Of a stretch of DNA of 64,000 bases, positions 1 through 64,000 are shown piece by piece. The first letter of the stretch is position 1, and every line of letters starts with the position of its first letter. The position numbers were made by a program, and so were the translations under genes. Source of the stretch: Dendrophyllia cribrosa. Its lineage: Eukaryota > Cnidaria > Anthozoa > Scleractinia > Dendrophylliidae. The notes under the pieces were generated by a model. It searched no databases. It was given only the letters and a program-made list of their open reading frames with translations, and was not told the DNA's origin. The stretch covers positions 32,384,434 through 32,448,433 of the forward strand of contig JAJLRJ010000006.1 in assembly GCA_024195265.1 (NCBI GenBank), given 5' to 3'.

Positions 1-150
1 TAGGCGGACAAGTTAGTCCACTAACAACCTAGGGTACTCTTGCATGGGTATCAACTGTCTGTTGGAGTTCCAAAAATCATTTTCTTTCTTCTATCCCTTC
101 TTTAAACCTCTTCAAATTTCATTCAAATTCATGTTTACCCCCGCCTTTGT
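1..150 (+). repeat. Truncated copy of a TTAA-flanked MITE
   Basis: The first ~150 bases match 58733-58881 closely, from AGTTAGTCCACTA to the terminal CCGCCTT. At 58472-58881 the full element is bounded by GGCGG/CCGCC and TTAA on both sides. This copy is cut by the window edge. No coding content. Confidence 0.7.
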
Positions 151-226
151 TCTTCGCGTCTGTTGAGGCCATTTAATAGTTGTTAACGATTTTCATTTTT
201 GTATGTATGAATGGTCAAACTTTTAA

Positions 227-941
227 GGTCGGCACACACGATGCGACTAGTCCCTGCGACTAGTCCCTGCGACTAGTCGCATCGTGTGAACTGGCCATTT
301 TTGCCACAAAATCTAGTCGCAGGGACCAAAATTTAGTCGCTGCGACTAGTCCCACGAATTCAAACTGGTTTGAATTTTTGGGACAAGTCCCTGCGACTAG
401 TCCCACGTAACACTCCGTGTGAACCGTTCGTGGGACTAGTCCCTGCGACCAAATTAAAATAAACCAATCACAAATCGGTATCACATGCTCCCACAATTCC
501 TTACGGACTCTGAGTACTGAAGATCTTGATCGAATTTTCGTCCCGTTTTATTTCTGTATTGGCAACATCTAAAATAATTGGTAACAGTGCGTTATTTCTC
601 GCTTCTATCCAAACTGAATCATAAACAATTCAAGTACTGAATAATTTCGCTGAACTACCTGCGGTTATAATAAGCTGATTTATTTCAATGCTACCTTGCT
701 ATTTTAATAATTTTGGTTTCTTAACAAAGCTGCAGAGTGAAACGAAGATAGCGTTTGCCCCCAGTTTTTGCTGCTTTTTTAAAGTTAGTCCCTGCGACTA
801 GATTTTGAAGCAGTTCACACGATGCGACTGGTCCCTGCGACTAGTCGCAGGGACTACTTACAAGTTCACACGGTGCGACTAGTCCCTGCGACTGGTCCCT
901 GCGGCTAGTCGCAGGGACTAGTCGCATCGTGTGTGCCGACC
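227..941. mobile_element. Non-autonomous DNA transposon, GGTCGGCACACACGA ends, TTTAA duplication
   Basis: The ends are inverted (GGTCGGCACACACGATGCG at the left, its complement at the right) and TTTAA flanks both sides (222-226 and 942-946). Both subterminal regions are filled with direct and inverted copies of TAGTCCCTGCGACTAGTCGC-like units. The short reading frames here only translate the repeats. The superfamily is not assigned; subterminal repeats of this kind are typical of non-autonomous elements that keep transposase-binding sites. Confidence 0.75.
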
Positions 942-1228
942 TTTAAGTTTCAACTACAGATTCAAGTTACAATCACATTGTATAACATTATTAACAGTTC
1001 CACTGGAAAATACTGCTTTAATAGTAGCTTTAATCTGAATGGTCAAACTTTCGAATTTCATCAACAGAGTTAAAATTTTGAACCACCTTGTAAAGCATAA
1101 TAAACAGCACCACAGAAAGGTAGTTCAGTGGATATCATTTAAATAGTCATACCGTTGAACATTCCGATCGTTACGGTTACTGTAGAACAACTATTAATTA
1201 CTCTGGGAGTGAGAGCGGTAAGATTTAA

Positions 1229-3096
1229 GGTCGGGACACACGAGGGGACTAGTCCCTGCGACCAGTCCCTGCGACTAGTCCCGAGGACCAAATCCCTCCG
1301 TGTGAACTGCTAATTTTCGGCAAAAATCTAGTCGCAGGGACTGAATTTTGGTCCCCGCAACTGGTCCCACAAATTCAAACTGGTTTGAATTCGTGGGACC
1401 AGTCCCAGGGACTGGTCCCTTCAAATTTTGCTTCATCCCTTCGTGTGAACAGTTCGTGGGACTGGTCCCTGCGACGAAATGAAAATGAGCCAATCGCTGA
1501 TCAGCATTTTAAGCTCCCATAATTCTGTACTCAATGCAAACAAAGTTCCCGCCAAATTTTCTCGCTAGCATAGACAAATTCGGCTAACGCATTGTTGTAC
1601 CCAATTCAAACCTTTTGGGATAAGAACTCTTTGTTCGTCATATTTCCATATCAATGAAGCATTGACATGGAAATTATATGGAAATATTGTGAACAAAGAA
1701 TCTTATTCCCAGAAGGTTTGAATTGGGTACAACAATGCGTTTGCCGAATTTATCTATTTATGCGCGCCATTTCATGAAGAGAATGCGTGACATCCGGTTT
1801 ATGTTATGCAAATTTCATCGGATGTTTTTATCTGATACAACTAACCTGGAGAATATTCTAACACTGGTATTGGAGGTCTTGATGACATAGTGCAGTCATT
1901 GTTTTTTTTTTTCAGGTTCTATGCAGCAATAAAAATACAACACCTAAAGAAAAACCTTTATCGAAATATGGTCGAAATATGAGATTACGAACACTGTCAA
2001 CACTCCATGGTGAACACAGTTTGTCCAGTAACGCTCAGAGCTGACTGATACACCTTCAGCGGTTAATTTAGTAAATTTGGTTTCTCTATTGAAAATTGCT
2101 CTTTTTCCATCTCCATAAAGCGATATTTTTTTAAAAAATCGTCATAAATGCTGCTATCTTGTTGTGAAACAGTTCCCAGCGTGTAAACCCTTCAAGGGAC
2201 TGGTTCCCGCGACTCGTCCCATCGTGTAAACTCCGACAGGGGACCAGTCCCTGCGACCGGTCCCTTGGACTGGTCCCCTCGTGTGTGCCGACCTTTATGT
2301 TTACACGAGTCCGAATCAGGTAAGTCAGGTAAATCAAGTTTTACTATATTCTCCTGTATTGAAATGTTTTAAGGTCGGCACACACGAGGGGACCAGTCCC
2401 AGGGACCGGTCGCAGGGACTGGTCCCCTGTCGGAGTTTACACGATGGGACGAGTCGCGGGGACCAGTCCCTTGAAGGGTTTACATGCTGGGGCCTGTTTC
2501 ACAACAAGATAGTAGCATTTATGACGATTTTTAAAAAAGAATATCGCTTTATGGAGATGAAAAAAAGAGCAATTTTCAACAGAGAAACCAAATTTACTAA
2601 ATTAACCGCTGAAAGTGTATCAGTCAGCTCTGAGCGTTACTGGACAAACTGCGTTCACCATGGAGTGTTGACAGTGTTCGTAATCTCCTATTTCGACCAT
2701 ATTTCGATAGAGGTTTTTCTTTAGGTGTTGTATATTGCTGCATAGAACCTGAAAAAAACAACAACAACACTTTCACCTCCCTCGGCCGCCATCTTGAAAC
2801 GGAGAACGTACAGAATTATGGGAGCTTAAAATGCTGATCAGCGATTGGTTCATTTTCATTTCGTCGCAGGGACCAGTCCCACGAACTGTTCACACGAAGG
2901 GATCAAGCAAAATTTGAGGGGACCAGTCCCTGGGACTGGTCCCACGAATTCAAACCAGTTTGAATTTGTGGGACCAGTTGCGGAGACCAAAATTCAGTCC
3001 CTGCGACTAGATTTTTGCCGAAAATTAGCAGTTCACACGGAGGGATTTGGTACCCGGGACTGGTCGCAGGGACTAGTCCCCTCGTGTGTCCCGACC
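1229..3096. mobile_element. Large fold-back transposon of the same family
   Basis: GGTCGGGACACACGAGGGG at 1229 faces its complement ending at 3096, with TTTAA at 1224-1228 and 3097-3101. The left arm (1229-2296) is largely repeated in inverted orientation in the right arm (2371-3096). The right arm lacks the 182-bp TA-MITE present in the left arm at 1573-1754. Reading frames at 1275-1493, 2281-2724 and 2845-3180 are translations of the repeat and have no independent support as genes. Confidence 0.7.
1573..1754. mobile_element. Palindromic TA-MITE, copy 1
   Basis: An almost complete palindrome with ends GACAAATTCGGC...GCCGAATTTATC, flanked by TA on both sides. A near-identical partial copy is at 3440-3617 and another full copy at 20556-20737. 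TA duplication suggests mobilisation by a Tc1/mariner-type transposase (inference). Confidence 0.75.
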
Positions 3097-3101
3097 TTTA
3101 A

Positions 3102-4292
3102 GTCCCTGCGACCTTTAAGTCCCTGCGACCAGTCCCTGCGACTAGTCCCAGGGACCAAATCCCTCCGTGTGAACTGCTAATTTTCGGCAAAAATCTAGTC
3201 GCAGGGACTGAATTTTGGTCCCCGCAACTGGTCCCACAAATTCAAACTGGTTTGAATTCGTGGGACCAGTCCCAGGGACTGGTCCCTTCAAATTTTGCTT
3301 GATCCCTTCGTGTGAACAGTTCGTGGGACTGGTCCCTGCGACGAAATGAAAATGAGCCAATCGCTGATCAGCATTTTAAGCTCCCATAATTCTGTACTCA
3401 ATGCAAACAAAGTTCCCGCCAAATTTTCTCGCTAGCATAGACAAATTCGGCTAACGCATTGTTGTACCCAATTCAAACCTTTTGGGATTAGAACTCTTTG
3501 TTCGTCATATTTCCATATCAATGAAGCATTGACATGGAAATTATATGGAAATATTGTGAACAAAGAATCTTATTCCCAGAAGGTTTGAATTGGGTACAAC
3601 AATGCGTTTGCCGAATATTTATGCGCGCCATTTCATGAAGAGAATGCGTGACATCCGGTTTATGTTATGCAAATTTCATCGGATGTTTTTATCTGATACA
3701 ACTAGCCTGGGGCCGGATTCACGAAGCCCTCCTAAGTTAAGACATATCCTAAGTATTGTTTCTTAACAATAGTCTATTGTCATTCCAAGAATAGGCTATT
3801 GTTAAGAAACAATACTTAAGATATGTCTTGACTTAGGAGGGCTTCGTGAATCCGGCCCCTGGAGAATATTCTAACACTGGTATTGGAGGTCTTGATGACA
3901 TAGTTTTTTTTTCAGGTTCTATGCAGCAATAAAAATACAACACCTAAAGAAAAACCTTTATCGAAATTTGGTCGAAATATGAGATTACGAACACTGTCAA
4001 CACTCCATGGTGAACACAGTTTGTCCAGTAACGCTCAGAGCTGACTGATACACTTTCAGCGGTTAATTTAGTAAATTTGGTTTCTCTGTTGAAAATTGCT
4101 CTTTTTCCATCTCCATAAAGCGATATCCTTTTTTAAGAAATCGTCATAAATGCTGCTATCTTGTTGTGAAACAGGTCCCAGCGTGTAAACCCATCAAGGG
4201 ACTGGTTCCCGCGACTCGTCCCATCGTGTAAACTCCGACAGGGGACCAGTCCCTGCGACCGGTCGCAGGGACTGGTTCCCTCGTGTGTGCCG
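3102..4292. mobile_element. Third, direct copy of the fold-back arm
   Basis: This segment repeats the left arm of the 1229-3096 element in direct orientation, including its TA-MITE (3440-3617). It ends in CGTGTGTGCCGACC at ~4292. It differs by a nested 147-bp palindrome at 3711-3857. It begins with partial duplications of the AGTCCCTGCGACC unit, suggesting rearrangement by recombination. Confidence 0.65.
3711..3857. mobile_element. 147-bp palindromic MITE with CCTGG duplication
   Basis: GGCCGGATTCACGAAG and its complement bound a near-perfect palindrome. CCTGG occurs at 3706-3710 and 3858-3862. The paralogous locus at 1845-1865 is the empty site with a single CCTGG, so boundary and duplication are directly visible. 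A second copy lies at 10614-10760. Confidence 0.85.
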
Positions 4293-4311
4293 ACCTTTAG
4301 TAGTGGAATTA

Positions 4312-7300
4312 TCACTTGGGTGGAAGCAAAGGTTCGTCCTGCTCTTGTTTAGAAGTTTTTGATTTGGTAACAAGCCGCCGAGCCACTTGGATTAAAATCA
4401 TCATTAACCGAACAAGCTGCGAGACTAATGACAAGAAGACAAAGATCACAATCACAAACGGAATGAATCCCAGTAAAACTGCTTCTGTCAAAAGTAGGCC
4501 GCGGACATACTGTTGCTCAACAACGCGGACCTCACTCGCCGCGAAGTAATACGATGCCACTCCAACATTCAGTATTGCTATGACGACCAACGTTGCCAAG
4601 GAAACCGTTTCGACCAAGTTGGCGCGGAACTTGACGAAGGGCTTCTGGGAAATGCGATGTAAAAGAAAAATAAGGCACAGGATTGCGAGACAGATAGAGC
4701 GCAGGAAGGCATTAGGCACGAACGAGCCAATCAGAATTAAGATAAATCGGCGGCCAACCAGGATGCTCTCCCAGTAGATCTTGCCTGGTGATTGGTCATC
4801 TTGTTTCTGGTTGCAAAATGGCGCGCTTAGAACTTCAAGGACTGACGCTTCTATGGGTGCATGGAGACGATATGTTACTGTCCCCTTCAAGATCAACAGA
4901 AGACGACTTCGATGTCATCTCGTGGGATGATTTGTGTGGTCGTGGTAAAGCTTTCTTTAAGTACACAGCAAAAGCATGAAGCAGATATGGAAGAGGAAAA
5001 ACACATGCCAGTAAAAACATCTTCGCTGAAATTTGTCGCTGATGCAGCCGCAAGGAGCCAATATACAAGATGAATATAAACGGAAACAGGTAGAGAATAA
5101 TAACCGCTATAGAGGCGCTCTGCCACCACTGGAAGCACGTGATTTCCGCGTTGTAATACCGCCGAGACACGTGCTGTATTTGTACACAGTCCAGCAACCT
5201 AATGGCCGTGCCTGTAGCCGCTGAGTAACCTAGCAACACGGTCTCCAGGATCGCTCCCAGGTATGGACCACTTGAGGGAAAGGTTGGGGCACGCTTGCGC
5301 AGTTTGTTAAGACCGCTGTGCAGAAGGTTGATGATCAGGATTGACAAGAAGATAGCTGCGACGATAACAACTTGAAACAATGTTTTGGTAAGCGGTGGGA
5401 GGCCAGGGAAAGGGCAGATGTTCCAGCTACTGTATGGATATGATTTGAAGTCAAGAAGGTTTATTACTGGCAATACAACGCTATCTCTTAATAACTCACC
5501 AACTCCATAAGATGAAATAGTCAACAGTCCAGCAATTTGATAAAAATAAAAGAGGATTTTTAAGAAACCGTGAGAAGAAAACGACGAGGTACCATCTGCG
5601 TTGTTTTCGTTACCTAATTCCTCGAATTTGTGGTAATCTGTTTTTCTGTTGCTTGCGATAAACCATGCTAAATTTGATGCTATTTTTTTAAAAATTGGAG
5701 GCTTTCGAATAAGGTACAGCGCAAACAATGATATACATATAAAAATAACGACCAGATACCAACGATGAGTGCATTCCGTGACAAGAACACAATCGGTGTT
5801 GAACAAAGCTTCAGTGAATTTTTCTTTACAGCCTCCACAGAGAATCCCAGTCCTGTTGCCTTGGCAACCAGAATGCTGATAGCTTACATTGTGGTAAGGG
5901 CACTTTTGTTTGACAATTGGACAGCAGTAACCATGGGGACAAAACTTGAAGTGTACTTCATCGCCAATAGGATAACCCCAGTAGTTTGGTCTTGCCGCTA
6001 AAGCAGAAGTACAGTTTCCTCCATCGGGACATGTGATGCACTTCACGAGGTGCTCCATCGTAAAGCCTTTACTGGTGCCTCTCCTCATAATGTAAGTGCC
6101 TATAGGGCAAGGCTGAGTACTCATGGAAAAGGACGTAATTAATGCGTCTGTAAACACCTTTCCAACATTAAAACTCTCCCAATGCGTGAAATTATGGAGG
6201 TTCAGTTTGCTTCCGAAAGGTGATTGAATTCTTACGGAATCGTCCATAGTAACCTTGCCTGCACCCTTAACAAAGATAAGAGTTTTACCATCGTAGCTGA
6301 CAGGGTCAGAAATAAACGAACTCTCACTTACAGACATGTTACCAAAGCTTGTCACTGTAAGAAATCCGTTATATGGCTGTTCTTTCTGTATGTTGAAGAC
6401 TTGTGACTTTTCCGACTGGAAGAAGATGGTTTTGTAGATTTGTAATTCGCTCGAACGTAGCTGGACGCGCACATGAGATCCGTCTGTGCTACCAAAATTG
6501 TTTATAAAAGAGCTGTTCTCAATTTGGATTACCTCAGCGTCTAGAACTGTTAGTGCGCTTTCCGCGACGCCAGAGTTTCCTCGAAACTCGGTGTCGTTTA
6601 TAACGACCGCAGTTCCTAAACTGCTCACGCCCAAACCCGGACCTGGATAAGGTGTAACAGAAATTTTCACACCACCTGATTTGCAGAAATTGTCCTCGAA
6701 TTTGCTCGCTTGAAAATGTATTGAATTTTTAGTATGGTACATGGAAATATGAAAGGTGGAACTCTTTCCATTGCAATTATTTCTCAGCATTGAAACGTCG
6801 GTGAATTTGAAACTGGCGTCGCTGTCGATTTGGTTTCTTAAAAGAAAGAACATAAAGTTGTCATTGTCAGTTATCAAAGAATTCTCCACGCTTACATCAC
6901 AGGTGTCAGCCGTGCCTCCAAGAAATATTCCGCCTCCTGAGTTATTTTGAATATTACAAAATGAGATTGTCAGGTTATTTTGATACAAAAAGATGTCATA
7001 AGTACCGAGGCCATTCGCTTCGTTTTGAATAAACGTGCAATTTTTTATTTTCACCGGCGGTGGAGATGACGACAAAGGATCGCTAACACTTAATTGAAAC
7101 GTGCCTGAATTTATGGCGCCAGAATTCCGAACGAAGTTACAGTTGAGGAGTTGAGCTTCTTGATAAAGCGTGCCTATGTTAGCTCTTATAGCTCCAGCAT
7201 TCTTTTGTTCGGCTCTGTTGTCGGCAAAAGTGTTGTTTTTTAATGTAAGATTCAGTATATTATACACATAAAATGCCAAGGCACCACCCCGGCTCCTTCA

Positions 7301-8447
7301 TCTCGAGTGTCGTTTGAGGAGCTACGCTTGTTGGGTGATCCAAAGTAGAGTGTATTTCCTGTGAAGTTTGAATTGCGAATACTTAAAATGGCATTTTCTT
7401 GCCAGTTCGGATAATTAGTCCCCACAGCTAGCGCGCCACACGTCTGCGCCCCACCGGAACTCCAACCCTCGTTTTGAACGAACTGGCAGCCCTCGATATC
7501 CAATGTTACCAACTTTAGGTTAACAAAAGCACATGCGCCACCATTGTCGCCTTCGTTCGAGGTGAAATTTGACCTTGACATGAAGACGAGGGCCTTCTGT
7601 GTGAAACCGCTGACACAGACGGCTCCTCCATTGGCCATGTTGTTGAATTCTTCTATTTCATTATTTTCAAAGTTTCCGTTTATGATTTTCAGTTCAACGG
7701 ATTTTCCATCACGAATATTAAGAGCTCTGCCCGTATTTTTTCTAAATTGAAGCGCCGTAAATTCCATGACTGAAGTTCCACTGACGTCCATGATGCTTTC
7801 TAATGCATTGTTGTTCCTAAATTTGCCTTCTTTAATTTTCATTGACAACAGGCCATCGTTTCCGCCTCCAATTTCCAAGCAGGCTTTTCCAGGACAGGTG
7901 TTTTGTGAGACAGTGATGTTGGTGAAGTTGACTTTAAATTGAGCCAGCAACTCTTTGCGGTGAGATAACCAGCAGCGCGCTCTCTGTATTGCGCATGCGC
8001 AGCTTATTGTCAATCAAGGAAGAATTCATGATGTTTAAATTCACTGAATCGCCGCGGATCTTCAGGGCGCTGCCGCTGTTGTTGTAGAAAGTACATCCAG
8101 AAAAATATATTTTTCCTGTTGAACCTCGCGAAAAATTTAGAGACAAAGCATCAGTAGAACCATTGACAAAATTGACCCCGGTCATTTTTAGCGAACAATC
8201 CACAAGGTGAAGCGAGGTGTTCACGAAAGTAATTCTTGCCAGACATACGCCGCTGGAAGAGTTGTTCCTGGTGTTGCAAGAAAATCGCAAGCTGCTGTTT
8301 TTACAAGCGACAAATGCTTGAGTTCCGTAGCTGCGAATGTAAACACCAGCTATATACAATCCTGCCTCGGACTCAGAAGGATATGGGTCATGTGACGTAC
8401 CTGAGCCGTCTATATTAATGACGTCACTGTCATGCGCATGCGCAGCA
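4312..8447 (-). pseudogene. Beta-helix/multi-TM surface protein gene broken by three frameshifts
   Basis: Four minus-strand open segments (8447-7934, 8013-7252, 7279-4835, 4896-4312) follow one another in protein order but alternate between two frames, with overlaps of about 28-80 nt and no room for introns. The N-terminal two thirds is rich in N-glycosylation-like and beta-helix repeats (NNSGSALKIRG, FVNGS types). A Cys-rich region with CPIGTY and CPDGGNC follows, then several hydrophobic segments, the last four in 4312-4700. Likely a cell-surface protein of a family common in cnidarians, recognised from general resemblance only. The shifts lie near 7970, 7268 (a GGGG run) and 4870. The frame is open upstream to 8447 with no clear initiator, so a signal-peptide exon is missing. 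Sequencing indels are an alternative to genuine decay. Confidence 0.65.
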
Positions 8448-8449
8448 GC

Positions 8450-8749
8450 TTAATAAATGCTCTTACAGGGGTGAGACTGTACGATGGCGCAGTTGTCTGC
8501 ATTTGTTCATCTGGTTCTTGATACATACCACTGGTTGGCAGAGATAGTTCCTAGTGGACGAAACAAACGGATGGTTAAACCCCGCTCTCAGTTCAGACCA
8601 GCTATAGTGATTTGATGAACATTACATCTTTCTCATTTCTTTACCATTAACATTTACCATCTTAACATTTACCATCTTTCTTTATTTATCACCACACATG
8701 ACGCTTTTGACATTGCTGATCCTAGCAGTACGCGGGACGCATGTCATAC
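8450..8749. other. No gene seen
   Basis: This stretch lies upstream of the broken surface-protein gene. No supported coding exon, repeat boundary or RNA gene was recognised. It contains an ATTTACCATC duplication around 8645-8675. Confidence 0.5.
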
Positions 8750-9090
8750 ATGAACCTAGTATGTGGCCTAGCTCGCCACGAGTCTCTCGTAGCTCAGTGG
8801 TTAGAGCATCCGACCGGTGTGTGAACCTAGTATGCGGCCTAGCTCGCCACGAGTCTCTCGTAGCTCAGTGGTTAGAGCATCCGACCGGTGTGTGAACCTA
8901 GTATATGGCCTAGCTCGCCACAAGTCTCTCGTAGCTCAGTGGTTAGAGCATCTGACCGGTGTGTGAACCTAGTATGTGGCCTAGCTCGCCACGAGTCTCT
9001 AGTAGCTCAGTGGTTAGAGCGTCCGATCAGTGTGCGGAAAGGTCATAGGTTCTATTGCTGTCGGGGATTCAGAGTATTTTTACTTGTCTC
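8750..9090 (+). repeat. Tandem array of tRNA-derived SINE head (71-bp unit, ~4 copies)
   Basis: A 71-bp unit containing TAGCTCAGTGGTTAGAGCAT, which resembles the tRNA D-arm and A box, is repeated about four times. Only the last unit continues into a longer body (GGTCATAGGTTC, B-box-like, to ~9090). This is a SINE whose 5' half was amplified in tandem. No complete tRNA cloverleaf is present, so these are not functional tRNA genes. Confidence 0.7.
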
Positions 9091-9163
9091 ACGCTCGCGA
9101 CATCATGAACATTACATCTTGATCTTTTTTATAGTGATTTGTTCACTGTATTACCTTATCTCG

Positions 9164-9242
9164 TACCCAGATCTCCCACGGTCAGGCGGAAGGGATCTCA
9201 TACATTTAATACAGTGCAAGCACGACTGAGATCTGGGTACGA
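9164..9242. repeat. Short inverted-repeat element
   Basis: CGTACCCAGATCTC at ~9164 is matched by GAGATCTGGGTACG ending at ~9242, bounding a ~78-bp insert-like segment. Coding content is absent. A G-rich homopolymer (9317-9355) follows. Confidence 0.5.
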
Positions 9243-9563
9243 AAATACCAAACACTTTGTGTCATCCCAAGAACTCTATCAGTCATGCGATGGACTACAA
9301 TGCAGAAATAAAAGCGGGGGGAGGGGGGGGGGGGGGAGGGGGGGGAGGGGGGAAGGTTACGCTCAAATCGCGGCCCCAAAAATAACTTTAGTAGTACTAC
9401 ATTTTTATTTGTTTATTTTTTTTTTTCACAGTCTTCACAAGTATCCCAACTATTTATGACCTCCATTGTAGCATCCCATCCAGGGGGGAGCCGGCAAAAC
9501 TCCTATTCTGATTCATGCTACGCAAACCGAGTTCCGAGTTGAGCTCCGACCGTGTGGGCGACC

Positions 9564-9754
9564 TTAGCCTGTTTCAGGCTCCAAGATAGTGGGGAACACG
9601 CGAAGTAAAAAAAAAAAAACAGGAAAAAAAAATCGCGGGGGAACTGGGGAGAGGGCGGTCGGCGGAGACCTACCTCTCTCAGTTCGCCCGCGATTTTTTC
9701 TCCTTTTTTTTACTTCGCGCGTTCCCCAATATCTCGGAGCCTGGAACAGGCTAG
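9564..9754. mobile_element. Palindromic MITE (AGCCTGTTYCAGGCTCC ends)
   Basis: The left arm, running through GGGGAACACGCGAAGTAAAA, is inverted at the right end through TTTTACTTCGCGCGTTCCCC. Related AGCCTGTTCCAGGC fragments occur near 13710-13840. No gene. The ORF across it is a repeat translation. Confidence 0.65.
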
Positions 9755-9759
9755 GGCGA

Positions 9760-10610
9760 CCTGTGACTCGTGTGCGACTTAACCTGAATGACTGCAGACA
9801 ATTTCACACCGGCCGCCCAATCTACCCTGACCTTGTACGGTGGTGGAAGGGTATTAGAAATGAAATATATTCGAAGTGATCAAAGGTTCCATTTGACTGA
9901 CAGCTGCTTCGTTGAAAAGAATCACTAACCATAGATCAAGTTTTATTTAGAAGAGATTTTCTCAACGGGACGATACATCTGTATTTTCCTATATTTATTG
10001 TTGTGTCATTGGTTTTAAGTAACAATGCGTGTAAGAAGTAGGCAATGCTCTATTGTTCCGCAGCATTTCACTATCCCCACATAAGATCGTTTAAATTTTT
10101 TTTACTGAGAATGCATCAACCTATGGACGACATGTTTTTTAAACAAAATGTACTGGAACTTTATTTTAAAGTGATGTTTCTTTTGTGCTACAAGATTTCA
10201 TCCAATCGTGAAACTCCAAACAGTGGCCAAGAAAGGCCTCTAATTTTACATGTTTCCCACATAGAATTTTGGTTGCATTAAAACTCAGAATAGTTTTCAT
10301 ACAAAGGCTTGGTCCGACGGATATGCCATGCTGATGACAAGGACACATCAGCTGTCCATGGCTGCCACTGCCTGGGTGATATGGCTTTGCGCATGCATAA
10401 AGGTGTTGTCACACGAGAAGCTAAGATTTTTAACGCAACGATGTTGTGTTAAAATCGCGCCGTGTAACACAACACGCGGGGCGATTTTAAACGCAACAAT
10501 TAGTTGCGACAACATGTTGCAAGAGTTTGAACCACATCAAAAACTTGTCCGCGCGTTGTTTCACGGTGTCAAAGTTTCTTGTCAAAGGAAACAGCACGAT
10601 GGCCGAGACC
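9760..10610. other. Non-coding; one repeat-like palindromic patch
   Basis: No coding exon is supported. Around 10430-10520 there are inverted runs of CGCAACAATTAGTTGCG and AAAATCGC/GCGATTTT, suggestive of an unclassified MITE fragment without clear ends. Confidence 0.4.
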
Positions 10611-10613
10611 AGA

Positions 10614-10760
10614 GGCCGGATTCACGAAACCCTCCTAAGTTAAGATATATCCTAAGTATTGTTTCTTAACAATAGTCTATTATCATTCCAACAATAGACT
10701 ATTGTTAAGAAACAATACTTAGGATATGTTTTAACTTAGGAGGGCTTCGTGAATCCGGCC
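10614..10760. mobile_element. 147-bp palindromic MITE, copy 2
   Basis: About 95% similar by eye to 3711-3857, with GGCCGGATTCACGAA ends and a central short asymmetric spacer. The expected 5-bp duplication is not evident here (flanks ...CCAGA and ACTGG...). Confidence 0.75.
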
Positions 10761-10814
10761 ACTGGTCTTAAACCACCGACTTTCATATCTGAAGTCCGAC
10801 GCGCTTGGTTAATC

Positions 10815-11110
10815 CAGTGGCGGATCCAGGGGGAGGGTCGGGGGGGGGGGGGGGGGGGGGTCCGGCCCCCCCCTCCCCCTTTCAGACCTGTGTCTCCCTT
10901 GTGGTTCATAAAAATAATAGAATAAAATTGTTTTATACGTAGTTGTTTCACCTCCACCAATTGACTGATTGTCAATTTTTTGACTTAACAAACGCTTTTC
11001 AAGTTTCAGGAGTGCTGGAAATGACGTTTCAGAGGGTAAAATTGGAAAAATTTCCGGGCAGGCATGAACCCGGACCCCCCCTTTCAGAAATCCCTGGATC
11101 CGCCTCTGTG
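10815..11110. repeat. TE fragment with poly(G)/poly(C) core
   Basis: GGCGGATCCAGGG at the left is matched by CCCTGGATCCGCC at the right, with internal CCCCCCTTTCAGA-type segments and a long G/C tract (10838-10885). A related fragment, with ATTTCCCGGGGAGCATGCCCCCGGA wording in part, occurs near 52080-52310. Proline-rich ORFs here are artefacts of the homopolymer. Confidence 0.5.
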
Positions 11111-12266
11111 ATCGCCCAGTGTCTGTGCATATTTTTGATATCATATCATATGAAGTAGCTAATATTTTTCTTTACCTGTGTTGCGGCAGGAATTTGGTTT
11201 TGCTACAAAAAACAAAGCTTCAAGGTTTGCGTCATTTGGTTATCGCAACATCCACAACACCATGCACCAAGAAACCTTGTTTAGGGAGGAGCGTTGCGTG
11301 ACGACATAGATATAAACGGCTGCGATGGATGGAGGCTAGGACTAGGCGGACCACTGTCGGATCTTAATTTTTTTTTTTTCATGTAATGCAGCTCTTTGTC
11401 TTCGAGGAGACACAATGAAATTGTCGACTGTATTTATTTAACGAGCACTATCGCTAATATCTGTATGTACTCAGTTTCTTGATTTTGGTTATACAGTAAT
11501 TCAGTATGGAATCACAATAGCGGATGTTACTGATAGTCACACAGAATTGATGACATCGAATTTCACGTTACCGACCTTTCTCTAGCAAAGGAAATAACTA
11601 AATGAGAAACGGGGGATATTACCGAGATCTGCGGAGAGATGCGATTATCAGATGTCAAGATAAAACTGGTTAGAAGATTGCCCCGACGTTTCGGACTTTC
11701 AAAGCGCGCATTAGGTCATAAGTTCGGTCAGTTTTCTTTCCCATCATGACACACTAATGCATTTTACAAAGGTATCACTAAAAATTAAACTGAAAACACT
11801 CACCGAAAGACCAAGCAAAAAGAAACCACCAAAATGTACCAAAATCCATTTTTTACGGCGATGCAGTTGTCGACAAGCGCTATGCACGGCCTCACTGACA
11901 CACACCGGAACTATCATCACAGTTTTGTTCTCTGTTTCAGGGAAATTCACCGTGACAAGAGAGTGTTACAAACAAACACCATAGTTTGTTTCCCTTGAAG
12001 CCCCCTTGAAATATTGAAAAAAAAAAAACATTTCTCCTGCTTTTTTCATATTGGCTATGAACACCGTGACAATTTCTTCTTTCTTGATGATCTACTGTGG
12101 CTCCCAATGGAAAGCTTCTTCTTCTCACTGTAATGGTAGGGTCTTAGCCGGATGCATGAGGGTAACCCAATCCCCTATCTAAAGAATCGTCCCCCTCCCT
12201 TTTTAATCGTATTGGAAATGTTTTCTCGTCATCAACCGCCCTCCCCCCATCCCCCCCATCCCCCCA

Positions 12267-12304
<38 letters not shown>

Positions 12305-12795
12305 CCGTTTATAGGCCCATCAGTTTGGTAACAAAACATTATTCCGGTTGTACCCCCTCCTATATATAAGCGCACCACAGTTCCTTAACAGCAATTCTTT
12401 ACAAACATTTGCACCAGATTAACTAATACAACGCTTATTTATCACAATACTTTTCGGCTTGCCAGCTAAAAAAACCCTAACGAAGTTGTATAAGCCCAGG
12501 GCTTATAACCAGGATTTTGGGTACGGAAGCCATTGTTGGTTAGCTTTTGTGTTGTGGTGTGGGTATTGTTCAGTGTCTTTCGTATCAGTTTGTTTTACGT
12601 CATTTGGGGATCACACCATCCGCAACACCAAGAAATTACCGGGATTTTAAAAGCTCCTGACGGTATATGAAATTATCCCGAAGTTATATAACCCCGGTTG
12701 CATAAAGCAACTTAAGATGGGAATTTTCTGCAACCGTCTCCTCGGCCTGCGTTCCGAAGGTTTTTCTTGCGCTCTCTTTGTGTTTTCGATATTCG
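11110..12795. other. Intergenic sequence, no gene seen
   Basis: Only short frames without recognisable domains occur. A long C tract with a CCCCCAT prelude occupies 12240-12304. Nothing else was identified. Confidence 0.5.
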
Positions 12796-12799
12796 TTAA

Positions 12800-13624
12800 G
12801 GTGGTCTTATACCCAAAAATAGGATGTCTAGCTTGCAACGTTGGTTTTTTGGAAAATGGCAAAATTGTAATCTTAAAACACTTGAGAATACCATTTTGAA
12901 AGAATTTCACTAAATTTGCAGCACTAAACATTTGAACTATAAGATTAGTTAATAGTGGTATATAATTTTCCCATAGCAACGGCCCTAGCAACTATTGTTT
13001 ACATTAGTTTAATGCTCATAAAACGTGCTAAATGAATGCAATCACCCCCCCCCCCCCCCCCTCCCCCCCTCCCGACTATAATTGATCTAGAAACCATTGT
13101 CTTAACTTTAAGACCGTTTTTCTCAAATAACACAAATTCACGGATTGAGAAACCTGTAAGCAAGGTATCTCTCTTGTATTTTAGCCAAATTTTCTGAAAT
13201 TTTCAGGAGCATGAAAGAATATAATTCTCTAGGAGGTAAACCTAAAAAAGCCTCCATTTTCTGAAACAATACTGTAGTAATTAAACCTTTGTTCTATTGT
13301 TATTTTGTATTTTTCACATTAATGCCTCCCCCCCGCCCGAAAAAAATGGAAACGCATTGTTTTCCGAGGTTTAGATCCTAGATGGATCATTTATGCACAA
13401 AGTAAAGTTGACTCCATTGGAAACCGACCATTTGGTGGAAAGTTATTGTGCTTATAACAGGGGGCCTTATTTCAACTTAAGGAGCTGGTTAATAATTAAC
13501 CAATCGGAAATTCGACCTAAAGTGGCAGATTTTGAACTCAGGGTACAAAACTATATATCAGGATGGTGGAATTTTCCCATAAAATTGTTTCGGGAAAAAA
13601 ACATATTTTTTGTATAAGACCACC
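12800..13624. mobile_element. TTAA-flanked non-autonomous transposon, 825 bp
   Basis: TTAA at 12796-12799 and 13625-13628 flanks GGTGGTCTTATAC...GTATAAGACCACC. The interior has no transposase. TTAA duplication is known for piggyBac, Kolobok and some Sola elements; which one mobilised it cannot be decided here. Confidence 0.75.
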
Positions 13625-13629
13625 TTAAT

Positions 13630-14755
13630 CCGCCTTCTGCCGAGTTGTTCATGATAGCGCGCAAGACGTTCCTCCCTAGACTCGCACAACGGAGCGAATC
13701 AGCACTTGGCCTGTTCTTTAATCTTTAATCTTTAATCATTATTTATACACGGTTCCAGGCATTCAGATAGTGGCATTCAGGTATTCAGTTCCAGGCATTC
13801 AGATAGTGGGTAGCCTGTTCCAGGCATTTAGATAGTGAAGACCGAAGGATAGGCGGCACACGAAGGAAAAATATTGCGGGTGCTTACGGGGGGAACCTCA
13901 CCCCGTCTCCCCATTCCCGCTTGTTTAGCTGCTCCCGGCTCTACAATCCGTCTGTAAGAACAGACGGAGGAACCGAGGAGCACTAGTAACGAGTTTCCGA
14001 GTAGGACAGTTTTCGGAAATTCTCGGCAATTCAGTGACGAATATGGCGCTTGTTACTCAATGTGCAACTTAAAATTATCCATTCCTGGCCGTGATAAGAC
14101 CGAGTTAATCACAGTTGCGCGCTCCGGGTTATTGCCTCCTGCCGCAGGTAAGACTATATTAGCCCATGCTTCTGTATGTTCACTGGATTCATGACATATC
14201 TGCTTTTATAAAGGCGATGTTAAAAGACTGAACTGTACTAAAAAGTTCCGTACAAGTAGCTTGTTGCCCCCCAAGGGGGGAGATGAGGGGAGACTGGGCG
14301 AGAGGGGTGAGGTACATTTTTCTTTCTGCGCGTCGCCTATTCTTTTCCTCCAAACAACAACATCAACAACAACAACAACTACTACTGCTATTGCTACTAC
14401 TGCTGCTGCTACTACTAATATCTGAGTTTGAACATGCTACCGCGTTAGCTGCACCATGTTACATTAGGGAGAATAATGCCGGAAAATACATAGAGGTTAT
14501 TCATCGTGAAGTTATGCAATATGGCTGAGTATTTTTACGAGTCGGTTTCTATTTGTTCGAGCCTTTAGGCAAGAAAAAATAAAAACTGACAAGTTAAAAT
14601 GCCCAGCCGTATTACACAACTTTTCGCTGAATAAATTGTTTATAAAACGACAGTAGTATTCTCCTAAAACTATTTTTTTGAAACTGTTTTCCCTAGCGCG
14701 CGGTCAGAAGAGTGTAATGACGCGTCATATTTGCACTCTAGAATGCCATGTCGAA
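13630..14755. other. Intergenic sequence with MITE scraps and a CAA/CTA microsatellite
   Basis: GCCTGTTCCAGGCATT pieces occur near 13710-13840. A short inverted repeat lies around 13945-13975. A CAACAA.../CTACTACTGCTG microsatellite lies at ~14353-14416. No supported gene. Confidence 0.45.
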
Positions 14756-14762
14756 TAATTAA

Positions 14763-15443
14763 CGGTTATTCATCGAGGACGAGCCGAATATGAGCTGATA
14801 TATATAACCAACGAGGCACCGCGCCGAGTTGGTTATATATCAGCTCATATTCGGCGAGGCCGAATATGAGCCTTTGGTACTAGTAAATTTTTACCTCTCG
14901 ATAATGATTTTCTAGTTTTTTGATTGGTCCCACCGCTACCGATCTGATGACGAATTACGCGAAAAAAATATTGTTTTCCTCGTCGCGGAAAAAAAAATTG
15001 CACGTGCACGTGGCGGGCAAATCTTTCCTCGTCCGCAGTATAATTTTTACAATTGTTATGTTCAAATCCATAACCATTTCTGCCAGTCCGATTAAGACTT
15101 ATTTTTTAAAGGAAACTGACATTCTTCTCGATCTTATTTTGAAGGAAACTACTTTTGAAAGAAACATTCTTCTCGATCTCGCCGCCTGTTTATAGCATTT
15201 ACTCGCTTTCGATTTGTGAAGCGGTCATGTGACTCTTGTTCACTGACGTGACAGTCATGCATTTTTTTGGAGCGGAAATATTTTTTTTTTCCAATTTCCC
15301 GTTATTTGAGTGTTTGAAAATTTACTAAAACAGTTATTCATCTCGGCCTCGCCGAATATGAGCTGATATATAACCAACTCGGCGCGGCGCCTCGTTGGTT
15401 ATATATATCAGCTCATATTCGGCTCGTCCTTGATGAATAACAG
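14763..15443. mobile_element. TTAA-flanked transposon with a hairpin at each end, 681 bp
   Basis: TTAA (14759-14762 and 15444-15447) flanks inverted ends reading TTATTCATC...GATGAATAA. Each end also folds on itself: CCGAATATGAGCTGATATAT is inverted within 14785-14880 and again within 15350-15425, sharing a central ACCAACGAGGC motif. The interior has no transposase. Confidence 0.75.
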
Positions 15444-15690
15444 TTAAATATTATTCCCATCAACTCCTCGCGCTCCCCTCGGTTGCGCTTCTCTCGTTCC
15501 GCGTCTATTCCCCCCTCGTGCGTCTCCCGCGCCTTGCCAAGTGAGACGAACGGGGACGAGTCAGCTTCTTCGCTCCAATACAATAGCTAATCGGATACCT
15601 AATTGTGAACAAGAAATACATATTACAAGACGCCAACCAATGAACTGAAAGAAGGGAACCCGTGTGCTTATAACTCTAATGTAACAAATA

Positions 15691-16577
15691 CAGTAAACAC
15701 CCGCATATAAGAACAAATGGATTAAGAACACCAGGCTGAAATTTGGCCAATAAAGCCCCATTTTTATAAGAACAAGATCAGCATGAAAATTGTAACATGT
15801 TCTTATAAAATAGAAAAAGTGTCATAATTACAAAACAGGTAAGTTTATGTTTGCTGTCAGATAACTACAGAACTCTATCAGCTGTCAACCTGTCTTATTG
15901 ATTGCGTTCATTTGTTAATATAAATTTTTTAAATCGAAATTGTCTTTTTTTTAATCGAAAGGAATAATGTAAATAGTGCTTTGACTGAATAGTTTTTTAA
16001 GTGAAATTAATTGTAAAATAAGATTTTTTAGTTAGTTTTGTTATCAATAAAAGATTTGTTTTTAATTACAGAATAATTATTTTATTTTCCTAAAATATGC
16101 TAATTATACCTCTAGCAACATGTTTTGGATAGTATTACTAAATAAAAATTTTAGAACATTTTAAGGCGGATTTGTCACTAAGCACCCGATAAATAAGAAC
16201 TCAATCAGCCTGACCTCCGAAATCGTGTGTTCGTATACACCTAATTCAATAAAGGTTGCTTTGACAATTGGTCATTGGTAATAGCGAAGCGCACAATTAC
16301 TATTTATAGAACTAAAACTCAGACAAACAAACCAAAATTGACTCTCAGGGGATTCCTAATAACGAACTTCTATTGTCAGAAATGCAAGAATAAACAATAA
16401 TAAATTATAAACTCAGACAAACATGAGTACTGACGTCATTTGTGCGCTTTGCTATTGGGCATTGGCATTTGGGCATACGGAACACAATGCAATGCTTTGC
16501 TTGAGTGAACACCAAACAATAGCTTCCCAATGCCCAATTACCAATGACCAAAATTAGGTGTATGCGGGTGTTTACTG
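15691..16577. mobile_element. TA-flanked non-autonomous transposon, 887 bp
   Basis: CAGTAAACACCCGCATA and its complement TATGCGGGTGTTTACTG define the ends, with TA on both sides. The interior is AT-rich and non-coding. CAGTAAAC ends with TA duplication suggest a Tc1/mariner-like source (inference). Confidence 0.75.
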
Positions 16578-16799
16578 TATATTATGTACTACCGATCCAC
16601 TTGTTATGAAAAAACCGAGCATGTTATATGCTTTTAAATAAACAAATATATTTATTAAGAACGACAAAACATGGATTTGTACAATTTTTTAGTTTGACAA
16701 TTGAAATAAAACTCGAGATACTGCCCAGCAGATTTATGTCAAAGGACACATTTTGGGGTTTCATTGGTCGACTTGTGTGCAACTATATGGTTTCATGCA

Positions 16800-17400
16800 C
16801 GGACTCAAAAGATAGAACGTACGACTCTGGGGGTTCTATCTTTAGTGTGACCATTCATATGAAAGCTATTGATCAGTACGATTGTTATGCTGTACAAGGT
16901 GGTTCTAACTTTTGTGTCTGTGGATGAAATCCTAAAGTGTGACCATTCAAATGAAAGCTACTGAGCAGTATTTTCCTGTGATACTGTTTATTATGCTGTA
17001 CAAGGTGATTCTAACTTTTGAGTCTGTGGATGAAATCCGAAAGTGTGACCATTCAAATGAAAGCTATCGAGCAGTACTTTTCGTGGTACTGTTTATTGTG
17101 CTCTACAAGGTGGTTCTAACGTTTGAGTCTGTGGATGAAATCCGAAAGTCATCCACAGACTCATTTAAAAATGAAAGCTACTGAACAGTATTTTCCTGTG
17201 TTGCTGTTTATTTACTGCACAAGGCGGTTCTACATGTAACTTATGCATCTGTGGATGAAATTCTACATCGTGACAACGTACTTTCCTGTAATGCTGCTGT
17301 TTATTATGCTGTACAAGGTGGTTCTTTTTTCTAACTGTGGATGAAATCCTAACGTGTGACCATTCAAATAAAAACTAGTGAGCAGTACTCTACTATGGTG
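16800..17400. repeat. Degenerate ~110-bp tandem repeat
   Basis: Several diverged copies share GTGTGACCATTCAAATGAAAG, a GCAGTA step, a GCTGTACAAGGTGGTTCTAAC step, then GAGTCTGTGGATGAAATCC. Single or double copies occur at 18740-18840 and 22560-22740 (the latter with CTGTCAAAAAGAAC instead). The dispersed plus tandem pattern fits a SINE or satellite that spread in this genome. Confidence 0.65.
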
Positions 17401-17501
17401 CAATTTGCTTTTCAGCATTTAACACAACGAATTTTTTTTTCTGGTCAGGCATGTCTCTTTAACAGTTTTTTTTTTATAAATGTTTGTTATTCATCAGAGA
17501 A

Positions 17502-20500
17502 TTAGTAATCGTTGTCTCCTTCTGCTGAGTCGTGATCTGAAGCAGGATGTGCTTCAAACAGCTCTGAGCTTAACACGGGAAGATGGCTTCTGGACGAGGC
17601 AGGCTTCTTTGGAGTGGACGTCCTCATCTGCTGCAAATCAAACAAGGAATGTCACCGTTTTTGTTTCAGTCTTTTCGTCGTTGCGGCTGTTTTAGCGTTA
17701 AACTGTGAAGACGGTATTTGTCTAATGCACCATTCAAATCCTGCAGTGCCCCCCTCCTCCCCCTTGGACATTAGTCGAACCTTGGGGGTAGGGCATTAGT
17801 CTACCCTCAGTGTACCCCGGGGTATTTGACATCCTCATGTTTTCGGTATCGGGGGGAGGGGGGGGGGGGGGGGGGGGGTTCAACAATATACATGTAGAAC
17901 TGTGGTTTGTTGGTTTGGTCATATGTACATGTCAAAACAAAAACAATTACAAAACAATAAGTCAAGGGATGAATAACCTACAATAAAGCATAATAAACAC
18001 TGACAGCATATACTACCTTTGTTTATTGTTTATTTATTTTCTCCAAAGATTAACAAGTTTACAGGAATGAATAATTAAGAAATAAAGAGAAAAGGGGCCT
18101 TGTGCTTTGCATGAATAGCCTACAGTTAGTCCAGGGGGGGGGGGGGGGGGTGGTCTCCACTATGAAAATGACGGGGCTGCTTGTCATACCTTTTTGGGGT
18201 CAAAATTTGTAGATTGGTACCGCTTAGGGTGTTGATATCTTAAATGACCATGGTTAGAATTATCGCGGTACATGTACCTTTTAGGGTAATGAGCCGAAAA
18301 AAATATGACAGAATATGTCTTCACTTGTGTTGTTTAAAATTGGTACCTCTTAGGGGTAAAAATATATTTGGGCCACGTCGATTACCCCCCCCCCCCGCCA
18401 CCCCCACGCCGGGCAGTTAGTGTAAAATAAACACTGACAGCCTACACTACCTTTGGCTTGTGTTTTCCATGTCCTTGCGTTCCTCGCTTTCCTTGTTGCA
18501 TTTTGTAGATGTAGTGATCCATGTCCTTCCTGAGATGACATAAAAAAGATAGTAACACTGCAATGTTGTATGTAAAATGAACTTGAAAAGGTTTTCCCTT
18601 ATGAATAAAAATTGGCCAATGTAATAAATTTTAAAACATCACCTTTTTTGTCCTTATGATCATTTCATTTATTCATTTATTTATTATTATTATTTATTCC
18701 GTGAGAAGAACCTTGAGTCATGAGACGCAGAGTGAAGCTATTGAGCAGTACTTATCTGTGGTGCTGTTAAGTTTATTATGCATTACAAGTTGGTTCTAAC
18801 ATTTGAGTGTGGATGAAATCCTACATTGTGACCATTCAATTCTCCATCATAAGTGGATACCCTTATCGACCATGTTTAAGGTTCTGATTTGGAGAGAGGC
18901 ATCTCATGCAGCAGTAATAAAATAATTGAACGAACATTTGATTGCATTTGATTATTGTAAGTTTGATGAATTGCGACAGGCTTATGATAAGTCCACCTAC
19001 AGGGGGTGCGGTTAGCACAAGACACTACATTGAAAGTATCAACAGCCATTTTCAAATGTTACAGCCTGATTACACATGCGATTTTTGCTGCGCTTTCCAA
19101 TGCAACTCTTGTCGAAAGTGTAAACCAGCAGTGAATTCATTTTGACACAGGTCCAATATTACTGTAGCTGTGATTTTCCAAAAGCTGCCACCAAATTGCA
19201 TTAGGTTTTAAACATGTTTGAACCATCTGCAATATCGCAGTGACAAATCTCAATTAAATCACCTCTAGTTTACACACGCGATTTGAAGATGCAACTTGCA
19301 TGCAACAACAATTTCATTGAAAAGAGAGACAAAATTTGCAAAAAAATTGCCTGTGAGTGTGTTAACTGGCATTTACAATGCAATTCATGGTGAATAATTG
19401 GACACATGCATAGAACACTGTACTCTAAAACAAAACTGACTGGTTGACTTGCTGTAACAGGCTGGGGCTGATGAACTCTGAGCTTGGAGTAGTTGAAGTT
19501 GACAAAGGACCCAGAGGTCGAAATCGACTACTGGGTGTACGGCTACTGGGTGTCTTGTATGACATGCCACGCTCTGATTCGCTGTCCTCCTCTTCATCAT
19601 CATCATCATCATCTTCATCACTGTTGTTATTGTTCAGGTTAAATGGAAGCTGAAATAATTGAAGTGGAGTTTATTAATTTGCTAATTGGTTTGGTGCATA
19701 TTGCTGAGGTGTGGTGCATGCTGCTGAGGTGTTGTGCATGTTGCTGGGGTGTGGTGCATGCTGCTGAGGTGTGGTGCATGCTGCTGAGGTGTGGTGCATA
19801 TTGCTGAGGTGTAGTGCTTATTGTTGAGGTGAGGTGCATATTGCTGAGGTGTGGTGCATATTGCTTAGGTGTGGTGCATGCTGCTGAGGTGTGGTGAATA
19901 TTGTTGAGGTGTGGTGAATGCAGCTGAGGTGTGGTGCATGCTGTCGAGGTGAGGTGTGAGCTGCTGAGGTGTGGTGCATGCTGCTGAGGTGTGGTACATG
20001 CTGCTGAGGTGAGGTGCATGCTGCTGAGGTGTGGTGCATATTGCTGAGGTGAAGTGCATATTGTTGAGGTGTGGTGCATATTGCTGAGGTTTGGTGCATA
20101 TTGTTGAGGTGTGGTGCATGCTGCTGAGGTGTGGTACATATTGCTGAGGTGAAGTCAATATTACTAAGGTGTGGTGCATATTGCTGAGGTGAGGTGAGGT
20201 GAGGTGCATATTACTGAGGTGTGGTACATATTGCTGAGGTGTGGTGAATACTGCTGAGGTGTGGGGCATATCGCTGAGGTGAGGTGTATACTGTTGAGGT
20301 GGAATACATATTACTGAGGTGTGGTGCATGATGCTGAGGTGTGGTGCATAATTGTTATGGTGTGGTAAATGCTGCTGAGGTGTGGCGCATATTACTGAGG
20401 GTGGTACATGCTGCCATATTGCTGAGGTGAGGTACATATTGCCAAGGTCACATACATTTTGCTTAAGGTGAGATGCATGCTGCTGAGGTGAGGAGAAGGG

Positions 20501-23500
20501 GGCCTTGGAGGGACTAACAACCATAATCCATAATGCCATATTACAGTAGTGCATAGACCAATTCGGCTAACGCATTGTTGTACCCAATTCAAACCTTCTG
20601 GGAATAAGATTCTTTGTTCACAATATTTCCATATAATTTCCATGTCAATGCTTCATTGATATGGAAATATGACAGACAAAGAGTTCTAATCCCAAAGGGT
20701 TTGAATTGGGTACAACAATGCGTTAGCCGAATTTGTCTATTATGGATTTGTTTTCCTCTGCATTGTTTGTTCCCTAAAGACTTTTGGCAATGTTTGACCA
20801 CTGGCGACACTAATACTTTTGCCCATTAGCTGTTATTGCAAGTAAGCAATAGGGTGTCTTTTTAGCAAGTAGCAAGAGAACACTAAGGTGTCAGACATTA
20901 CCTTGAGGTCTTTCTTTCTTTTGAAAGGCGTTGCATCAAAGATATCATCCTCATAGTCCATGTCCTGTTGTTCAAGCAGCTCTCTGATCTCTCGTTTACG
21001 CTTGATAGTTCCAACACCTCCAGAAATTGTCTTCACATTCTGCTGGGAGGAACCTAAAAAACAAAAAATGGACACTTATTAATAGTGTAAGGTGGTTATA
21101 TGGAAAAATCCTGTGACATCCAACACCAGAAAATGCCAACATTAAATAAAATATTTTGATTTATTTAGCACCTTTCACTCCTGGAACATTCTTTTCCTTG
21201 GCAGAGATTTTCTTTACTGAAGTTTCCTTCTTGTTGGAGACAAGTGCATGTCCTTGATGCTTCAACTGACACTCTTGTGCAGTTCGTGACCCCACTTTTC
21301 TGGAAACCTTTTGCCAAAACATTGGTGTGTTGCCAGGTAAGGCATAGAGTGCTCTAAAGAGAATAAAAGAGAGAATAAAAGTCTTTTTGTATGTGAAAGT
21401 ATGAGGTATTTTAGTCTGATTGGAACTTATTTACTTTAACTTACATTAACCGGTCATTATTTTAGCAAGGAAGTGCTTTCTAGGCTAAAATTGTAGGTGA
21501 ACGATGTCAAAATTTAACACAAGGCAGTTATGCTGCCTGTCCTTTAAATTGTGTCGCTATTACAAACAAGACTGAAGATTTATTTTGACTGCTGTTGATT
21601 TTTTTTTGGATTAGATAATGAAATCTGGATTTTGGATTGTCCAAGACACACACGCCCATGTGCTTGGTAACATTCAGGGCTGCCAAGAATGTTGTCTAAC
21701 AGGAGCCTTATAGACTAGGGAACCTCAATAACTGGCAAGGAACGTTATGTTTTCTCTGTGGTACCATACATTCCATAGAGTGAGGACCTTGGAATTTCTG
21801 TTCGACAACAGGCTTGGTGGTCATCATCGTCGATCTTTGTTCATACATGAAATTGTATAATATTTACACGCTCTTCCAAGGTTAAGTAGCTCAAGAGGGC
21901 TGTCCCTCCTTATAACTTGAAGCATCTACATGTAGGAGTATTGCTTATTCCTTTGAAGTCTGGATGGAATGCTATTCTGCCATGGAGTGACCCTTCTCCA
22001 TGTTTTGGGGTGTATGGAGGGAGACCTTGAACAAAATTGTGGAGAAACCACGACTAAACCTCAAACCATTAACATTGCCAAACGTATACACCAATAAAAA
22101 TATCACTTACATTTTGTATAAAATGACCTGAAATTACTTCAAATAATAATGAAATAATCTAGTGCATTTTTGACTAGAAGGTCGGTGACTCAAGGTCCCT
22201 GCTCTCTGCTATGGTCTTGTTTTTCTTTAGACTGGTCAAACTTTACTTCACACTGTTTCTCTCCATCCAGGTGTACAAATGGGTTCTGGCAACCATTATG
22301 CAGGAGTTAAGCTTATGATGGACATGCATCCTATCCAGGGAGAGTAGTAACACTCCCAGTTGCTTCATGCTATAGAAACCAGGGGCCAGTTGCATAAAGC
22401 TTAACGCCAGACGTAACAGCTAACGTTGGGCGTTCAGCCCAGCCAAAGTTACTATTTAACGTCAGACGTTAGCATGTACATCCGACGTAAAAAGTTTTAT
22501 GCAATTGGCCCCAGGTTTAGCTTGGGCAGTTTTAACCTTTTCACTCCCAGAGACATGTAATGTAGTTCTAACTTTTGAGTCTGTCAAAAAGAACCTATAC
22601 TGTGACCATTCAAATGAAACCTCTTCAGCAGTACTTTTGCATGGTTCCGTACAATTTGTTCTGACTTTTGAGTCTGTCGACAAGAACCTATAGTGTGACC
22701 ATTCAAATGAAACCACTTCGCAAGTAATTTTACATGGTGCCATTTGTTTTTCAGTATTTTACAGAATAATATTTGGGATTTTTCTTGAATTTTAATCTTT
22801 GGCACTCTTGGGAGTGAAAGGGTTATGCCACTTGGCCTATGAAAACTTTACTACACATACTCATTTAATCTTTCAATCTCCTCATCCTCCCATGGTGCCT
22901 CATCAGATAACACATTTTGTTGTCTTTTGGCATCCTTATTTGCTGTCTGTTTTGACACTTTAGAAGTTTGTGTTTTGCTTGAAACCCTGAGGGTACCTGG
23001 TGCAGCTTTTGTACCATTCTCTGAATCTCTTTGAGTTACTGCGCTTGTTTTGCCCGTTTTTGGACGAGTTTGTTGCTTCTTTGATGGCTTACGATGCATT
23101 TCTTCAGAGTCTTCCTCTGAGGATTGAGTACTTGTTTCATCAACCAGCGCTTTCACCCTTTTATGGACAGCCCTTCTCTCAGTATTTTTCTTTTTACCAG
23201 GTGCCTTGGAGCTTTTTCCTGAACAGCCAGTGCTATCAGATTGCTCTCCAAAGGAAGATATTACCATGATTTCACTTTCTGAGGTTTTATTGATGTTGCG
23301 CTTGGACATCTTCTGCTTCACACTTGTCCTAGCACTAACCTCAGAATCAGCATCAGATACTTCCACATTTTTTATGTTATTTGATTTATTACTGCGAGAT
23401 CTTAAAACACGTTTGGGTGGTGAAGGAATTTTTGGAGCTGGAAGTTGTTCAACATCTTCACTTTCACTGTCAGTGAGAGGCTTCACAGAATTTTTCCTTT

Positions 23501-26500
23501 TGTTGATGTTCTGACTATTTTCTTCTGTAACTGAATGTACCGACGTGTTTTTCTGCGGTTTACCATCATTGTTTAGTATGTCATCTTCACTGGCTGAGGT
23601 TTTTGGTGTCTTCTTTGAACTGCCCCTTTGTACAGAATCACTTTTTTCTTCACTCTTCTTAGGTGTGCCCTCTTGGATTCTACTCTTATCAGATCCTTTG
23701 TCTTCCCTATCTGATAGCTTTTTCTGACTTTCTCCCTGCAAGTTTTGGTGGTTTTTGTTGGGGGATTTCTTTGGTGAATAGAACAGCTTTTTCTTCAAAT
23801 TTTGCACAATGTCTTTCTCTGAATTACTCTCACTACTGCTGCTATCCTCAAATGCAAAGCTCCTGTTTGTAGCTCCAGCATCACCTGGATCTTTGATGGA
23901 TATCGAAACATTGCTCTGTCTTTTAATTGCCTTTTGCTGATTTATTGAAATCTGCTGTGATTTATTCGTGCCTGTGGCCTTGTAAGGGCTTCTTAGTGCT
24001 TCTTGTTGTGAAGTTGCTTTGCTATTGCGCTGTTTAGGACTATTTATTTTTTGTTGCAGCGGACGGTCAGATTCTTCTGTGGACTCACTTCGTTGTGACT
24101 TTGTTTTGTTACTGCTTCTTCTCTTGTCTTCTCCTTTTCTGTGTCCATCATCAGACAAAACGTTTCCCTGTGGTAAAGGGCTAGATTCCTTAATCTACGA
24201 AGAAAAGGCAAAACAATATGAACACACAAATGCAAAAAAAAAAATATAAAAAAAAACTTGTTATTAACTCAGGGCTGTGCTCTAGCAGTGTCCAGGTGCC
24301 ATAGGACACTTACTTTTGTCTTCGGGTGACAAGAAAAATTGAGTTTTTGCACATATATGTATAATTGGTGTTTTCTAACTTATTGACTGAATTGTATGAA
24401 TAACTACAAGGGGATTCCTTTTTTTTGACAGTTCAATAAATAAATAGATCCCTGAGAAATTCCATTTTTTACATCTTTTTTTTTTTCTTGTTAAAGTAAC
24501 ATTGGATTGAGGAGGAATATGCGTATGTCTGACCAAATTTGTAAAATGTCCTATCAAAATTTTGTGGTTCCAGGAAGTACTGGGATCCATAACCAGCCCA
24601 AGGAAGGTCATTGAAATTTTGAGGGGGAGGCGGATCCCAAAAACCAAATTTTCTAAAGGAAAGTATTAAGCTAAATTTGAATTTAAAGAGGGGTGGGGAG
24701 GGGGTGGGAAAGGCTCAAACCAAAAAAAATTCTGTAGGATGGGGCATGCTGTCCAGTTGAGAAAGAAAAGTAATTTCCTGAACCCAGACTGTCAGGCTGT
24801 AGCTGCTGCTGTATTTTCACCTTTAAGGGAAGCTTGACATCCACATTGTACATAGAGGATATGGGTGTATAGTCCTCTCCTCCAGGGTCAATTCCTTCCA
24901 AATTGTGGTGCCTGTCAGTAAGAATCCTCTGTCCCCTCCACCAAGCTAGAGGTGGCTTCACCATGCGACCACTTCTTGTTGTCTGTGGGAAAATGTTAAG
25001 ATAATATTAGCAGCATGTCACATTAACCAGTTCTATAGTATCTGTAAGCATTTCATGTTGTATAATTTACTGGCACTGTTTGAAAACTAAGAATTTGCAG
25101 TTTAACAGGTCAATGGCAGCATCTTACAATGTACTTTTTTACATTAAAATTTGTTGTTAGAAAAGTACGGCCAAGGAAAAATACATGTATATGGAGAGTG
25201 ATACACTACAGCTAGTTGGGCACTTTATCTGGGCCATAAATTAAAGTGTATGAACAGATTTCTAGTTAATGTAAGTAATAGAAATCAAATCATTATTACA
25301 GATAGTTATATTTGCTGCTTCATCCAAGACTAGATTGTAACACATTCTTTTGCAAGCAAGACTGACTTCTGCACCTCTGACCTCCATTTAGCATCTCTAC
25401 AAAACAAGTACAGGTGTGTCCCTTACGTACCTTTATTTCCACTTCTTTTGGCAGTGCCCTGTTCTCTGGGGTCTTCAAATCTTAAAACAAATTTAAAACA
25501 AAAATGCATTTGTAAAGAATGTTAAGCCTGGGCCAAACGACAATTGGCCTGAGACTCACATGCACTCTCCACGACTCTCCAGAAGAGTTTGAAATCTTCT
25601 TACATTGTAAATATTATTTCCATCAAAGTCTATGGGAATTCTGGACTCTTGATATCCTGTGACCTCAACTCACAGGTACCCTCACTGACTTGGCTGTCAA
25701 AACGTTTGCAGTGTTCTTGTCAACTATTGTTCCCATTTGGCCTTGGCTTATAAGATTTCAGGAGCAGCATGCATGAACAGGTAGATCTGTATGGGTATAA
25801 TTTTCATTTTGGTTCAATTTTGTTCAAACCAGTTTATTTTTTTTAAACCAGTTTATTTTTTTCAAACTGGTTTGTTTTTCTACTCTGATGTTAGTATTTA
25901 GGCCTAAACACTGATTTTAAAGGGTTAGCTTTCAAATAATGTCAGGGTTACTTTGTTTACATTTAATACCACGAAAATAAATACGATTGACAGACTAAAA
26001 CATGAGTGATATTTGGCACTCTTGGGAGTTAAAGGATTAATTAACAACCATTGGATGATTTTAATGTTATACTTACTAAGACTCTATATAACATCTCAGC
26101 AAGATTATCACCTGGCCATCCTGCTGATCTCTGTTTGACAGGTCTTCAAATTTCAACCAATCAACGCGCAACTCGCAAACACCGTTGGGGGTCCATTCAT
26201 TCGAGAGCGTTTCGCGAAACGAAATACACATTTTGTTTTGAATGTTGCTGGCTTTTTTCGTGTTTAGCTCAGCATTTATTTTACTTCCCTTGTTGGGAAT
26301 ATTGCGATACTCCAAGCCAGTTGAAAGACATCGGATTGCTTTAGTTAAACGTGTTATTTATTTAGTTAAACGTGTTATTTATTCTGAGATAGCGGTGGAA
26401 AGCTGTTCGAAACTGCGAGACAAGATTGAGCTTGGTTATTCTTCCTTCTCGACGAGACTAAGTGGAACATGAGAAATACTCTGACTTAAAGATTCCTTGA

Positions 26501-29500
26501 AGTGGTGATGGATTCCGCCGAACATTTTAATAAGCCACGATACATCTTTTCCTTCTGGCTGTTTGAGCAGTTCTAAAACGGCAAGCTGTGCTGCGCGTAC
26601 TGTTGTTGGATCCTTGGCTACGGGAAAGAACGCCTCTGGCTCCATGATCTCTTGACTCTGCCGATTGTAGGTTTCTCGAATTCCTCCGTCGGCTGCCATC
26701 TTAAGATGAATGTCTGATTGAATTAAAGTATTCACGATTTTGTTTGGCTGGTGAAATTGAATTTCTAGTCGAAACTTATCGCCTGACCCAGGCGTACTGG
26801 AACCTTCGCAGCATTCTGACCACGTCGTTGAATTCTGTCGGCCAGACTCATCTTTCTTTTTGTAGAATGTCTGCGGTGTTTTGCACGTGTCCAGAATTAT
26901 TTTTCTTTCATCCATTTGCAATCCTAACACGTCTGTATATTGAATAACGATTTTTCTTCGAAGGATGGCTGATTTTTCTTTTTGATGTTCAATAACAAAT
27001 GTACCTGACTGTTGTGGTTTGCTTGAGTTTAATTTCATGGTAAACGACTCGTGTGTTACTCTTGGATCGGCTCTTTTGATATTAAGACTTTGAACAGCTG
27101 ATGTGATGTTGTTCAAGTGTGTTAAGCTATTTACTGTGTCATTATTAGCTGTTGAAGCAAACTCTTTGGCTGTTTCGACTGTAATTTCTACAACATTGGA
27201 CGACTGGAAATATGTTTTCGCTGCCTGAAGGAAGTGTTGTGTCATCTGTTTTAACGTGGAGTCGATATTTGGCCAAGGACGAGCACGAATACCACCGTCA
27301 ACATCTTTATTTGATTCTATTATCGGAAATAATTAACGGAGGTAAGTTAATATGATCTGTTTTAACCTGTGTTCCAATTCCTAGCTCTTTTAATTACACA
27401 ACTCAGTTCATTGAAATCGATTTCATTTGTTTCGAGTTACATTATTTTACTGTTAGATATGTAAACCAAAATTAATAAGTCAAAACAATTTCTCCATGTT
27501 TTTTTTAACATTTTATAGGTTTGTGAGATGAACTTGCCATGTTTTAATAGTGCTTATATTTAATACCTACATGTACCTCAATTTCAGGAGCAGTTTGTGA
27601 TGTATCATGAGGTGATTCACCTTGACCTGACTTTCTTGTAGTTTCTTGAAAAGGAATGTACTGTTTTAAACAAAATAGCACAGGTATTAAGAACGTTGTG
27701 AACATGTAATGAAAAATACATAAAAAATAAGTCCATGATACGAATCATTTGTAAACTGCTTTGAAGCATCTTTAGCAAGTTCTTAATGATTCATATTGTT
27801 TTATAGTTGTCTGGGAATTATTTAAAATGAATGGAAGTATAAAACTTGTTTTGTTTTTCACATTACAGAGTCATTTATATAATGTATTTCATACCATTTT
27901 CTTTCTCTTCAAATGTTTTGGTAAATCCTCAGATTCTTGTTTGTGGACTTTAGAGTCTGACGAGTAACTGCAGCCTCTCTTCTCTTTGTTCTCAACAGAT
28001 GCCCACTCGTGACAGAATTGTTGGGTGAGTACTCGTCTCTGATAGTCTATCTTTCCTGTTTCACCTGTTCGCCCACCACTGTAAACGTAGTTGCCTTGCT
28101 TGGCATCTTTGTGTCTGGTTTCCATGATGCTGTCATTAAAATTGTGCAGGCTCAAAGGGAGTCCACTCAAGGCGGCATCTTTAAGAGCCTTCTCGACATA
28201 AAAACCAGTGTAAGCTACCAGTTCTTTCACAGTGGCAGTAACAGTTTCAGAGCCAAATATTAAAATAAATTGAAATCCTAACAGAACTCTCGCTTGACAT
28301 TCATACTCCTGTCTGGTTAGTTCTTTCGGGGTGTTTAAAATCCATTGGAAAATTGTTTTCAGGCCATTACAAAAACATACCAATATTTCGGTGACCAAAG
28401 GGCTAAAACCAGAGTTATTCAAAAGTTCCTCCACTTTTTCATAGAAGGCCAAAACACCATTTTCATCAAATGTGACATCATAACTGTTTAAACAAACTTT
28501 ACGAGCAACTTTCTGTACTTCTGAAAACCATTGTTTTTTATTTTGTTTGAGAGCATCAGCTACTTGGCCAATTCTTCTTGCTATAGTTTCTGTCGCTCTT
28601 GTAGCTTGGTGCATCATTGCTGGGTAAAAATTCTTGAGGTCAAGTTGAGAAGCATTTGGATGTCCAGTTTGACCAAGGTGCTTCTTTGCATATTCTCGTC
28701 TGCCATAAATGATAGTGAACATAATTTGTTAATCTTCATTAACAGAAGGGTGTTTTCCAAAATGAATAGCACAAAACCTCTTAATAAAGTTTTCCATGTT
28801 GAATTACATTAGTATTTCTCTAGGTTTGGACATGATTGAGGTGTGGGTACTGTATAAGTGTTTAACAATATATACTACTATTTATCATTCATGTCTCTAC
28901 ATTTTACGAGTCTAACAGTTTGGAAGGCTCAAGTGTACAAAAGTGAATAATACTCTTGTTTTAAGAGGGGCTGGAAAGGCCTACTGTCATTCATTCTAAA
29001 AAAGAAATTCAATTAATTTAAATAAAATGCCATTAATTTAATAATAACCTGTTTTCATTATTATCCACTCGCTTTCCCAACCATGTCTTGTACTGTTCTT
29101 CTCCTTTCTCAGTCATTTCCACTTTCCACACAGGCTCATTACAAATGACTCTCATATCCCCAAGTTGCTTGTGATGTTCTGGTGACTCAGGAATTGGATA
29201 AGTGGAGCTGGCAGAAGAACTTCCAGTACTCGATCTCCGCTGACAGCCATCTGCAACACCACGCACAATGACTTCTATGTTCTTCTTCGGAAGTGGGTGA
29301 TAGACTGACTTCAAACTGGACAGCTGTTGAAGGGTTTCTCTTCCAAGATTACTTACATGGTTGTAGTCATCTGGCCCTAACCAAGAACACACTGTAACAA
29401 TAGAGCTTAATAGATTGTGGGGCTCCACTAATTTGACTCTTATTGCTGTTTCTCCAGTAAAGAACTTACTCCACTGCATCCATGGGAAAGCATCAATGTA

Positions 29501-31610
29501 GTGATAAACAAGTAATTTTTCTTTGGGGACCATAATTGTGTCCTGAAGAGTCTCTTTGCTAAGTAGCCATTCCACAGTGTTTTTAACATTTGTGTATGCT
29601 GCAACAACACCATTGTGTTCAGTAAAATTTAGTGACAAACTTTCTTGCAGAGCCTCCTTTTGTACCTTAAGCTTTTCACACATGTCATCTTTTGGTACCA
29701 TGATATTGATTCCAAAAACATGTTCCAGTTCTTTACCTAGCTGATTTCGGACTATGTTTTGATATTTAGTGTAGCCAATGTCGAAATTACTTACTAGTCC
29801 AGTCGCAAACTGGACAAAATGATTGAAATTCTTCTTAAAAACGACTGGCATGAGTGTGCTCTTAAAAAACTCTCCATCCTTATGTGAAATAATAAAGTCG
29901 ACCAGCTCAGCTCTTTGTTGTTGATCTCGAGGCATGTTTAAATCGTCAATAAAATTTACCCATTCTCTGCATTTTGCTGGAGTTAAACGTATTTTCTCGG
30001 AGTGATAATTCAGAGATACACTTTCCTCTTGTGGTTTAGAAAAAAGGGTAGAAACTGACTGTTGTTTTAAGGAATAGAGAAGCGAGTCTGGGTAACATTC
30101 AGCCGCCATCGCAACAAGGACTTCCAATTCTCCTCGTAACTTGCTTTCGGAAACAGAACCCTGTGTAAGTTTGCTTCTTGACAGTAGAAAGGAAGAAGTT
30201 GATACATGTCTTGAAATACTACACAAAACCACAGTTGAAAATTCATCTTGTGTTAAAAGTTTCAAAAGTTCCTTGAGCCTCGCAGAGCGGTGATGGGCAG
30301 GGACGTCCAGGAAATTATTTGCTGCAGCAGCTGCTTGCAGTGGTGGCCTTTTAACATTTTCTTCGCGCTTGTGGCTTGGGTACGTTTTGAAATGTTTTCT
30401 TAATCCTCGACCTGTTTGGTAGTTTTTTTCGCAGTCGGAACAACTAAAGACCTTGGGCATGGTAACAGTTTAAAGTATTACTCAAACCTCGGAAATGTAC
30501 AAGTGCCTCTGGTGATGACGTGATCGTAGCTGTAGGTAGGTACCTAGCTGACAAGGGGTCACGCGAGGTGCCTCTTAAACTTCCCAAAATATTTAAATGG
30601 GTTAACAGACGAGATATTTATACTCCTTTTAAGCCTTATTTTTTGTTCAGGAGTTTAATTCCGCCAAAACCTTCTGTTGGATTCCAAGGCTGTTGACTGA
30701 TGAAAATGTTTGCGAGTCGCGCGGGGTAAATCACAGCGGGGAAATTTAAACACGCGCTTGCATCGTTGCAGCTAAATATCTCAAGCAATAACCACACTAT
30801 AAGCATCACTAAATGTTTTAATTTAGTAATTTAAGGCTTCTGTGTTCCTCAGTCGGTCTCAAACAAAAAAAACCGTTTGGAGTATAAATACTATTTCGGC
30901 TTAAATAAATGGAAACACGGACTCCAGGCTGCGAACGAATTTGTGTCAGAGTGGGTGATTTATACAAACTAGCTTCAAGCTGGGGTGTAGTATACTTGTT
31001 TTTCCCTCTTCCATCTATAAGAAAACCTATTAAAAACCCAAAGTTCAAACTAAAGTGCCAAAAAAATGGTTATTTTTCCCTCGCGAACAATGAAAACAAA
31101 CCGACGCCATTTTTACCGCGCGTGGCTTTTGCAACGGGAGACTGGAGCTAGTTCCCCCTAATTTTTAACCCGGCATGCACCACAACTTCCGGTAGAAATC
31201 AGCAGGATAGATCATGCACATTCAATGAACTACTGTATGCTTAATTCTTAAAGAATCTGACCCACCCAGTTTGCATTGCACGCCTACGTTGGTTCATCCA
31301 CCATTTTCAGGGCCCCCGAAAGTCCATACTTTATTGTAGATGAGAAATTCACTCGTGCAAGAGGTGATATGCTTGCCCAAATATGGAATAGAGCCGTATC
31401 ATAACAATAAGAGAAGCGCGCAATGCAAACTGGGTGGGTCAGACTATTTAAGGTATCTGTAAAGACTTTAGTGTACCTTTAACTTTACCCTTCTCCTTGG
31501 CTCTGGATTCAGTAGGAGTACCAGTAGCAGTAGAATGTTTGGCTTTTTTAGAGGCAGGTCTCTTTTCCTTCTTATCTGGTCGGTCTTGTTGCTCATTTTC
31601 ACTTTCAGAG
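17502..31610 (-). CDS. KNL2: KNL2/MIS18BP1-like centromere protein, 3' exons
   Basis: Exons read on the minus strand: 31610-31477, 25480-25431, 24982-24821, 24194-22861, 21353-21172, 21053-20902, 19649-19441, 18529-18451, 17630-17502 (TAA at 17504-17502). All introns are GT-AG by inspection and phases match throughout, giving ~809 residues for the visible part. The 24982-24821 exon holds a CENP-C-like motif (RSGRMVKPPLAWWRG), known from non-mammalian and plant KNL2. The next exon is Ser/Lys/Glu-rich and disordered. The split SANT/Myb domain spans the 22861/21353 junction (PWEDEEIERL...FWQKVSRKVGSRTAQEC). Conserved C-terminal pieces include DIFDATPFKRKK and DHYIYKMQ. KNL2 recruits the Mis18 complex and HJURP for CENP-A loading (family knowledge). 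The N-terminal SANTA domain and start were not found and should lie beyond 31610, possibly past the Polinton. Exon 31477-31610 is the least certain; it was joined by phase and composition. Confidence 0.85.
17820..18440. other. KNL2 intron with poly(G) and poly(C) tracts
   Basis: This is the intron between the last two KNL2 exons (17631-18450). It contains G runs at ~17850-17878 and ~18135-18150 and a C run at ~18385-18398. No separate gene. Confidence 0.6.
19688..20500. repeat. 20-bp minisatellite in a KNL2 intron (~40 copies)
   Basis: Tandem units close to GTGGTGCATGCTGCTGAGGT fill an intron of KNL2. Unit length is 20, so all three minus-strand frames read through and generate apparent TSAACTTPQQ-type repeat proteins of up to 229 residues, which are artefacts. 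Most variation is ATG/ATA and GCTGCT/TTGCT alternation. Confidence 0.9.
20556..20737. mobile_element. Palindromic TA-MITE, copy 3 (KNL2 intron)
   Basis: Same family as 1573-1754, in inverse orientation relative to its asymmetric centre, flanked by TA (20554-20555 and 20738-20739). It lies inside the KNL2 intron between the minisatellite and exon 20902-21053. Confidence 0.75.
22384..22510. mobile_element. Palindromic MITE with CCAGG duplication
   Basis: GGCCAGTTGCATAAA... is inverted as ...TTTATGCAATTGGCC. CCAGG occurs at 22379-22383 and 22511-22515. Located in the KNL2 intron between exons 22861-24194 and 21172-21353. The GGCC start and CCWGG duplication are shared with the element at 3711-3857. 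Confidence 0.65.
25481..26435. other. KNL2 intron segment, no exon identified
   Basis: This lies between KNL2 exon 25431-25480 and the nested gene's 3' end. An open frame at 26076-26315 with a donor-like GTAAGT at ~26077 was examined. None of its phases joins to the next KNL2 exon without a stop. A 21-bp direct duplication (GTTAAACGTGTTATTTATT type) is at 26343-26382. Confidence 0.5.
26436..30460 (-). CDS. Nested four-exon gene, C2H2-containing protein of unknown function
   Basis: Exons on the minus strand: 30460-29049, 28699-27895, 27660-27567, 27316-26436. Junction phases (2, 0, 1) are all consistent, giving a 1,063-residue protein from MPKVFSC to a TAA at 26436. The N-terminus has one zinc-finger-like motif (CSDCEKNYQTGRGLRKHFKTYPSH). 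The rest is soluble and mostly helical with no domain I can name; exon 2 carries LSLHNFNDSIMETRHKDAKQ and exon 4 a conserved-looking MFGGIHHHFKESL. The whole gene sits in a KNL2 intron on the same strand. A zinc finger plus a large unassigned region is compatible with a domesticated transposase or a lineage-specific regulator; neither is shown. The donor at 29048 (GTTATT) is weak. Confidence 0.7.
30461..31255. promoter_or_regulatory. Upstream region of the nested gene, no exon seen
   Basis: The 5' flank of the C2H2 gene within the KNL2 intron. It contains no recognised TATA element or exon. Short ORFs at 30818-31151 lack domain signatures. Assignment as promoter is by position only. Confidence 0.35.
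31256..31443. mobile_element. MITE, TCTGACCCACCCAGTTTGCATTGC ends
   Basis: TCTGACCCACCCAGTTTGCA at the left is matched by TGCAAACTGGGTGGGTCAGA at the right, with a ~140-bp non-palindromic interior. It lies just downstream of KNL2 exon 31477-31610 (minus strand), in the intron. Confidence 0.65.
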
Positions 31611-32037
31611 CTGAAATGTACAATAATTATCCACAAGATTGCTGTTGTTGCTGTTTATTTTTCCAGTTAATAACTGACAGACTTTGTGGAAAAGATGCAC
31701 AAATGGACAATTGTGGTCAAAAACAGGTCCAATAGCCCAGAAGGGTGGGGGGGGGGGGGAACCCTTCTATAAGCTGTCTAGGTATGTGTGGCATCAAAGG
31801 GGGTATGGTTTAAGCCATTTTAGTCTAAAATAAAGTATAGGTTTTTGAACCTTTTAGTATGGCTTTTAGAAGAAGCTACTTTTTAGTTACATTATTTTCA
31901 TGTCTTCAGAACTGCAGTTTGATTAACATTGGGAATTTGAAGTCCTTCTCAAATGTTTACGCAAACTGAAGCAACTCCTGGATACATGTTTGGAAATGGG
32001 TAGGGAAAGACATATATTTTGGTCTGAAATTTGGCAA

Positions 32038-32219
32038 ATTTCCACCGGTTTTCTGTGGTGTGGACTCTTATTTACCATGATTTACATTGTATGTCATCAC
32101 ATGGTAAAAATGTTGTGGACTCATGAGGCGCAGCCGAGTGAGTCAGCAACAAATTTTGACCATGTGATGACATAAATCGTGCTAAATAAGAGTCCACACC
32201 ACAGAAAACTGGTGGAAAT
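32038..32219. mobile_element. Palindromic MITE, ATTTCCACCGGTTTTCTGTG ends
   Basis: Left arm ATTTCCACCGGTTTTCTGTGGTGTGGACTC (in part) is inverted at the right as GAGTCCACACCACAGAAAAC. Internal ATGTCATCACATGG and CCATGTGATGACAT are also paired. Non-coding. Confidence 0.7.
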
Positions 32220-32431
32220 CTGTTTTTACCACAATATTTAGAAATTGCGTGATGTCAGCGTCAGCACCGTTGTCTGCACTCTCATTTACCACCTGCATCG
32301 ACCAATCAGATTGCGAGATTACCGGCAATTGTGGTAAAAAGGGTAAGGGCTTCAAGTTTGCCACACACTCCCACCTATCAATTTTCAGAAAATAACCCCC
32401 ACCACCTTGGGCCAATAGCATAGGCCTCTTT

Positions 32432-32504
32432 AGTAGTTAAGGACTTGGCGGTACCAGATCAGTTTTGCAAAACTGATCTGATACCATGCCAAGTCTTAAC
32501 TACT
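32432..32504. repeat. Left terminal 73-bp palindrome of the Polinton
   Basis: AGTAGTTAAG...CTTAACTACT with paired GACTTGGC/GCCAAGTC, GGTACCAGATCAG/CTGATCTGATACC and a TTTTGCAAAA centre. One arm has small asymmetries (GGTACC vs GATACCAT). It could fold into a terminal hairpin on single-stranded DNA. Confidence 0.9.
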
Positions 32505-32605
32505 TCCCATCTGTTGGATTAAAAAATATAGAAAAATCAAATAATACTATATGTTAATAAAAACAAAGTGCGTTTATTCCATTGCGTGATTTCCTTTGCG
32601 TGACA

Positions 32606-33229
32606 CTGTTTATCCATCAGTGATATCAAAAGTGTGCGAAATATTATGCCTTCCACTCTTGTTTATATTGGTTGAGTTTCCCACGCGTGGGAATATTTAT
32701 TGTCTCATCACCTTTTATGACAACCATCAAGGAGTTAGCATTTGGATTAAAAATAACATCTACGCAATGGAACAAAGATAGTTTCCCACGCGTGGGAATA
32801 TTTATTGTGAGGAAATGAGTCATCAGATTGTAAACAGGATGGAGTTATCGGTGTGTGACATTCTCGGAAAAAACAGGGGAAGCCCCCTATGAAATGAGTC
32901 ATCACTATAGCTATTGTTTCAGATCATGAGAGAAAATATTTTCAACATATTATGGGGTTTGATTTAACTTTACAAGATCTCTCAACTTTGCCCGGTCTGT
33001 TCTAAACTCAATAAAATGCTGTTTATCCATCAGTGATATCAAAGGTGTGCGAAATATTATGCCTTCCACTCTTGTTTATATTGGTTCAGTTTCCCACGCG
33101 TGGGAATATTTATTGTTTCATCACCTTTTATGACAGCTTCCATGATTAGCATTTGGATTAAAAATAACATCTACGCAATGGAACAAAGATAGTTTCCCAC
33201 GCGTGGGAATATTTATTGTGAGGAAATGA
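32606..33229. repeat. Two ~212-bp direct repeats with four CCCACGCGTGGG palindromes
   Basis: Units at 32606-32818 and 33019-33229 are nearly identical and separated by 200 bp. Each carries two copies of CCCACGCGTGGGAATATTTATTG, at 32680, 32785, 33093 and 33196. They occur only at the left end, next to the first gene, and have no coding capacity. A protein-binding array for replication or transcription is an inference. Confidence 0.85.
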
Positions 33230-33340
33230 CATCGTTCGGTAGCAATAAATTCGCGTTAGCCGATTTTTACATGTTCGCTATTTTTGTTTTCTCGCTTATA
33301 GCTATTGTTTTAAAAATATTATCTCATATAATAGTATAGA

Positions 33341-33916
33341 ATGAATTGTGATAAGATAATTCACGATGAATTGAAAGCAATGGGTAATTTTATTTGTGAT
33401 TTTTGTGACGTAAAATTAGTAGAAGTTGATAGTAGTGTGAGAGTGGTCGAGTCATGTTGTAGTGAACAAGATATAAATAATATAGATGGCATGAGTGTTT
33501 GTATAAAATGTGGCTGCGTTTACGGATATAATTATGTTAATGAAAAATATATTGACTATTTTGAAAATCGATTTAAAATACGGCGAAAATCGGTATATCA
33601 TCGGAAATATCATATCCAAAACACAATAAATGACATCTGTAGCCAACACAAATTACAGATATCAAACAATAATATAACTAAAATCATGAAAATTTTTGAG
33701 GAGATTGATAAAATTTTGCCACAGATAAATGGAAACCGAAAACGTATGATAAATATTGATTACATTTTAAAACAATTATTTAAGATGTTAAAATTACCAA
33801 TTGAAAATGATATACCTTTATCTAAATCGAAAAGAACATTAACTTGCTATAAACAATATTGGGATAATATCCTATTGTTAATAGGTGATCAAATACAAAC
33901 AATTATTAATAAATGA
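33341..33916 (+). CDS. VLTF3-like late transcription factor candidate
   Basis: 191 residues. A zinc-ribbon-like region near residues 20-70 includes CDFC, CC and CIKCGCVYG. It is followed by Y-FENRFKIRRKSVYHRKYH, resembling the conserved YxRxxH block of poxvirus late transcription factor 3-like proteins, and a helical C-terminus. VLTF3 homologues are known in large DNA viruses and in some Polinton-like viruses, where they direct late-gene transcription. First gene after the left direct-repeat array, transcribed inward. Start ATG follows ATAGTATAGA. The family call is by motif only; another zinc-ribbon protein is possible. Confidence 0.55.
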   Translation: MNCDKIIHDELKAMGNFICDFCDVKLVEVDSSVRVVESCCSEQDINNIDGMSVCIKCGCVYGYNYVNEKYIDYFENRFKIRRKSVYHRKYHIQNTINDICSQHKLQISNNNITKIMKIFEEIDKILPQINGNRKRMINIDYILKQLFKMLKLPIENDIPLSKSKRTLTCYKQYWDNILLLIGDQIQTIINK

Positions 33917-33998
33917 TCCAATATCGTCATGCAAAGGGGGTTTCCCTATGAATGAGTTATTGAATGAAAAGTTTGTTAGTAAAATTTACTCTAAAAGT

Positions 33999-34487
33999 TT
34001 ACTCGGAAGTGAATTTTTTATCATACTGTTTCTCGAATTTATCAGCAAGAGGACAAAGATCGATGATTATTTCATCTAACTGTCTCATTTCATTGATGAA
34101 AACAGTGTGGTTGAATTGATTTCCTCTTAAAAAAGACCGTAGATCAACTAACACTTTTTCATAAGTCATATAAGAAAATTTAGACATTTCAATTTTTCTC
34201 TTATAGTCCTTAATTTCAGATATTGTCTTAAGCAATAAACCAGCTCCAGAAATAGAAGCTAGTATAGCAGGATTTAATGTGATACTACCAGCTATTGTAC
34301 CAATAACTACTAAGCCTGTTGAAGTAACATTTACAATTAAATTCAATCTCTTAAAATATTTGAAAGCTTTTTTATAACACCAAAAGCGTTTGTGGTAATA
34401 TCTATATAACGCTTTGATTTCAGATAATTTTTCTTTGCTTATACACTTATCGATATGATTAAATTGAAAGATATCTGTTTTAGTCAT
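33999..34487 (-). CDS. Two-TM helical membrane protein, possibly SLATT-like
   Basis: 162 residues. A charged N-terminal helix (residues 18-48) is followed by two adjacent hydrophobic segments (about 49-70 and 73-90, with NLIVNVTSTGLVVIGTIAG and LASISGAGLLLKTI), then a long charged helical tail. This topology resembles the SLATT/SMODS-associated two-TM architecture, but no diagnostic residues were verified. Could be a membrane effector or a virion envelope/lysis protein. Lowest-coordinate member of the minus-strand block with the fibre and ATPase genes. Reaches its ATG from TATATAGAATAGA. Confidence 0.6.
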   Translation of the reverse strand: MTKTDIFQFNHIDKCISKEKLSEIKALYRYYHKRFWCYKKAFKYFKRLNLIVNVTSTGLVVIGTIAGSITLNPAILASISGAGLLLKTISEIKDYKRKIEMSKFSYMTYEKVLVDLRSFLRGNQFNHTVFINEMRQLDEIIIDLCPLADKFEKQYDKKFTSE

Positions 34488-34513
34488 TCTATTCTATATA
34501 TTATTAGTACATA

Positions 34514-34915
34514 TTATATTTTAGGATTTGAAAGAAGACAATATAATACACCACTTATTTGGCCCATTATTGGAGATCTTTTTATTTTCTTCGGTATTGA
34601 AAGGAAGCAATATGTGTATCCAGGCCCCTTTTCATAGTCATTGTAAAATCTTCCAAATGCATCATGAAAAATAGCATGTTTAATTAAAAATTGGTATTTG
34701 GTATTTAGAGTACAAGAACCTGGTCCTATTAATCCAATGTCAGAGTGTTTTTCTAATATTTGGTTAAATGATATTGGCTTATTCAAATAGTTAACGTACA
34801 AAAATTGATATATTAAAGCTGATTTTAATATTTCATCTTTAGTATTAGGATGTAGGTTTTTTTGGGTTGTGAAAAATTTATTACAAAAATTAATTGACTG
34901 TGCAAGAATTGACAT
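34514..34915 (-). CDS. Hypothetical element protein, 133 residues
   Basis: I do not recognise it. It is a compact, mostly helical protein, with a distinctive C-terminal half containing HAIFHDAFGRFYNDYEKGPG followed by YTYCFLSIPK. The HDAFG...GPGY wording could be a metal-binding or hydrolase site but this is not established. ATG is preceded by ATATATATAA as for neighbouring genes. Located between the two-TM gene (26-bp gap) and the appendage gene (32-bp gap), so probably co-expressed. Confidence 0.6.
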   Translation of the reverse strand: MSILAQSINFCNKFFTTQKNLHPNTKDEILKSALIYQFLYVNYLNKPISFNQILEKHSDIGLIGPGSCTLNTKYQFLIKHAIFHDAFGRFYNDYEKGPGYTYCFLSIPKKIKRSPIMGQISGVLYCLLSNPKI

Positions 34916-34947
34916 TTATATATATCAATATATTAGATAATTATATA

Positions 34948-35505
34948 TTAAAACTCTTCAAAAAGTACACTGATATGGCAATTATAAGGTGCATATGTAA
35001 TATGATCAATTGATATTAATTTGATTCGTACAACTGTATCTTCATTGAAATTGATAACTGATGACGCTATATTGAAAGTGTAATAAATTTTATTCGATGC
35101 TTTATTCCAATTTTGGGGTCCAAATGAAATGTTACCGATTAATATAATCATTTTTTTGTATCCTTCAGGCGGTTTATTATCCAATATAATTAACCATAAT
35201 TTTACTAATTTCAAATTAACTGGTGTAATAAATGATGATGAACCGTTGAATATGATATCATCACTGTTCTTATTTTTCATATAATTGCCTAAAAATATGA
35301 ATTTATTTTTCGGTTTTGGTAAACCAATTAGTTTTCTACCATTCATATCAATATCGGTCTCCATAACCATTTTTCCATTTTCAATTACAAAAACAGTATC
35401 AAATACATCTGGATCGACACTCGAAACATGTCCTTTAACACCATAAACGATTAGATGTGCTTTCTTTGTATTCCCTTTTGTTATTCTTCCATGAAGATCT
35501 ATCAT
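34948..35505 (-). CDS. Second fibre/appendage protein
   Basis: 185 residues. Residues ~50-65 carry DIDMNGRKLIGLPKP, the same repeat that builds the shaft of the adjacent fibre gene. The C-terminal ~110 residues are beta-rich with no recognised knob family. Its ATG overlaps the fibre stop by one base (TAATG at 35505), implying coupled translation or a tight operon. Most likely a short fibre or a separately translated fibre head; alternatively a frame-split remnant of one longer fibre. Confidence 0.65.
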   Translation of the reverse strand: MIDLHGRITKGNTKKAHLIVYGVKGHVSSVDPDVFDTVFVIENGKMVMETDIDMNGRKLIGLPKPKNKFIFLGNYMKNKNSDDIIFNGSSSFITPVNLKLVKLWLIILDNKPPEGYKKMIILIGNISFGPQNWNKASNKIYYTFNIASSVINFNEDTVVRIKLISIDHITYAPYNCHISVLFEEF

Positions 35506-37124
35506 TATATATTCAGGTGGAGAGACCTGCCATTGTGTAAATGAACAATGCTTTTCGTATATCCTTCAGTGTTGAAAATCTTTGTTGTTTGCGGACCGAT
35601 GTTGATAACTGTTGATACAACACTGACAGTTGTCGAACTAATATAAGCTTTATCTGGAACGAAAAACTCGATTACCAAAGTGAACTCACCTTGAGGAAGA
35701 TTTAGTGCATTTAAACCTATCCTTGACGCGAAGTCATTGTCATTGTCTATCGTAAGAGTTATATCATAGGCTTTCTTGTTAATTTTATGCGGCGATCCAT
35801 CAAAATCAATGATTCCATTAACAACAATATTACTCTCCGATGAGCTCTGATTAACATCTTCCATCATGTATCTGAAAACGTCTTTTTTAGCTGAGGAAGA
35901 TATATGTGACTTGTTTACATAACTCTTATAATCGTCTGTTATTCGTGTGTACATGTTCGAATTAGAATCGTTGAGTTCGGAGTTGAAAAACGAAACATTG
36001 ACGGCAGCACCATTCTCATTTGGTTTAGGTGTTGCTAAATTAGTAATTTTATTACTTTGCATATCAAGATCGCTGGAAATCGTTTTGTCTAATTTTTCGT
36101 TTAAATGTGTATCAACATATGTTTTTGTCGCAGCTTCTCCTCTATATTGCGGGTCTTTAAGATTTGTGATGCTGTGATGATTCATGTTAAGTTGAACCTC
36201 CATTGGAAATTCTTCTTTCCGACTGAGAAACATTCTCCGGTTATCTTCGTGACTTGCAATACTATCGTAGTGAGTCTGATAGTAGCTGAAATCTCGTTGT
36301 TTACTATTGAAAATATTGTATTTATGCTCCAAATCAATGTCCTCTGTTATTTCATATTTCTGTGGAGGGGGATTAGAATGGTAATTTTTTAGTGTTCTCA
36401 TATTAACAGTTGACGAATCATTATCTTCATCTGTGACGACATTTATTATTTTCTTATTTTTAGCATCATAATTGCTGCCTTCTAGATTTAAAAAGTGTGT
36501 TTTTCCATGATAGAAAGGGAATGCATCATTGTCTCCAGCTGCTTGTACATTCTCTATAACATGATAATTAGCATCTAAACGGTCATTCAGCACCATTTTT
36601 TCATTTTTCATATATGCATCTGTAATATTAGCTTTTTTATTATTATAATTTTTAAGAGTTATCATATTAGTTGCACAAAGATCATTGTCTTCATCCGTGT
36701 CCAGATTTGTGATTAATTTTCTATCCATATTGATTTCTCCAGGTAGAATTAATTTATTTCCTCGCATATCAAGATCCCCCACCATATGAGTTGTTCCATC
36801 TAATTTTAAATAATGCGTGTCTCCATACTCTTTATTAACAGCATCTTTTTCTGAAATTGGTGCTTTTAAATCTCTTATATTATTGTTTTTCATATCAAGA
36901 TTTGCTGTAACTAATGGTAAATGCTTACTAACAAATGTATTTCTAATAAATTTGAAATCAACTACATCATTCAAACCAGTAACTGTTCCTATATTTACTA
37001 TTTTTTTATTTTGCATATCATAATTACCATCATCTGTCAATTTGAAGCCAACGCCTGGCGGGCCTGGTGGCCCTTGTGATGTTGTTGTTGTTGTTGATGG
37101 TAGTAATCCGTTTGAATAACTCAT
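35505..37124 (-). CDS. Trimeric fibre protein with collagen-like N-terminus and repeated shaft
   Basis: 539 residues from the ATG at 37124 (MSYSNG), preceded by TATATA. The frame is open to 37259, but that extension overlaps the ATPase. An S/T-rich stretch and QGPPGPPGVG lead into about eight shaft repeats with the consensus LDM..N.I.NL..P.....AV...Y. (examples LDMKNNNIRDLKAP, LDMQSNKITNLATP). Such repeats occur in phage and adenovirus-like fibres that trimerise. The last ~150 residues are beta-rich and may be the receptor-binding head. Transcribed in the same direction as, and directly after, the ATPase. Confidence 0.8.
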   Translation of the reverse strand: MSYSNGLLPSTTTTTSQGPPGPPGVGFKLTDDGNYDMQNKKIVNIGTVTGLNDVVDFKFIRNTFVSKHLPLVTANLDMKNNNIRDLKAPISEKDAVNKEYGDTHYLKLDGTTHMVGDLDMRGNKLILPGEINMDRKLITNLDTDEDNDLCATNMITLKNYNNKKANITDAYMKNEKMVLNDRLDANYHVIENVQAAGDNDAFPFYHGKTHFLNLEGSNYDAKNKKIINVVTDEDNDSSTVNMRTLKNYHSNPPPQKYEITEDIDLEHKYNIFNSKQRDFSYYQTHYDSIASHEDNRRMFLSRKEEFPMEVQLNMNHHSITNLKDPQYRGEAATKTYVDTHLNEKLDKTISSDLDMQSNKITNLATPKPNENGAAVNVSFFNSELNDSNSNMYTRITDDYKSYVNKSHISSSAKKDVFRYMMEDVNQSSSESNIVVNGIIDFDGSPHKINKKAYDITLTIDNDNDFASRIGLNALNLPQGEFTLVIEFFVPDKAYISSTTVSVVSTVINIGPQTTKIFNTEGYTKSIVHLHNGRSLHLNI

Positions 37125-37143
37125 TATATATAATATGAGTATA

Positions 37144-37779
37144 TTATATTTTTTCATTGAAATTCTTGGTTGTGAATTTCCTTGGTTTATCAATATATAT
37201 GAATGAAAATGGTTCTTTAGTTGCTTTATCATATAATTGTTTTGAAATACTGTTTTCACGGCAAATTAGACTCTTTTCATTGGTGCTTGGGAATTCGTAA
37301 AGACAGAAATGTGAACAGTTCAATCTTATGTCTTTCGGTGTCTTATAATAGCTCTAACTCAAATAAATCACACTACAGTTTTTGTGTCTCCCTCGTATAA
37401 AATAGTCGACTAATGGTTTTTGGTTTTTATCACATACGAAATCGTCGAATATCACTATTTTCTGACTTTCATTATCAATATCATTTACAGGAATAATTTG
37501 ATCATTGCTTGCTTCAATAACATTATAACCAGCTTCATCACTTATTGGCTGGAATATGTCCATAAGATTCTGATACTTGGACTGCTCTAAGTTTTTCGCA
37601 TACAGGTATATTTTATCAAAGTACAATAAATTGTAAATCATATGCATAAGTGTATTTGTTTTTCCCGAACCACTTGGGCCGCAAACCAACATCCTAAATG
37701 ATTGATCTGGCATGAAATCATATAACTGTCTAAAGTTCGAGACCATATCGTCTTCAATATCGTAATTTGGTATTATCAT
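37144..37779 (-). pseudogene. A32/FtsK-HerA-type packaging ATPase with one in-frame TAG
   Basis: The first 141 residues contain Walker A (GPSGSGKTNT, ~34-43) and Walker B (KIVIFDDFV, ~107-115), then DYFIRGRHKNCSVIYLS, the usual stretch before the sensor Gln/Ser motif. A TAG at 37356-37354 then stops the frame. The same frame continues for 69 more codons of family-like sequence (IRLNC...CLYEFPS) to a TAA at 37146-37144. This protein packages the genome into virions in Polintons and NCLDVs. The most likely reading is a single nonsense mutation inactivating virion production; readthrough or a sequence error are alternatives. Divergent from the PPxY gene across the 12-bp repeat region. Confidence 0.85.
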
Positions 37780-37922
37780 TATATAATATGGGTATATTAT
37801 TTCAATACAACATGGTGTGTAACACGGTGTATAACACGGTGTATAACACAGTGTTAAACGTTGTTTTTTATATATAATTTCCGTTTTTCATGTTTTTATG
37901 TAATGTAATAATATAACAATAA
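37780..37922. promoter_or_regulatory. Divergent intergenic promoter with 12-bp repeat x4
   Basis: The gap between the minus-strand ATPase block and the plus-strand structural block contains GTGTGTAACACG, GTGTATAACACG, GTGTATAACACA and a decayed fourth unit at 37815-37862. Each unit is an imperfect palindrome (GTGT...ACAC). AT-rich starts (TATATAATG minus, AATATAACAATAAATG plus) flank it. A regulator-binding array serving both transcription directions is an inference. Confidence 0.65.
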
Positions 37923-38942
37923 ATGAGTTTACTTAAATGGAAAGAACTTGCAAAGAGTAAATCTCTATTAGGTAATAAGATTAATCTTGTACATGATGCA
38001 ATCACAAAACATAATCTTAGTCATAAGATAAGTCAGGAATCGTTGACGAAGGTATTCAAACCAGTAACTAGTAAATTAGATGATGTTATCGACAGTAATT
38101 TAGATTTAAGGGTACCTATAAGAAAGAAACGAGCACCTAAAAAAGGTGACCAAGGTATTGACTACATGCCTGAAGTTGACCCTTTCGAAGACATGCAAGT
38201 TGATGATTTATTTGGTGATTATGTCCCACCAAATCAAGAGAAACAACTTGTACCGAAACCACCAACATATGAAGAATCGTTGAAGGATATTTTAGAAGGG
38301 AAGAAGGAGATTTATGTTGATCCTCAGTACTTTGGTGATGAACCTGATGAATTACCACCAGAATATGAAGAAGAAGAGATGGACTATGGATTAGATGATG
38401 AAGATATAAGTAATGAGATTTTGAATGATATTGGTATTACGGATTATGAAAATGTGGAAATGAGGATAAATCAACCAGAAATGACACATAAAAAGACTAA
38501 GGCCTATCTTAATAAGATTATAAAGCAGGCCAAAGCAAAAAGAAGTCAATTAGGTGGCTATAAATCAAATGTTACAAAACAATACAATAAGGGGGAGATA
38601 TCATCAGGTGAAAGGCAAATGCGAAACAAAAGAATAGACAACGCAAGAGTTACTTTAAATGAATACATAAAACATTATGAGACTAAACTGCAAACAAGAA
38701 AAGGTTCTGGAATCCAGAGTCGGGGAAAAAAACAGAGAGGTGGAAATATTATGTTTTTTAATGATGTAAAGCAGCTTTTAAAAAAATTGGAATTGATTAT
38801 TGGTGAAAGATTGGCAGGGAATACCAGCAATGAGATGCGAAATATGGGAGTAACTATATTGGACACATTATTGAAAATATCGAAAATCAATAGATCGCAG
38901 TATAATAAATTGTATGGTCAATATTTTAAAAATATAATGTAA
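37923..38942 (+). CDS. PPxY-containing minor capsid/core protein, pVI-like candidate
   Basis: 339 residues. A basic N-terminal helical region is followed by a PIRKKRAPKKG patch. An acidic linker carries two late-domain motifs, PPTYEES (~118) and PPEYEEEE (~149). A Lys-rich coiled-coil-prone segment (~185-260) and a C-terminal helical domain follow. PPxY motifs recruit NEDD4-family ubiquitin ligases. They occur in adenovirus pVI and in capsid-associated proteins of Polinton-like viruses (family knowledge). First gene of the plus-strand structural run, 13 bp ahead of the penton gene. Function beyond motif content is inferred. Confidence 0.7.
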   Translation: MSLLKWKELAKSKSLLGNKINLVHDAITKHNLSHKISQESLTKVFKPVTSKLDDVIDSNLDLRVPIRKKRAPKKGDQGIDYMPEVDPFEDMQVDDLFGDYVPPNQEKQLVPKPPTYEESLKDILEGKKEIYVDPQYFGDEPDELPPEYEEEEMDYGLDDEDISNEILNDIGITDYENVEMRINQPEMTHKKTKAYLNKIIKQAKAKRSQLGGYKSNVTKQYNKGEISSGERQMRNKRIDNARVTLNEYIKHYETKLQTRKGSGIQSRGKKQRGGNIMFFNDVKQLLKKLELIIGERLAGNTSNEMRNMGVTILDTLLKISKINRSQYNKLYGQYFKNIM

Positions 38943-38955
38943 CTTTATTATATAA

Positions 38956-39702
38956 ATGGAACGAGAGATAGTTTTATCATCTTATAGTGTAAAAAATCAA
39001 TTGAATAATAAACCTGAGGATTTTACAACTAAATTTAGCAGGTCTATAGATTTGGATAGTAATATTCAATATGTGATCGGACTTAACCGAATTATCAATA
39101 TGAGTTTTACATGGTTTAATGTTAATGCTGGATACAATAATCAATTAATTAAATTTAGCTCTGATAGTGGTTCAACATTTAACAACATCACCTTTCCAGC
39201 CGGAGTATGGAATTATACAGACTTCAATACATATATCAAGGATATAACGAAGACTGGTGATACGTATCCTATCACTCTTGAATTCGATAATACAACATTT
39301 AGGGTTACGATTACATTGACTCAGAATTATCAGCTTGATTTGACGCATTCCAATTTTAATGATCTAATCGGGTTTGATAAGACAGTATTATCTAATGAAA
39401 CAAATATAGGGCCGAAAGTGCCCAATCTCAGTCATGACACAGATATCCTGAATATCCATTGTAACCTAATAAACGACAGTCTTGTCGACGGTCAAGATAC
39501 AGACATCATTTATTCCTTCTCGACCAGTGTACTCCAACCTAGTTACTCCTTTACCCTCGAACCACGAAGAGTCACATTCAATCCAGTCAATAAGAATAAT
39601 ATTAGTAGTATCAGGGTATACATTACTGATGGAAAAAGAAGATTAGTTAACTTGAATGGCGCAGATACAGCTTTCTCACTGATTCTGAAAAGTATAGAAT
39701 AA
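38956..39702 (+). CDS. Penton/minor capsid protein (single jelly-roll candidate)
   Basis: 248 residues, beta-rich throughout. The N-terminus (MEREIVLSSYSVKNQ, then FTTKFSRSIDLDSN and YVIGLNRI) is the pattern I associate with the single-jelly-roll penton protein of Polintons, and its size fits. It probably forms the five-fold vertices that hold the fibre. ATG sits directly behind TTATATAA. Placed between the PPxY protein and the basic core protein, upstream of the major capsid gene, as expected for a morphogenesis block. Confidence 0.75.
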   Translation: MEREIVLSSYSVKNQLNNKPEDFTTKFSRSIDLDSNIQYVIGLNRIINMSFTWFNVNAGYNNQLIKFSSDSGSTFNNITFPAGVWNYTDFNTYIKDITKTGDTYPITLEFDNTTFRVTITLTQNYQLDLTHSNFNDLIGFDKTVLSNETNIGPKVPNLSHDTDILNIHCNLINDSLVDGQDTDIIYSFSTSVLQPSYSFTLEPRRVTFNPVNKNNISSIRVYITDGKRRLVNLNGADTAFSLILKSIE

Positions 39703-39719
39703 TATAACATAATAGTATA

Positions 39720-40139
39720 ATGAAACCGTATGAATTCAAAAGATTTTACCATCCAAAACTTGGTAAATTTGTATACAGACACAAAGGATCGGGAATTATC
39801 GTTGATAATATTTTCAAACCGTTGAAGAGTGTTGCATCATCTGTTTTCAAGAAATTTGCTAAGCCAATAGCAAAGAAGGCGTTAGAATCGGGGATATCCC
39901 ATGCAGGTGAGCGACTGGGTAAGGCGGTATCTCAAAAATCTGGTGATTTGATAATGAAAAGATTGACAAATTTGAGAAAAGGAGCTACAAGACAAACAGC
40001 AATTGTTCCATCCTCACCCATTAAACAGCTGCAGCAACATTATCAGCCAAAACTAGATCAAGAAAGTACTGATATGATACTGAATAGACTCATTTCTGGA
40101 GATGGTTTGAGGAGAAGACGTAGAGTGAGATTAGTATAG
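39720..40139 (+). CDS. Basic core protein (pVII/pX-like)
   Basis: 139 residues, strongly basic, ending in RRRRRVRLV. The N-terminus (KPYEFKRFYHPKLGKFVYRHKG) and the Gly-rich GDGLRR tail resemble small DNA-condensing core proteins of adintoviruses. The middle contains helical, Ala/Lys-rich segments. Likely binds virion DNA. Start follows ATATAACATAATAGTATA, a motif also found before the capsid gene. Confidence 0.65.
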   Translation: MKPYEFKRFYHPKLGKFVYRHKGSGIIVDNIFKPLKSVASSVFKKFAKPIAKKALESGISHAGERLGKAVSQKSGDLIMKRLTNLRKGATRQTAIVPSSPIKQLQQHYQPKLDQESTDMILNRLISGDGLRRRRRVRLV

Positions 40140-40206
40140 AATCAATAAAATGATTTTAATATGAATATATTTTTTAATTGTTAAAATTTATATAACATAA
40201 TAATAT

Positions 40207-41493
40207 ATGTCTTTTAGAACAGATAATTTTCTTCAAAGAAATGAGTTGGTGCGATTCCAACTCGATGATGTAATCCGAGCTCCAGGCAACGGTCAACATC
40301 AGGTCAAAAATGGTTACAGGTTCACAATCAACGATCGGTCATCATTCTACGATTGGTATAATGCCTATATTGAAGTCCAATTCCAAGTACAGAAATTAGC
40401 AGATGGATCGGGATATGCTGCTGCTGACAGAATCACAGTCATTAATGGAGCGCATTCCTTAATTGACCACATAATGATTAAATCTGCAGGAAAAATAGTT
40501 TATGACACTGACAATCTCCATAAAGTCACTTTTGTTAAAAACCTGCTAGAGTATTCTGATGATTATAGCAGATCAGTCGCTAAAAACAGTTTATGGTATT
40601 TGGACACGAATGCTACAACAGCTGCGAATAACACAGGATTTGAAGCTCGCCGGTTGCAAACTCAAGCACTTCGAGACAATGGGACTGGTGGTGCTAAAAA
40701 CATCAATGTGATTATACCATTGAACAGGTTCTCATTTTTTGAAGAACTTGAAGATAAGATGCTTGTACCAATGCAATTACAATTCAACATTGAGCTACAA
40801 AACGATGGTGAACTCATTCACATGGCTAATGGAACTGATGCTGGAAGAATTGTTGTTAATAGGTTTTTGCTCTGGGTGCCAAAACTAACCCCAAAGGATT
40901 CATTGTATGACAATTTCGTTAGTTCATTTCTTAAAGAAACTCAGTGGAAATATTTAAGGGAAATGTACGAAGCATCAGCTCCTACACAATCATCAGGATT
41001 TTTCCAGATTTCAAGCAGTATTGACAATGTCAAACACATTTTTGTTTACTTGAAAAGAACAAACCCGCCTAATGATGCAGTTGAAGAAGACAGTCCTTAT
41101 CTAATGAACACTTTTAAACTTAATGCTGCTGATAATAACTCTTCCCTTTTAAACTGTAGACTAGAATATGGAAATGGAGTCTTTTATCCAGAAACAGAGT
41201 ATGATACAGAATCAAAAGTGAGAATCTTTAACGATTTGATGTCATATACTATGCGGAAAAATGACTATAACAGAGGAACTCAGCTGAACTTAGCAAACTA
41301 TAGTTCTCTGTATGGGTTGATTTACTTTAATCTTACGTATCAAACTGAAAAAATAACAAGAGATCCGAAACAGCTAATCTTCAGGTATAGACTAAGCCAG
41401 AATGCAGCTGCAAACTTCAATGTTCATGCTGTAGTCCTATATGAAGAATCTGTTGTCATTGACAAGGTGGGTAATGAATTGGTTATAGTGTAA
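40207..41493 (+). CDS. Major capsid protein (double jelly-roll, hexon-like)
   Basis: 428 residues. The N-terminal part starts FRTDNFLQRNELVRFQ. Two beta-sandwich-like halves contain blocks such as INGAHSLIDHIMIKSAGK and IPLNRFSFFEELEDKMLVP, matching what I know of Polinton major capsid proteins that form trimeric pseudo-hexagonal capsomers. Length is at the short end of the family range. Preceded by TTATATAACATAATAATAT immediately before the ATG. No disrupted codon. It sits at the centre of the structural operon between core protein and pX/protease. Confidence 0.85.
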   Translation: MSFRTDNFLQRNELVRFQLDDVIRAPGNGQHQVKNGYRFTINDRSSFYDWYNAYIEVQFQVQKLADGSGYAAADRITVINGAHSLIDHIMIKSAGKIVYDTDNLHKVTFVKNLLEYSDDYSRSVAKNSLWYLDTNATTAANNTGFEARRLQTQALRDNGTGGAKNINVIIPLNRFSFFEELEDKMLVPMQLQFNIELQNDGELIHMANGTDAGRIVVNRFLLWVPKLTPKDSLYDNFVSSFLKETQWKYLREMYEASAPTQSSGFFQISSSIDNVKHIFVYLKRTNPPNDAVEEDSPYLMNTFKLNAADNNSSLLNCRLEYGNGVFYPETEYDTESKVRIFNDLMSYTMRKNDYNRGTQLNLANYSSLYGLIYFNLTYQTEKITRDPKQLIFRYRLSQNAAANFNVHAVVLYEESVVIDKVGNELVIV

Positions 41494-41594
41494 AATTGTA
41501 TAATAAGTAATGTATTACTAATAAAAATAAATATCCTTATTTCATATATGTTTTATAACTGGAAAAATTATATAACATATATTATATACAGCAA

Positions 41595-42416
41595 ATGACT
41601 CAGCTTTTTGAAATCAAAGTAAATTTGTCTGACAATCAAAAGAAGAATCTTAGCAATGCTTTCAAAAAAAGGGAAACTATTGTTCTCAGACTATCAAATG
41701 AATATCTGAACGGAAATGATATTCTATATGTACCAGCAATGGTAAAGAAGAGATTGGAGAAGAATCGTATGATGAATAAGGGTATGGATATCAAACTTGT
41801 TAAAAGTAATATCAGAAAACAGGTTGGAGGTAGTCTACTAACTTCTATCTTAAGTATTGGAAAGACACTAGCACCAACTATAGGTAAAACCCTTGGGCTA
41901 TCAGCTCTTGCTGGATTGGCATCAGAAGGTGCTTCTCAGATTGTGAAATCAATATCTGGCAAAGGCGTACAGTCGGGTGGTTTTCTCGTACCACAAGACA
42001 AAATTAATAAGCTGATAGAATATAAGCATCTTTTATCTGCGAAACAAAAACAGGATATATTGAATGCCCTTCAATCAGGTTCAGGTGTTCATGTGAAACC
42101 AACAAAAACACAATCAGGTGGATTTTTAGGCACTCTGTTGGCAAGCATTGGTGTTCCACTCCTTCTAAATGCTTTGACTGGTAAAACTGGTAGTGGGGCT
42201 CCACGAATGGGAACTAGTAAGAAAAAGGGTATGGGAGCTCCAAGAATTGGTGTATATAGACCACCTCCATTTTATGGGAGTTGGCCCGATAATACGATAG
42301 GTATGGGGATTAAAAAAAAACAACCAAAGAAAAAGACAACCAAAAGGGGCGAAGGCTTGCTATTAGGGAAAAGCAGCCCTTTCAATGGTATTCCTCTTCT
42401 CGGAGCAATACTGTAA
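41595..42416 (+). CDS. pX/pVI-like virion protein with hydrophobic segments
   Basis: 273 residues. The N-terminal ~55 residues form a small domain (FEIKVNLSDNQKKNLSNAF). Two hydrophobic, Gly-flanked segments follow (about 78-110 and 173-195, each introduced by GG), with SGGFL repeats that resemble adenain cleavage contexts. A Lys/Pro-rich tail ends SSPFNGIPLLGAIL. Membrane-active or core precursor roles are inferred from adenovirus analogy. Its last ~100 nt overlap the protease frame in -1. Upstream motif TTATATAACATATATTATA is shared with the capsid gene. Confidence 0.7.
   Translation: MTQLFEIKVNLSDNQKKNLSNAFKKRETIVLRLSNEYLNGNDILYVPAMVKKRLEKNRMMNKGMDIKLVKSNIRKQVGGSLLTSILSIGKTLAPTIGKTLGLSALAGLASEGASQIVKSISGKGVQSGGFLVPQDKINKLIEYKHLLSAKQKQDILNALQSGSGVHVKPTKTQSGGFLGTLLASIGVPLLLNALTGKTGSGAPRMGTSKKKGMGAPRIGVYRPPPFYGSWPDNTIGMGIKKKQPKKKTTKRGEGLLLGKSSPFNGIPLLGAIL
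42314..42320 (+). promoter_or_regulatory. Candidate -1 slippery site A_AAA_AAA (pX to protease)
   Basis: A nine-A run (42312-42320) places A_AAA_AAA in the pX frame, just after the protease frame's upstream stop (TAA, 42311-42313). No strong structure lies at the usual distance; a mismatched hairpin at 42352-42381 is ~31 nt downstream. A second candidate, C_CCT_TTC, is at 42377-42383, followed 3 nt later by a bulged hairpin (42387-42412). Confidence 0.4.
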
Positions 42417-42874
42417 AACCGAAATTCCACAAAGACATCCCGTTAAGTAATCATGATCTAATAAAATGGTGCAGATATTTAAACATCCCAATCAGTGATG
42501 TTCTGTCAAGGGATGAAAGAGTTCCACATAATCATAGCCAAGCATTATTTATTTACAATCTGGAACCTAGTTATATGGCAGGATCTCATTGGGTTACAAC
42601 TTATGTAAAAGACAACGTGATAAATTATTTTGACAGTTTTGGTATGCCTCCATTTCAAGAGATCGTAAATCATGCGAAAAGAAGGAATATGACACTGCTT
42701 CACCAAAACAACCAAATCCAAAACATAAAAACGTCTACATGTGGCTACTTCTGTTTATACTTTCTGAACGAAATGAATAAGGGGAATTTGTATTATAATT
42801 TATTGCAAGTATTTGACATATATGATACAATGAAGAATGAGAGATTCCTCGAACATTATTTTAGAAATATCTAA
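42384..42874 (+). CDS. Adenain/ULP1-like cysteine protease, no AUG for conserved N-terminus
   Basis: The first in-frame ATG is 42575, but clear protease homology begins upstream (LSNHDLIKWCRYLNIPI and VLSRDE) in the same frame. That frame is open back to 42314 with no ATG. Counting from 42575, the catalytic set is His5 (GSHWV), Asp20 (NYFDSFG) and Cys56 (TCGYFCLYFL), with Gln49 as a likely oxyanion residue. This is the adenovirus/Polinton maturation protease that trims capsid and core precursors. The frame is -1 relative to pX, so expression as a pX-protease fusion by ribosomal frameshift is inferred. The start given is approximate. It ends 12 bp before the zinc-ribbon gene. Confidence 0.8.
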
Positions 42875-42886
42875 CTTATATATATA

Positions 42887-43048
42887 ATGGTAATATCATA
42901 TTGTGTTAAACAGAAGAAAGACACTGAATGTGTTCCAGGAAGCGAACGATATGTGAAAACTAAAAATGGTCGAACTATGTTGAAATGCACTTGCGCTGAA
43001 TGTGGTATAACAAAAACCAAATTTATAAAACAAAAACAGGGAAACTAA
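42887..43048 (+). CDS. Small zinc-ribbon protein, 53 residues
   Basis: Starts at ATG 42887, right after TATATATA. Two Cys pairs are visible: YCVKQ...EC near the N-terminus and CTCAEC at ~34-39, with KTKNGRTMLK between and KTKFIKQK at the end. The pattern resembles small DUF5679-like ribbons found in Polintons, phages and giant viruses. Probably nucleic-acid binding or a virion component. Its last 49 nt overlap the PLA2 gene. Too short for routine ORF cut-offs but well supported by position and motif. Confidence 0.75.
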   Translation: MVISYCVKQKKDTECVPGSERYVKTKNGRTMLKCTCAECGITKTKFIKQKQGN

Positions 43049-43674
43049 TTGAGCCCTCACAAGATGGGGGCTTTTTAAATATAGAAGGTAGTCACAGTCT
43101 TGGTGAAATAGCAGCTAAAAGCGCTTTAAAAGGTTTGTATAATTTAGGTAGAATCGGAGCATCAAAGGCAATTAAATCTGGTTATGCTAAACAAAAAATA
43201 AAAGGAATGGCTGATAAATATTTGGATCAAGCCTTAGATAGTTTAACTTCAGATATTAGTAAGAAACTAGATCCATTGCATAAAGGTAGTGGGATTGATA
43301 TTCATAAGGCCATTGGGAAGCTTCCGAAACCAAAAGGCGGTTGGACATTACCCGGCCATAAATATACTGGCCCATATAATGATTTAAAGAGTCAAGTGAA
43401 ATATGACCCAACAACTGGCCAAATATTAGAAATATATGACCAACCTACAGGAAGAACTGATGAAATAGCAATGCAACATGATGTCGATTATTCAGTCTGC
43501 AAGGATGATAGGAAATGTAAAAATAAGGCAGACCGAAAAATGGTTCAAGCTTTAGACAACGTACCGTATAATGAAAGACAATGGGGGCATTGGTTGGCTA
43601 GAAACACGATTGATGTAAAACAAAAACTTGGATTAGGTGTTAAAAGGAAGTCAAAAAACGTAAAAAGGAGTTGA
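43000..43674 (+). CDS. Virion phospholipase A2-like protein
   Basis: 224 residues. A helical basic N-terminal part precedes a PLA2-like domain: YTGPYNDL (~121-128) as the calcium-loop equivalent, and MQHDVDY (~157-163) with the catalytic His-Asp pair, followed by CKDDRKCKNKADRKM. Parvovirus VP1 and adintovirus PLA2 domains use this fold to breach endosomal membranes (family knowledge). ATG 43000 lies inside the zinc-ribbon gene, immediately after a TGA in this frame. The final codons contain a canonical -1 slippery site leading into the integrase frame, so two products are likely: PLA2 alone and PLA2-integrase. Confidence 0.8.
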   Translation: MWYNKNQIYKTKTGKLIEPSQDGGFLNIEGSHSLGEIAAKSALKGLYNLGRIGASKAIKSGYAKQKIKGMADKYLDQALDSLTSDISKKLDPLHKGSGIDIHKAIGKLPKPKGGWTLPGHKYTGPYNDLKSQVKYDPTTGQILEIYDQPTGRTDEIAMQHDVDYSVCKDDRKCKNKADRKMVQALDNVPYNERQWGHWLARNTIDVKQKLGLGVKRKSKNVKRS

Positions 43675-43722
43675 GTAATGATTGGGCTGAACTCCTTGCA
43701 AATGAACTACATAAACCAATCA
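43653..43722 (+). promoter_or_regulatory. Predicted -1 programmed frameshift signal, PLA2 to integrase
   Basis: Heptamer A_AAA_AAC at 43653-43659 is in the correct phase of the PLA2 frame. After a 5-nt spacer, 43665-43672 (AAGGAGTT) pairs perfectly with 43690-43697 (AACTCCTT). Loop bases 43679-43685 (TGATTGG) pair perfectly with 43716-43722 (CCAATCA), forming an H-type pseudoknot with loops of 6, 4 and 18 nt. The PLA2 stop (TGA, 43672-43674) lies in the first stem. The geometry matches retroviral and coronaviral -1 signals. Confidence 0.8.
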
Positions 43723-44615
43723 AACGGAAATTTCAAAAGAGACGTGTTATTGTTAATGGAATAGATGATATTTGGAGCGCTGACCTTGTAGAAATGCAGA
43801 AGTTTTCAAAATGGAATAAAGGATATAGATATTTGTTAAACATCATTGATGTGTTTTCGAAATTTGCTTGGAGCATCCCTATTAAAAATAAAACAGGTAA
43901 TACAATTACTGAATCATTTGATGATGTTATTAAAAAATCCAAACGGAAACCTAAATTTATTTGGGTAGACCAAGGGTCTGAATTCTATAATAAAACTTTC
44001 AAAGACTGGCTAAAGAAAAATAATATTGAGATGTATTCTACTTTCAATGAAGGTAAAGCTGTTATTATTGAGAGATTTAACAGAACATTAAAATCTAAAA
44101 TGTGGAAACAATTTACAGCTCAAAATACAACACAATATTTAGACATGTTACCAAAACTATTAAATGAATACAACAGTACAAAGCATGCAAGTATTAAAAT
44201 GAAACCTACTGAAGCATCTATGAAAAAGAATGAAGGAACTGTTTATTTCAATCTATATGATACGGAACTATTATCATATAAACCAAAATTTAAAGTTGGT
44301 GATAAGGTTAGAATTTCAAAGTATAAACGGAATGTGTTCGACAAGGGTTATACACCAAACTGGACTGAAGAAGTGTTTACAGTCGATAAGATACAATACA
44401 CTAATCCTATAACTTACAAATTAAAAGATCTCAATGATGAATCAATAGAAGGATCTTTCTATCAACAGGAGTTATTGAAAGCTAAACAAGATGTTTTTCG
44501 TATAGATAAGGTTATCAAAAGAGACTATAAGAAAAAACAAGCTTTGGTGAAGTGGAAAGGATATAGTGATGATTTTAACAGCTGGATACCGCTAAAAGAT
44601 GTAAAAAATATATAA
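43660..44615 (+). CDS. RVE integrase with C-terminal chromodomain, entered by -1 frameshift
   Basis: The frame shows LLANELHKPIKRKF, then the DDE core: Asp in IWSADLVEM, Asp in FIWVDQGSEFYN and Glu in VIIERFNRTLK, in standard spacing. The C-terminal 45 residues form a chromodomain (ALVKWKGYSDDFNSWIP). It inserts element DNA into the host genome. There is no ATG before the first catalytic Asp: the first is codon 42 counted from the TTG at 43671. Conserved sequence precedes it, so AUG initiation cannot give an active enzyme. The zero-frame overlap and slippery site indicate synthesis as a PLA2-integrase fusion. TTG initiation at 43671 is a less likely alternative. No HHCC zinc domain is seen. 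Confidence 0.85.
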
Positions 44616-44992
44616 TGTTTATATATATCATGAGCGGCATTGAGAAATATATCAAAAAAATAAATTTTCAAATTCAGGAATGTGAAGATGAAATAGACAA
44701 TCTTCATGATAAAATATATGATAATGAGCGTAGATTGGATCTGTTACAATATAAAAAGAAATTATTGAAACTTTATCATAAAAAAATACATGAAATTGAT
44801 GAAGATATAACATTGAAAGAGTTATTGAATATTATCTGCAATGAGATAGAAAACAATAGATACGATGATGAATGTAATGTGTTGAAACAAACCAAAGTTG
44901 ATAATGTCGAATATCTCAAACGTGAAAATAATATTTTTACACCTGTGAATACAACAAGTAATGCAAATTTGATTAATGAGACTTGGCTTTAA
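44615..44992 (+). CDS. Coiled-coil protein of unknown function
   Basis: 125 residues from the ATG overlapping the integrase stop (TAATG). Alternatively 120 residues from the ATG at 44630, which has the TATATATC context and starts MSGIEK. Residues ~10-70 are heptad-like and charged (EDEIDNLHDKIYDNERRLDLL), predicting a coiled coil. The C-terminus is polar. I do not recognise a family. Small coiled-coil genes are common accessory genes of Polintons. Confidence 0.6.
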   Translation: MFIYIMSGIEKYIKKINFQIQECEDEIDNLHDKIYDNERRLDLLQYKKKLLKLYHKKIHEIDEDITLKELLNIICNEIENNRYDDECNVLKQTKVDNVEYLKRENNIFTPVNTTSNANLINETWL

Positions 44993-44999
44993 AAAAGGT

Positions 45000-45166
45000 T
45001 TAAAGAGATGTTACTATTTACAAGTATCCCAGAAATTTCTGAGATATTTATATCTTTGCATTCGCTATTCATTGCTAGCCAAAAATATTAATGTTTCTGG
45101 CTATTATCAACCATATTTAAACGCATCATTATAAAACTATTTAAAACAATATCTATAGTATTATAT
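45000..45166. promoter_or_regulatory. AT-rich spacer before the C2H2 gene
   Basis: The block ATTTAAACGCATCATTATAAAACTATTTAAA (in part), then ATCTATAGTATTATAT, precedes the gene at 45167. A very similar block (CAAACGCACCTTCATGAAAC, CTATAGTTATATATATAG) precedes PolB at 45546. A shared promoter for these two genes is inferred. Confidence 0.5.
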
Positions 45167-45427
45167 ATGGAAAATCAAAATATTAAGAAAGGTCCAGGTA
45201 AGCCAAGAGTTTACACCGATGAAGAAAGAAAGCAACATAAGACACGATATATGTTAAATAAAGAATGGATTTGTAAAATTTGTAGGAACCATAAAAATTA
45301 TACACTTGCTGGGAAATCATGTCATGTGAAAACAAAAAAGCATGCGAAGAATTTAAATGACTACATCATAATGCAGCGAATCATCGATATGACACGAAAA
45401 AATATCCCAGATCATGATCGAGATTAA
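45167..45427 (+). CDS. Small C2H2-type zinc protein
   Basis: 86 residues. CKICRNHKNYTLAGKSCHVK followed by TKKHAKN gives a C-x2-C...H-x5-H zinc-finger-like motif; NYTLAGK..H..TKKH is a signature I associate with small Polinton proteins. A basic N-terminus (KKGPGKPR) suggests nucleic acid binding. Shares its upstream motif with PolB and lies 118 bp before it. Role unknown. Confidence 0.65.
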   Translation: MENQNIKKGPGKPRVYTDEERKQHKTRYMLNKEWICKICRNHKNYTLAGKSCHVKTKKHAKNLNDYIIMQRIIDMTRKNIPDHDRD

Positions 45428-45545
45428 TTCTTTTCATAGTTATAGTTTAAAGGATCCATGATTGGATTATTTGAATTCTCGACTATTTTCAAACGCACCT
45501 TCATGAAACCATTTAAAGAATTATCTATAGTTATATATATAGATA

Positions 45546-48500
45546 ATGGAAAAATCAGAATTGAAAAAATTTAGCAAGTCTCAATTAATTGAAATGCTAT
45601 TAAAAATACAGAATACCAAACCAGCTCCTGAGGTTGCAATTGTGGATAACAAAAAACAACGTAGGAGACCAATTCCAACACCAAGAAAAAGTGTTAAACA
45701 GATGGTGAATGAATATGAAGACCATATTATTTTACCACCAGTTGAGTTTAGAGACGACTATAAACCAGTGCCAGCACCTAGAACTAAAAAGTCAGTTGCA
45801 GAAAAACCAGTGCCAGCACCTAGAACTAAAATAGAGCAAACAGACAAAGCTCTAAAAGGTTATACTAAATCCTATGAAATTAATATAAAAAATAACAAAG
45901 ACCCGCTGGTGCAACTGCAAAACACAAGAAAGGCTATTGAACATCATATTACAAATACACTAAAATCCATGAAAGGACTAAAATTTGTTGAAACACTAAA
46001 GGTAATATTTGCAAAAATATCAAATGGAGAAACAGTGTATAAAACTGCCTATTTCAACAGTCAAGTTCAAACAATCATAAACAACCTAGAGATTGCTGAA
46101 TCACTTCAAGTATCAAAGCAAAACATATTAAATAAGATTGCAGTTTGGATTTCAGAGGGATCTGGTTGGACTGTTCAATCAGTGGAAAATCATTATCTCA
46201 ATGTTGTAAGATATCAACCAATGAGAGGCTCTTCATATATTAAACTACCACAAGAACTAAGAAATAGTGCCAAAGGTTTGATCAACATGAAAAACGAAGA
46301 CAATCAGTGTTTTAGATGGTGTCACATCAGACATTTGAATCCTCAAGAAAAATACCCACAGAGAATTAAAAAATGTGATAAAGAATTTATTGAAAAGTTG
46401 AATTACTCAGGAATTGAATTTCCAGTCAATCAAAAACAGTATAATAAAATTGAGAAACAGAATAATATCAATATCAATGTATTTGGATATGAAGAAAAAC
46501 AACCATTTCCTATTTACATATCCCAAGAAAAATTTGAAGATCAAATGCATTTATTATTGATAACAGAAGGTGAAAACAGACATTATGTATTAATAAAAGA
46601 CTTCAATAAATTTATGTACAATCAAACAAAACATGAACATAGAAAGCATTTTTGTATGTATTGTTTACAATGTTTCAGTAGTGAAAGAGTATTATTAAAT
46701 CATAAAGAAAATTGCATTATCATAAATGGAAAACAAGCCATAAAAATGCCGTCAAAGGATAATAACATATTGAAATTCAACAACTTTCATAAGCAGTTAC
46801 CTGTACCATTTGTCATCTATGCAGATTTTGAAGCTATTACAGAAAAAATAGAAGGATGCAGGCCAAACAATGACAAATCCTATACTGAATCGTATCAAAA
46901 ACATACTGATTGTGGTTATGGTTATAAGGTTGTATGCTGTTATGATGATCGGTATACTAAGAAGGTTCAATCTTATAGGGGTGAAAAGGCTGTTTATAAA
47001 TTTATGGAAAAGATGCTAGAAGAAGTTAAGTATTGTAAAAATATTATGAAAAAGGAATTTAACAAACCATTAAAAATGACAAAAGATGATGAAGAGGAAT
47101 TTCAAAAAGCTAAAGAATGTCATATTTGTAATAAAAAATATACTGATAAGGACATTCAAGTTCGAGACCATTGCCATATTACAGGTAAATACAGAGGCTC
47201 TGCTCATCAAGATTGTAACCTGAAACTCAAAATAAAACCAGAAGAAATAAAAATACCTGTTATATTTCACAACTTAAGAGGATATGATAGTCATTTTATA
47301 ATGCAAGAGATTGGTGCTATTGTTAAGAAATATACATATACAAATAAGAAAGGTGAAAAGTGTGAAATGAATATCAATGCCATACCTAACAACATGGAGA
47401 AGTATATGGCTTTCATGCTTGGTAATCATCTTACCTTCATTGATAGTTTCCAATTTATGAACTCTAGTTTGGAAAAACTAGTGAGTAATCTACCAAAAGA
47501 ATCATTAAAATATACCTCTCAAAAATTCAAAGATGAAAAGCTTGATTTAATGGCTAGAAAAGGAGTATATCCTTATGACTACATGGACAGTTTTGATAAA
47601 TTCAATGAAAAACTACCAACAAAAGAAGACTTTTTTAGTATCATGAATAATGAGCATATAAGCAATAAAGATTATCAACATGCTAAAAATGTGTGGGATA
47701 CATTCTCTCTTAAAAATATGGGTGAGTATCATGACTTGTATCTGAAATCTGACATCCTTCTATTAGCTGATGTGTTTGAAAACTTCAGGAAAACATGTTT
47801 ACAATACTACAAACTAGACCCATGTCATTATTTCACATCTCCTGCTTTGTCATGGGATGCTATGCTAAAAATGACTGATATCAAATTGGAACTGATGACT
47901 GATATTGACATGTTTCAATTCATTGAAAAGGGTATGAGAGGTGGTATTTCTTATATAGCTAATCGATATGGAAAAGCAAATAACAAGTACATGAAAACAT
48001 ATGATGAGAAGGCGCCCTCAAAGTATATTATGTATCTAGACGCTAATAATTTATATGGTTGGGCTATGTCACAATACCTACCAACTGGTGGTTTTAGATG
48101 GATGACAGATAAACAGATTAACAACATAGATTTAGCTAAATACAATGAAAACAGCGAAAAAGGTTTAATATTAGAAGTTGATTTAGAATACCCCAAAGAG
48201 TTGCATGACCTTCATAACGACTACCCACTAGGACCGGAAAAGGTTAAAGTAACTAAAGACATGCTATCAGATTATGCTAAAAACATTGCGAAAAAATATA
48301 ATATATCAACAGGTCTTGTACAAAAACTGATACCAACATTGAGCAACAAAGAAAAATACGTGCTCCATTACAGAAACCTACAATTATACACTGATCTCGG
48401 TTTAAAATTAACTAAAGTTCATCGAGTATTAGAATTTGATCAGTCTGCATGGTTGAAGCAATATATTGATTTCAACACTCAGAAAAGAACTAATGCAAAA

Positions 48501-49304
48501 AATGCTTTTGAAAAAGATTTTTTTAAGCTTATGAATAATTCAGTATTTGGTAAAACAATGGAAAACTTAAGAAAGAGAGTCGATGTTAGATTAGTAACTG
48601 ATGAAAAGAAACTATTAAAAATGGCTGCTAAACCTACATATGTAAGTAGTAAGATCTTCAATGAAAACCTTGTAGCTGTTCATAAGATCAAAGAAACACT
48701 AACCCTAAACAGGCCGGCATATGTGGGTATGTGTATCCTAGATCTTAGTAAGACATTAATGTATGATTTTCATTATAACTATATAAAACAGCAGTATGGA
48801 AACAAAGCTCGACTACTATTCACTGACACCGACAGCTTGACTTATGAAATCGAAGCTAAAGATGTATACCAAGATTTTTGGAATGATAAAGACAAATTTG
48901 ATAACAGCGACTACCCTGAAAGCTCACAATATTTTGATAAAACTAATAAAAAAGTTATTGGTAAATTCAAAGATGAAGCCGCAGGAATTCCTATTTGTGA
49001 ATTTGTTGGGTTGCGATCCAAAATGTATAGTTACATAAAAGATAACCAAAAAGGAGGAAAGACAGCCAAGGGAATCAAAAAGAATATTATCAAAAATAAT
49101 ATTAAGCATCAAGATTATAAAGAAACGTTATTAGGAAATAAACAGATGCATCACACTATGAAAACAATAAGAAGTCAAAACCATAAATTAGGAAGTTATG
49201 AAATCAATAAAGTATCACTCAGCTGTTTCGATGACAAAAGATATATACTGGAAGATGGTATAAATTCATATGCTTATGGACATTATAAAATGAAAAAGAA
49301 TTAA
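45546..49304 (+). CDS. PolB: Protein-primed family B DNA polymerase
   Basis: 1,252 residues. The N-terminal ~350 carry proline-rich repeats (KPVPAPRTK twice, PIPTPRKS once) and an undefined domain. A zinc-finger-like CMYCLQC...H..NC lies at ~367. Exonuclease motifs: YADFEAI (~424), HNLRGYDSH (~575), SDILLLADVFENF (~735). A CHICNKKYTDKDIQVRDHCH zinc/HNH-like insert lies at ~523. Palm motifs: LDANNLYGWAMSQY (A, ~829), KLMNNSVFGKT (B, ~994), FTDTDSL (C, ~1090). All catalytic Asp/Glu residues are present and the frame is intact. It replicates the element using a terminal protein, possibly supplied by its own N-terminal part. Last gene before the right terminal repeat. Confidence 0.95.
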   Translation: MEKSELKKFSKSQLIEMLLKIQNTKPAPEVAIVDNKKQRRRPIPTPRKSVKQMVNEYEDHIILPPVEFRDDYKPVPAPRTKKSVAEKPVPAPRTKIEQTDKALKGYTKSYEINIKNNKDPLVQLQNTRKAIEHHITNTLKSMKGLKFVETLKVIFAKISNGETVYKTAYFNSQVQTIINNLEIAESLQVSKQNILNKIAVWISEGSGWTVQSVENHYLNVVRYQPMRGSSYIKLPQELRNSAKGLINMKNEDNQCFRWCHIRHLNPQEKYPQRIKKCDKEFIEKLNYSGIEFPVNQKQYNKIEKQNNININVFGYEEKQPFPIYISQEKFEDQMHLLLITEGENRHYVLIKDFNKFMYNQTKHEHRKHFCMYCLQCFSSERVLLNHKENCIIINGKQAIKMPSKDNNILKFNNFHKQLPVPFVIYADFEAITEKIEGCRPNNDKSYTESYQKHTDCGYGYKVVCCYDDRYTKKVQSYRGEKAVYKFMEKMLEEVKYCKNIMKKEFNKPLKMTKDDEEEFQKAKECHICNKKYTDKDIQVRDHCHITGKYRGSAHQDCNLKLKIKPEEIKIPVIFHNLRGYDSHFIMQEIGAIVKKYTYTNKKGEKCEMNINAIPNNMEKYMAFMLGNHLTFIDSFQFMNSSLEKLVSNLPKESLKYTSQKFKDEKLDLMARKGVYPYDYMDSFDKFNEKLPTKEDFFSIMNNEHISNKDYQHAKNVWDTFSLKNMGEYHDLYLKSDILLLADVFENFRKTCLQYYKLDPCHYFTSPALSWDAMLKMTDIKLELMTDIDMFQFIEKGMRGGISYIANRYGKANNKYMKTYDEKAPSKYIMYLDANNLYGWAMSQYLPTGGFRWMTDKQINNIDLAKYNENSEKGLILEVDLEYPKELHDLHNDYPLGPEKVKVTKDMLSDYAKNIAKKYNISTGLVQKLIPTLSNKEKYVLHYRNLQLYTDLGLKLTKVHRVLEFDQSAWLKQYIDFNTQKRTNAKNAFEKDFFKLMNNSVFGKTMENLRKRVDVRLVTDEKKLLKMAAKPTYVSSKIFNENLVAVHKIKETLTLNRPAYVGMCILDLSKTLMYDFHYNYIKQQYGNKARLLFTDTDSLTYEIEAKDVYQDFWNDKDKFDNSDYPESSQYFDKTNKKVIGKFKDEAAGIPICEFVGLRSKMYSYIKDNQKGGKTAKGIKKNIIKNNIKHQDYKETLLGNKQMHHTMKTIRSQNHKLGSYEINKVSLSCFDDKRYILEDGINSYAYGHYKMKKN

Positions 49305-49491
49305 ATCAAAAAATAACTTTCCTTAATTCAATCCTGTGTAGACTTCCTGTGTTTCCGAGAATTGTGTCACGCAAAGGATTCTATTATGTGGAATCACGCA
49401 ATGAAATAAACGCACCATTTGTTTTTATTAACATATAGTTTCATTTGATTTTTCTATCTGATTGTGTTATATGATTGTTCCATCAGCTGGC
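49305..49491. repeat. Right subterminal repeat
   Basis: Contains the inverted counterpart of the left TIR interior (TTTGTTTTTATTAACATATAGT and AATCACGCAATGAAATAAACGCA in part). The reverse complement matches 32505-~32605 with small indels. There is no CCCACGCGTGGG array at this end. Non-coding. Confidence 0.75.
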
Positions 49492-49564
49492 AGTAGTATA
49501 GACTTGGCTTGGTATCAGATCAGTTTTGCAAAACTGATCTGGTACCGCCAAGTCCTATACTACT
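49492..49564. repeat. Right terminal 73-bp palindrome of the Polinton
   Basis: AGTAGTATAG...CTATACTACT with the same GACTTGGC, GATCAG and TTTTGCAAAA core as the left end, differing at a few positions. The asymmetric bases are in the orientation expected for an inverted repeat, i.e. the two hairpins are in the same configuration. Confidence 0.9.
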
Positions 49565-49780
49565 CGCCAGCGTTTGTTCTTGAAAGGGGGAGTTAGACAG
49601 GGCTATCCTTTGTCGCCTCTCATTGTAGCCGAGACTTTAGGCCATTAGCAAGCTATTCGCCGGGAACCGAGCATTGAGGGAATTCAAATCCCAGGCTCGA
49701 ATAACAAACAGAGCAAAGTGTCACAGTACGACGATGACACCACACTAATCCTTGCTAATGACTTTTCTGTTTTAAAATAG
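49565..49780 (+). pseudogene. LINE reverse-transcriptase fragment at the Polinton edge
   Basis: Starting exactly at the Polinton boundary, the frame reads GGVRQGYPLSPLIVAETLG, a stop, then EGIQIPGSN and VSQYDDDTTLILAND, recognisable as RT domains 4-5 of a non-LTR retrotransposon (YDDD in place of YADD). Two stops show decay. The N-terminal half is not found left of the Polinton. Confidence 0.8.
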
Positions 49781-50215
49781 CTTTCCCAAGTAGGTTTACG
49801 AGGTATTTGTCCCTTGCTATAGATCACTGTTAGGATGTGACAAGTCGCAATTATCTATCTACTTTGCTCGATAATATTGACCCACTGATCTTTGGATAAT
49901 TTCTCTAATGACACGATCCCGGAGGATTTCATGCCATAGCCATGATTATAATTATTTTATTTCTCTATGTATTTGCTGCACTGTCCTGGCATATACTGTT
50001 AGGGTTTCTTTGGCTCAGACTCGTGTTGCAAAATAAATGGCAATCGGCTGAAGTTTATGTTACCGCTGTGGACATATTAGGATCAGTAAATACACTGTAA
50101 ATAGGCCGTGATTATGTGTCCACAGCCTGCCGCGTGCAAGACTTGTTAGAAAGTGTTTTTTGATCACGGATGTAAGTATCTATTAAAGATTCAAGAATGA
50201 AAATGCAATCATGTG
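49775..50215. repeat. Duplicated non-coding block, copy 1
   Basis: Similar to 52735-52990 in direct orientation (shared AGGGTTTCTTTGGCTCAGA, GTGTTGCAA and TTAGGATCAGTAAAT). No coding content. Part of a decayed, unclassified transposon that also includes helicase-like scraps. Confidence 0.55.
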
Positions 50216-50539
50216 CAGGAGTAATAAGCTCCTATCACGTTCCTATACTGGAATCACGACTTCTTACAGTTAGTTTTAGCTCCTTAGTTTATTCTGTTGT
50301 TGAGTAGTGTTTTGGAGCTAGACAAAACTTCCGTTATCCTCAGTATCACGGCATTACGATCACTGCATCTAATAGTATATCCTCTGTACGCAAAGAACAG
50401 CTTCAATTCACTTGTAGAGTTGCACCAATGTATCTCGAATTCATTGAGACATACACAAGACTAAACTACGTTTCTTTTGTACAACAAGCGTGTAATTCTC
50501 GTGAAGTAATGTTGTGCTCCATGCGTTCCATAATAATGC

Positions 50540-50960
50540 AGTAATTCCATAATAATGGAGATCAAAGTGCCCTTTGGGCTATCTCTTGTAAGTTTTTCCC
50601 ATCATGCAGTGCTGTCATATTATGTCCGAATAATGTTTTTAGGCTAGACTGTGTGATTTCTTGAGTCAAATTTCTCTTTTATCAATTTTTTGGACGTCAT
50701 TGAAAATGGTGATGCTCTCCTCTTGTCTTGTTTCTGGAGCAAGTGTTGGTAGTTTTAACTCGTCTGGATTTCCACCTGGTTTACTATGCACCACCACTTA
50801 TAAAATAATGGCATTCTCGTCATTTTTAACAGAGTGTAACACATGAACATGGTAACAAAATCTCGATTTGTTGTCTGTTCAGAGATTGAACAAGTTTTCT
50901 ATAACTGTTAATCATTCATACAATTAATTACTAGCTTTTAATTGTCATTTGCTGCAGGAA
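50540..50960 (-). pseudogene. Decayed PIF1-like helicase fragment, inverted copy
   Basis: Reverse-complement similarity to 53870-54330, including the CCAGGTGGAAATCCAGACGA block and the CTTTGGGCTATCTC terminal block. The P-loop part is deleted here. No open frame is intact. Confidence 0.5.
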
Positions 50961-52080
50961 AAATGCTATCATCTGTTGAAAGATGGTGGCTCTTAGGGAA
51001 GTGGTCATAACAAGTGTACTCGACGAGAACCCACCCTGTGTAGGGGTAGGGGGTTACACAAGATACCACCTATCTAATGAGTCTAATGGACACATTTTTT
51101 TTTATTCTGTCAGCATAAAGCTTGCATTGCTAGTAAAATGGCACAGGAATATTTTTATCTTTCTCTCAGTTTTTACTCCTGATAGAATGGGGCTATACGA
51201 ACAAGACACCATCTTTTTAGGGCGAGAGGTGGTACATAAAGAGACCACCAGTCTTTTTGTTAAATGGTGGTTCCTGTCCGAAAGACCATTTCCGATAGCT
51301 GTTTCTATCTGAATCTGGGTTGTTTTAATTATGTGTAACAATATCTTCAACAAAAATAATTTATTGTCGAAATATTAAATTGACATTGTAGAATTTTTTA
51401 AGCTAATAATTTTAAGTCATTAATTTAAGTCATCAATAAATGTCAGTGTTATATACAAGCTATGTGATCTTTTCTTTTGTGATACTTTATGGTCCCGGAG
51501 CAAACGTTATCCTTTAGTTTCCATTCCAGCTTAATTCAATACCTTTCTATGCATACATGTGCATCTCATCGTAAATAAACTTTAGCAATTCTTGTGGGAT
51601 ATGCCAACGGAGGGCAGGCAGGAAAATTTAGCCATCTGCCGACATAGTTCGCAGGGAATTAATGTTTCAGTTTTAGTTTTTGGGTGCAAACATAAAGCGT
51701 AACGCATTTCGAACAAGCTCGATTTATTTTAAATAATTCGTTATAAAAGTTATAGTGTAAAACCCGTTCTTTATCGCCTACAGCTTAGAAAATACATTGA
51801 AGTGTTTATTTCGAAAATATAAGTGGAAATCATGCACTGTTTTCTTGCAGCAACCCGTTCTCTGCATTAGTCAGCTAACTTCATTTCACTCATTTGCCGC
51901 CATGACATTGCATTAACTGACAAATTGGAAATCAGTTTCTTTCTGCCTCCAATGACAGAGAAAATCGCTTTGGAAAATTCGTTTCCAAAGTCTTCCCATA
52001 CTGAAAAGAATTGACAGAGAATATTCGAGTGACAGTCGAATCTACTTTGAACAAACAACCAAAATGGAGTTACACCCAAG
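50960..52080. other. Intergenic sequence, no gene seen
   Basis: No domain-bearing frame was recognised. Reading frames at 50983-51353 and 51867-52079 overlap each other on opposite strands and lack family signatures. Confidence 0.45.
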
Positions 52081-52320
52081 TTTCAGAAAGTGTTTCGTGT
52101 ACTTTCATGAGAATTAAACTGAACTCAAAGCTGGCCTTGGAAACTGCTTCTCCGGTCTCAGGAACACTGGAAATAGTATTTCAGGGAGTTTCATTTCAAA
52201 AATTTCCCGGGGAGCATGCCCCCGGACCCCCCTAGAAGCTTGCGCCTTCGGCGTTCGGCACAGGAGATTCGCCCCACCAACATTATATTCTGGCGCCGCC
52301 CCTGTAATTGTAAGATTGGG
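52080..52320 (+). repeat. Dispersed repeat with CCCGGACCCCCCTAGAAG
   Basis: Related to the 10980-11110 segment (CTGGAAAT...TTTCAG...AAATTTCCCGGG...CCCGGACCCCCC). It ends in GGCGCCGCCCCTG, typical of an abundant short interspersed repeat. Class unknown. A poly(C) run follows at 52614-52636. Confidence 0.5.
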
Positions 52321-52734
52321 TTTACTACGATGAGCTGTGAAGGCGACATCAACAGGGGGCTGATGTAAAGAAAATTGTAGGGGCAGTTACAACACCGCGG
52401 CCAGGCTTCATGCTATCAAGCTACTGTTACATCGCATCTGACTTGCTATAGTATTCCTTTCCCTAGTATGGCCTTTCTAGTATTCCTAACACGTATATGC
52501 GTCAGGCATTAAAACATATAGACTCGCAAAAAAAATATCATGCAAGCAAATCATGGCAAAAAGAGAAATCCTGCACAGTCTCGAGCGTAGAAAAAAATAT
52601 CCTGCACCAAAAAATCCCCCCCCCCCCCCCCCCCCGCCCCCTCAAAAATGTAATGGTCCGTCCCTAACACGACATTACTCCGGTTATACCCATTAATTCC
52701 TTATTCCTTTCTTATTAAATTCCTTAACTGATTA

Positions 52735-52990
52735 GAATAGCTTTCCCGAGTAGACCTACGAGATATTTGTCCCGTTAGATTACCATTAGGCATATATTAG
52801 GGTTTCTTTGGCTCAGAGTCGTGTTGCAAGGTAAATAAGTTTATGTTATCGCTATGAAAATGTTAGGATCAGTAAATTTCTTAGTTCGTGATGCAGTGTT
52901 AAAGTCTCCAACGTGCAAGGCTTGTGAAAGAGATGTATAAGTGTCTAATATCCAAGAACGAAAATGCCAAAGACGACCACGACAGCTCTA
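52735..52990. repeat. Duplicated non-coding block, copy 2
   Basis: Direct repeat of parts of 49775-50215; see that entry for shared motifs. Sequence between the two copies is otherwise unrelated. Confidence 0.55.
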
Positions 52991-53389
52991 GCAACTATGT
53001 TTAGCTCATTTCTGTTCTTGATATAACTGTTTGTTAACAACAGTGACATTCAAGCAAAAGTTAAGATGAGGGGATGAATACTGAGTAAGTTTACAAGAAC
53101 TAGATTTCCACCTGAAACAGATTTTGACGATAAGATTGATGATGATCTCATTAATGAGAACAGAGAACAAAGTTGTTAAGAATTTTACTTGAAAGGAGAA
53201 ATGAAACTTCTTCGCAGAATGAAATCTAAATCATTCATTCAGTTATATTTAATAAAAAAGGATCCTGAAAATTAATTGCAGAGAGCTCTTGATGCTTTAT
53301 ATCCCATGTAGAAATGAGATTTCAGCAAATAAAACATGTTATATTTGAAAGAAAAGAAAGGAGAATGTACTCTTACATAGAGGATATTA

Positions 53390-53725
53390 CATGGCCGCGC
53401 GAAGATACGAAATTTCTCTTCGAGTGTTGAAAAATATTTCACGAGTGAGCGCAGCGAACGAGTGAAATATTTTTCAACACGAGAAGAGAAATTTCGTATC
53501 CTCAAGCGGCCATGTAATGTTCTGTTTATTATATAAACACCAATGAAATCAAACCATTTCACTTTAATATTTTTTTGTAGTCCTAAAGTAGAACAACGTG
53601 TAAGAACTAAAAACATGTTATTCTCACGTGTGAAGATAACATGTTATTCTCACGTGTGAAGATATGATGTTTACGCGCGAAAGCTCACCTGGTATTTCAT
53701 TGGTGTTTATATAATAAATAAAGTT
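53390..53725. mobile_element. Hairpin-ended MITE
   Basis: 53390-53513 is a long palindrome (GAAATTTCTCTTCGAGTGTTG and its complement around GAGCGCAGCGAACGA). It is followed by a second inverted pair, TTATATAAACACCAATGAAAT at ~53526 and ATTTCATTGGTGTTTATATAA ending ~53725. A duplicated ATAACATGTTATTCTCACGTG segment lies between. Non-coding. Confidence 0.65.
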
Positions 53726-53869
53726 ATGGGAGATCCTGAAAATAAGGAACGTGATCAGTTAGATACTGTACAGGGAACTATTTGGTTGTTTTAACCCATG
53801 TTTAGATAACGATCACGACGGGACCAATCTTTTTTAAAGTAATGTTGGATTTTTTTCTACAGCAAATGA

Positions 53870-54330
53870 TAATGAAAAGCTAGTAATTAATCGTATGGAT
53901 GATAACAGTTATAGAGAACTTGTTCAATCTTTGCGGAACTTAACAGAGAACAAATGGCGTTTTTTTACCATATGTTACTCTCTGTTAAAAACGACGAGAA
54001 TCAATTGACACTTTAAGTAGTGGCGTGGGTTTAGGGAAGGCAACAGTAACACAATGTTTGTATGAAGCTCTTGATAATAAACCAGGTGAAAATCCAGACG
54101 AGTTGAAAGTACTGAAACTTTCTCCAGATGCAAGACAAGAGGACTGCATAACCATTACCAATAACATGGAAACTTACTTGTCGAAACAGAAATTGAACTC
54201 AAGAAACCACGCACTCTAACCTAAATGTCCAATTGCAACATCAAAAACAATATTCAGACATAATCTGACAGCATTGCATGATGGGGAAAAACTTACAGGA
54301 GATAGCCCAAAGGGCACTTTGATTTATATC
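53870..54330 (+). pseudogene. Decayed PIF1-like helicase fragment
   Basis: Disrupted frames read ELVQSLRNLTENKWRFF and, in another frame, GLGKATVTQCLYEALDN and DELKVLKLSPDAR. These resemble the start and Walker A region of PIF1/Helitron-type helicases (family form GGAGVGKS with a mutated GLGKA here). Frameshifts and stops abound. Confidence 0.45.
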
Positions 54331-54459
54331 GTATTGGAAGTGTTTTCTCGTCTTAAAATTTGTGCTTTGTCGTAAACATTTATATTTTGTTGTTTTTAAC
54401 GAAGTACCGTAAAATCCCGGTTATCAACCAAAAAAAAAACCGAAATGGTTCGTCTGTAA

Positions 54460-54600
54460 TTATCATCACGCAGTGGCGGTTCTAAAAGGGAGGGGCCCCT
54501 GGGAGTCCTGACAACTCCCCCCCCCCTCCCCCCCACGCCTCCCCCCCCCCCCCCCCTCACCCTTAGCCTGCAAACAAATATGGCCCGAATGGCCCATTGC
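54460..54600. repeat. Poly(C)-centred repeat
   Basis: GCAGTGGCGGTTCTAAAAGGG leads into C-rich tracts (54508-54556). A related inverted segment is near 58240-58345, with CCCTGGCC repeats. No coding significance. Confidence 0.45.
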
Positions 54601-54840
54601 TTCATGTTGAAAACAATAGCTACACTTGTAAATTACAAGTGTAAAAGTTTTATTAAATTGACCACTGCATACACCACTGCTACGTACCGTAGAATTCCGT
54701 AAGACACTCCTTTGAATGTCCACATGATGCAGAAATTAAACTTGCTGGTAGTTGCCGGATCTTCCTTGTGAAAGATCTCGTGCCAGGCGTCACTTGAATG
54801 TGAAAATACAAAACTGAATGCAAGGCTGGCACTACGGCAA

Positions 54841-55875
54841 AGGGCAAATTTATTAATGGCCAATATTTTAACTAATAGTATTAGTCTTCCTCAGGGCCAG
54901 GGCTATACTGAAAGAAAATATTGTAACGGCTCCTAAAATTTGAAAATTACATGGTTATAAATGATTGGCTAATACATGACATGTAGACAGCGCACTTGTA
55001 AACATCATGAGATAAAAATATTATATGACATATAAGGTGTATGATACAAAACTGAGTTCAGCGTTCGTTCCTTCGGTTAATGCCTTCTGGTGACAAAGTG
55101 CTCCCTCTATGAATTAAAAAGGCCTCGCGTGCTTTTCGACGGGAAGCATTGACGGTAGGCTGCAGTTCAGGCGGGATGAGTCTCATGTCCGCGGAATAGT
55201 GGCCTGGTAAGTTGAAATGTGTAGGGACCGCTGCTGTGGAGTTGGCGTGATGTGGCCGTTGTTTGTCCCTTGTCCGTGTTCTGTGAAGCGTTCACGAATC
55301 TTGCGTATACTGTTTTTTACTTTTTTTACATTCTATCATATATGTGACGTTACTAGAATAACAGGTTAAATGTTGTTGTATTTGTCTAATTTCACCGGTG
55401 TTGCTAAAAGTATACGAAGTTCTACCATTGTCAATGTAAGGGCAGGTAAGACATCCATGATTGGAGTTGCAGCGAAAAGTGCCAGAGCTGGGCTTTGGTG
55501 TCGTGTTAGTGTTTTTTAGTTTAGCTCTAACCAAAAGGTCGCGAAGGTTTGGTGAACGACGGTAAGCGATGAAAGGAACATTTGAATATTTTTTGCAGGT
55601 GATTTGTGGAATGGAGAATAGGTTGTTTCTTGTGAAGTATTTCTTGAATATTAGGTAGTGCTGGGTTATAGGTGATGGTGAACGGGATTGGGGATTTATA
55701 TTTATCCCGATTATGTTCCAAACGCACGATTCGTGAACGCTTAGCCAATCATTTATAACCATGTAATTTTCAAATTTAAGGAGCCGTTACAATATTTTCT
55801 TTCAGTATAGCCCTGGCCCTGAGGAAGACTAATACTATCAGTCGAAATATTGGCCATCAATAAATCTGCCCTTTG
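54841..55875 (-). mobile_element. Penelope-like retroelement remnant with inverted flanking repeats
   Basis: About 130-bp inverted repeats (54841-54970 and 55737-55875, sharing GGCCAATATTT, AGCCCTGGCCCTGA and ACATGGTTATAAATGATTGGC) enclose a minus-strand coding remnant. PLEs often carry such terminal repeats. The element is 5'-truncated: only the C-terminal coding part is present. Confidence 0.75.
55058..55762 (-). pseudogene. Penelope RT C-terminus and GIY-YIG endonuclease, degraded
   Basis: On the minus strand, SPNLRDLLVRAKL, then FRCNSNHGCLTCPYI and YMIECKKSKKQY, lead to the GIY-YIG start, as in Penelope/Neptune elements. A deletion and TGA at 55294-55292 damage the catalytic segment. The distal domain resumes (HFNLPGHYSADMRLIPPEL, KAREAFLIHR) to TGA at 55060-55058. 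The intact protein would be an RT with an endonuclease for retrotransposition. Inactive here. Confidence 0.8.
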
Positions 55876-55967
55876 CTAGTAAGGACTAGCTCAAAAACAA
55901 CGGGATGTAACATAGGCTTCGAATAGACCATTTTACGGTTGTGTGCTCGCTTAGTACCCTGGCCTTT

Positions 55968-56123
55968 GTGTGAAAGTGAGGCTGGAGTTGACTTTGTTTT
56001 GATACAAACCTCCCTGCTTTTCATATGCAAATCATGTTAATTAGCATAAGAACAACATGATTTACATATGAAAAGAAGAAAGGTTTCTATCAAAACAAGG
56101 TCAACTTCAGCCTCATTTCCACA
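55968..56123. mobile_element. Palindromic MITE, TGTGGAAATGAGGCTG-like ends
   Basis: TGTGTGAAAGTGAGGCTGGA at the left pairs with CAGCCTCATTTCCACA at the right. GTTGACTTTGTTTTGAT pairs with ATCAAAACAAGGTCAAC. Central CATATGCAAATCATGTT/AACATGATTTACATATG pair. Non-coding. Confidence 0.65.
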
Positions 56124-56640
56124 CCAAGACCACACACATCTGTTAAAGGAACACCCGCCGAAACAAAGTTTCGCTTATATTTTTTCACGTGATATCGCCA
56201 AATTCTACCATTTAATTGGATATAAAGATTATATAGAGGTAAAAAGAAGCAGTAGCTTGGAGATAAAGTGCACTAGGGGCAAGGATGGAAGTGGATTACA
56301 GAAACGTAGAATGCACGATCACTGCAACAAACCGCGCGCGTTGAGAATGGCCGGATCTGGGTTTCCAGACCTAGATCAGTATAAATACCTAAAGCGAAAC
56401 AAAATAAACGGCAAACTGATCTTTACGCAGAGAAACAGAAGCAGAAGTAAATAATAATAATAAAATAAAATAAAATTGGAATATAATAGTGCCCAGTATT
56501 TCGCTTTGCAAAACAAAGCTTCTTCAGGGGCTAGCACTATAAATGATTACAACTGTTAAGACGTTATACAAGTGGTTTTGAAAAAACTAAAGAATAACAA
56601 AAACAATGAATATGTAAGATTATTGACCAGGAGCGAGGGG
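56124..56640. other. No supported gene
   Basis: A 128-codon plus-strand frame (56068-56454) starts inside the MITE and shows no domain. 56470-56545 (TTCGCTTTGCAAAACAAAGCTTCTTCAGG) resembles the end of a Penelope-type repeat. Confidence 0.4.
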
Positions 56641-56671
56641 ATATGTGATATATTCCCCTCGTGGCGTACCC

Positions 56672-56679
<8 letters not shown>

Positions 56680-56720
<41 letters not shown>

Positions 56721-56955
56721 AGACGAATTGGCACTTTTGTCACTTTAATGTGGCACTTTTGCAACATTCGGTGGCACTTTTGCAACGTCATGTGGTACTT
56801 TCAGGAGTAGTGGCACTTATGTCACATGCCACATGGCACTTTCGTCACTTTATGTGGCACTTTCGTCACTTTATGTGGCACTTTTGTAACCTTGAGTGGC
56901 ACTTCTGTGGCATTGTGACACTTTGGTAACTTGTATGGCACTTAAGTCACTTTCA
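56680..56955. repeat. (GA)n microsatellite and TGGCACTTTTGTCACTTTA minisatellite
   Basis: A ~38-bp GA run (56680-56718) is followed by diverged ~18-22-bp units of TGGCACTTTYGTCACTTTATG to ~56955, then another GA-rich stretch (56964-56992). Non-coding. Confidence 0.75.
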
Positions 56956-57349
56956 TGTAAAACAGACAGAGAGAGAGAGACAGAGAGAGAGAAGAAAATG
57001 TATGAACAGTACTCGTGGTCTCGCCATGGCCCAACTGCCCGCCTTCATCTTTCGAAGTTCAATAGAGTGGTTGCGGTGTGTTTTCCAAGGGAAAGCGGCA
57101 GAAACATATTCAGGTTCAAGCGTAAAACGAGGCGTCATACATTATTGAAGACCCGAAACCTGAATCGAAGTACGATACCATCGAATAATGTTATTAACAT
57201 TTCGCTTTTTGGTCGCGACCAGCAAGTTAATTACGTAGGAATATGATTGATGAAGTTGTCTTTTTTTGTAAACAAAAAATATTGACCGATGCTAGAGCGT
57301 TTTCCTTGTTACGCCCTATTTTGTCTTCCCGTTTGTGTTATTCTATTAT

Positions 57350-57445
57350 GAGGGGAATAAGTCGAGGGGACTAAGTCGAGGGGACTAAGTCGAGGGGAAT
57401 ATGTTGGGGGGAATATGTTGAGGGGAATATGTTGAGGGGAATATA
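57350..57445. repeat. Short tandem repeat GAGGGGAATATGTT/GAGGGGACTAAGTC
   Basis: About six 14-15-bp units share AGGGGAA/CTA. Similar text (GAGGGGATATGTGATATATTCCCC) near 56635 and 57550 suggests transposon ends around this segment. No gene. Confidence 0.5.
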
Positions 57446-57699
57446 TAATCCTTTGTTTTGCTATTGTTATCAGCTATTGTTTTCAGCCCCGCCTCTCCCC
57501 TGTTACAATCAAAGCCGCACCCAGCTTTTCAGACACTGTAATGAACGGGGTTATGTGATATATTCCCCTGAAAAGAACAAAGAAAACCGAGCTAGATGGA
57601 AAATAAGATTGGTGAAGGGTTTGACGGGTGATAAACTAAACTGACTAATGATGAGAAAGTTAATGAAGTTCGTCGCGTCTGTTGATTCCAAGTGGTTCT

Positions 57700-57840
57700 A
57701 ACGTCTTTGCTCAGTTTGTCTATGAGAAATGCTTCACGCGCTTTTCGTACAGAGTCTCTGCTATTATTCCAGTGGTATAAGTTTCATATCCTTAGTAGAG
57801 TGTCCTGGTAGATTAAAGTGTTCTAAAATAGGAGTAGGGC
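57700..57840 (-). pseudogene. Second Penelope GIY-YIG fragment
   Basis: Reverse strand reads LEHFNLPGHSTKDMKLIPLE, then stops, then a Lys/Ala-rich stretch corresponding to the RKAREAFLI block of the 55058-55762 copy. Only this piece survives. Confidence 0.65.
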
Positions 57841-57899
57841 AGAAACTGATTGAGCAAGGTGAATAAACCGTAAAAAATCCATATTTAATTCAAATTATG

Positions 57900-58139
57900 A
57901 AAGTAAGCAACTGAAGGTAAAATGCTTTTAAAAGACTGAGCGTACTACCGTAGTCGTTAATAGTGGAATTTTAAGCTAATGTTACATCGGGTTGTTTTTG
58001 AAGTAGTCGTAAATAATAACTATTATTCCGTTTTTTACTTTCGGTGGCTGTTATTTTTAGGAGGTTATTTCGGAATTCTTCGGTACGTAGTTGTTGTGTA
58101 TTCATGCCCCATCGAGAGGGGGGGGGGGGAGGAGTGAAT

Positions 58140-58184
<45 letters not shown>

Positions 58185-58470
58185 GGGGGGGGGAGGAGTG
58201 AAGATATTAGAGACTGTAAACGTTTTGGGCCATCCGGGCCCTATTTGTTTGCAGGATAAGAGTAAGGGTGAGGGGGGATCAGGGCTCCCAGGGCCCTGAG
58301 CTGGCCCTGGCCCTGGCCCTGGCTTAGATTCGCCACTGCGTAGTGTTCATGATCATTACAAACGAACCATTCCGTGGCAAAAGGTTTTGTAACATTTTGT
58401 GTTAGTTTAATATCTCTAGAATTTTTCCAAGAAAGTTGTTTAGTTGCAACATGGCAAGTGCGTTTCATTA
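57900..58470. other. No gene; (GT)n and G/C-rich tracts
   Basis: A GT microsatellite is at ~58145-58181, flanked by G runs. A CCCTGG repeat is at 58305-58322. No coding signal. Confidence 0.5.
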
Positions 58471-58471
58471 A

Positions 58472-58881
58472 GGCGGAACATTAACCTAAACGCCACTTTT
58501 TCGCCACTTGACATGGCTTTAATGGAAATATCTCGTTCACGTTTCAAGCAATCCAAAACCTCTATGCTTAAAACATAAACCTATGTTATGGGGTGTTTTG
58601 TAAATTTTTGGGTGATTTTTGGGTATGTTTGGGAGGAAATAGTTTTTCTCAAAGGATTGGTAAAATTTAGAGAAATAAGAAATGTTGAAGATTTAGTGAA
58701 GTTTTAAAATTAGAATTTGTAGTTAATAATTAATAGGCGGATACCAAGTTAGTCCACTAGCAACCTGGGGTGCTCTTGCGTGGGTATCGACTGTCTGTTG
58801 GTGTTCCAAAAATCATTTTCTTACTCCTATCCCTTCTTAAAACCTCATCAAATTTCATTCAAATTTAGGTTAAGTCCCGCC
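58472..58881. mobile_element. TTAA-flanked MITE, GGCGG/CCGCC ends, 410 bp
   Basis: TTAA at 58468-58471 and 58882-58885 bounds GGCGGAACATTAACCTAAA...GGTTAAGTCCCGCC. The right 150 bp is the same as window bases 1-150. No ORF. Confidence 0.75.
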
Positions 58882-58889
58882 TTAAGTTA

Positions 58890-59365
58890 AATATAGTTCC
58901 ACTGAGCCAAAGAAAGTAGTTATCATTTGGATCTGAAATAGCATATAATACTTGTTGCTAGAAATAACTGTGTTTTCGAAGACCACCGTAACGAATTTGT
59001 TACTCGTATAAGCATTTACAGAATTTTAGATCTAGAATTTTAACCTATTAAAGTGATTAAAATAGAAAGTTGGTTTAGTTTCTCTTCTTTTATAATTAAG
59101 CAACATTTTCACTTACAAATTACCTTAATATCACCATAAATATATCTTATTGACCAAGCGCGAGGGCTGTACTGGGAGAATATTGGCCTGAGGTCTTGAC
59201 AGTACGGACCGAGCGCAGCGAGGTCCGTACAGAAAAGACCGAGGGCCGATATTCTCCCAGTACGGTCCAGAGCAAGCTTGGTTAATAAGAGATTTATTAC
59301 ACGACTCCTGCCGGCAGGAGGATCGCGCGGGATCATTCGGGACAATGCCCGGTCCAATACTTATA
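58890..59365. other. Intergenic; palindromic repeat at ~59165-59275
   Basis: GAATATTGGCCTGAGGTC...CAGTACGGACCGAGC is mirrored by GAGGTCCGTACAG...GGGCCGATATTC, an imperfect palindrome. Otherwise no gene. Confidence 0.5.
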
Positions 59366-59607
59366 CCCCATTCACACCAACGCTTAAACATGTTTAAATG
59401 TTGTTTAGTTTAAAACAGGTTTAGAAAAATAACTCCTAACCTCCCGTAATATTTGGAGTGAAATCTTTACTAAAAGAAACTTTATTGACTTTATTACCAT
59501 TCCAGGTAGTTTGAGTCATATACATTTCAAAACGTTCAAGATTGAGGCTAAAACGTAGTTAAACTAAACAACATTTAAACATGTTTAACCGTTGGTGTGA
59601 ATGGGGC
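59366..59607. mobile_element. MITE, CCCCATTCACACCAACG ends
   Basis: CCCCATTCACACCAACGCTTAAACATGTTTAAA (in part) at the left is matched by its complement at the right, including AACTAAACAACATTTAAACATG. The interior is non-coding. Confidence 0.7.
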
Positions 59608-59678
59608 ATTAGAGAATATTGGACCGGCAATCGAGCATTCTGATTGGTTGCTTTTAGTTATTGGCCGTCTGACTGTCT

Positions 59679-60172
59679 TAAAGGGTGCGTTTTTTTGGGA
59701 AAATCCAAATCCGGATTTCTGAATCCAAAAACGGATTTTGCGTTTTTTTGGACAAATCCAAAAACGGATCATGAATCCATAAAATCCACACTCAGGGTGG
59801 ATTCTTCGGATCAAATCCAAATCCGGATTTTTAGATTCGTGATCTGAGCGTTTTTTTGGGAATGGATTCGAAAAAAGTACATCTGACAAGCGGTCTTTCG
59901 TGCAAATTTACTCGTTCCGTTCGCTGTTTTGTTTCTTCCGCGATTTCATATCATGGGCAATTCAGGTAAGATTTTATTGCTTATATTTTAAAAACTATTT
60001 GTCGAGCAGGCTGATAAACACAAGCGAGTCAAAGTAGGTTCATTTGCATACCAAAGGGTTTTTTTACGTTAAATGATCCGTTTTAGGATTTTTCGTTTTT
60101 TTGGTCATGAAAAATCCATGATCCGAGATCACAAATCCAATTTCGGATTCTCCCAAAAAAAACGCAGCCTTA
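59679..60172. mobile_element. MITE built of AATCCAAATCCGGATTT-type repeats
   Basis: TTAAAGGGTGCGTTTTTTTGG at the left is complementary to CCAAAAAAAACGCAGCCTTA at the right. Subterminal regions are dense in AAATCCGGATTT/AAACGGATTTTG units. The apparent ORFs are repeat translations. Confidence 0.65.
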
Positions 60173-60179
60173 GTCGTGT

Positions 60180-60690
60180 AATAATATCGATTACCGACTT
60201 CATTGTTCGGCGGGGGGGGGGGGGGGGGCCACCCAGCGGAGTGTTCTAGGCCGGGTTCCAGAACCGCAAAATGTTAGTTTTACAACCCTGTCAATGCCAA
60301 AAATATATATTCTGTTCCAGACTAACTAGGTAAAATGAAACCCTATTCTGGGCTACTTTATAGTTTAATCAGTAACGTTTTAGCATTCCCTTGCTTTTTA
60401 ACATTTTTAGCATTTCCTTACGTGTGGCAAGAAAAAGAAAAAAGGAAGAAAAACGGAAACGGAAACGGAAAAATCTGCTTTCCCTTTTATCAATCCCGTG
60501 CAGCTTTTCCAGCTAGCCGTTTAACCCACAGCCAATCTCATTCTCAAAAGACGTTTCTGTTTCTGCTTCACGACGATTTTGGCTGTTTGTATAAATTTTA
60601 TCGCGTCATTAGGTAGGTTATGATATTTCATTTACAACTTTGCCAAAATGTTCGTCGTTACAAGACTTCGAATTCGTAACTTGGCCTTTT
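60180..60690. other. No gene seen
   Basis: A G homopolymer is at 60209-60228. The frame 60335-60616 has no signature. Confidence 0.4.
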
Positions 60691-60694
60691 ATTG

Positions 60695-60843
60695 AAATCC
60701 TCTCTCCTCCGCAGAGGCCTCTTTGTGCCACTAGGAGGCTGGGGAAAGGGAAAAGAAGGCGAGTCCCGCCGCGCGCTCACTTTTTTTTTACATTTCCTTT
60801 TTCGAATATCGGTAGGAGCCTCTGCGGAGGAGAGAGATTGAAA
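60695..60843. mobile_element. MITE, CTCTCTCCTCCGCAGAGGC ends
   Basis: ATCCTCTCTCCTCCGCAGAGG and CCTCTGCGGAGGAGAGAGAT are inverted around a CGCGCTCAC-containing centre. Non-coding. Confidence 0.65.
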
Positions 60844-61329
60844 TCCATAAAAATATATCGCGTTGGTGTCCTGCAGTTGCCTAGCAACAGAGGAATCGCG
60901 ACCGCTGACAATGGCGCAGGTTACTAACTGGGAGAATTGTAAACAAAGATGGCGGACCTTCTACCATACGCAAATCGAGACGCCACCAAAGTTTCGACCG
61001 GCGGTGCACCCTCCCCCAAGCTTCGCGAGGTTCTGCGAGACACGTATTTCTAGTCGCGTTCGAAGAGCGCAATCCTAATTTCGTGTTGGTTGTCCTGTGG
61101 TTTATGTGCAGTAAAATTTGAGATTTTTTGGTGGCCGGTCTTCCAAATGGCCGCCTCTATTTTTTTTTTTTTCAGGGGCTCATTTCCGCCGGAAATTCCT
61201 TCGAACGCGTCTCGATAATCTGTGATTACTGCTAGTAAGTATTATTTCTGTTTCTGATCATGATATACCCTGTTAATTTTATAGGGGGTCAGTTGGGGGG
61301 TCAGTTGGGGGATCAGTAGGAGGTCAGCA

Positions 61330-61800
61330 GACCGGGGGTTAGCGTTTTGTCGAAACCCAGCAAAATGGGTCTAGCAGCTTAACAAAAGCATCAGGACAGA
61401 TAGATGAGGACACGAAAGAAAGGAGTGCGATGCTTTTTAAACGGATAAATTGGCTGCCGCTTAGGGATGAAATAAATGTTCAGAAGTATAGTCTAATTTT
61501 TAGGCGGATTTTAGATGACTGTAACTGTCCAACCTACATAACGAAGTTGTTAGCTAGAAATTCAGATCTGCATAGCAGGACTAGTCGCCATGGAAAATAT
61601 AATTTATTGTGTCCGCGCTACAAAAGGGAAAGGGAAGGGGGTCGGAAGGACTTTCCAAGTCAGTGGAACAAAGCTATGGAACAGTATTCCGATAGACATA
61701 AGGAAAAAAGACACTACTGCTTCTTTTAAGTCTGCTTTAAAAAAGTATTTTTTTAGCTTAGTCTCTTCCAATTTTTAACTTATTTTTTATTTACATTTTT
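61330..61800 (+). pseudogene. 3' end of a non-LTR retrotransposon RT ORF
   Basis: Frame 1 gives INWLPLRDEINVQKYSLIF, LDDCNCPTYITKLL and SRTSRHGKYNLLCPRYK. Then, after a frameshift near 61620, RTFQVSGTKLWNSIPIDIR and FKSALKKYFF follow. This is the conserved C-terminal tail of CR1/L2/jockey-like RT proteins. It is followed by AT-rich 3' sequence up to the next element's terminal palindrome. Confidence 0.75.
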
Positions 61801-61811
61801 ATTTTTAATCT

Positions 61812-61977
61812 AGTAGTGTGTAGGGGATGGCTCAAATGCGGTTTTTTGAGCAGATTTCCAATTTGTTGTCCCGATAAGCAATTTTTCTGAGCGAAGTGAT
61901 GAAAAATTGCTTATCGGGACAACAAATTGGAAATCTGCTCAAAAAACCGCATTTGAGACCCTCCCCTACACACTACT
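61812..61977. repeat. 166-bp terminal palindrome of the second element
   Basis: AGTAGTGTGTAGGGGATGGCTC and GAG.CCCTCCCCTACACACTACT pair. ATTTCCAATTTGTTGTCCCG/CGGGACAACAAATTGGAAAT pair. The loop is around TGAGCGAAGTGA. It starts with the same AGTAGT as the first Polinton's ends. It could instead be an unrelated stand-alone MITE. Confidence 0.7.
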
Positions 61978-62096
61978 CGGGATCCTCGGTCTCAAACACC
62001 CGTAAGAGGGAGTCAAATGCGTTTTCCCCGAGCCCACCCGCAACGGCAAGCGAGGCATCACCAATTGAAGAAATTAAAAACCCTTATATATACGCA

Positions 62097-64000
62097 ATGC
62101 CACAACGGCAAAGACGGCGTGATGACGATCAACGTGAGTTGATTGCCTGGCTGGACGAACAGGCAGGAAATATCGAGCGGCTCGAGCCTGCCGATGAGGT
62201 CGAGCCTCAAAATAACCCGCCAGAGCTAGATTTTGAACAATTTGTTCAAATCTATGATCGAGTTGACCGACAGATTGAACATGGCAGACGAACAATCACG
62301 TTTCAGTTTGTAACCGGGCTCGAAAACTCTCTTGTCACCAGAATTTTGAACAAAATCAAGCAAAATGTTCACACACGGCACGCAATCAAGTTAATCTCCA
62401 CAGTCAAGCTGCGAAACACTGAAAACGAGGAGTTGAGAAGTTTTTATCAAAACAATCAAACCGGGCCTTGGCTAGTCACTCTCTCCGAGACACGACAGTG
62501 GTTGCACTCTCAGGAAGAGCTTCGTCTTCAAAACGCAAGACTCAAAAGGCCTGACACCAAATGGGTTTATGAACGCACCGTCCTGGTTGAGGTCAAAGTC
62601 ATTCTTGACCGACAACCCTTGCAAATAGGCCTCGGCCGTCTTCCTGATTGGATTCGCAACAAAAGAGAAGTCATTTTTCTGGACACTTTCAACGACAATC
62701 TTTGTCTCTTTCGTTGTTTGGCTGTCCATCGAGGTGCTCATAAAAGGGACAACACTCGCAGATCCAGGGAACTCGCGGAAAGCTTCTTCGCCTTTTATCC
62801 GGGGCTCCGAGACCAGCTAAATTTGCGACACTTCTCTAAAATCGAAAAGCATTTCAAGCAAGGAATTGCCGCATATCTTGTTCACCCCAATGGTGACTTC
62901 ACTTTATCTCACAGCCCTGCGAATTACAACAAGGTGGGCGCTCCAACCATGACTGTTGGTATTTATGAGGACCACTCCTTCTTGATCACCAACATCAATA
63001 AAGTCACAAACAATTACACTTGTGGCGAGTGCGGCGGGAGGTTCACACAAGCTTGTCATTTAACTCGCCACTCCAAGACATGTACTCGTGGCCAAACCAA
63101 AATCGACTGCCCCGGGAAACGTATCCGCCCTCCGGAGTCAGCTTTTGAGAAAGCCTTTTACCCAGAAGGAGGTTTCGGTGTCAAGGGCGTGTGCTGGTTG
63201 GAGTGGGAGGCGAAACAGGCCGGCATTCACATCCACCATCACAGATGCGGCCATGGTGGTGAGAGCTATATCTGTGGGGCTCCAGTCGACGGCTATCATC
63301 CAGAAAGCAAGACAGTTTTTCAGTTCCACGGTTGTCACTGGCACGGTTGCGATGAATGTTACCCCGAGGGAACGAGGGACGAAGCGGTTCATGTTGACCA
63401 AAGGGGCAACACAATCACAAGGACGATTGCTTACCAAAAGACTCTGCAACGAACTCAGTTTCTTCGAGACGCCGGGTACACCGTGGTGGAAAGGTGGGAG
63501 CATGAACGGCCTGCCCCCTGGTGGAATGATCGTTGCCCACAGAAAAGAAACAAAACATATCCCCACGCGATCGTCTATGACTTCGAAGCATACCAGGACA
63601 AGACCAAGGCAGCGCGTCCGACACACAATCTCACTTATGAAAGCGAGCATGTGCCCATCTCAGTCTCCATTGCCGACACGTTGAACCCTGAGCCTGAGTA
63701 CATTTGCTCCAAAGATCCTGACGAGCTTATCGGTCTGTTTTATGCCTCCCTGGAGCGGCGAAGCGCAGCCATCCGAGAAGACGTGGCTGTAAAATACATG
63801 CCCCCAGATCTTGATAATCTTCCTGAGAAGCAACTCAAACTCATCGACAAATGGTGCAACCAAGTGCCTGTGGTCGGCTTCAACTCAGGTCATTACGATC
63901 TCAAGCTTATCCGCAAGTACTTTGTCACTCATCTCGCTGGCGAGAACGAGGTCTTTGCCGCGGAGAAAGAGGGGCACATCATGTTCATCAACACCCCCAG
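62097..64000 (+). CDS. Protein-primed DNA polymerase B, N-terminal part (partial)
   Basis: Open from ATG 62097 (after TTATATATACGCA) to the end of the window: at least 634 codons without a stop. The N-terminal ~250 residues are unassigned and contain DNLCLFRCLAVHRG. A C2H2 finger (CGECGGRFTQACHLTRHSK) lies at ~308-330. FQFHGCHWHGCDECYPEG (~410) is the FxGCxWHGCxxC endonuclease-like block found in a major group of animal Polinton polymerases. Exonuclease motif I YDFEAYQDKT begins at ~494, and GFNSGHYDLKLI (~594) is consistent with Exo II. Palm motifs would lie beyond the window. Function: replication of the second element. Confidence 0.85.
   Translation, partial: MPQRQRRRDDDQRELIAWLDEQAGNIERLEPADEVEPQNNPPELDFEQFVQIYDRVDRQIEHGRRTITFQFVTGLENSLVTRILNKIKQNVHTRHAIKLISTVKLRNTENEELRSFYQNNQTGPWLVTLSETRQWLHSQEELRLQNARLKRPDTKWVYERTVLVEVKVILDRQPLQIGLGRLPDWIRNKREVIFLDTFNDNLCLFRCLAVHRGAHKRDNTRRSRELAESFFAFYPGLRDQLNLRHFSKIEKHFKQGIAAYLVHPNGDFTLSHSPANYNKVGAPTMTVGIYEDHSFLITNINKVTNNYTCGECGGRFTQACHLTRHSKTCTRGQTKIDCPGKRIRPPESAFEKAFYPEGGFGVKGVCWLEWEAKQAGIHIHHHRCGHGGESYICGAPVDGYHPESKTVFQFHGCHWHGCDECYPEGTRDEAVHVDQRGNTITRTIAYQKTLQRTQFLRDAGYTVVERWEHERPAPWWNDRCPQKRNKTYPHAIVYDFEAYQDKTKAARPTHNLTYESEHVPISVSIADTLNPEPEYICSKDPDELIGLFYASLERRSAAIREDVAVKYMPPDLDNLPEKQLKLIDKWCNQVPVVGFNSGHYDLKLIRKYFVTHLAGENEVFAAEKEGHIMFINTP

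Follow-up and report, generated by a model that had tools for sequence, protein, structure and literature searches.

Two candidate −1 frameshift sites in tandem link zinc-ribbon, PLA2 and integrase reading frames of a Polinton-like element in Dendrophyllia cribrosa

A Polinton-like element of the scleractinian Dendrophyllia cribrosa carries three overlapping reading frames for a zinc-ribbon-like protein, a PLA2-domain protein and an integrase, each in the −1 frame relative to the one before it. Judging from sequence, we consider it probable (about 0.83) that both junctions recode, so that a retrovirus-like double −1 frameshift makes a zinc-ribbon-PLA2-integrase polyprotein. The downstream junction (PLA2 to integrase, J2) had been proposed as a frameshift site in a first-pass annotation of the same DNA; the upstream junction (zinc ribbon to PLA2, J1), which is as good a −1 site as J2, was missing from it. 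With the tandem −1 arrangement of three ORFs, such elements would have a novel route to their integrase. If true, this would be a striking parallel in expression strategy between a Polinton-like DNA element and retroviruses, which have the heptamers and the class of integrase in common. It offers a testable answer to how the element limits integrase, and perhaps to how the integrase reaches the nucleus of a new host.

Element and reading frames

The window, i.e., the whole 64-kb stretch of DNA analysed, contains a Polinton-like element of ~17.1 kb between terminal inverted repeats. The left repeat (32432–32507, + strand) is 76 nt long and 92% complementary to the right repeat (49489–49564, − strand), with which it pairs. 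Besides these repeats, the element encodes an rve integrase and an A32-type ATPase (PF04665, by Pfam), the combination by which Polintons/Mavericks are recognised. A target-site duplication is also a feature of Polintons/Mavericks; no exact 6-nt target-site repeat flanks the repeat ends at the positions tried, and the flanks may have changed. As for the protein-primed PolB, adenain protease and double-jelly-roll capsid protein that also characterise Polintons/Mavericks, a 1253-aa polymerase-like ORF has no Pfam polymerase match and no PDB sequence match, and sequence searches against solved structures returned nothing convincing for either the polymerase-like or the protease ORF. The adenain-like protease ORF scores below the cut-off against Pfam Peptidase_C5 (E 0.014), and an AlphaFold model of the putative major capsid protein, predicted from a single sequence, is unusable (pLDDT 31.8).

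ORF a (42887–43048, + strand) has 53 codons and encodes a zinc-ribbon-like protein that matches DUF5679 (PF18930) above the cut-off, at E 1.1e-6. The ORF has its own TATATATA-ATG start, and its last codons are CAG GGA AAC TAA, i.e., G_GGA_AAC_TAA. The AUG at 42887 has A at −3 and G at +4, which we take to be a strong context by the Kozak rule. ORF b (43000–43674, + strand) is −1 to ORF a and encodes the PLA2-domain protein (PF08398, parvovirus-type PLA2, E 2.7e-9); its AUG at 43000 is present in the window copy and missing in some relatives. ORF c (43644–44615, + strand), with an rve domain (PF00665) followed by a chromodomain (PF00385), is −1 to ORF b and open throughout. Met is first encountered in the integrase frame at residue 51, past the first of the catalytic Asp residues (D47), which bears out the earlier description of a −1 frame that is open across J2 and has no AUG before that Asp. 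The catalytic residues D47, D109 and E143 are invariant in an alignment of 15 sequences, and a sequence search of solved structures with ORF c gave retroviral integrases. With a pLDDT of 56.8, the integrase model built from the 15 sequences is of middling quality; it places the first strand of the core near residue 43, and N-terminal to the core there is no Pfam domain and no confident domain in the predicted structure.

PLA2–integrase junction

The slippery heptamer of J2, A_AAA_AAC, has the canonical form X_XXY_YYZ, is located at 43653–43659 (+ strand) and is in phase with the PLA2 codons TCA|AAA|AAC. After a 5-nt spacer (43660–43664), the 5' arm of stem 1 (43665–43672, AAGGAGTT) pairs over 8 bp with the 3' arm (43690–43697, AACTCCTT). 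A possible pseudoknot stem 2 is provided by TGATTGG at 43679–43685, which is the exact complement of CCAATCA at 43716–43722 (7 bp; all on the + strand). Direct reading of the sequence thus agrees with the first-pass annotation on the heptamer and its phase, the spacer and both complementary segments. For the 41 nt past the heptamer, the predicted fold has an energy of −14.0 kcal/mol (z −4.86), and none of 200 shuffles is as good; over 66 nt, z is −2.93, with 2 of 200 shuffles as good. Such a combination is rare: counted over the two strands of the window, nine of 904 canonical heptamers are followed by a fold of −13.0 kcal/mol or lower in the next 41 nt. Inside the element, the same search over both strands gives 209 canonical heptamers, and the two that pass are J1 and J2 only, against a background of ~0.5% of 2442 segments of 41 nt, sampled from the element, with folds of −13.0 kcal/mol or lower.

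Relatives of the junction were collected from the same genome assembly (627 Mb, 22 contigs), where loose first-pass searches gave 2897 and 3007 integrase candidates in two scans. One hundred loci were fetched, 50 from 124 loci scored with the integrase of the window and 50 from 127 scored with a divergent relative; the two source lists overlap. The 124 were the integrase matches scored among the 2897 candidates of the first scan, and a separate integrase frame of 321–326 aa is found in 122 of them; in the second scan all 127 have a separate frame (278–353 aa). The first 50 fetched loci are 85–100% identical to the window over ~1.8 kb. Many fetched copies are >99% identical to it over 1.8 kb, which suggests a recent burst. 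Two scans of the IMG/VR viral contigs with the integrase gave no relatives.

The J2 heptamer is kept in all 100 fetched loci, and the integrase is −1 to it in 98. The two exceptions (L031 and L032) have insertions downstream, outside the heptamer. Among the 98, the codon before AAA AAC is TCA in 75, CCA in 17, and ACA, TAA and CAA in two each; at the two TAA loci the PLA2 frame stops at that codon. The two bases after the heptamer vary among loci. The 98 loci reduce to 36 distinct downstream sequences of 110 nt in 16 clusters, and one representative per cluster was folded. A stem starts 5–7 nt after the heptamer, inside the ~5–9 nt usual for canonical −1 sites, in 14 of the 16, whose clusters comprise 93 of the 98 loci, and is missing from the minimum-energy fold in the other two. 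Over the 110 nt, z ranges from −0.7 to −4.2, so that the whole fold is not unusual in several clusters. The stems differ by subfamily, with at least three designs: the 8-bp stem of the window, CGGC+GTTGAG paired with CTCAAC+GCCG, and a 12–14-bp stem with its 3' arm ~50 nt on. In the long stem, 98.6% of the cells are paired in 21 sequences, compared with 27–52% when slid, and one pair appears as U-G, C-G or U-A. No pair is changed on both sides in these 21 sequences, and the covariation score is reached by 32 of 500 shuffles and the percentage paired by 41 of 500.

The −1 frameshift that would fuse PLA2 to the integrase is in our opinion well supported by the conserved heptamer, the frame relation and the similar placement of divergent stems. 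In the comparison of related junctions suggested along with the original proposal, the heptamer is conserved and the long stem is without double-sided pair changes. As for the H-type pseudoknot that had been described, the complementarity is exact, but stem 2 draws no support from variation, being nearly invariant in 14 distinct window-like sequences, and it is not the structure folded in other relatives.

Zinc ribbon–PLA2 junction

The heptamer of J1, G_GGA_AAC (43039–43045, + strand), lies flush against the stop codon of ORF a. It is followed by a 5-nt spacer (43046–43050) and a 9-bp hairpin with its 5' arm at 43051–43059 and its 3' arm at 43065–43073 (both + strand). Folded over 40 nt, the hairpin has an energy of −13.5 kcal/mol and a z of −3.24, which none of 200 shuffles equals; with 65 nt, z is −1.70 and 13 of 200 shuffles are as good.

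Eighty loci are long enough for a survey of J1, and the zinc-ribbon ORF is recognised in 77. A canonical heptamer stands flush before the ORF a stop in 68 of the 77, as GGGAAAC (51 loci), TTTAAAA (11), TTTAAAC (5) or AAATTTA (1). The 51 GGGAAAC loci are not independent, because they are mostly near-identical copies of the window type, and the AAATTTA locus is L032, a copy with a disturbed frame, without which the count is 67 of 77. The nine non-canonical loci consist of four with ATTAAAC (L042, L049, L063 and L074), four in which the zinc ribbon is in frame with PLA2 (L026, L054, L072 and L076), and one that is different (L073). Few explanations besides slipping would account for the exchange of one canonical heptamer for another at a fixed place directly before the stop codon.

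For folding, 18 of the 19 distinct J1 sequences were used, L032 being excluded. All 18 have a hairpin of 7–10 bp that starts 4–6 nt past the heptamer, with energies between −9.7 and −17.3 kcal/mol. Eleven sequences share one register, in which 100% of the cells are paired, compared with 11–57% when slid, and none of 500 shuffles reaches their covariation score. Two pairs are changed on both sides, but one set of two sequences accounts for both, and 50 of 500 shuffles yield as many.

Protein relatives

Two proteins, P0038 (488 aa) and P0046 (550 aa), have, from N- to C-terminus, DUF5679, PLA2, rve and chromodomain in a single unbroken ORF, which is the very product expected from two shifts in the window element. 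More generally, precomputed Pfam domains place PLA2 and integrase in one protein in 34 of the 120 integrase relatives listed (of 7666 above threshold), P0038 and P0046 included. The 34 also include P0099 from Oculina patagonica, a gene model that joins PLA2 to integrase and skips the linker. The in-frame fusions imply that a −1 shift is not needed everywhere, and to that extent they count against the original proposal. The integrase of the Trichoplax MELD virus (P0108) has DUF5679 at its N-terminus and no PLA2; this DUF5679 is 37% identical to ORF a of the window over 51 aa, and the N-terminus used as a region query matched only itself.

Among the 120 PLA2 relatives listed (1795 above threshold), 39 end with a KN(V/G)KS-like tail, which corresponds to the zero-frame reading expected past the J2 heptamer. 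A second group of PLA2 proteins (P0129–P0240) has a Lys-rich run at the end followed by differing tails, as expected of an A run read in different frames.

Translation starts

ATATA or TATAT is located within 15 nt upstream of the start in 8 of 10 + strand genes with their own AUG, compared with 35 of the 429 ATGs that the element has on this strand. The motif was not found in the 15 nt upstream of the first ATG of PLA2, adenain or integrase. A VLTF3-like late transcription factor (PF04947, E 3.4e-8) is encoded at 33341–33916 of the window, in the same element as the TATATA-ATG motifs.

A PLA2 AUG upstream of J1 is present in 44 of the 68 loci with a canonical J1, the window included, and there is none in the other 24. 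In the integrase frame, an AUG precedes the catalytic Asp or the fragment end in 22 of the 98 J2 loci and is lacking in 76, the window included, where 20 short pieces were judged to the fragment end and not to the Asp. An AUG that could start the integrase in relatives, a start which the first-pass annotation had named as speaking against its proposal, is found in some loci and absent from the majority.

Discussion

Three other explanations of the frame relations have to be weighed. The integrase could be started independently, at an internal AUG, a near-cognate codon or from a short transcript of its own, with the heptamer as a by-product of a Lys-rich linker. The integrase-frame AUG in 22 of the 98 loci, often overlapping the PLA2 codons for QWGH, fits such a start, as do the many listed proteins that begin just before the integrase core, although the latter may be prokaryote-style calls where non-AUG codons are shown as M. 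The remaining 76 loci, including the window, have no such AUG, on which ground we reject an internal AUG as the general mechanism. Own-AUG genes have ATATA/TATAT near the start in 8 of 10 cases, whereas the first ATGs of PLA2 and integrase do not. An independent start also leaves the stems unexplained, and equally J1 with its three different heptamers, and we regard it as improbable.

A joining of the frames on the mRNA instead of on the ribosome, through splicing or through slippage of the polymerase along the A run, appears a shade less probable again. In the Oculina gene model P0099, the linker between PLA2 and integrase is left out as if it were a predicted intron, but intact vertebrate Mavericks are described with intronless ORFs in the part of PMC8097293 consulted. 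The J1 heptamers GGGAAAC and TTTAAAC are not long runs, for which reason we reject transcriptional slippage, and hairpins 4–7 nt downstream suit a ribosome better than a polymerase. It is highly improbable that decay or homopolymer errors have broken up the frame of one true PLA2-integrase ORF, even if 34 of the 120 listed relatives have both domains in one frame and the Lys-rich ends and differing tails of the second PLA2 group fit a long A run read in different frames. The heptamer is present in 100 of 100 loci of the same genome and the −1 relation in 98 of 100, many of them near-identical copies; the insertions in L031 and L032 lie outside the heptamer; and J1 shows the same direction of shift and is not a homopolymer. 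With 100 loci in agreement, sequencing error or decay is contradicted for this genome.

According to the tandem frameshift reading, which we prefer, translation would start at 42887, the AUG of the zinc ribbon. The majority of ribosomes would terminate at 43046, and a fraction would shift −1 at 43039 to continue into PLA2; some of the latter would shift −1 again at 43653 and read the integrase. Three nested products in falling amounts can be expected: the zinc ribbon would be abundant, zinc-ribbon-PLA2 less so, and the full fusion scarce. What purpose this serves is a weaker part of the proposal: it may keep integrase low and put a zinc domain in front of it, and the zinc ribbon may act as the N-terminal zinc domain that is missing from the integrase ORF. 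The weakest point is that PLA2 possibly carries the integrase into the particle. Packaging of the integrase, which had been suggested earlier as the reason for the fusion, has in our view a chance of well under one half of being its purpose. Automatic gene calls split or mis-start these overlapping genes.

The IS3 family offers a bacterial analogy, where a −1 frameshift between OrfA and OrfB makes a DDE enzyme fused to an upstream ORF. It differs from the present case in being bacterial, in having one site, and in its unrelated upstream part. The fusion proteins P0038 and P0046, the other PLA2-integrase fusions and P0108 have the domain order of the window chain, with no frameshift needed. A close parallel in expression is found in beta- and deltaretroviruses (MPMV, SRV, MMTV, HTLV), for which the consulted part of PMC3835772 describes double gag-pro and pro-pol −1 shifts with the heptamers GGGAAAC and AAAAAAC. 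The window element has in common with this retroviral Gag-Pro-Pol system, to the extent that it is covered there, two successive −1 sites, three overlapping ORFs, a DDE integrase encoded last, and the same heptamers. Unlike Gag-Pro-Pol, it is a DNA element whose chain lacks Gag, protease and RT and has a zinc ribbon and PLA2 as its first ORFs, and its hairpins are predicted whereas the retroviral pseudoknots are proven. As proposed here, it works like Gag-Pro-Pol and is not a member of that system.

Hypothetical −1 sites obtained with KnotInFrame are reported for the Penton and Hexon-Adenain genes of adintoviruses in the part consulted of a preprint (PMC11071296). That proposal concerns a related virus group but other genes, and the same part contains neither a PLA2/integrase site nor a conservation analysis. 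Among the open-access papers listed by our searches, none announces a frameshift to the integrase of a Polinton in its title or at the start of its abstract, and Polintons and Mavericks are unnamed in ~300,000 of the 475,107 characters of a recoding review (PMC5009743).

A third −1 site is possible at the adenain-like protease frame (42314–42874, + strand), where the evidence is weak. This frame is −1 to the upstream ORF (41595–42416), which is presumably pX/pVI-like, and overlaps it by ~100 nt, with no early AUG (none before residue 88). In the overlap (J0), in-phase heptamers are found in some copies and not in others, and folds range from 0 to −9.1 kcal/mol. A Gag-Pro-Pol-like cascade, in which two −1 shifts, or perhaps three with adenain, yield a polyprotein that loads the integrase into the capsid and is matured by adenain, is a tentative extension that we think somewhat more likely to be wrong than right. 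If true, it would mean that, like retroviruses, a DNA virus brings its integrase along inside the particle. Q(S/D)GGFL motifs recur in the pX-like ORF and near the N-terminus of PLA2 (~43054–43080). Going by the adenain consensus, we assume these to be possible maturation-protease sites, one of which would split the zinc ribbon from PLA2.
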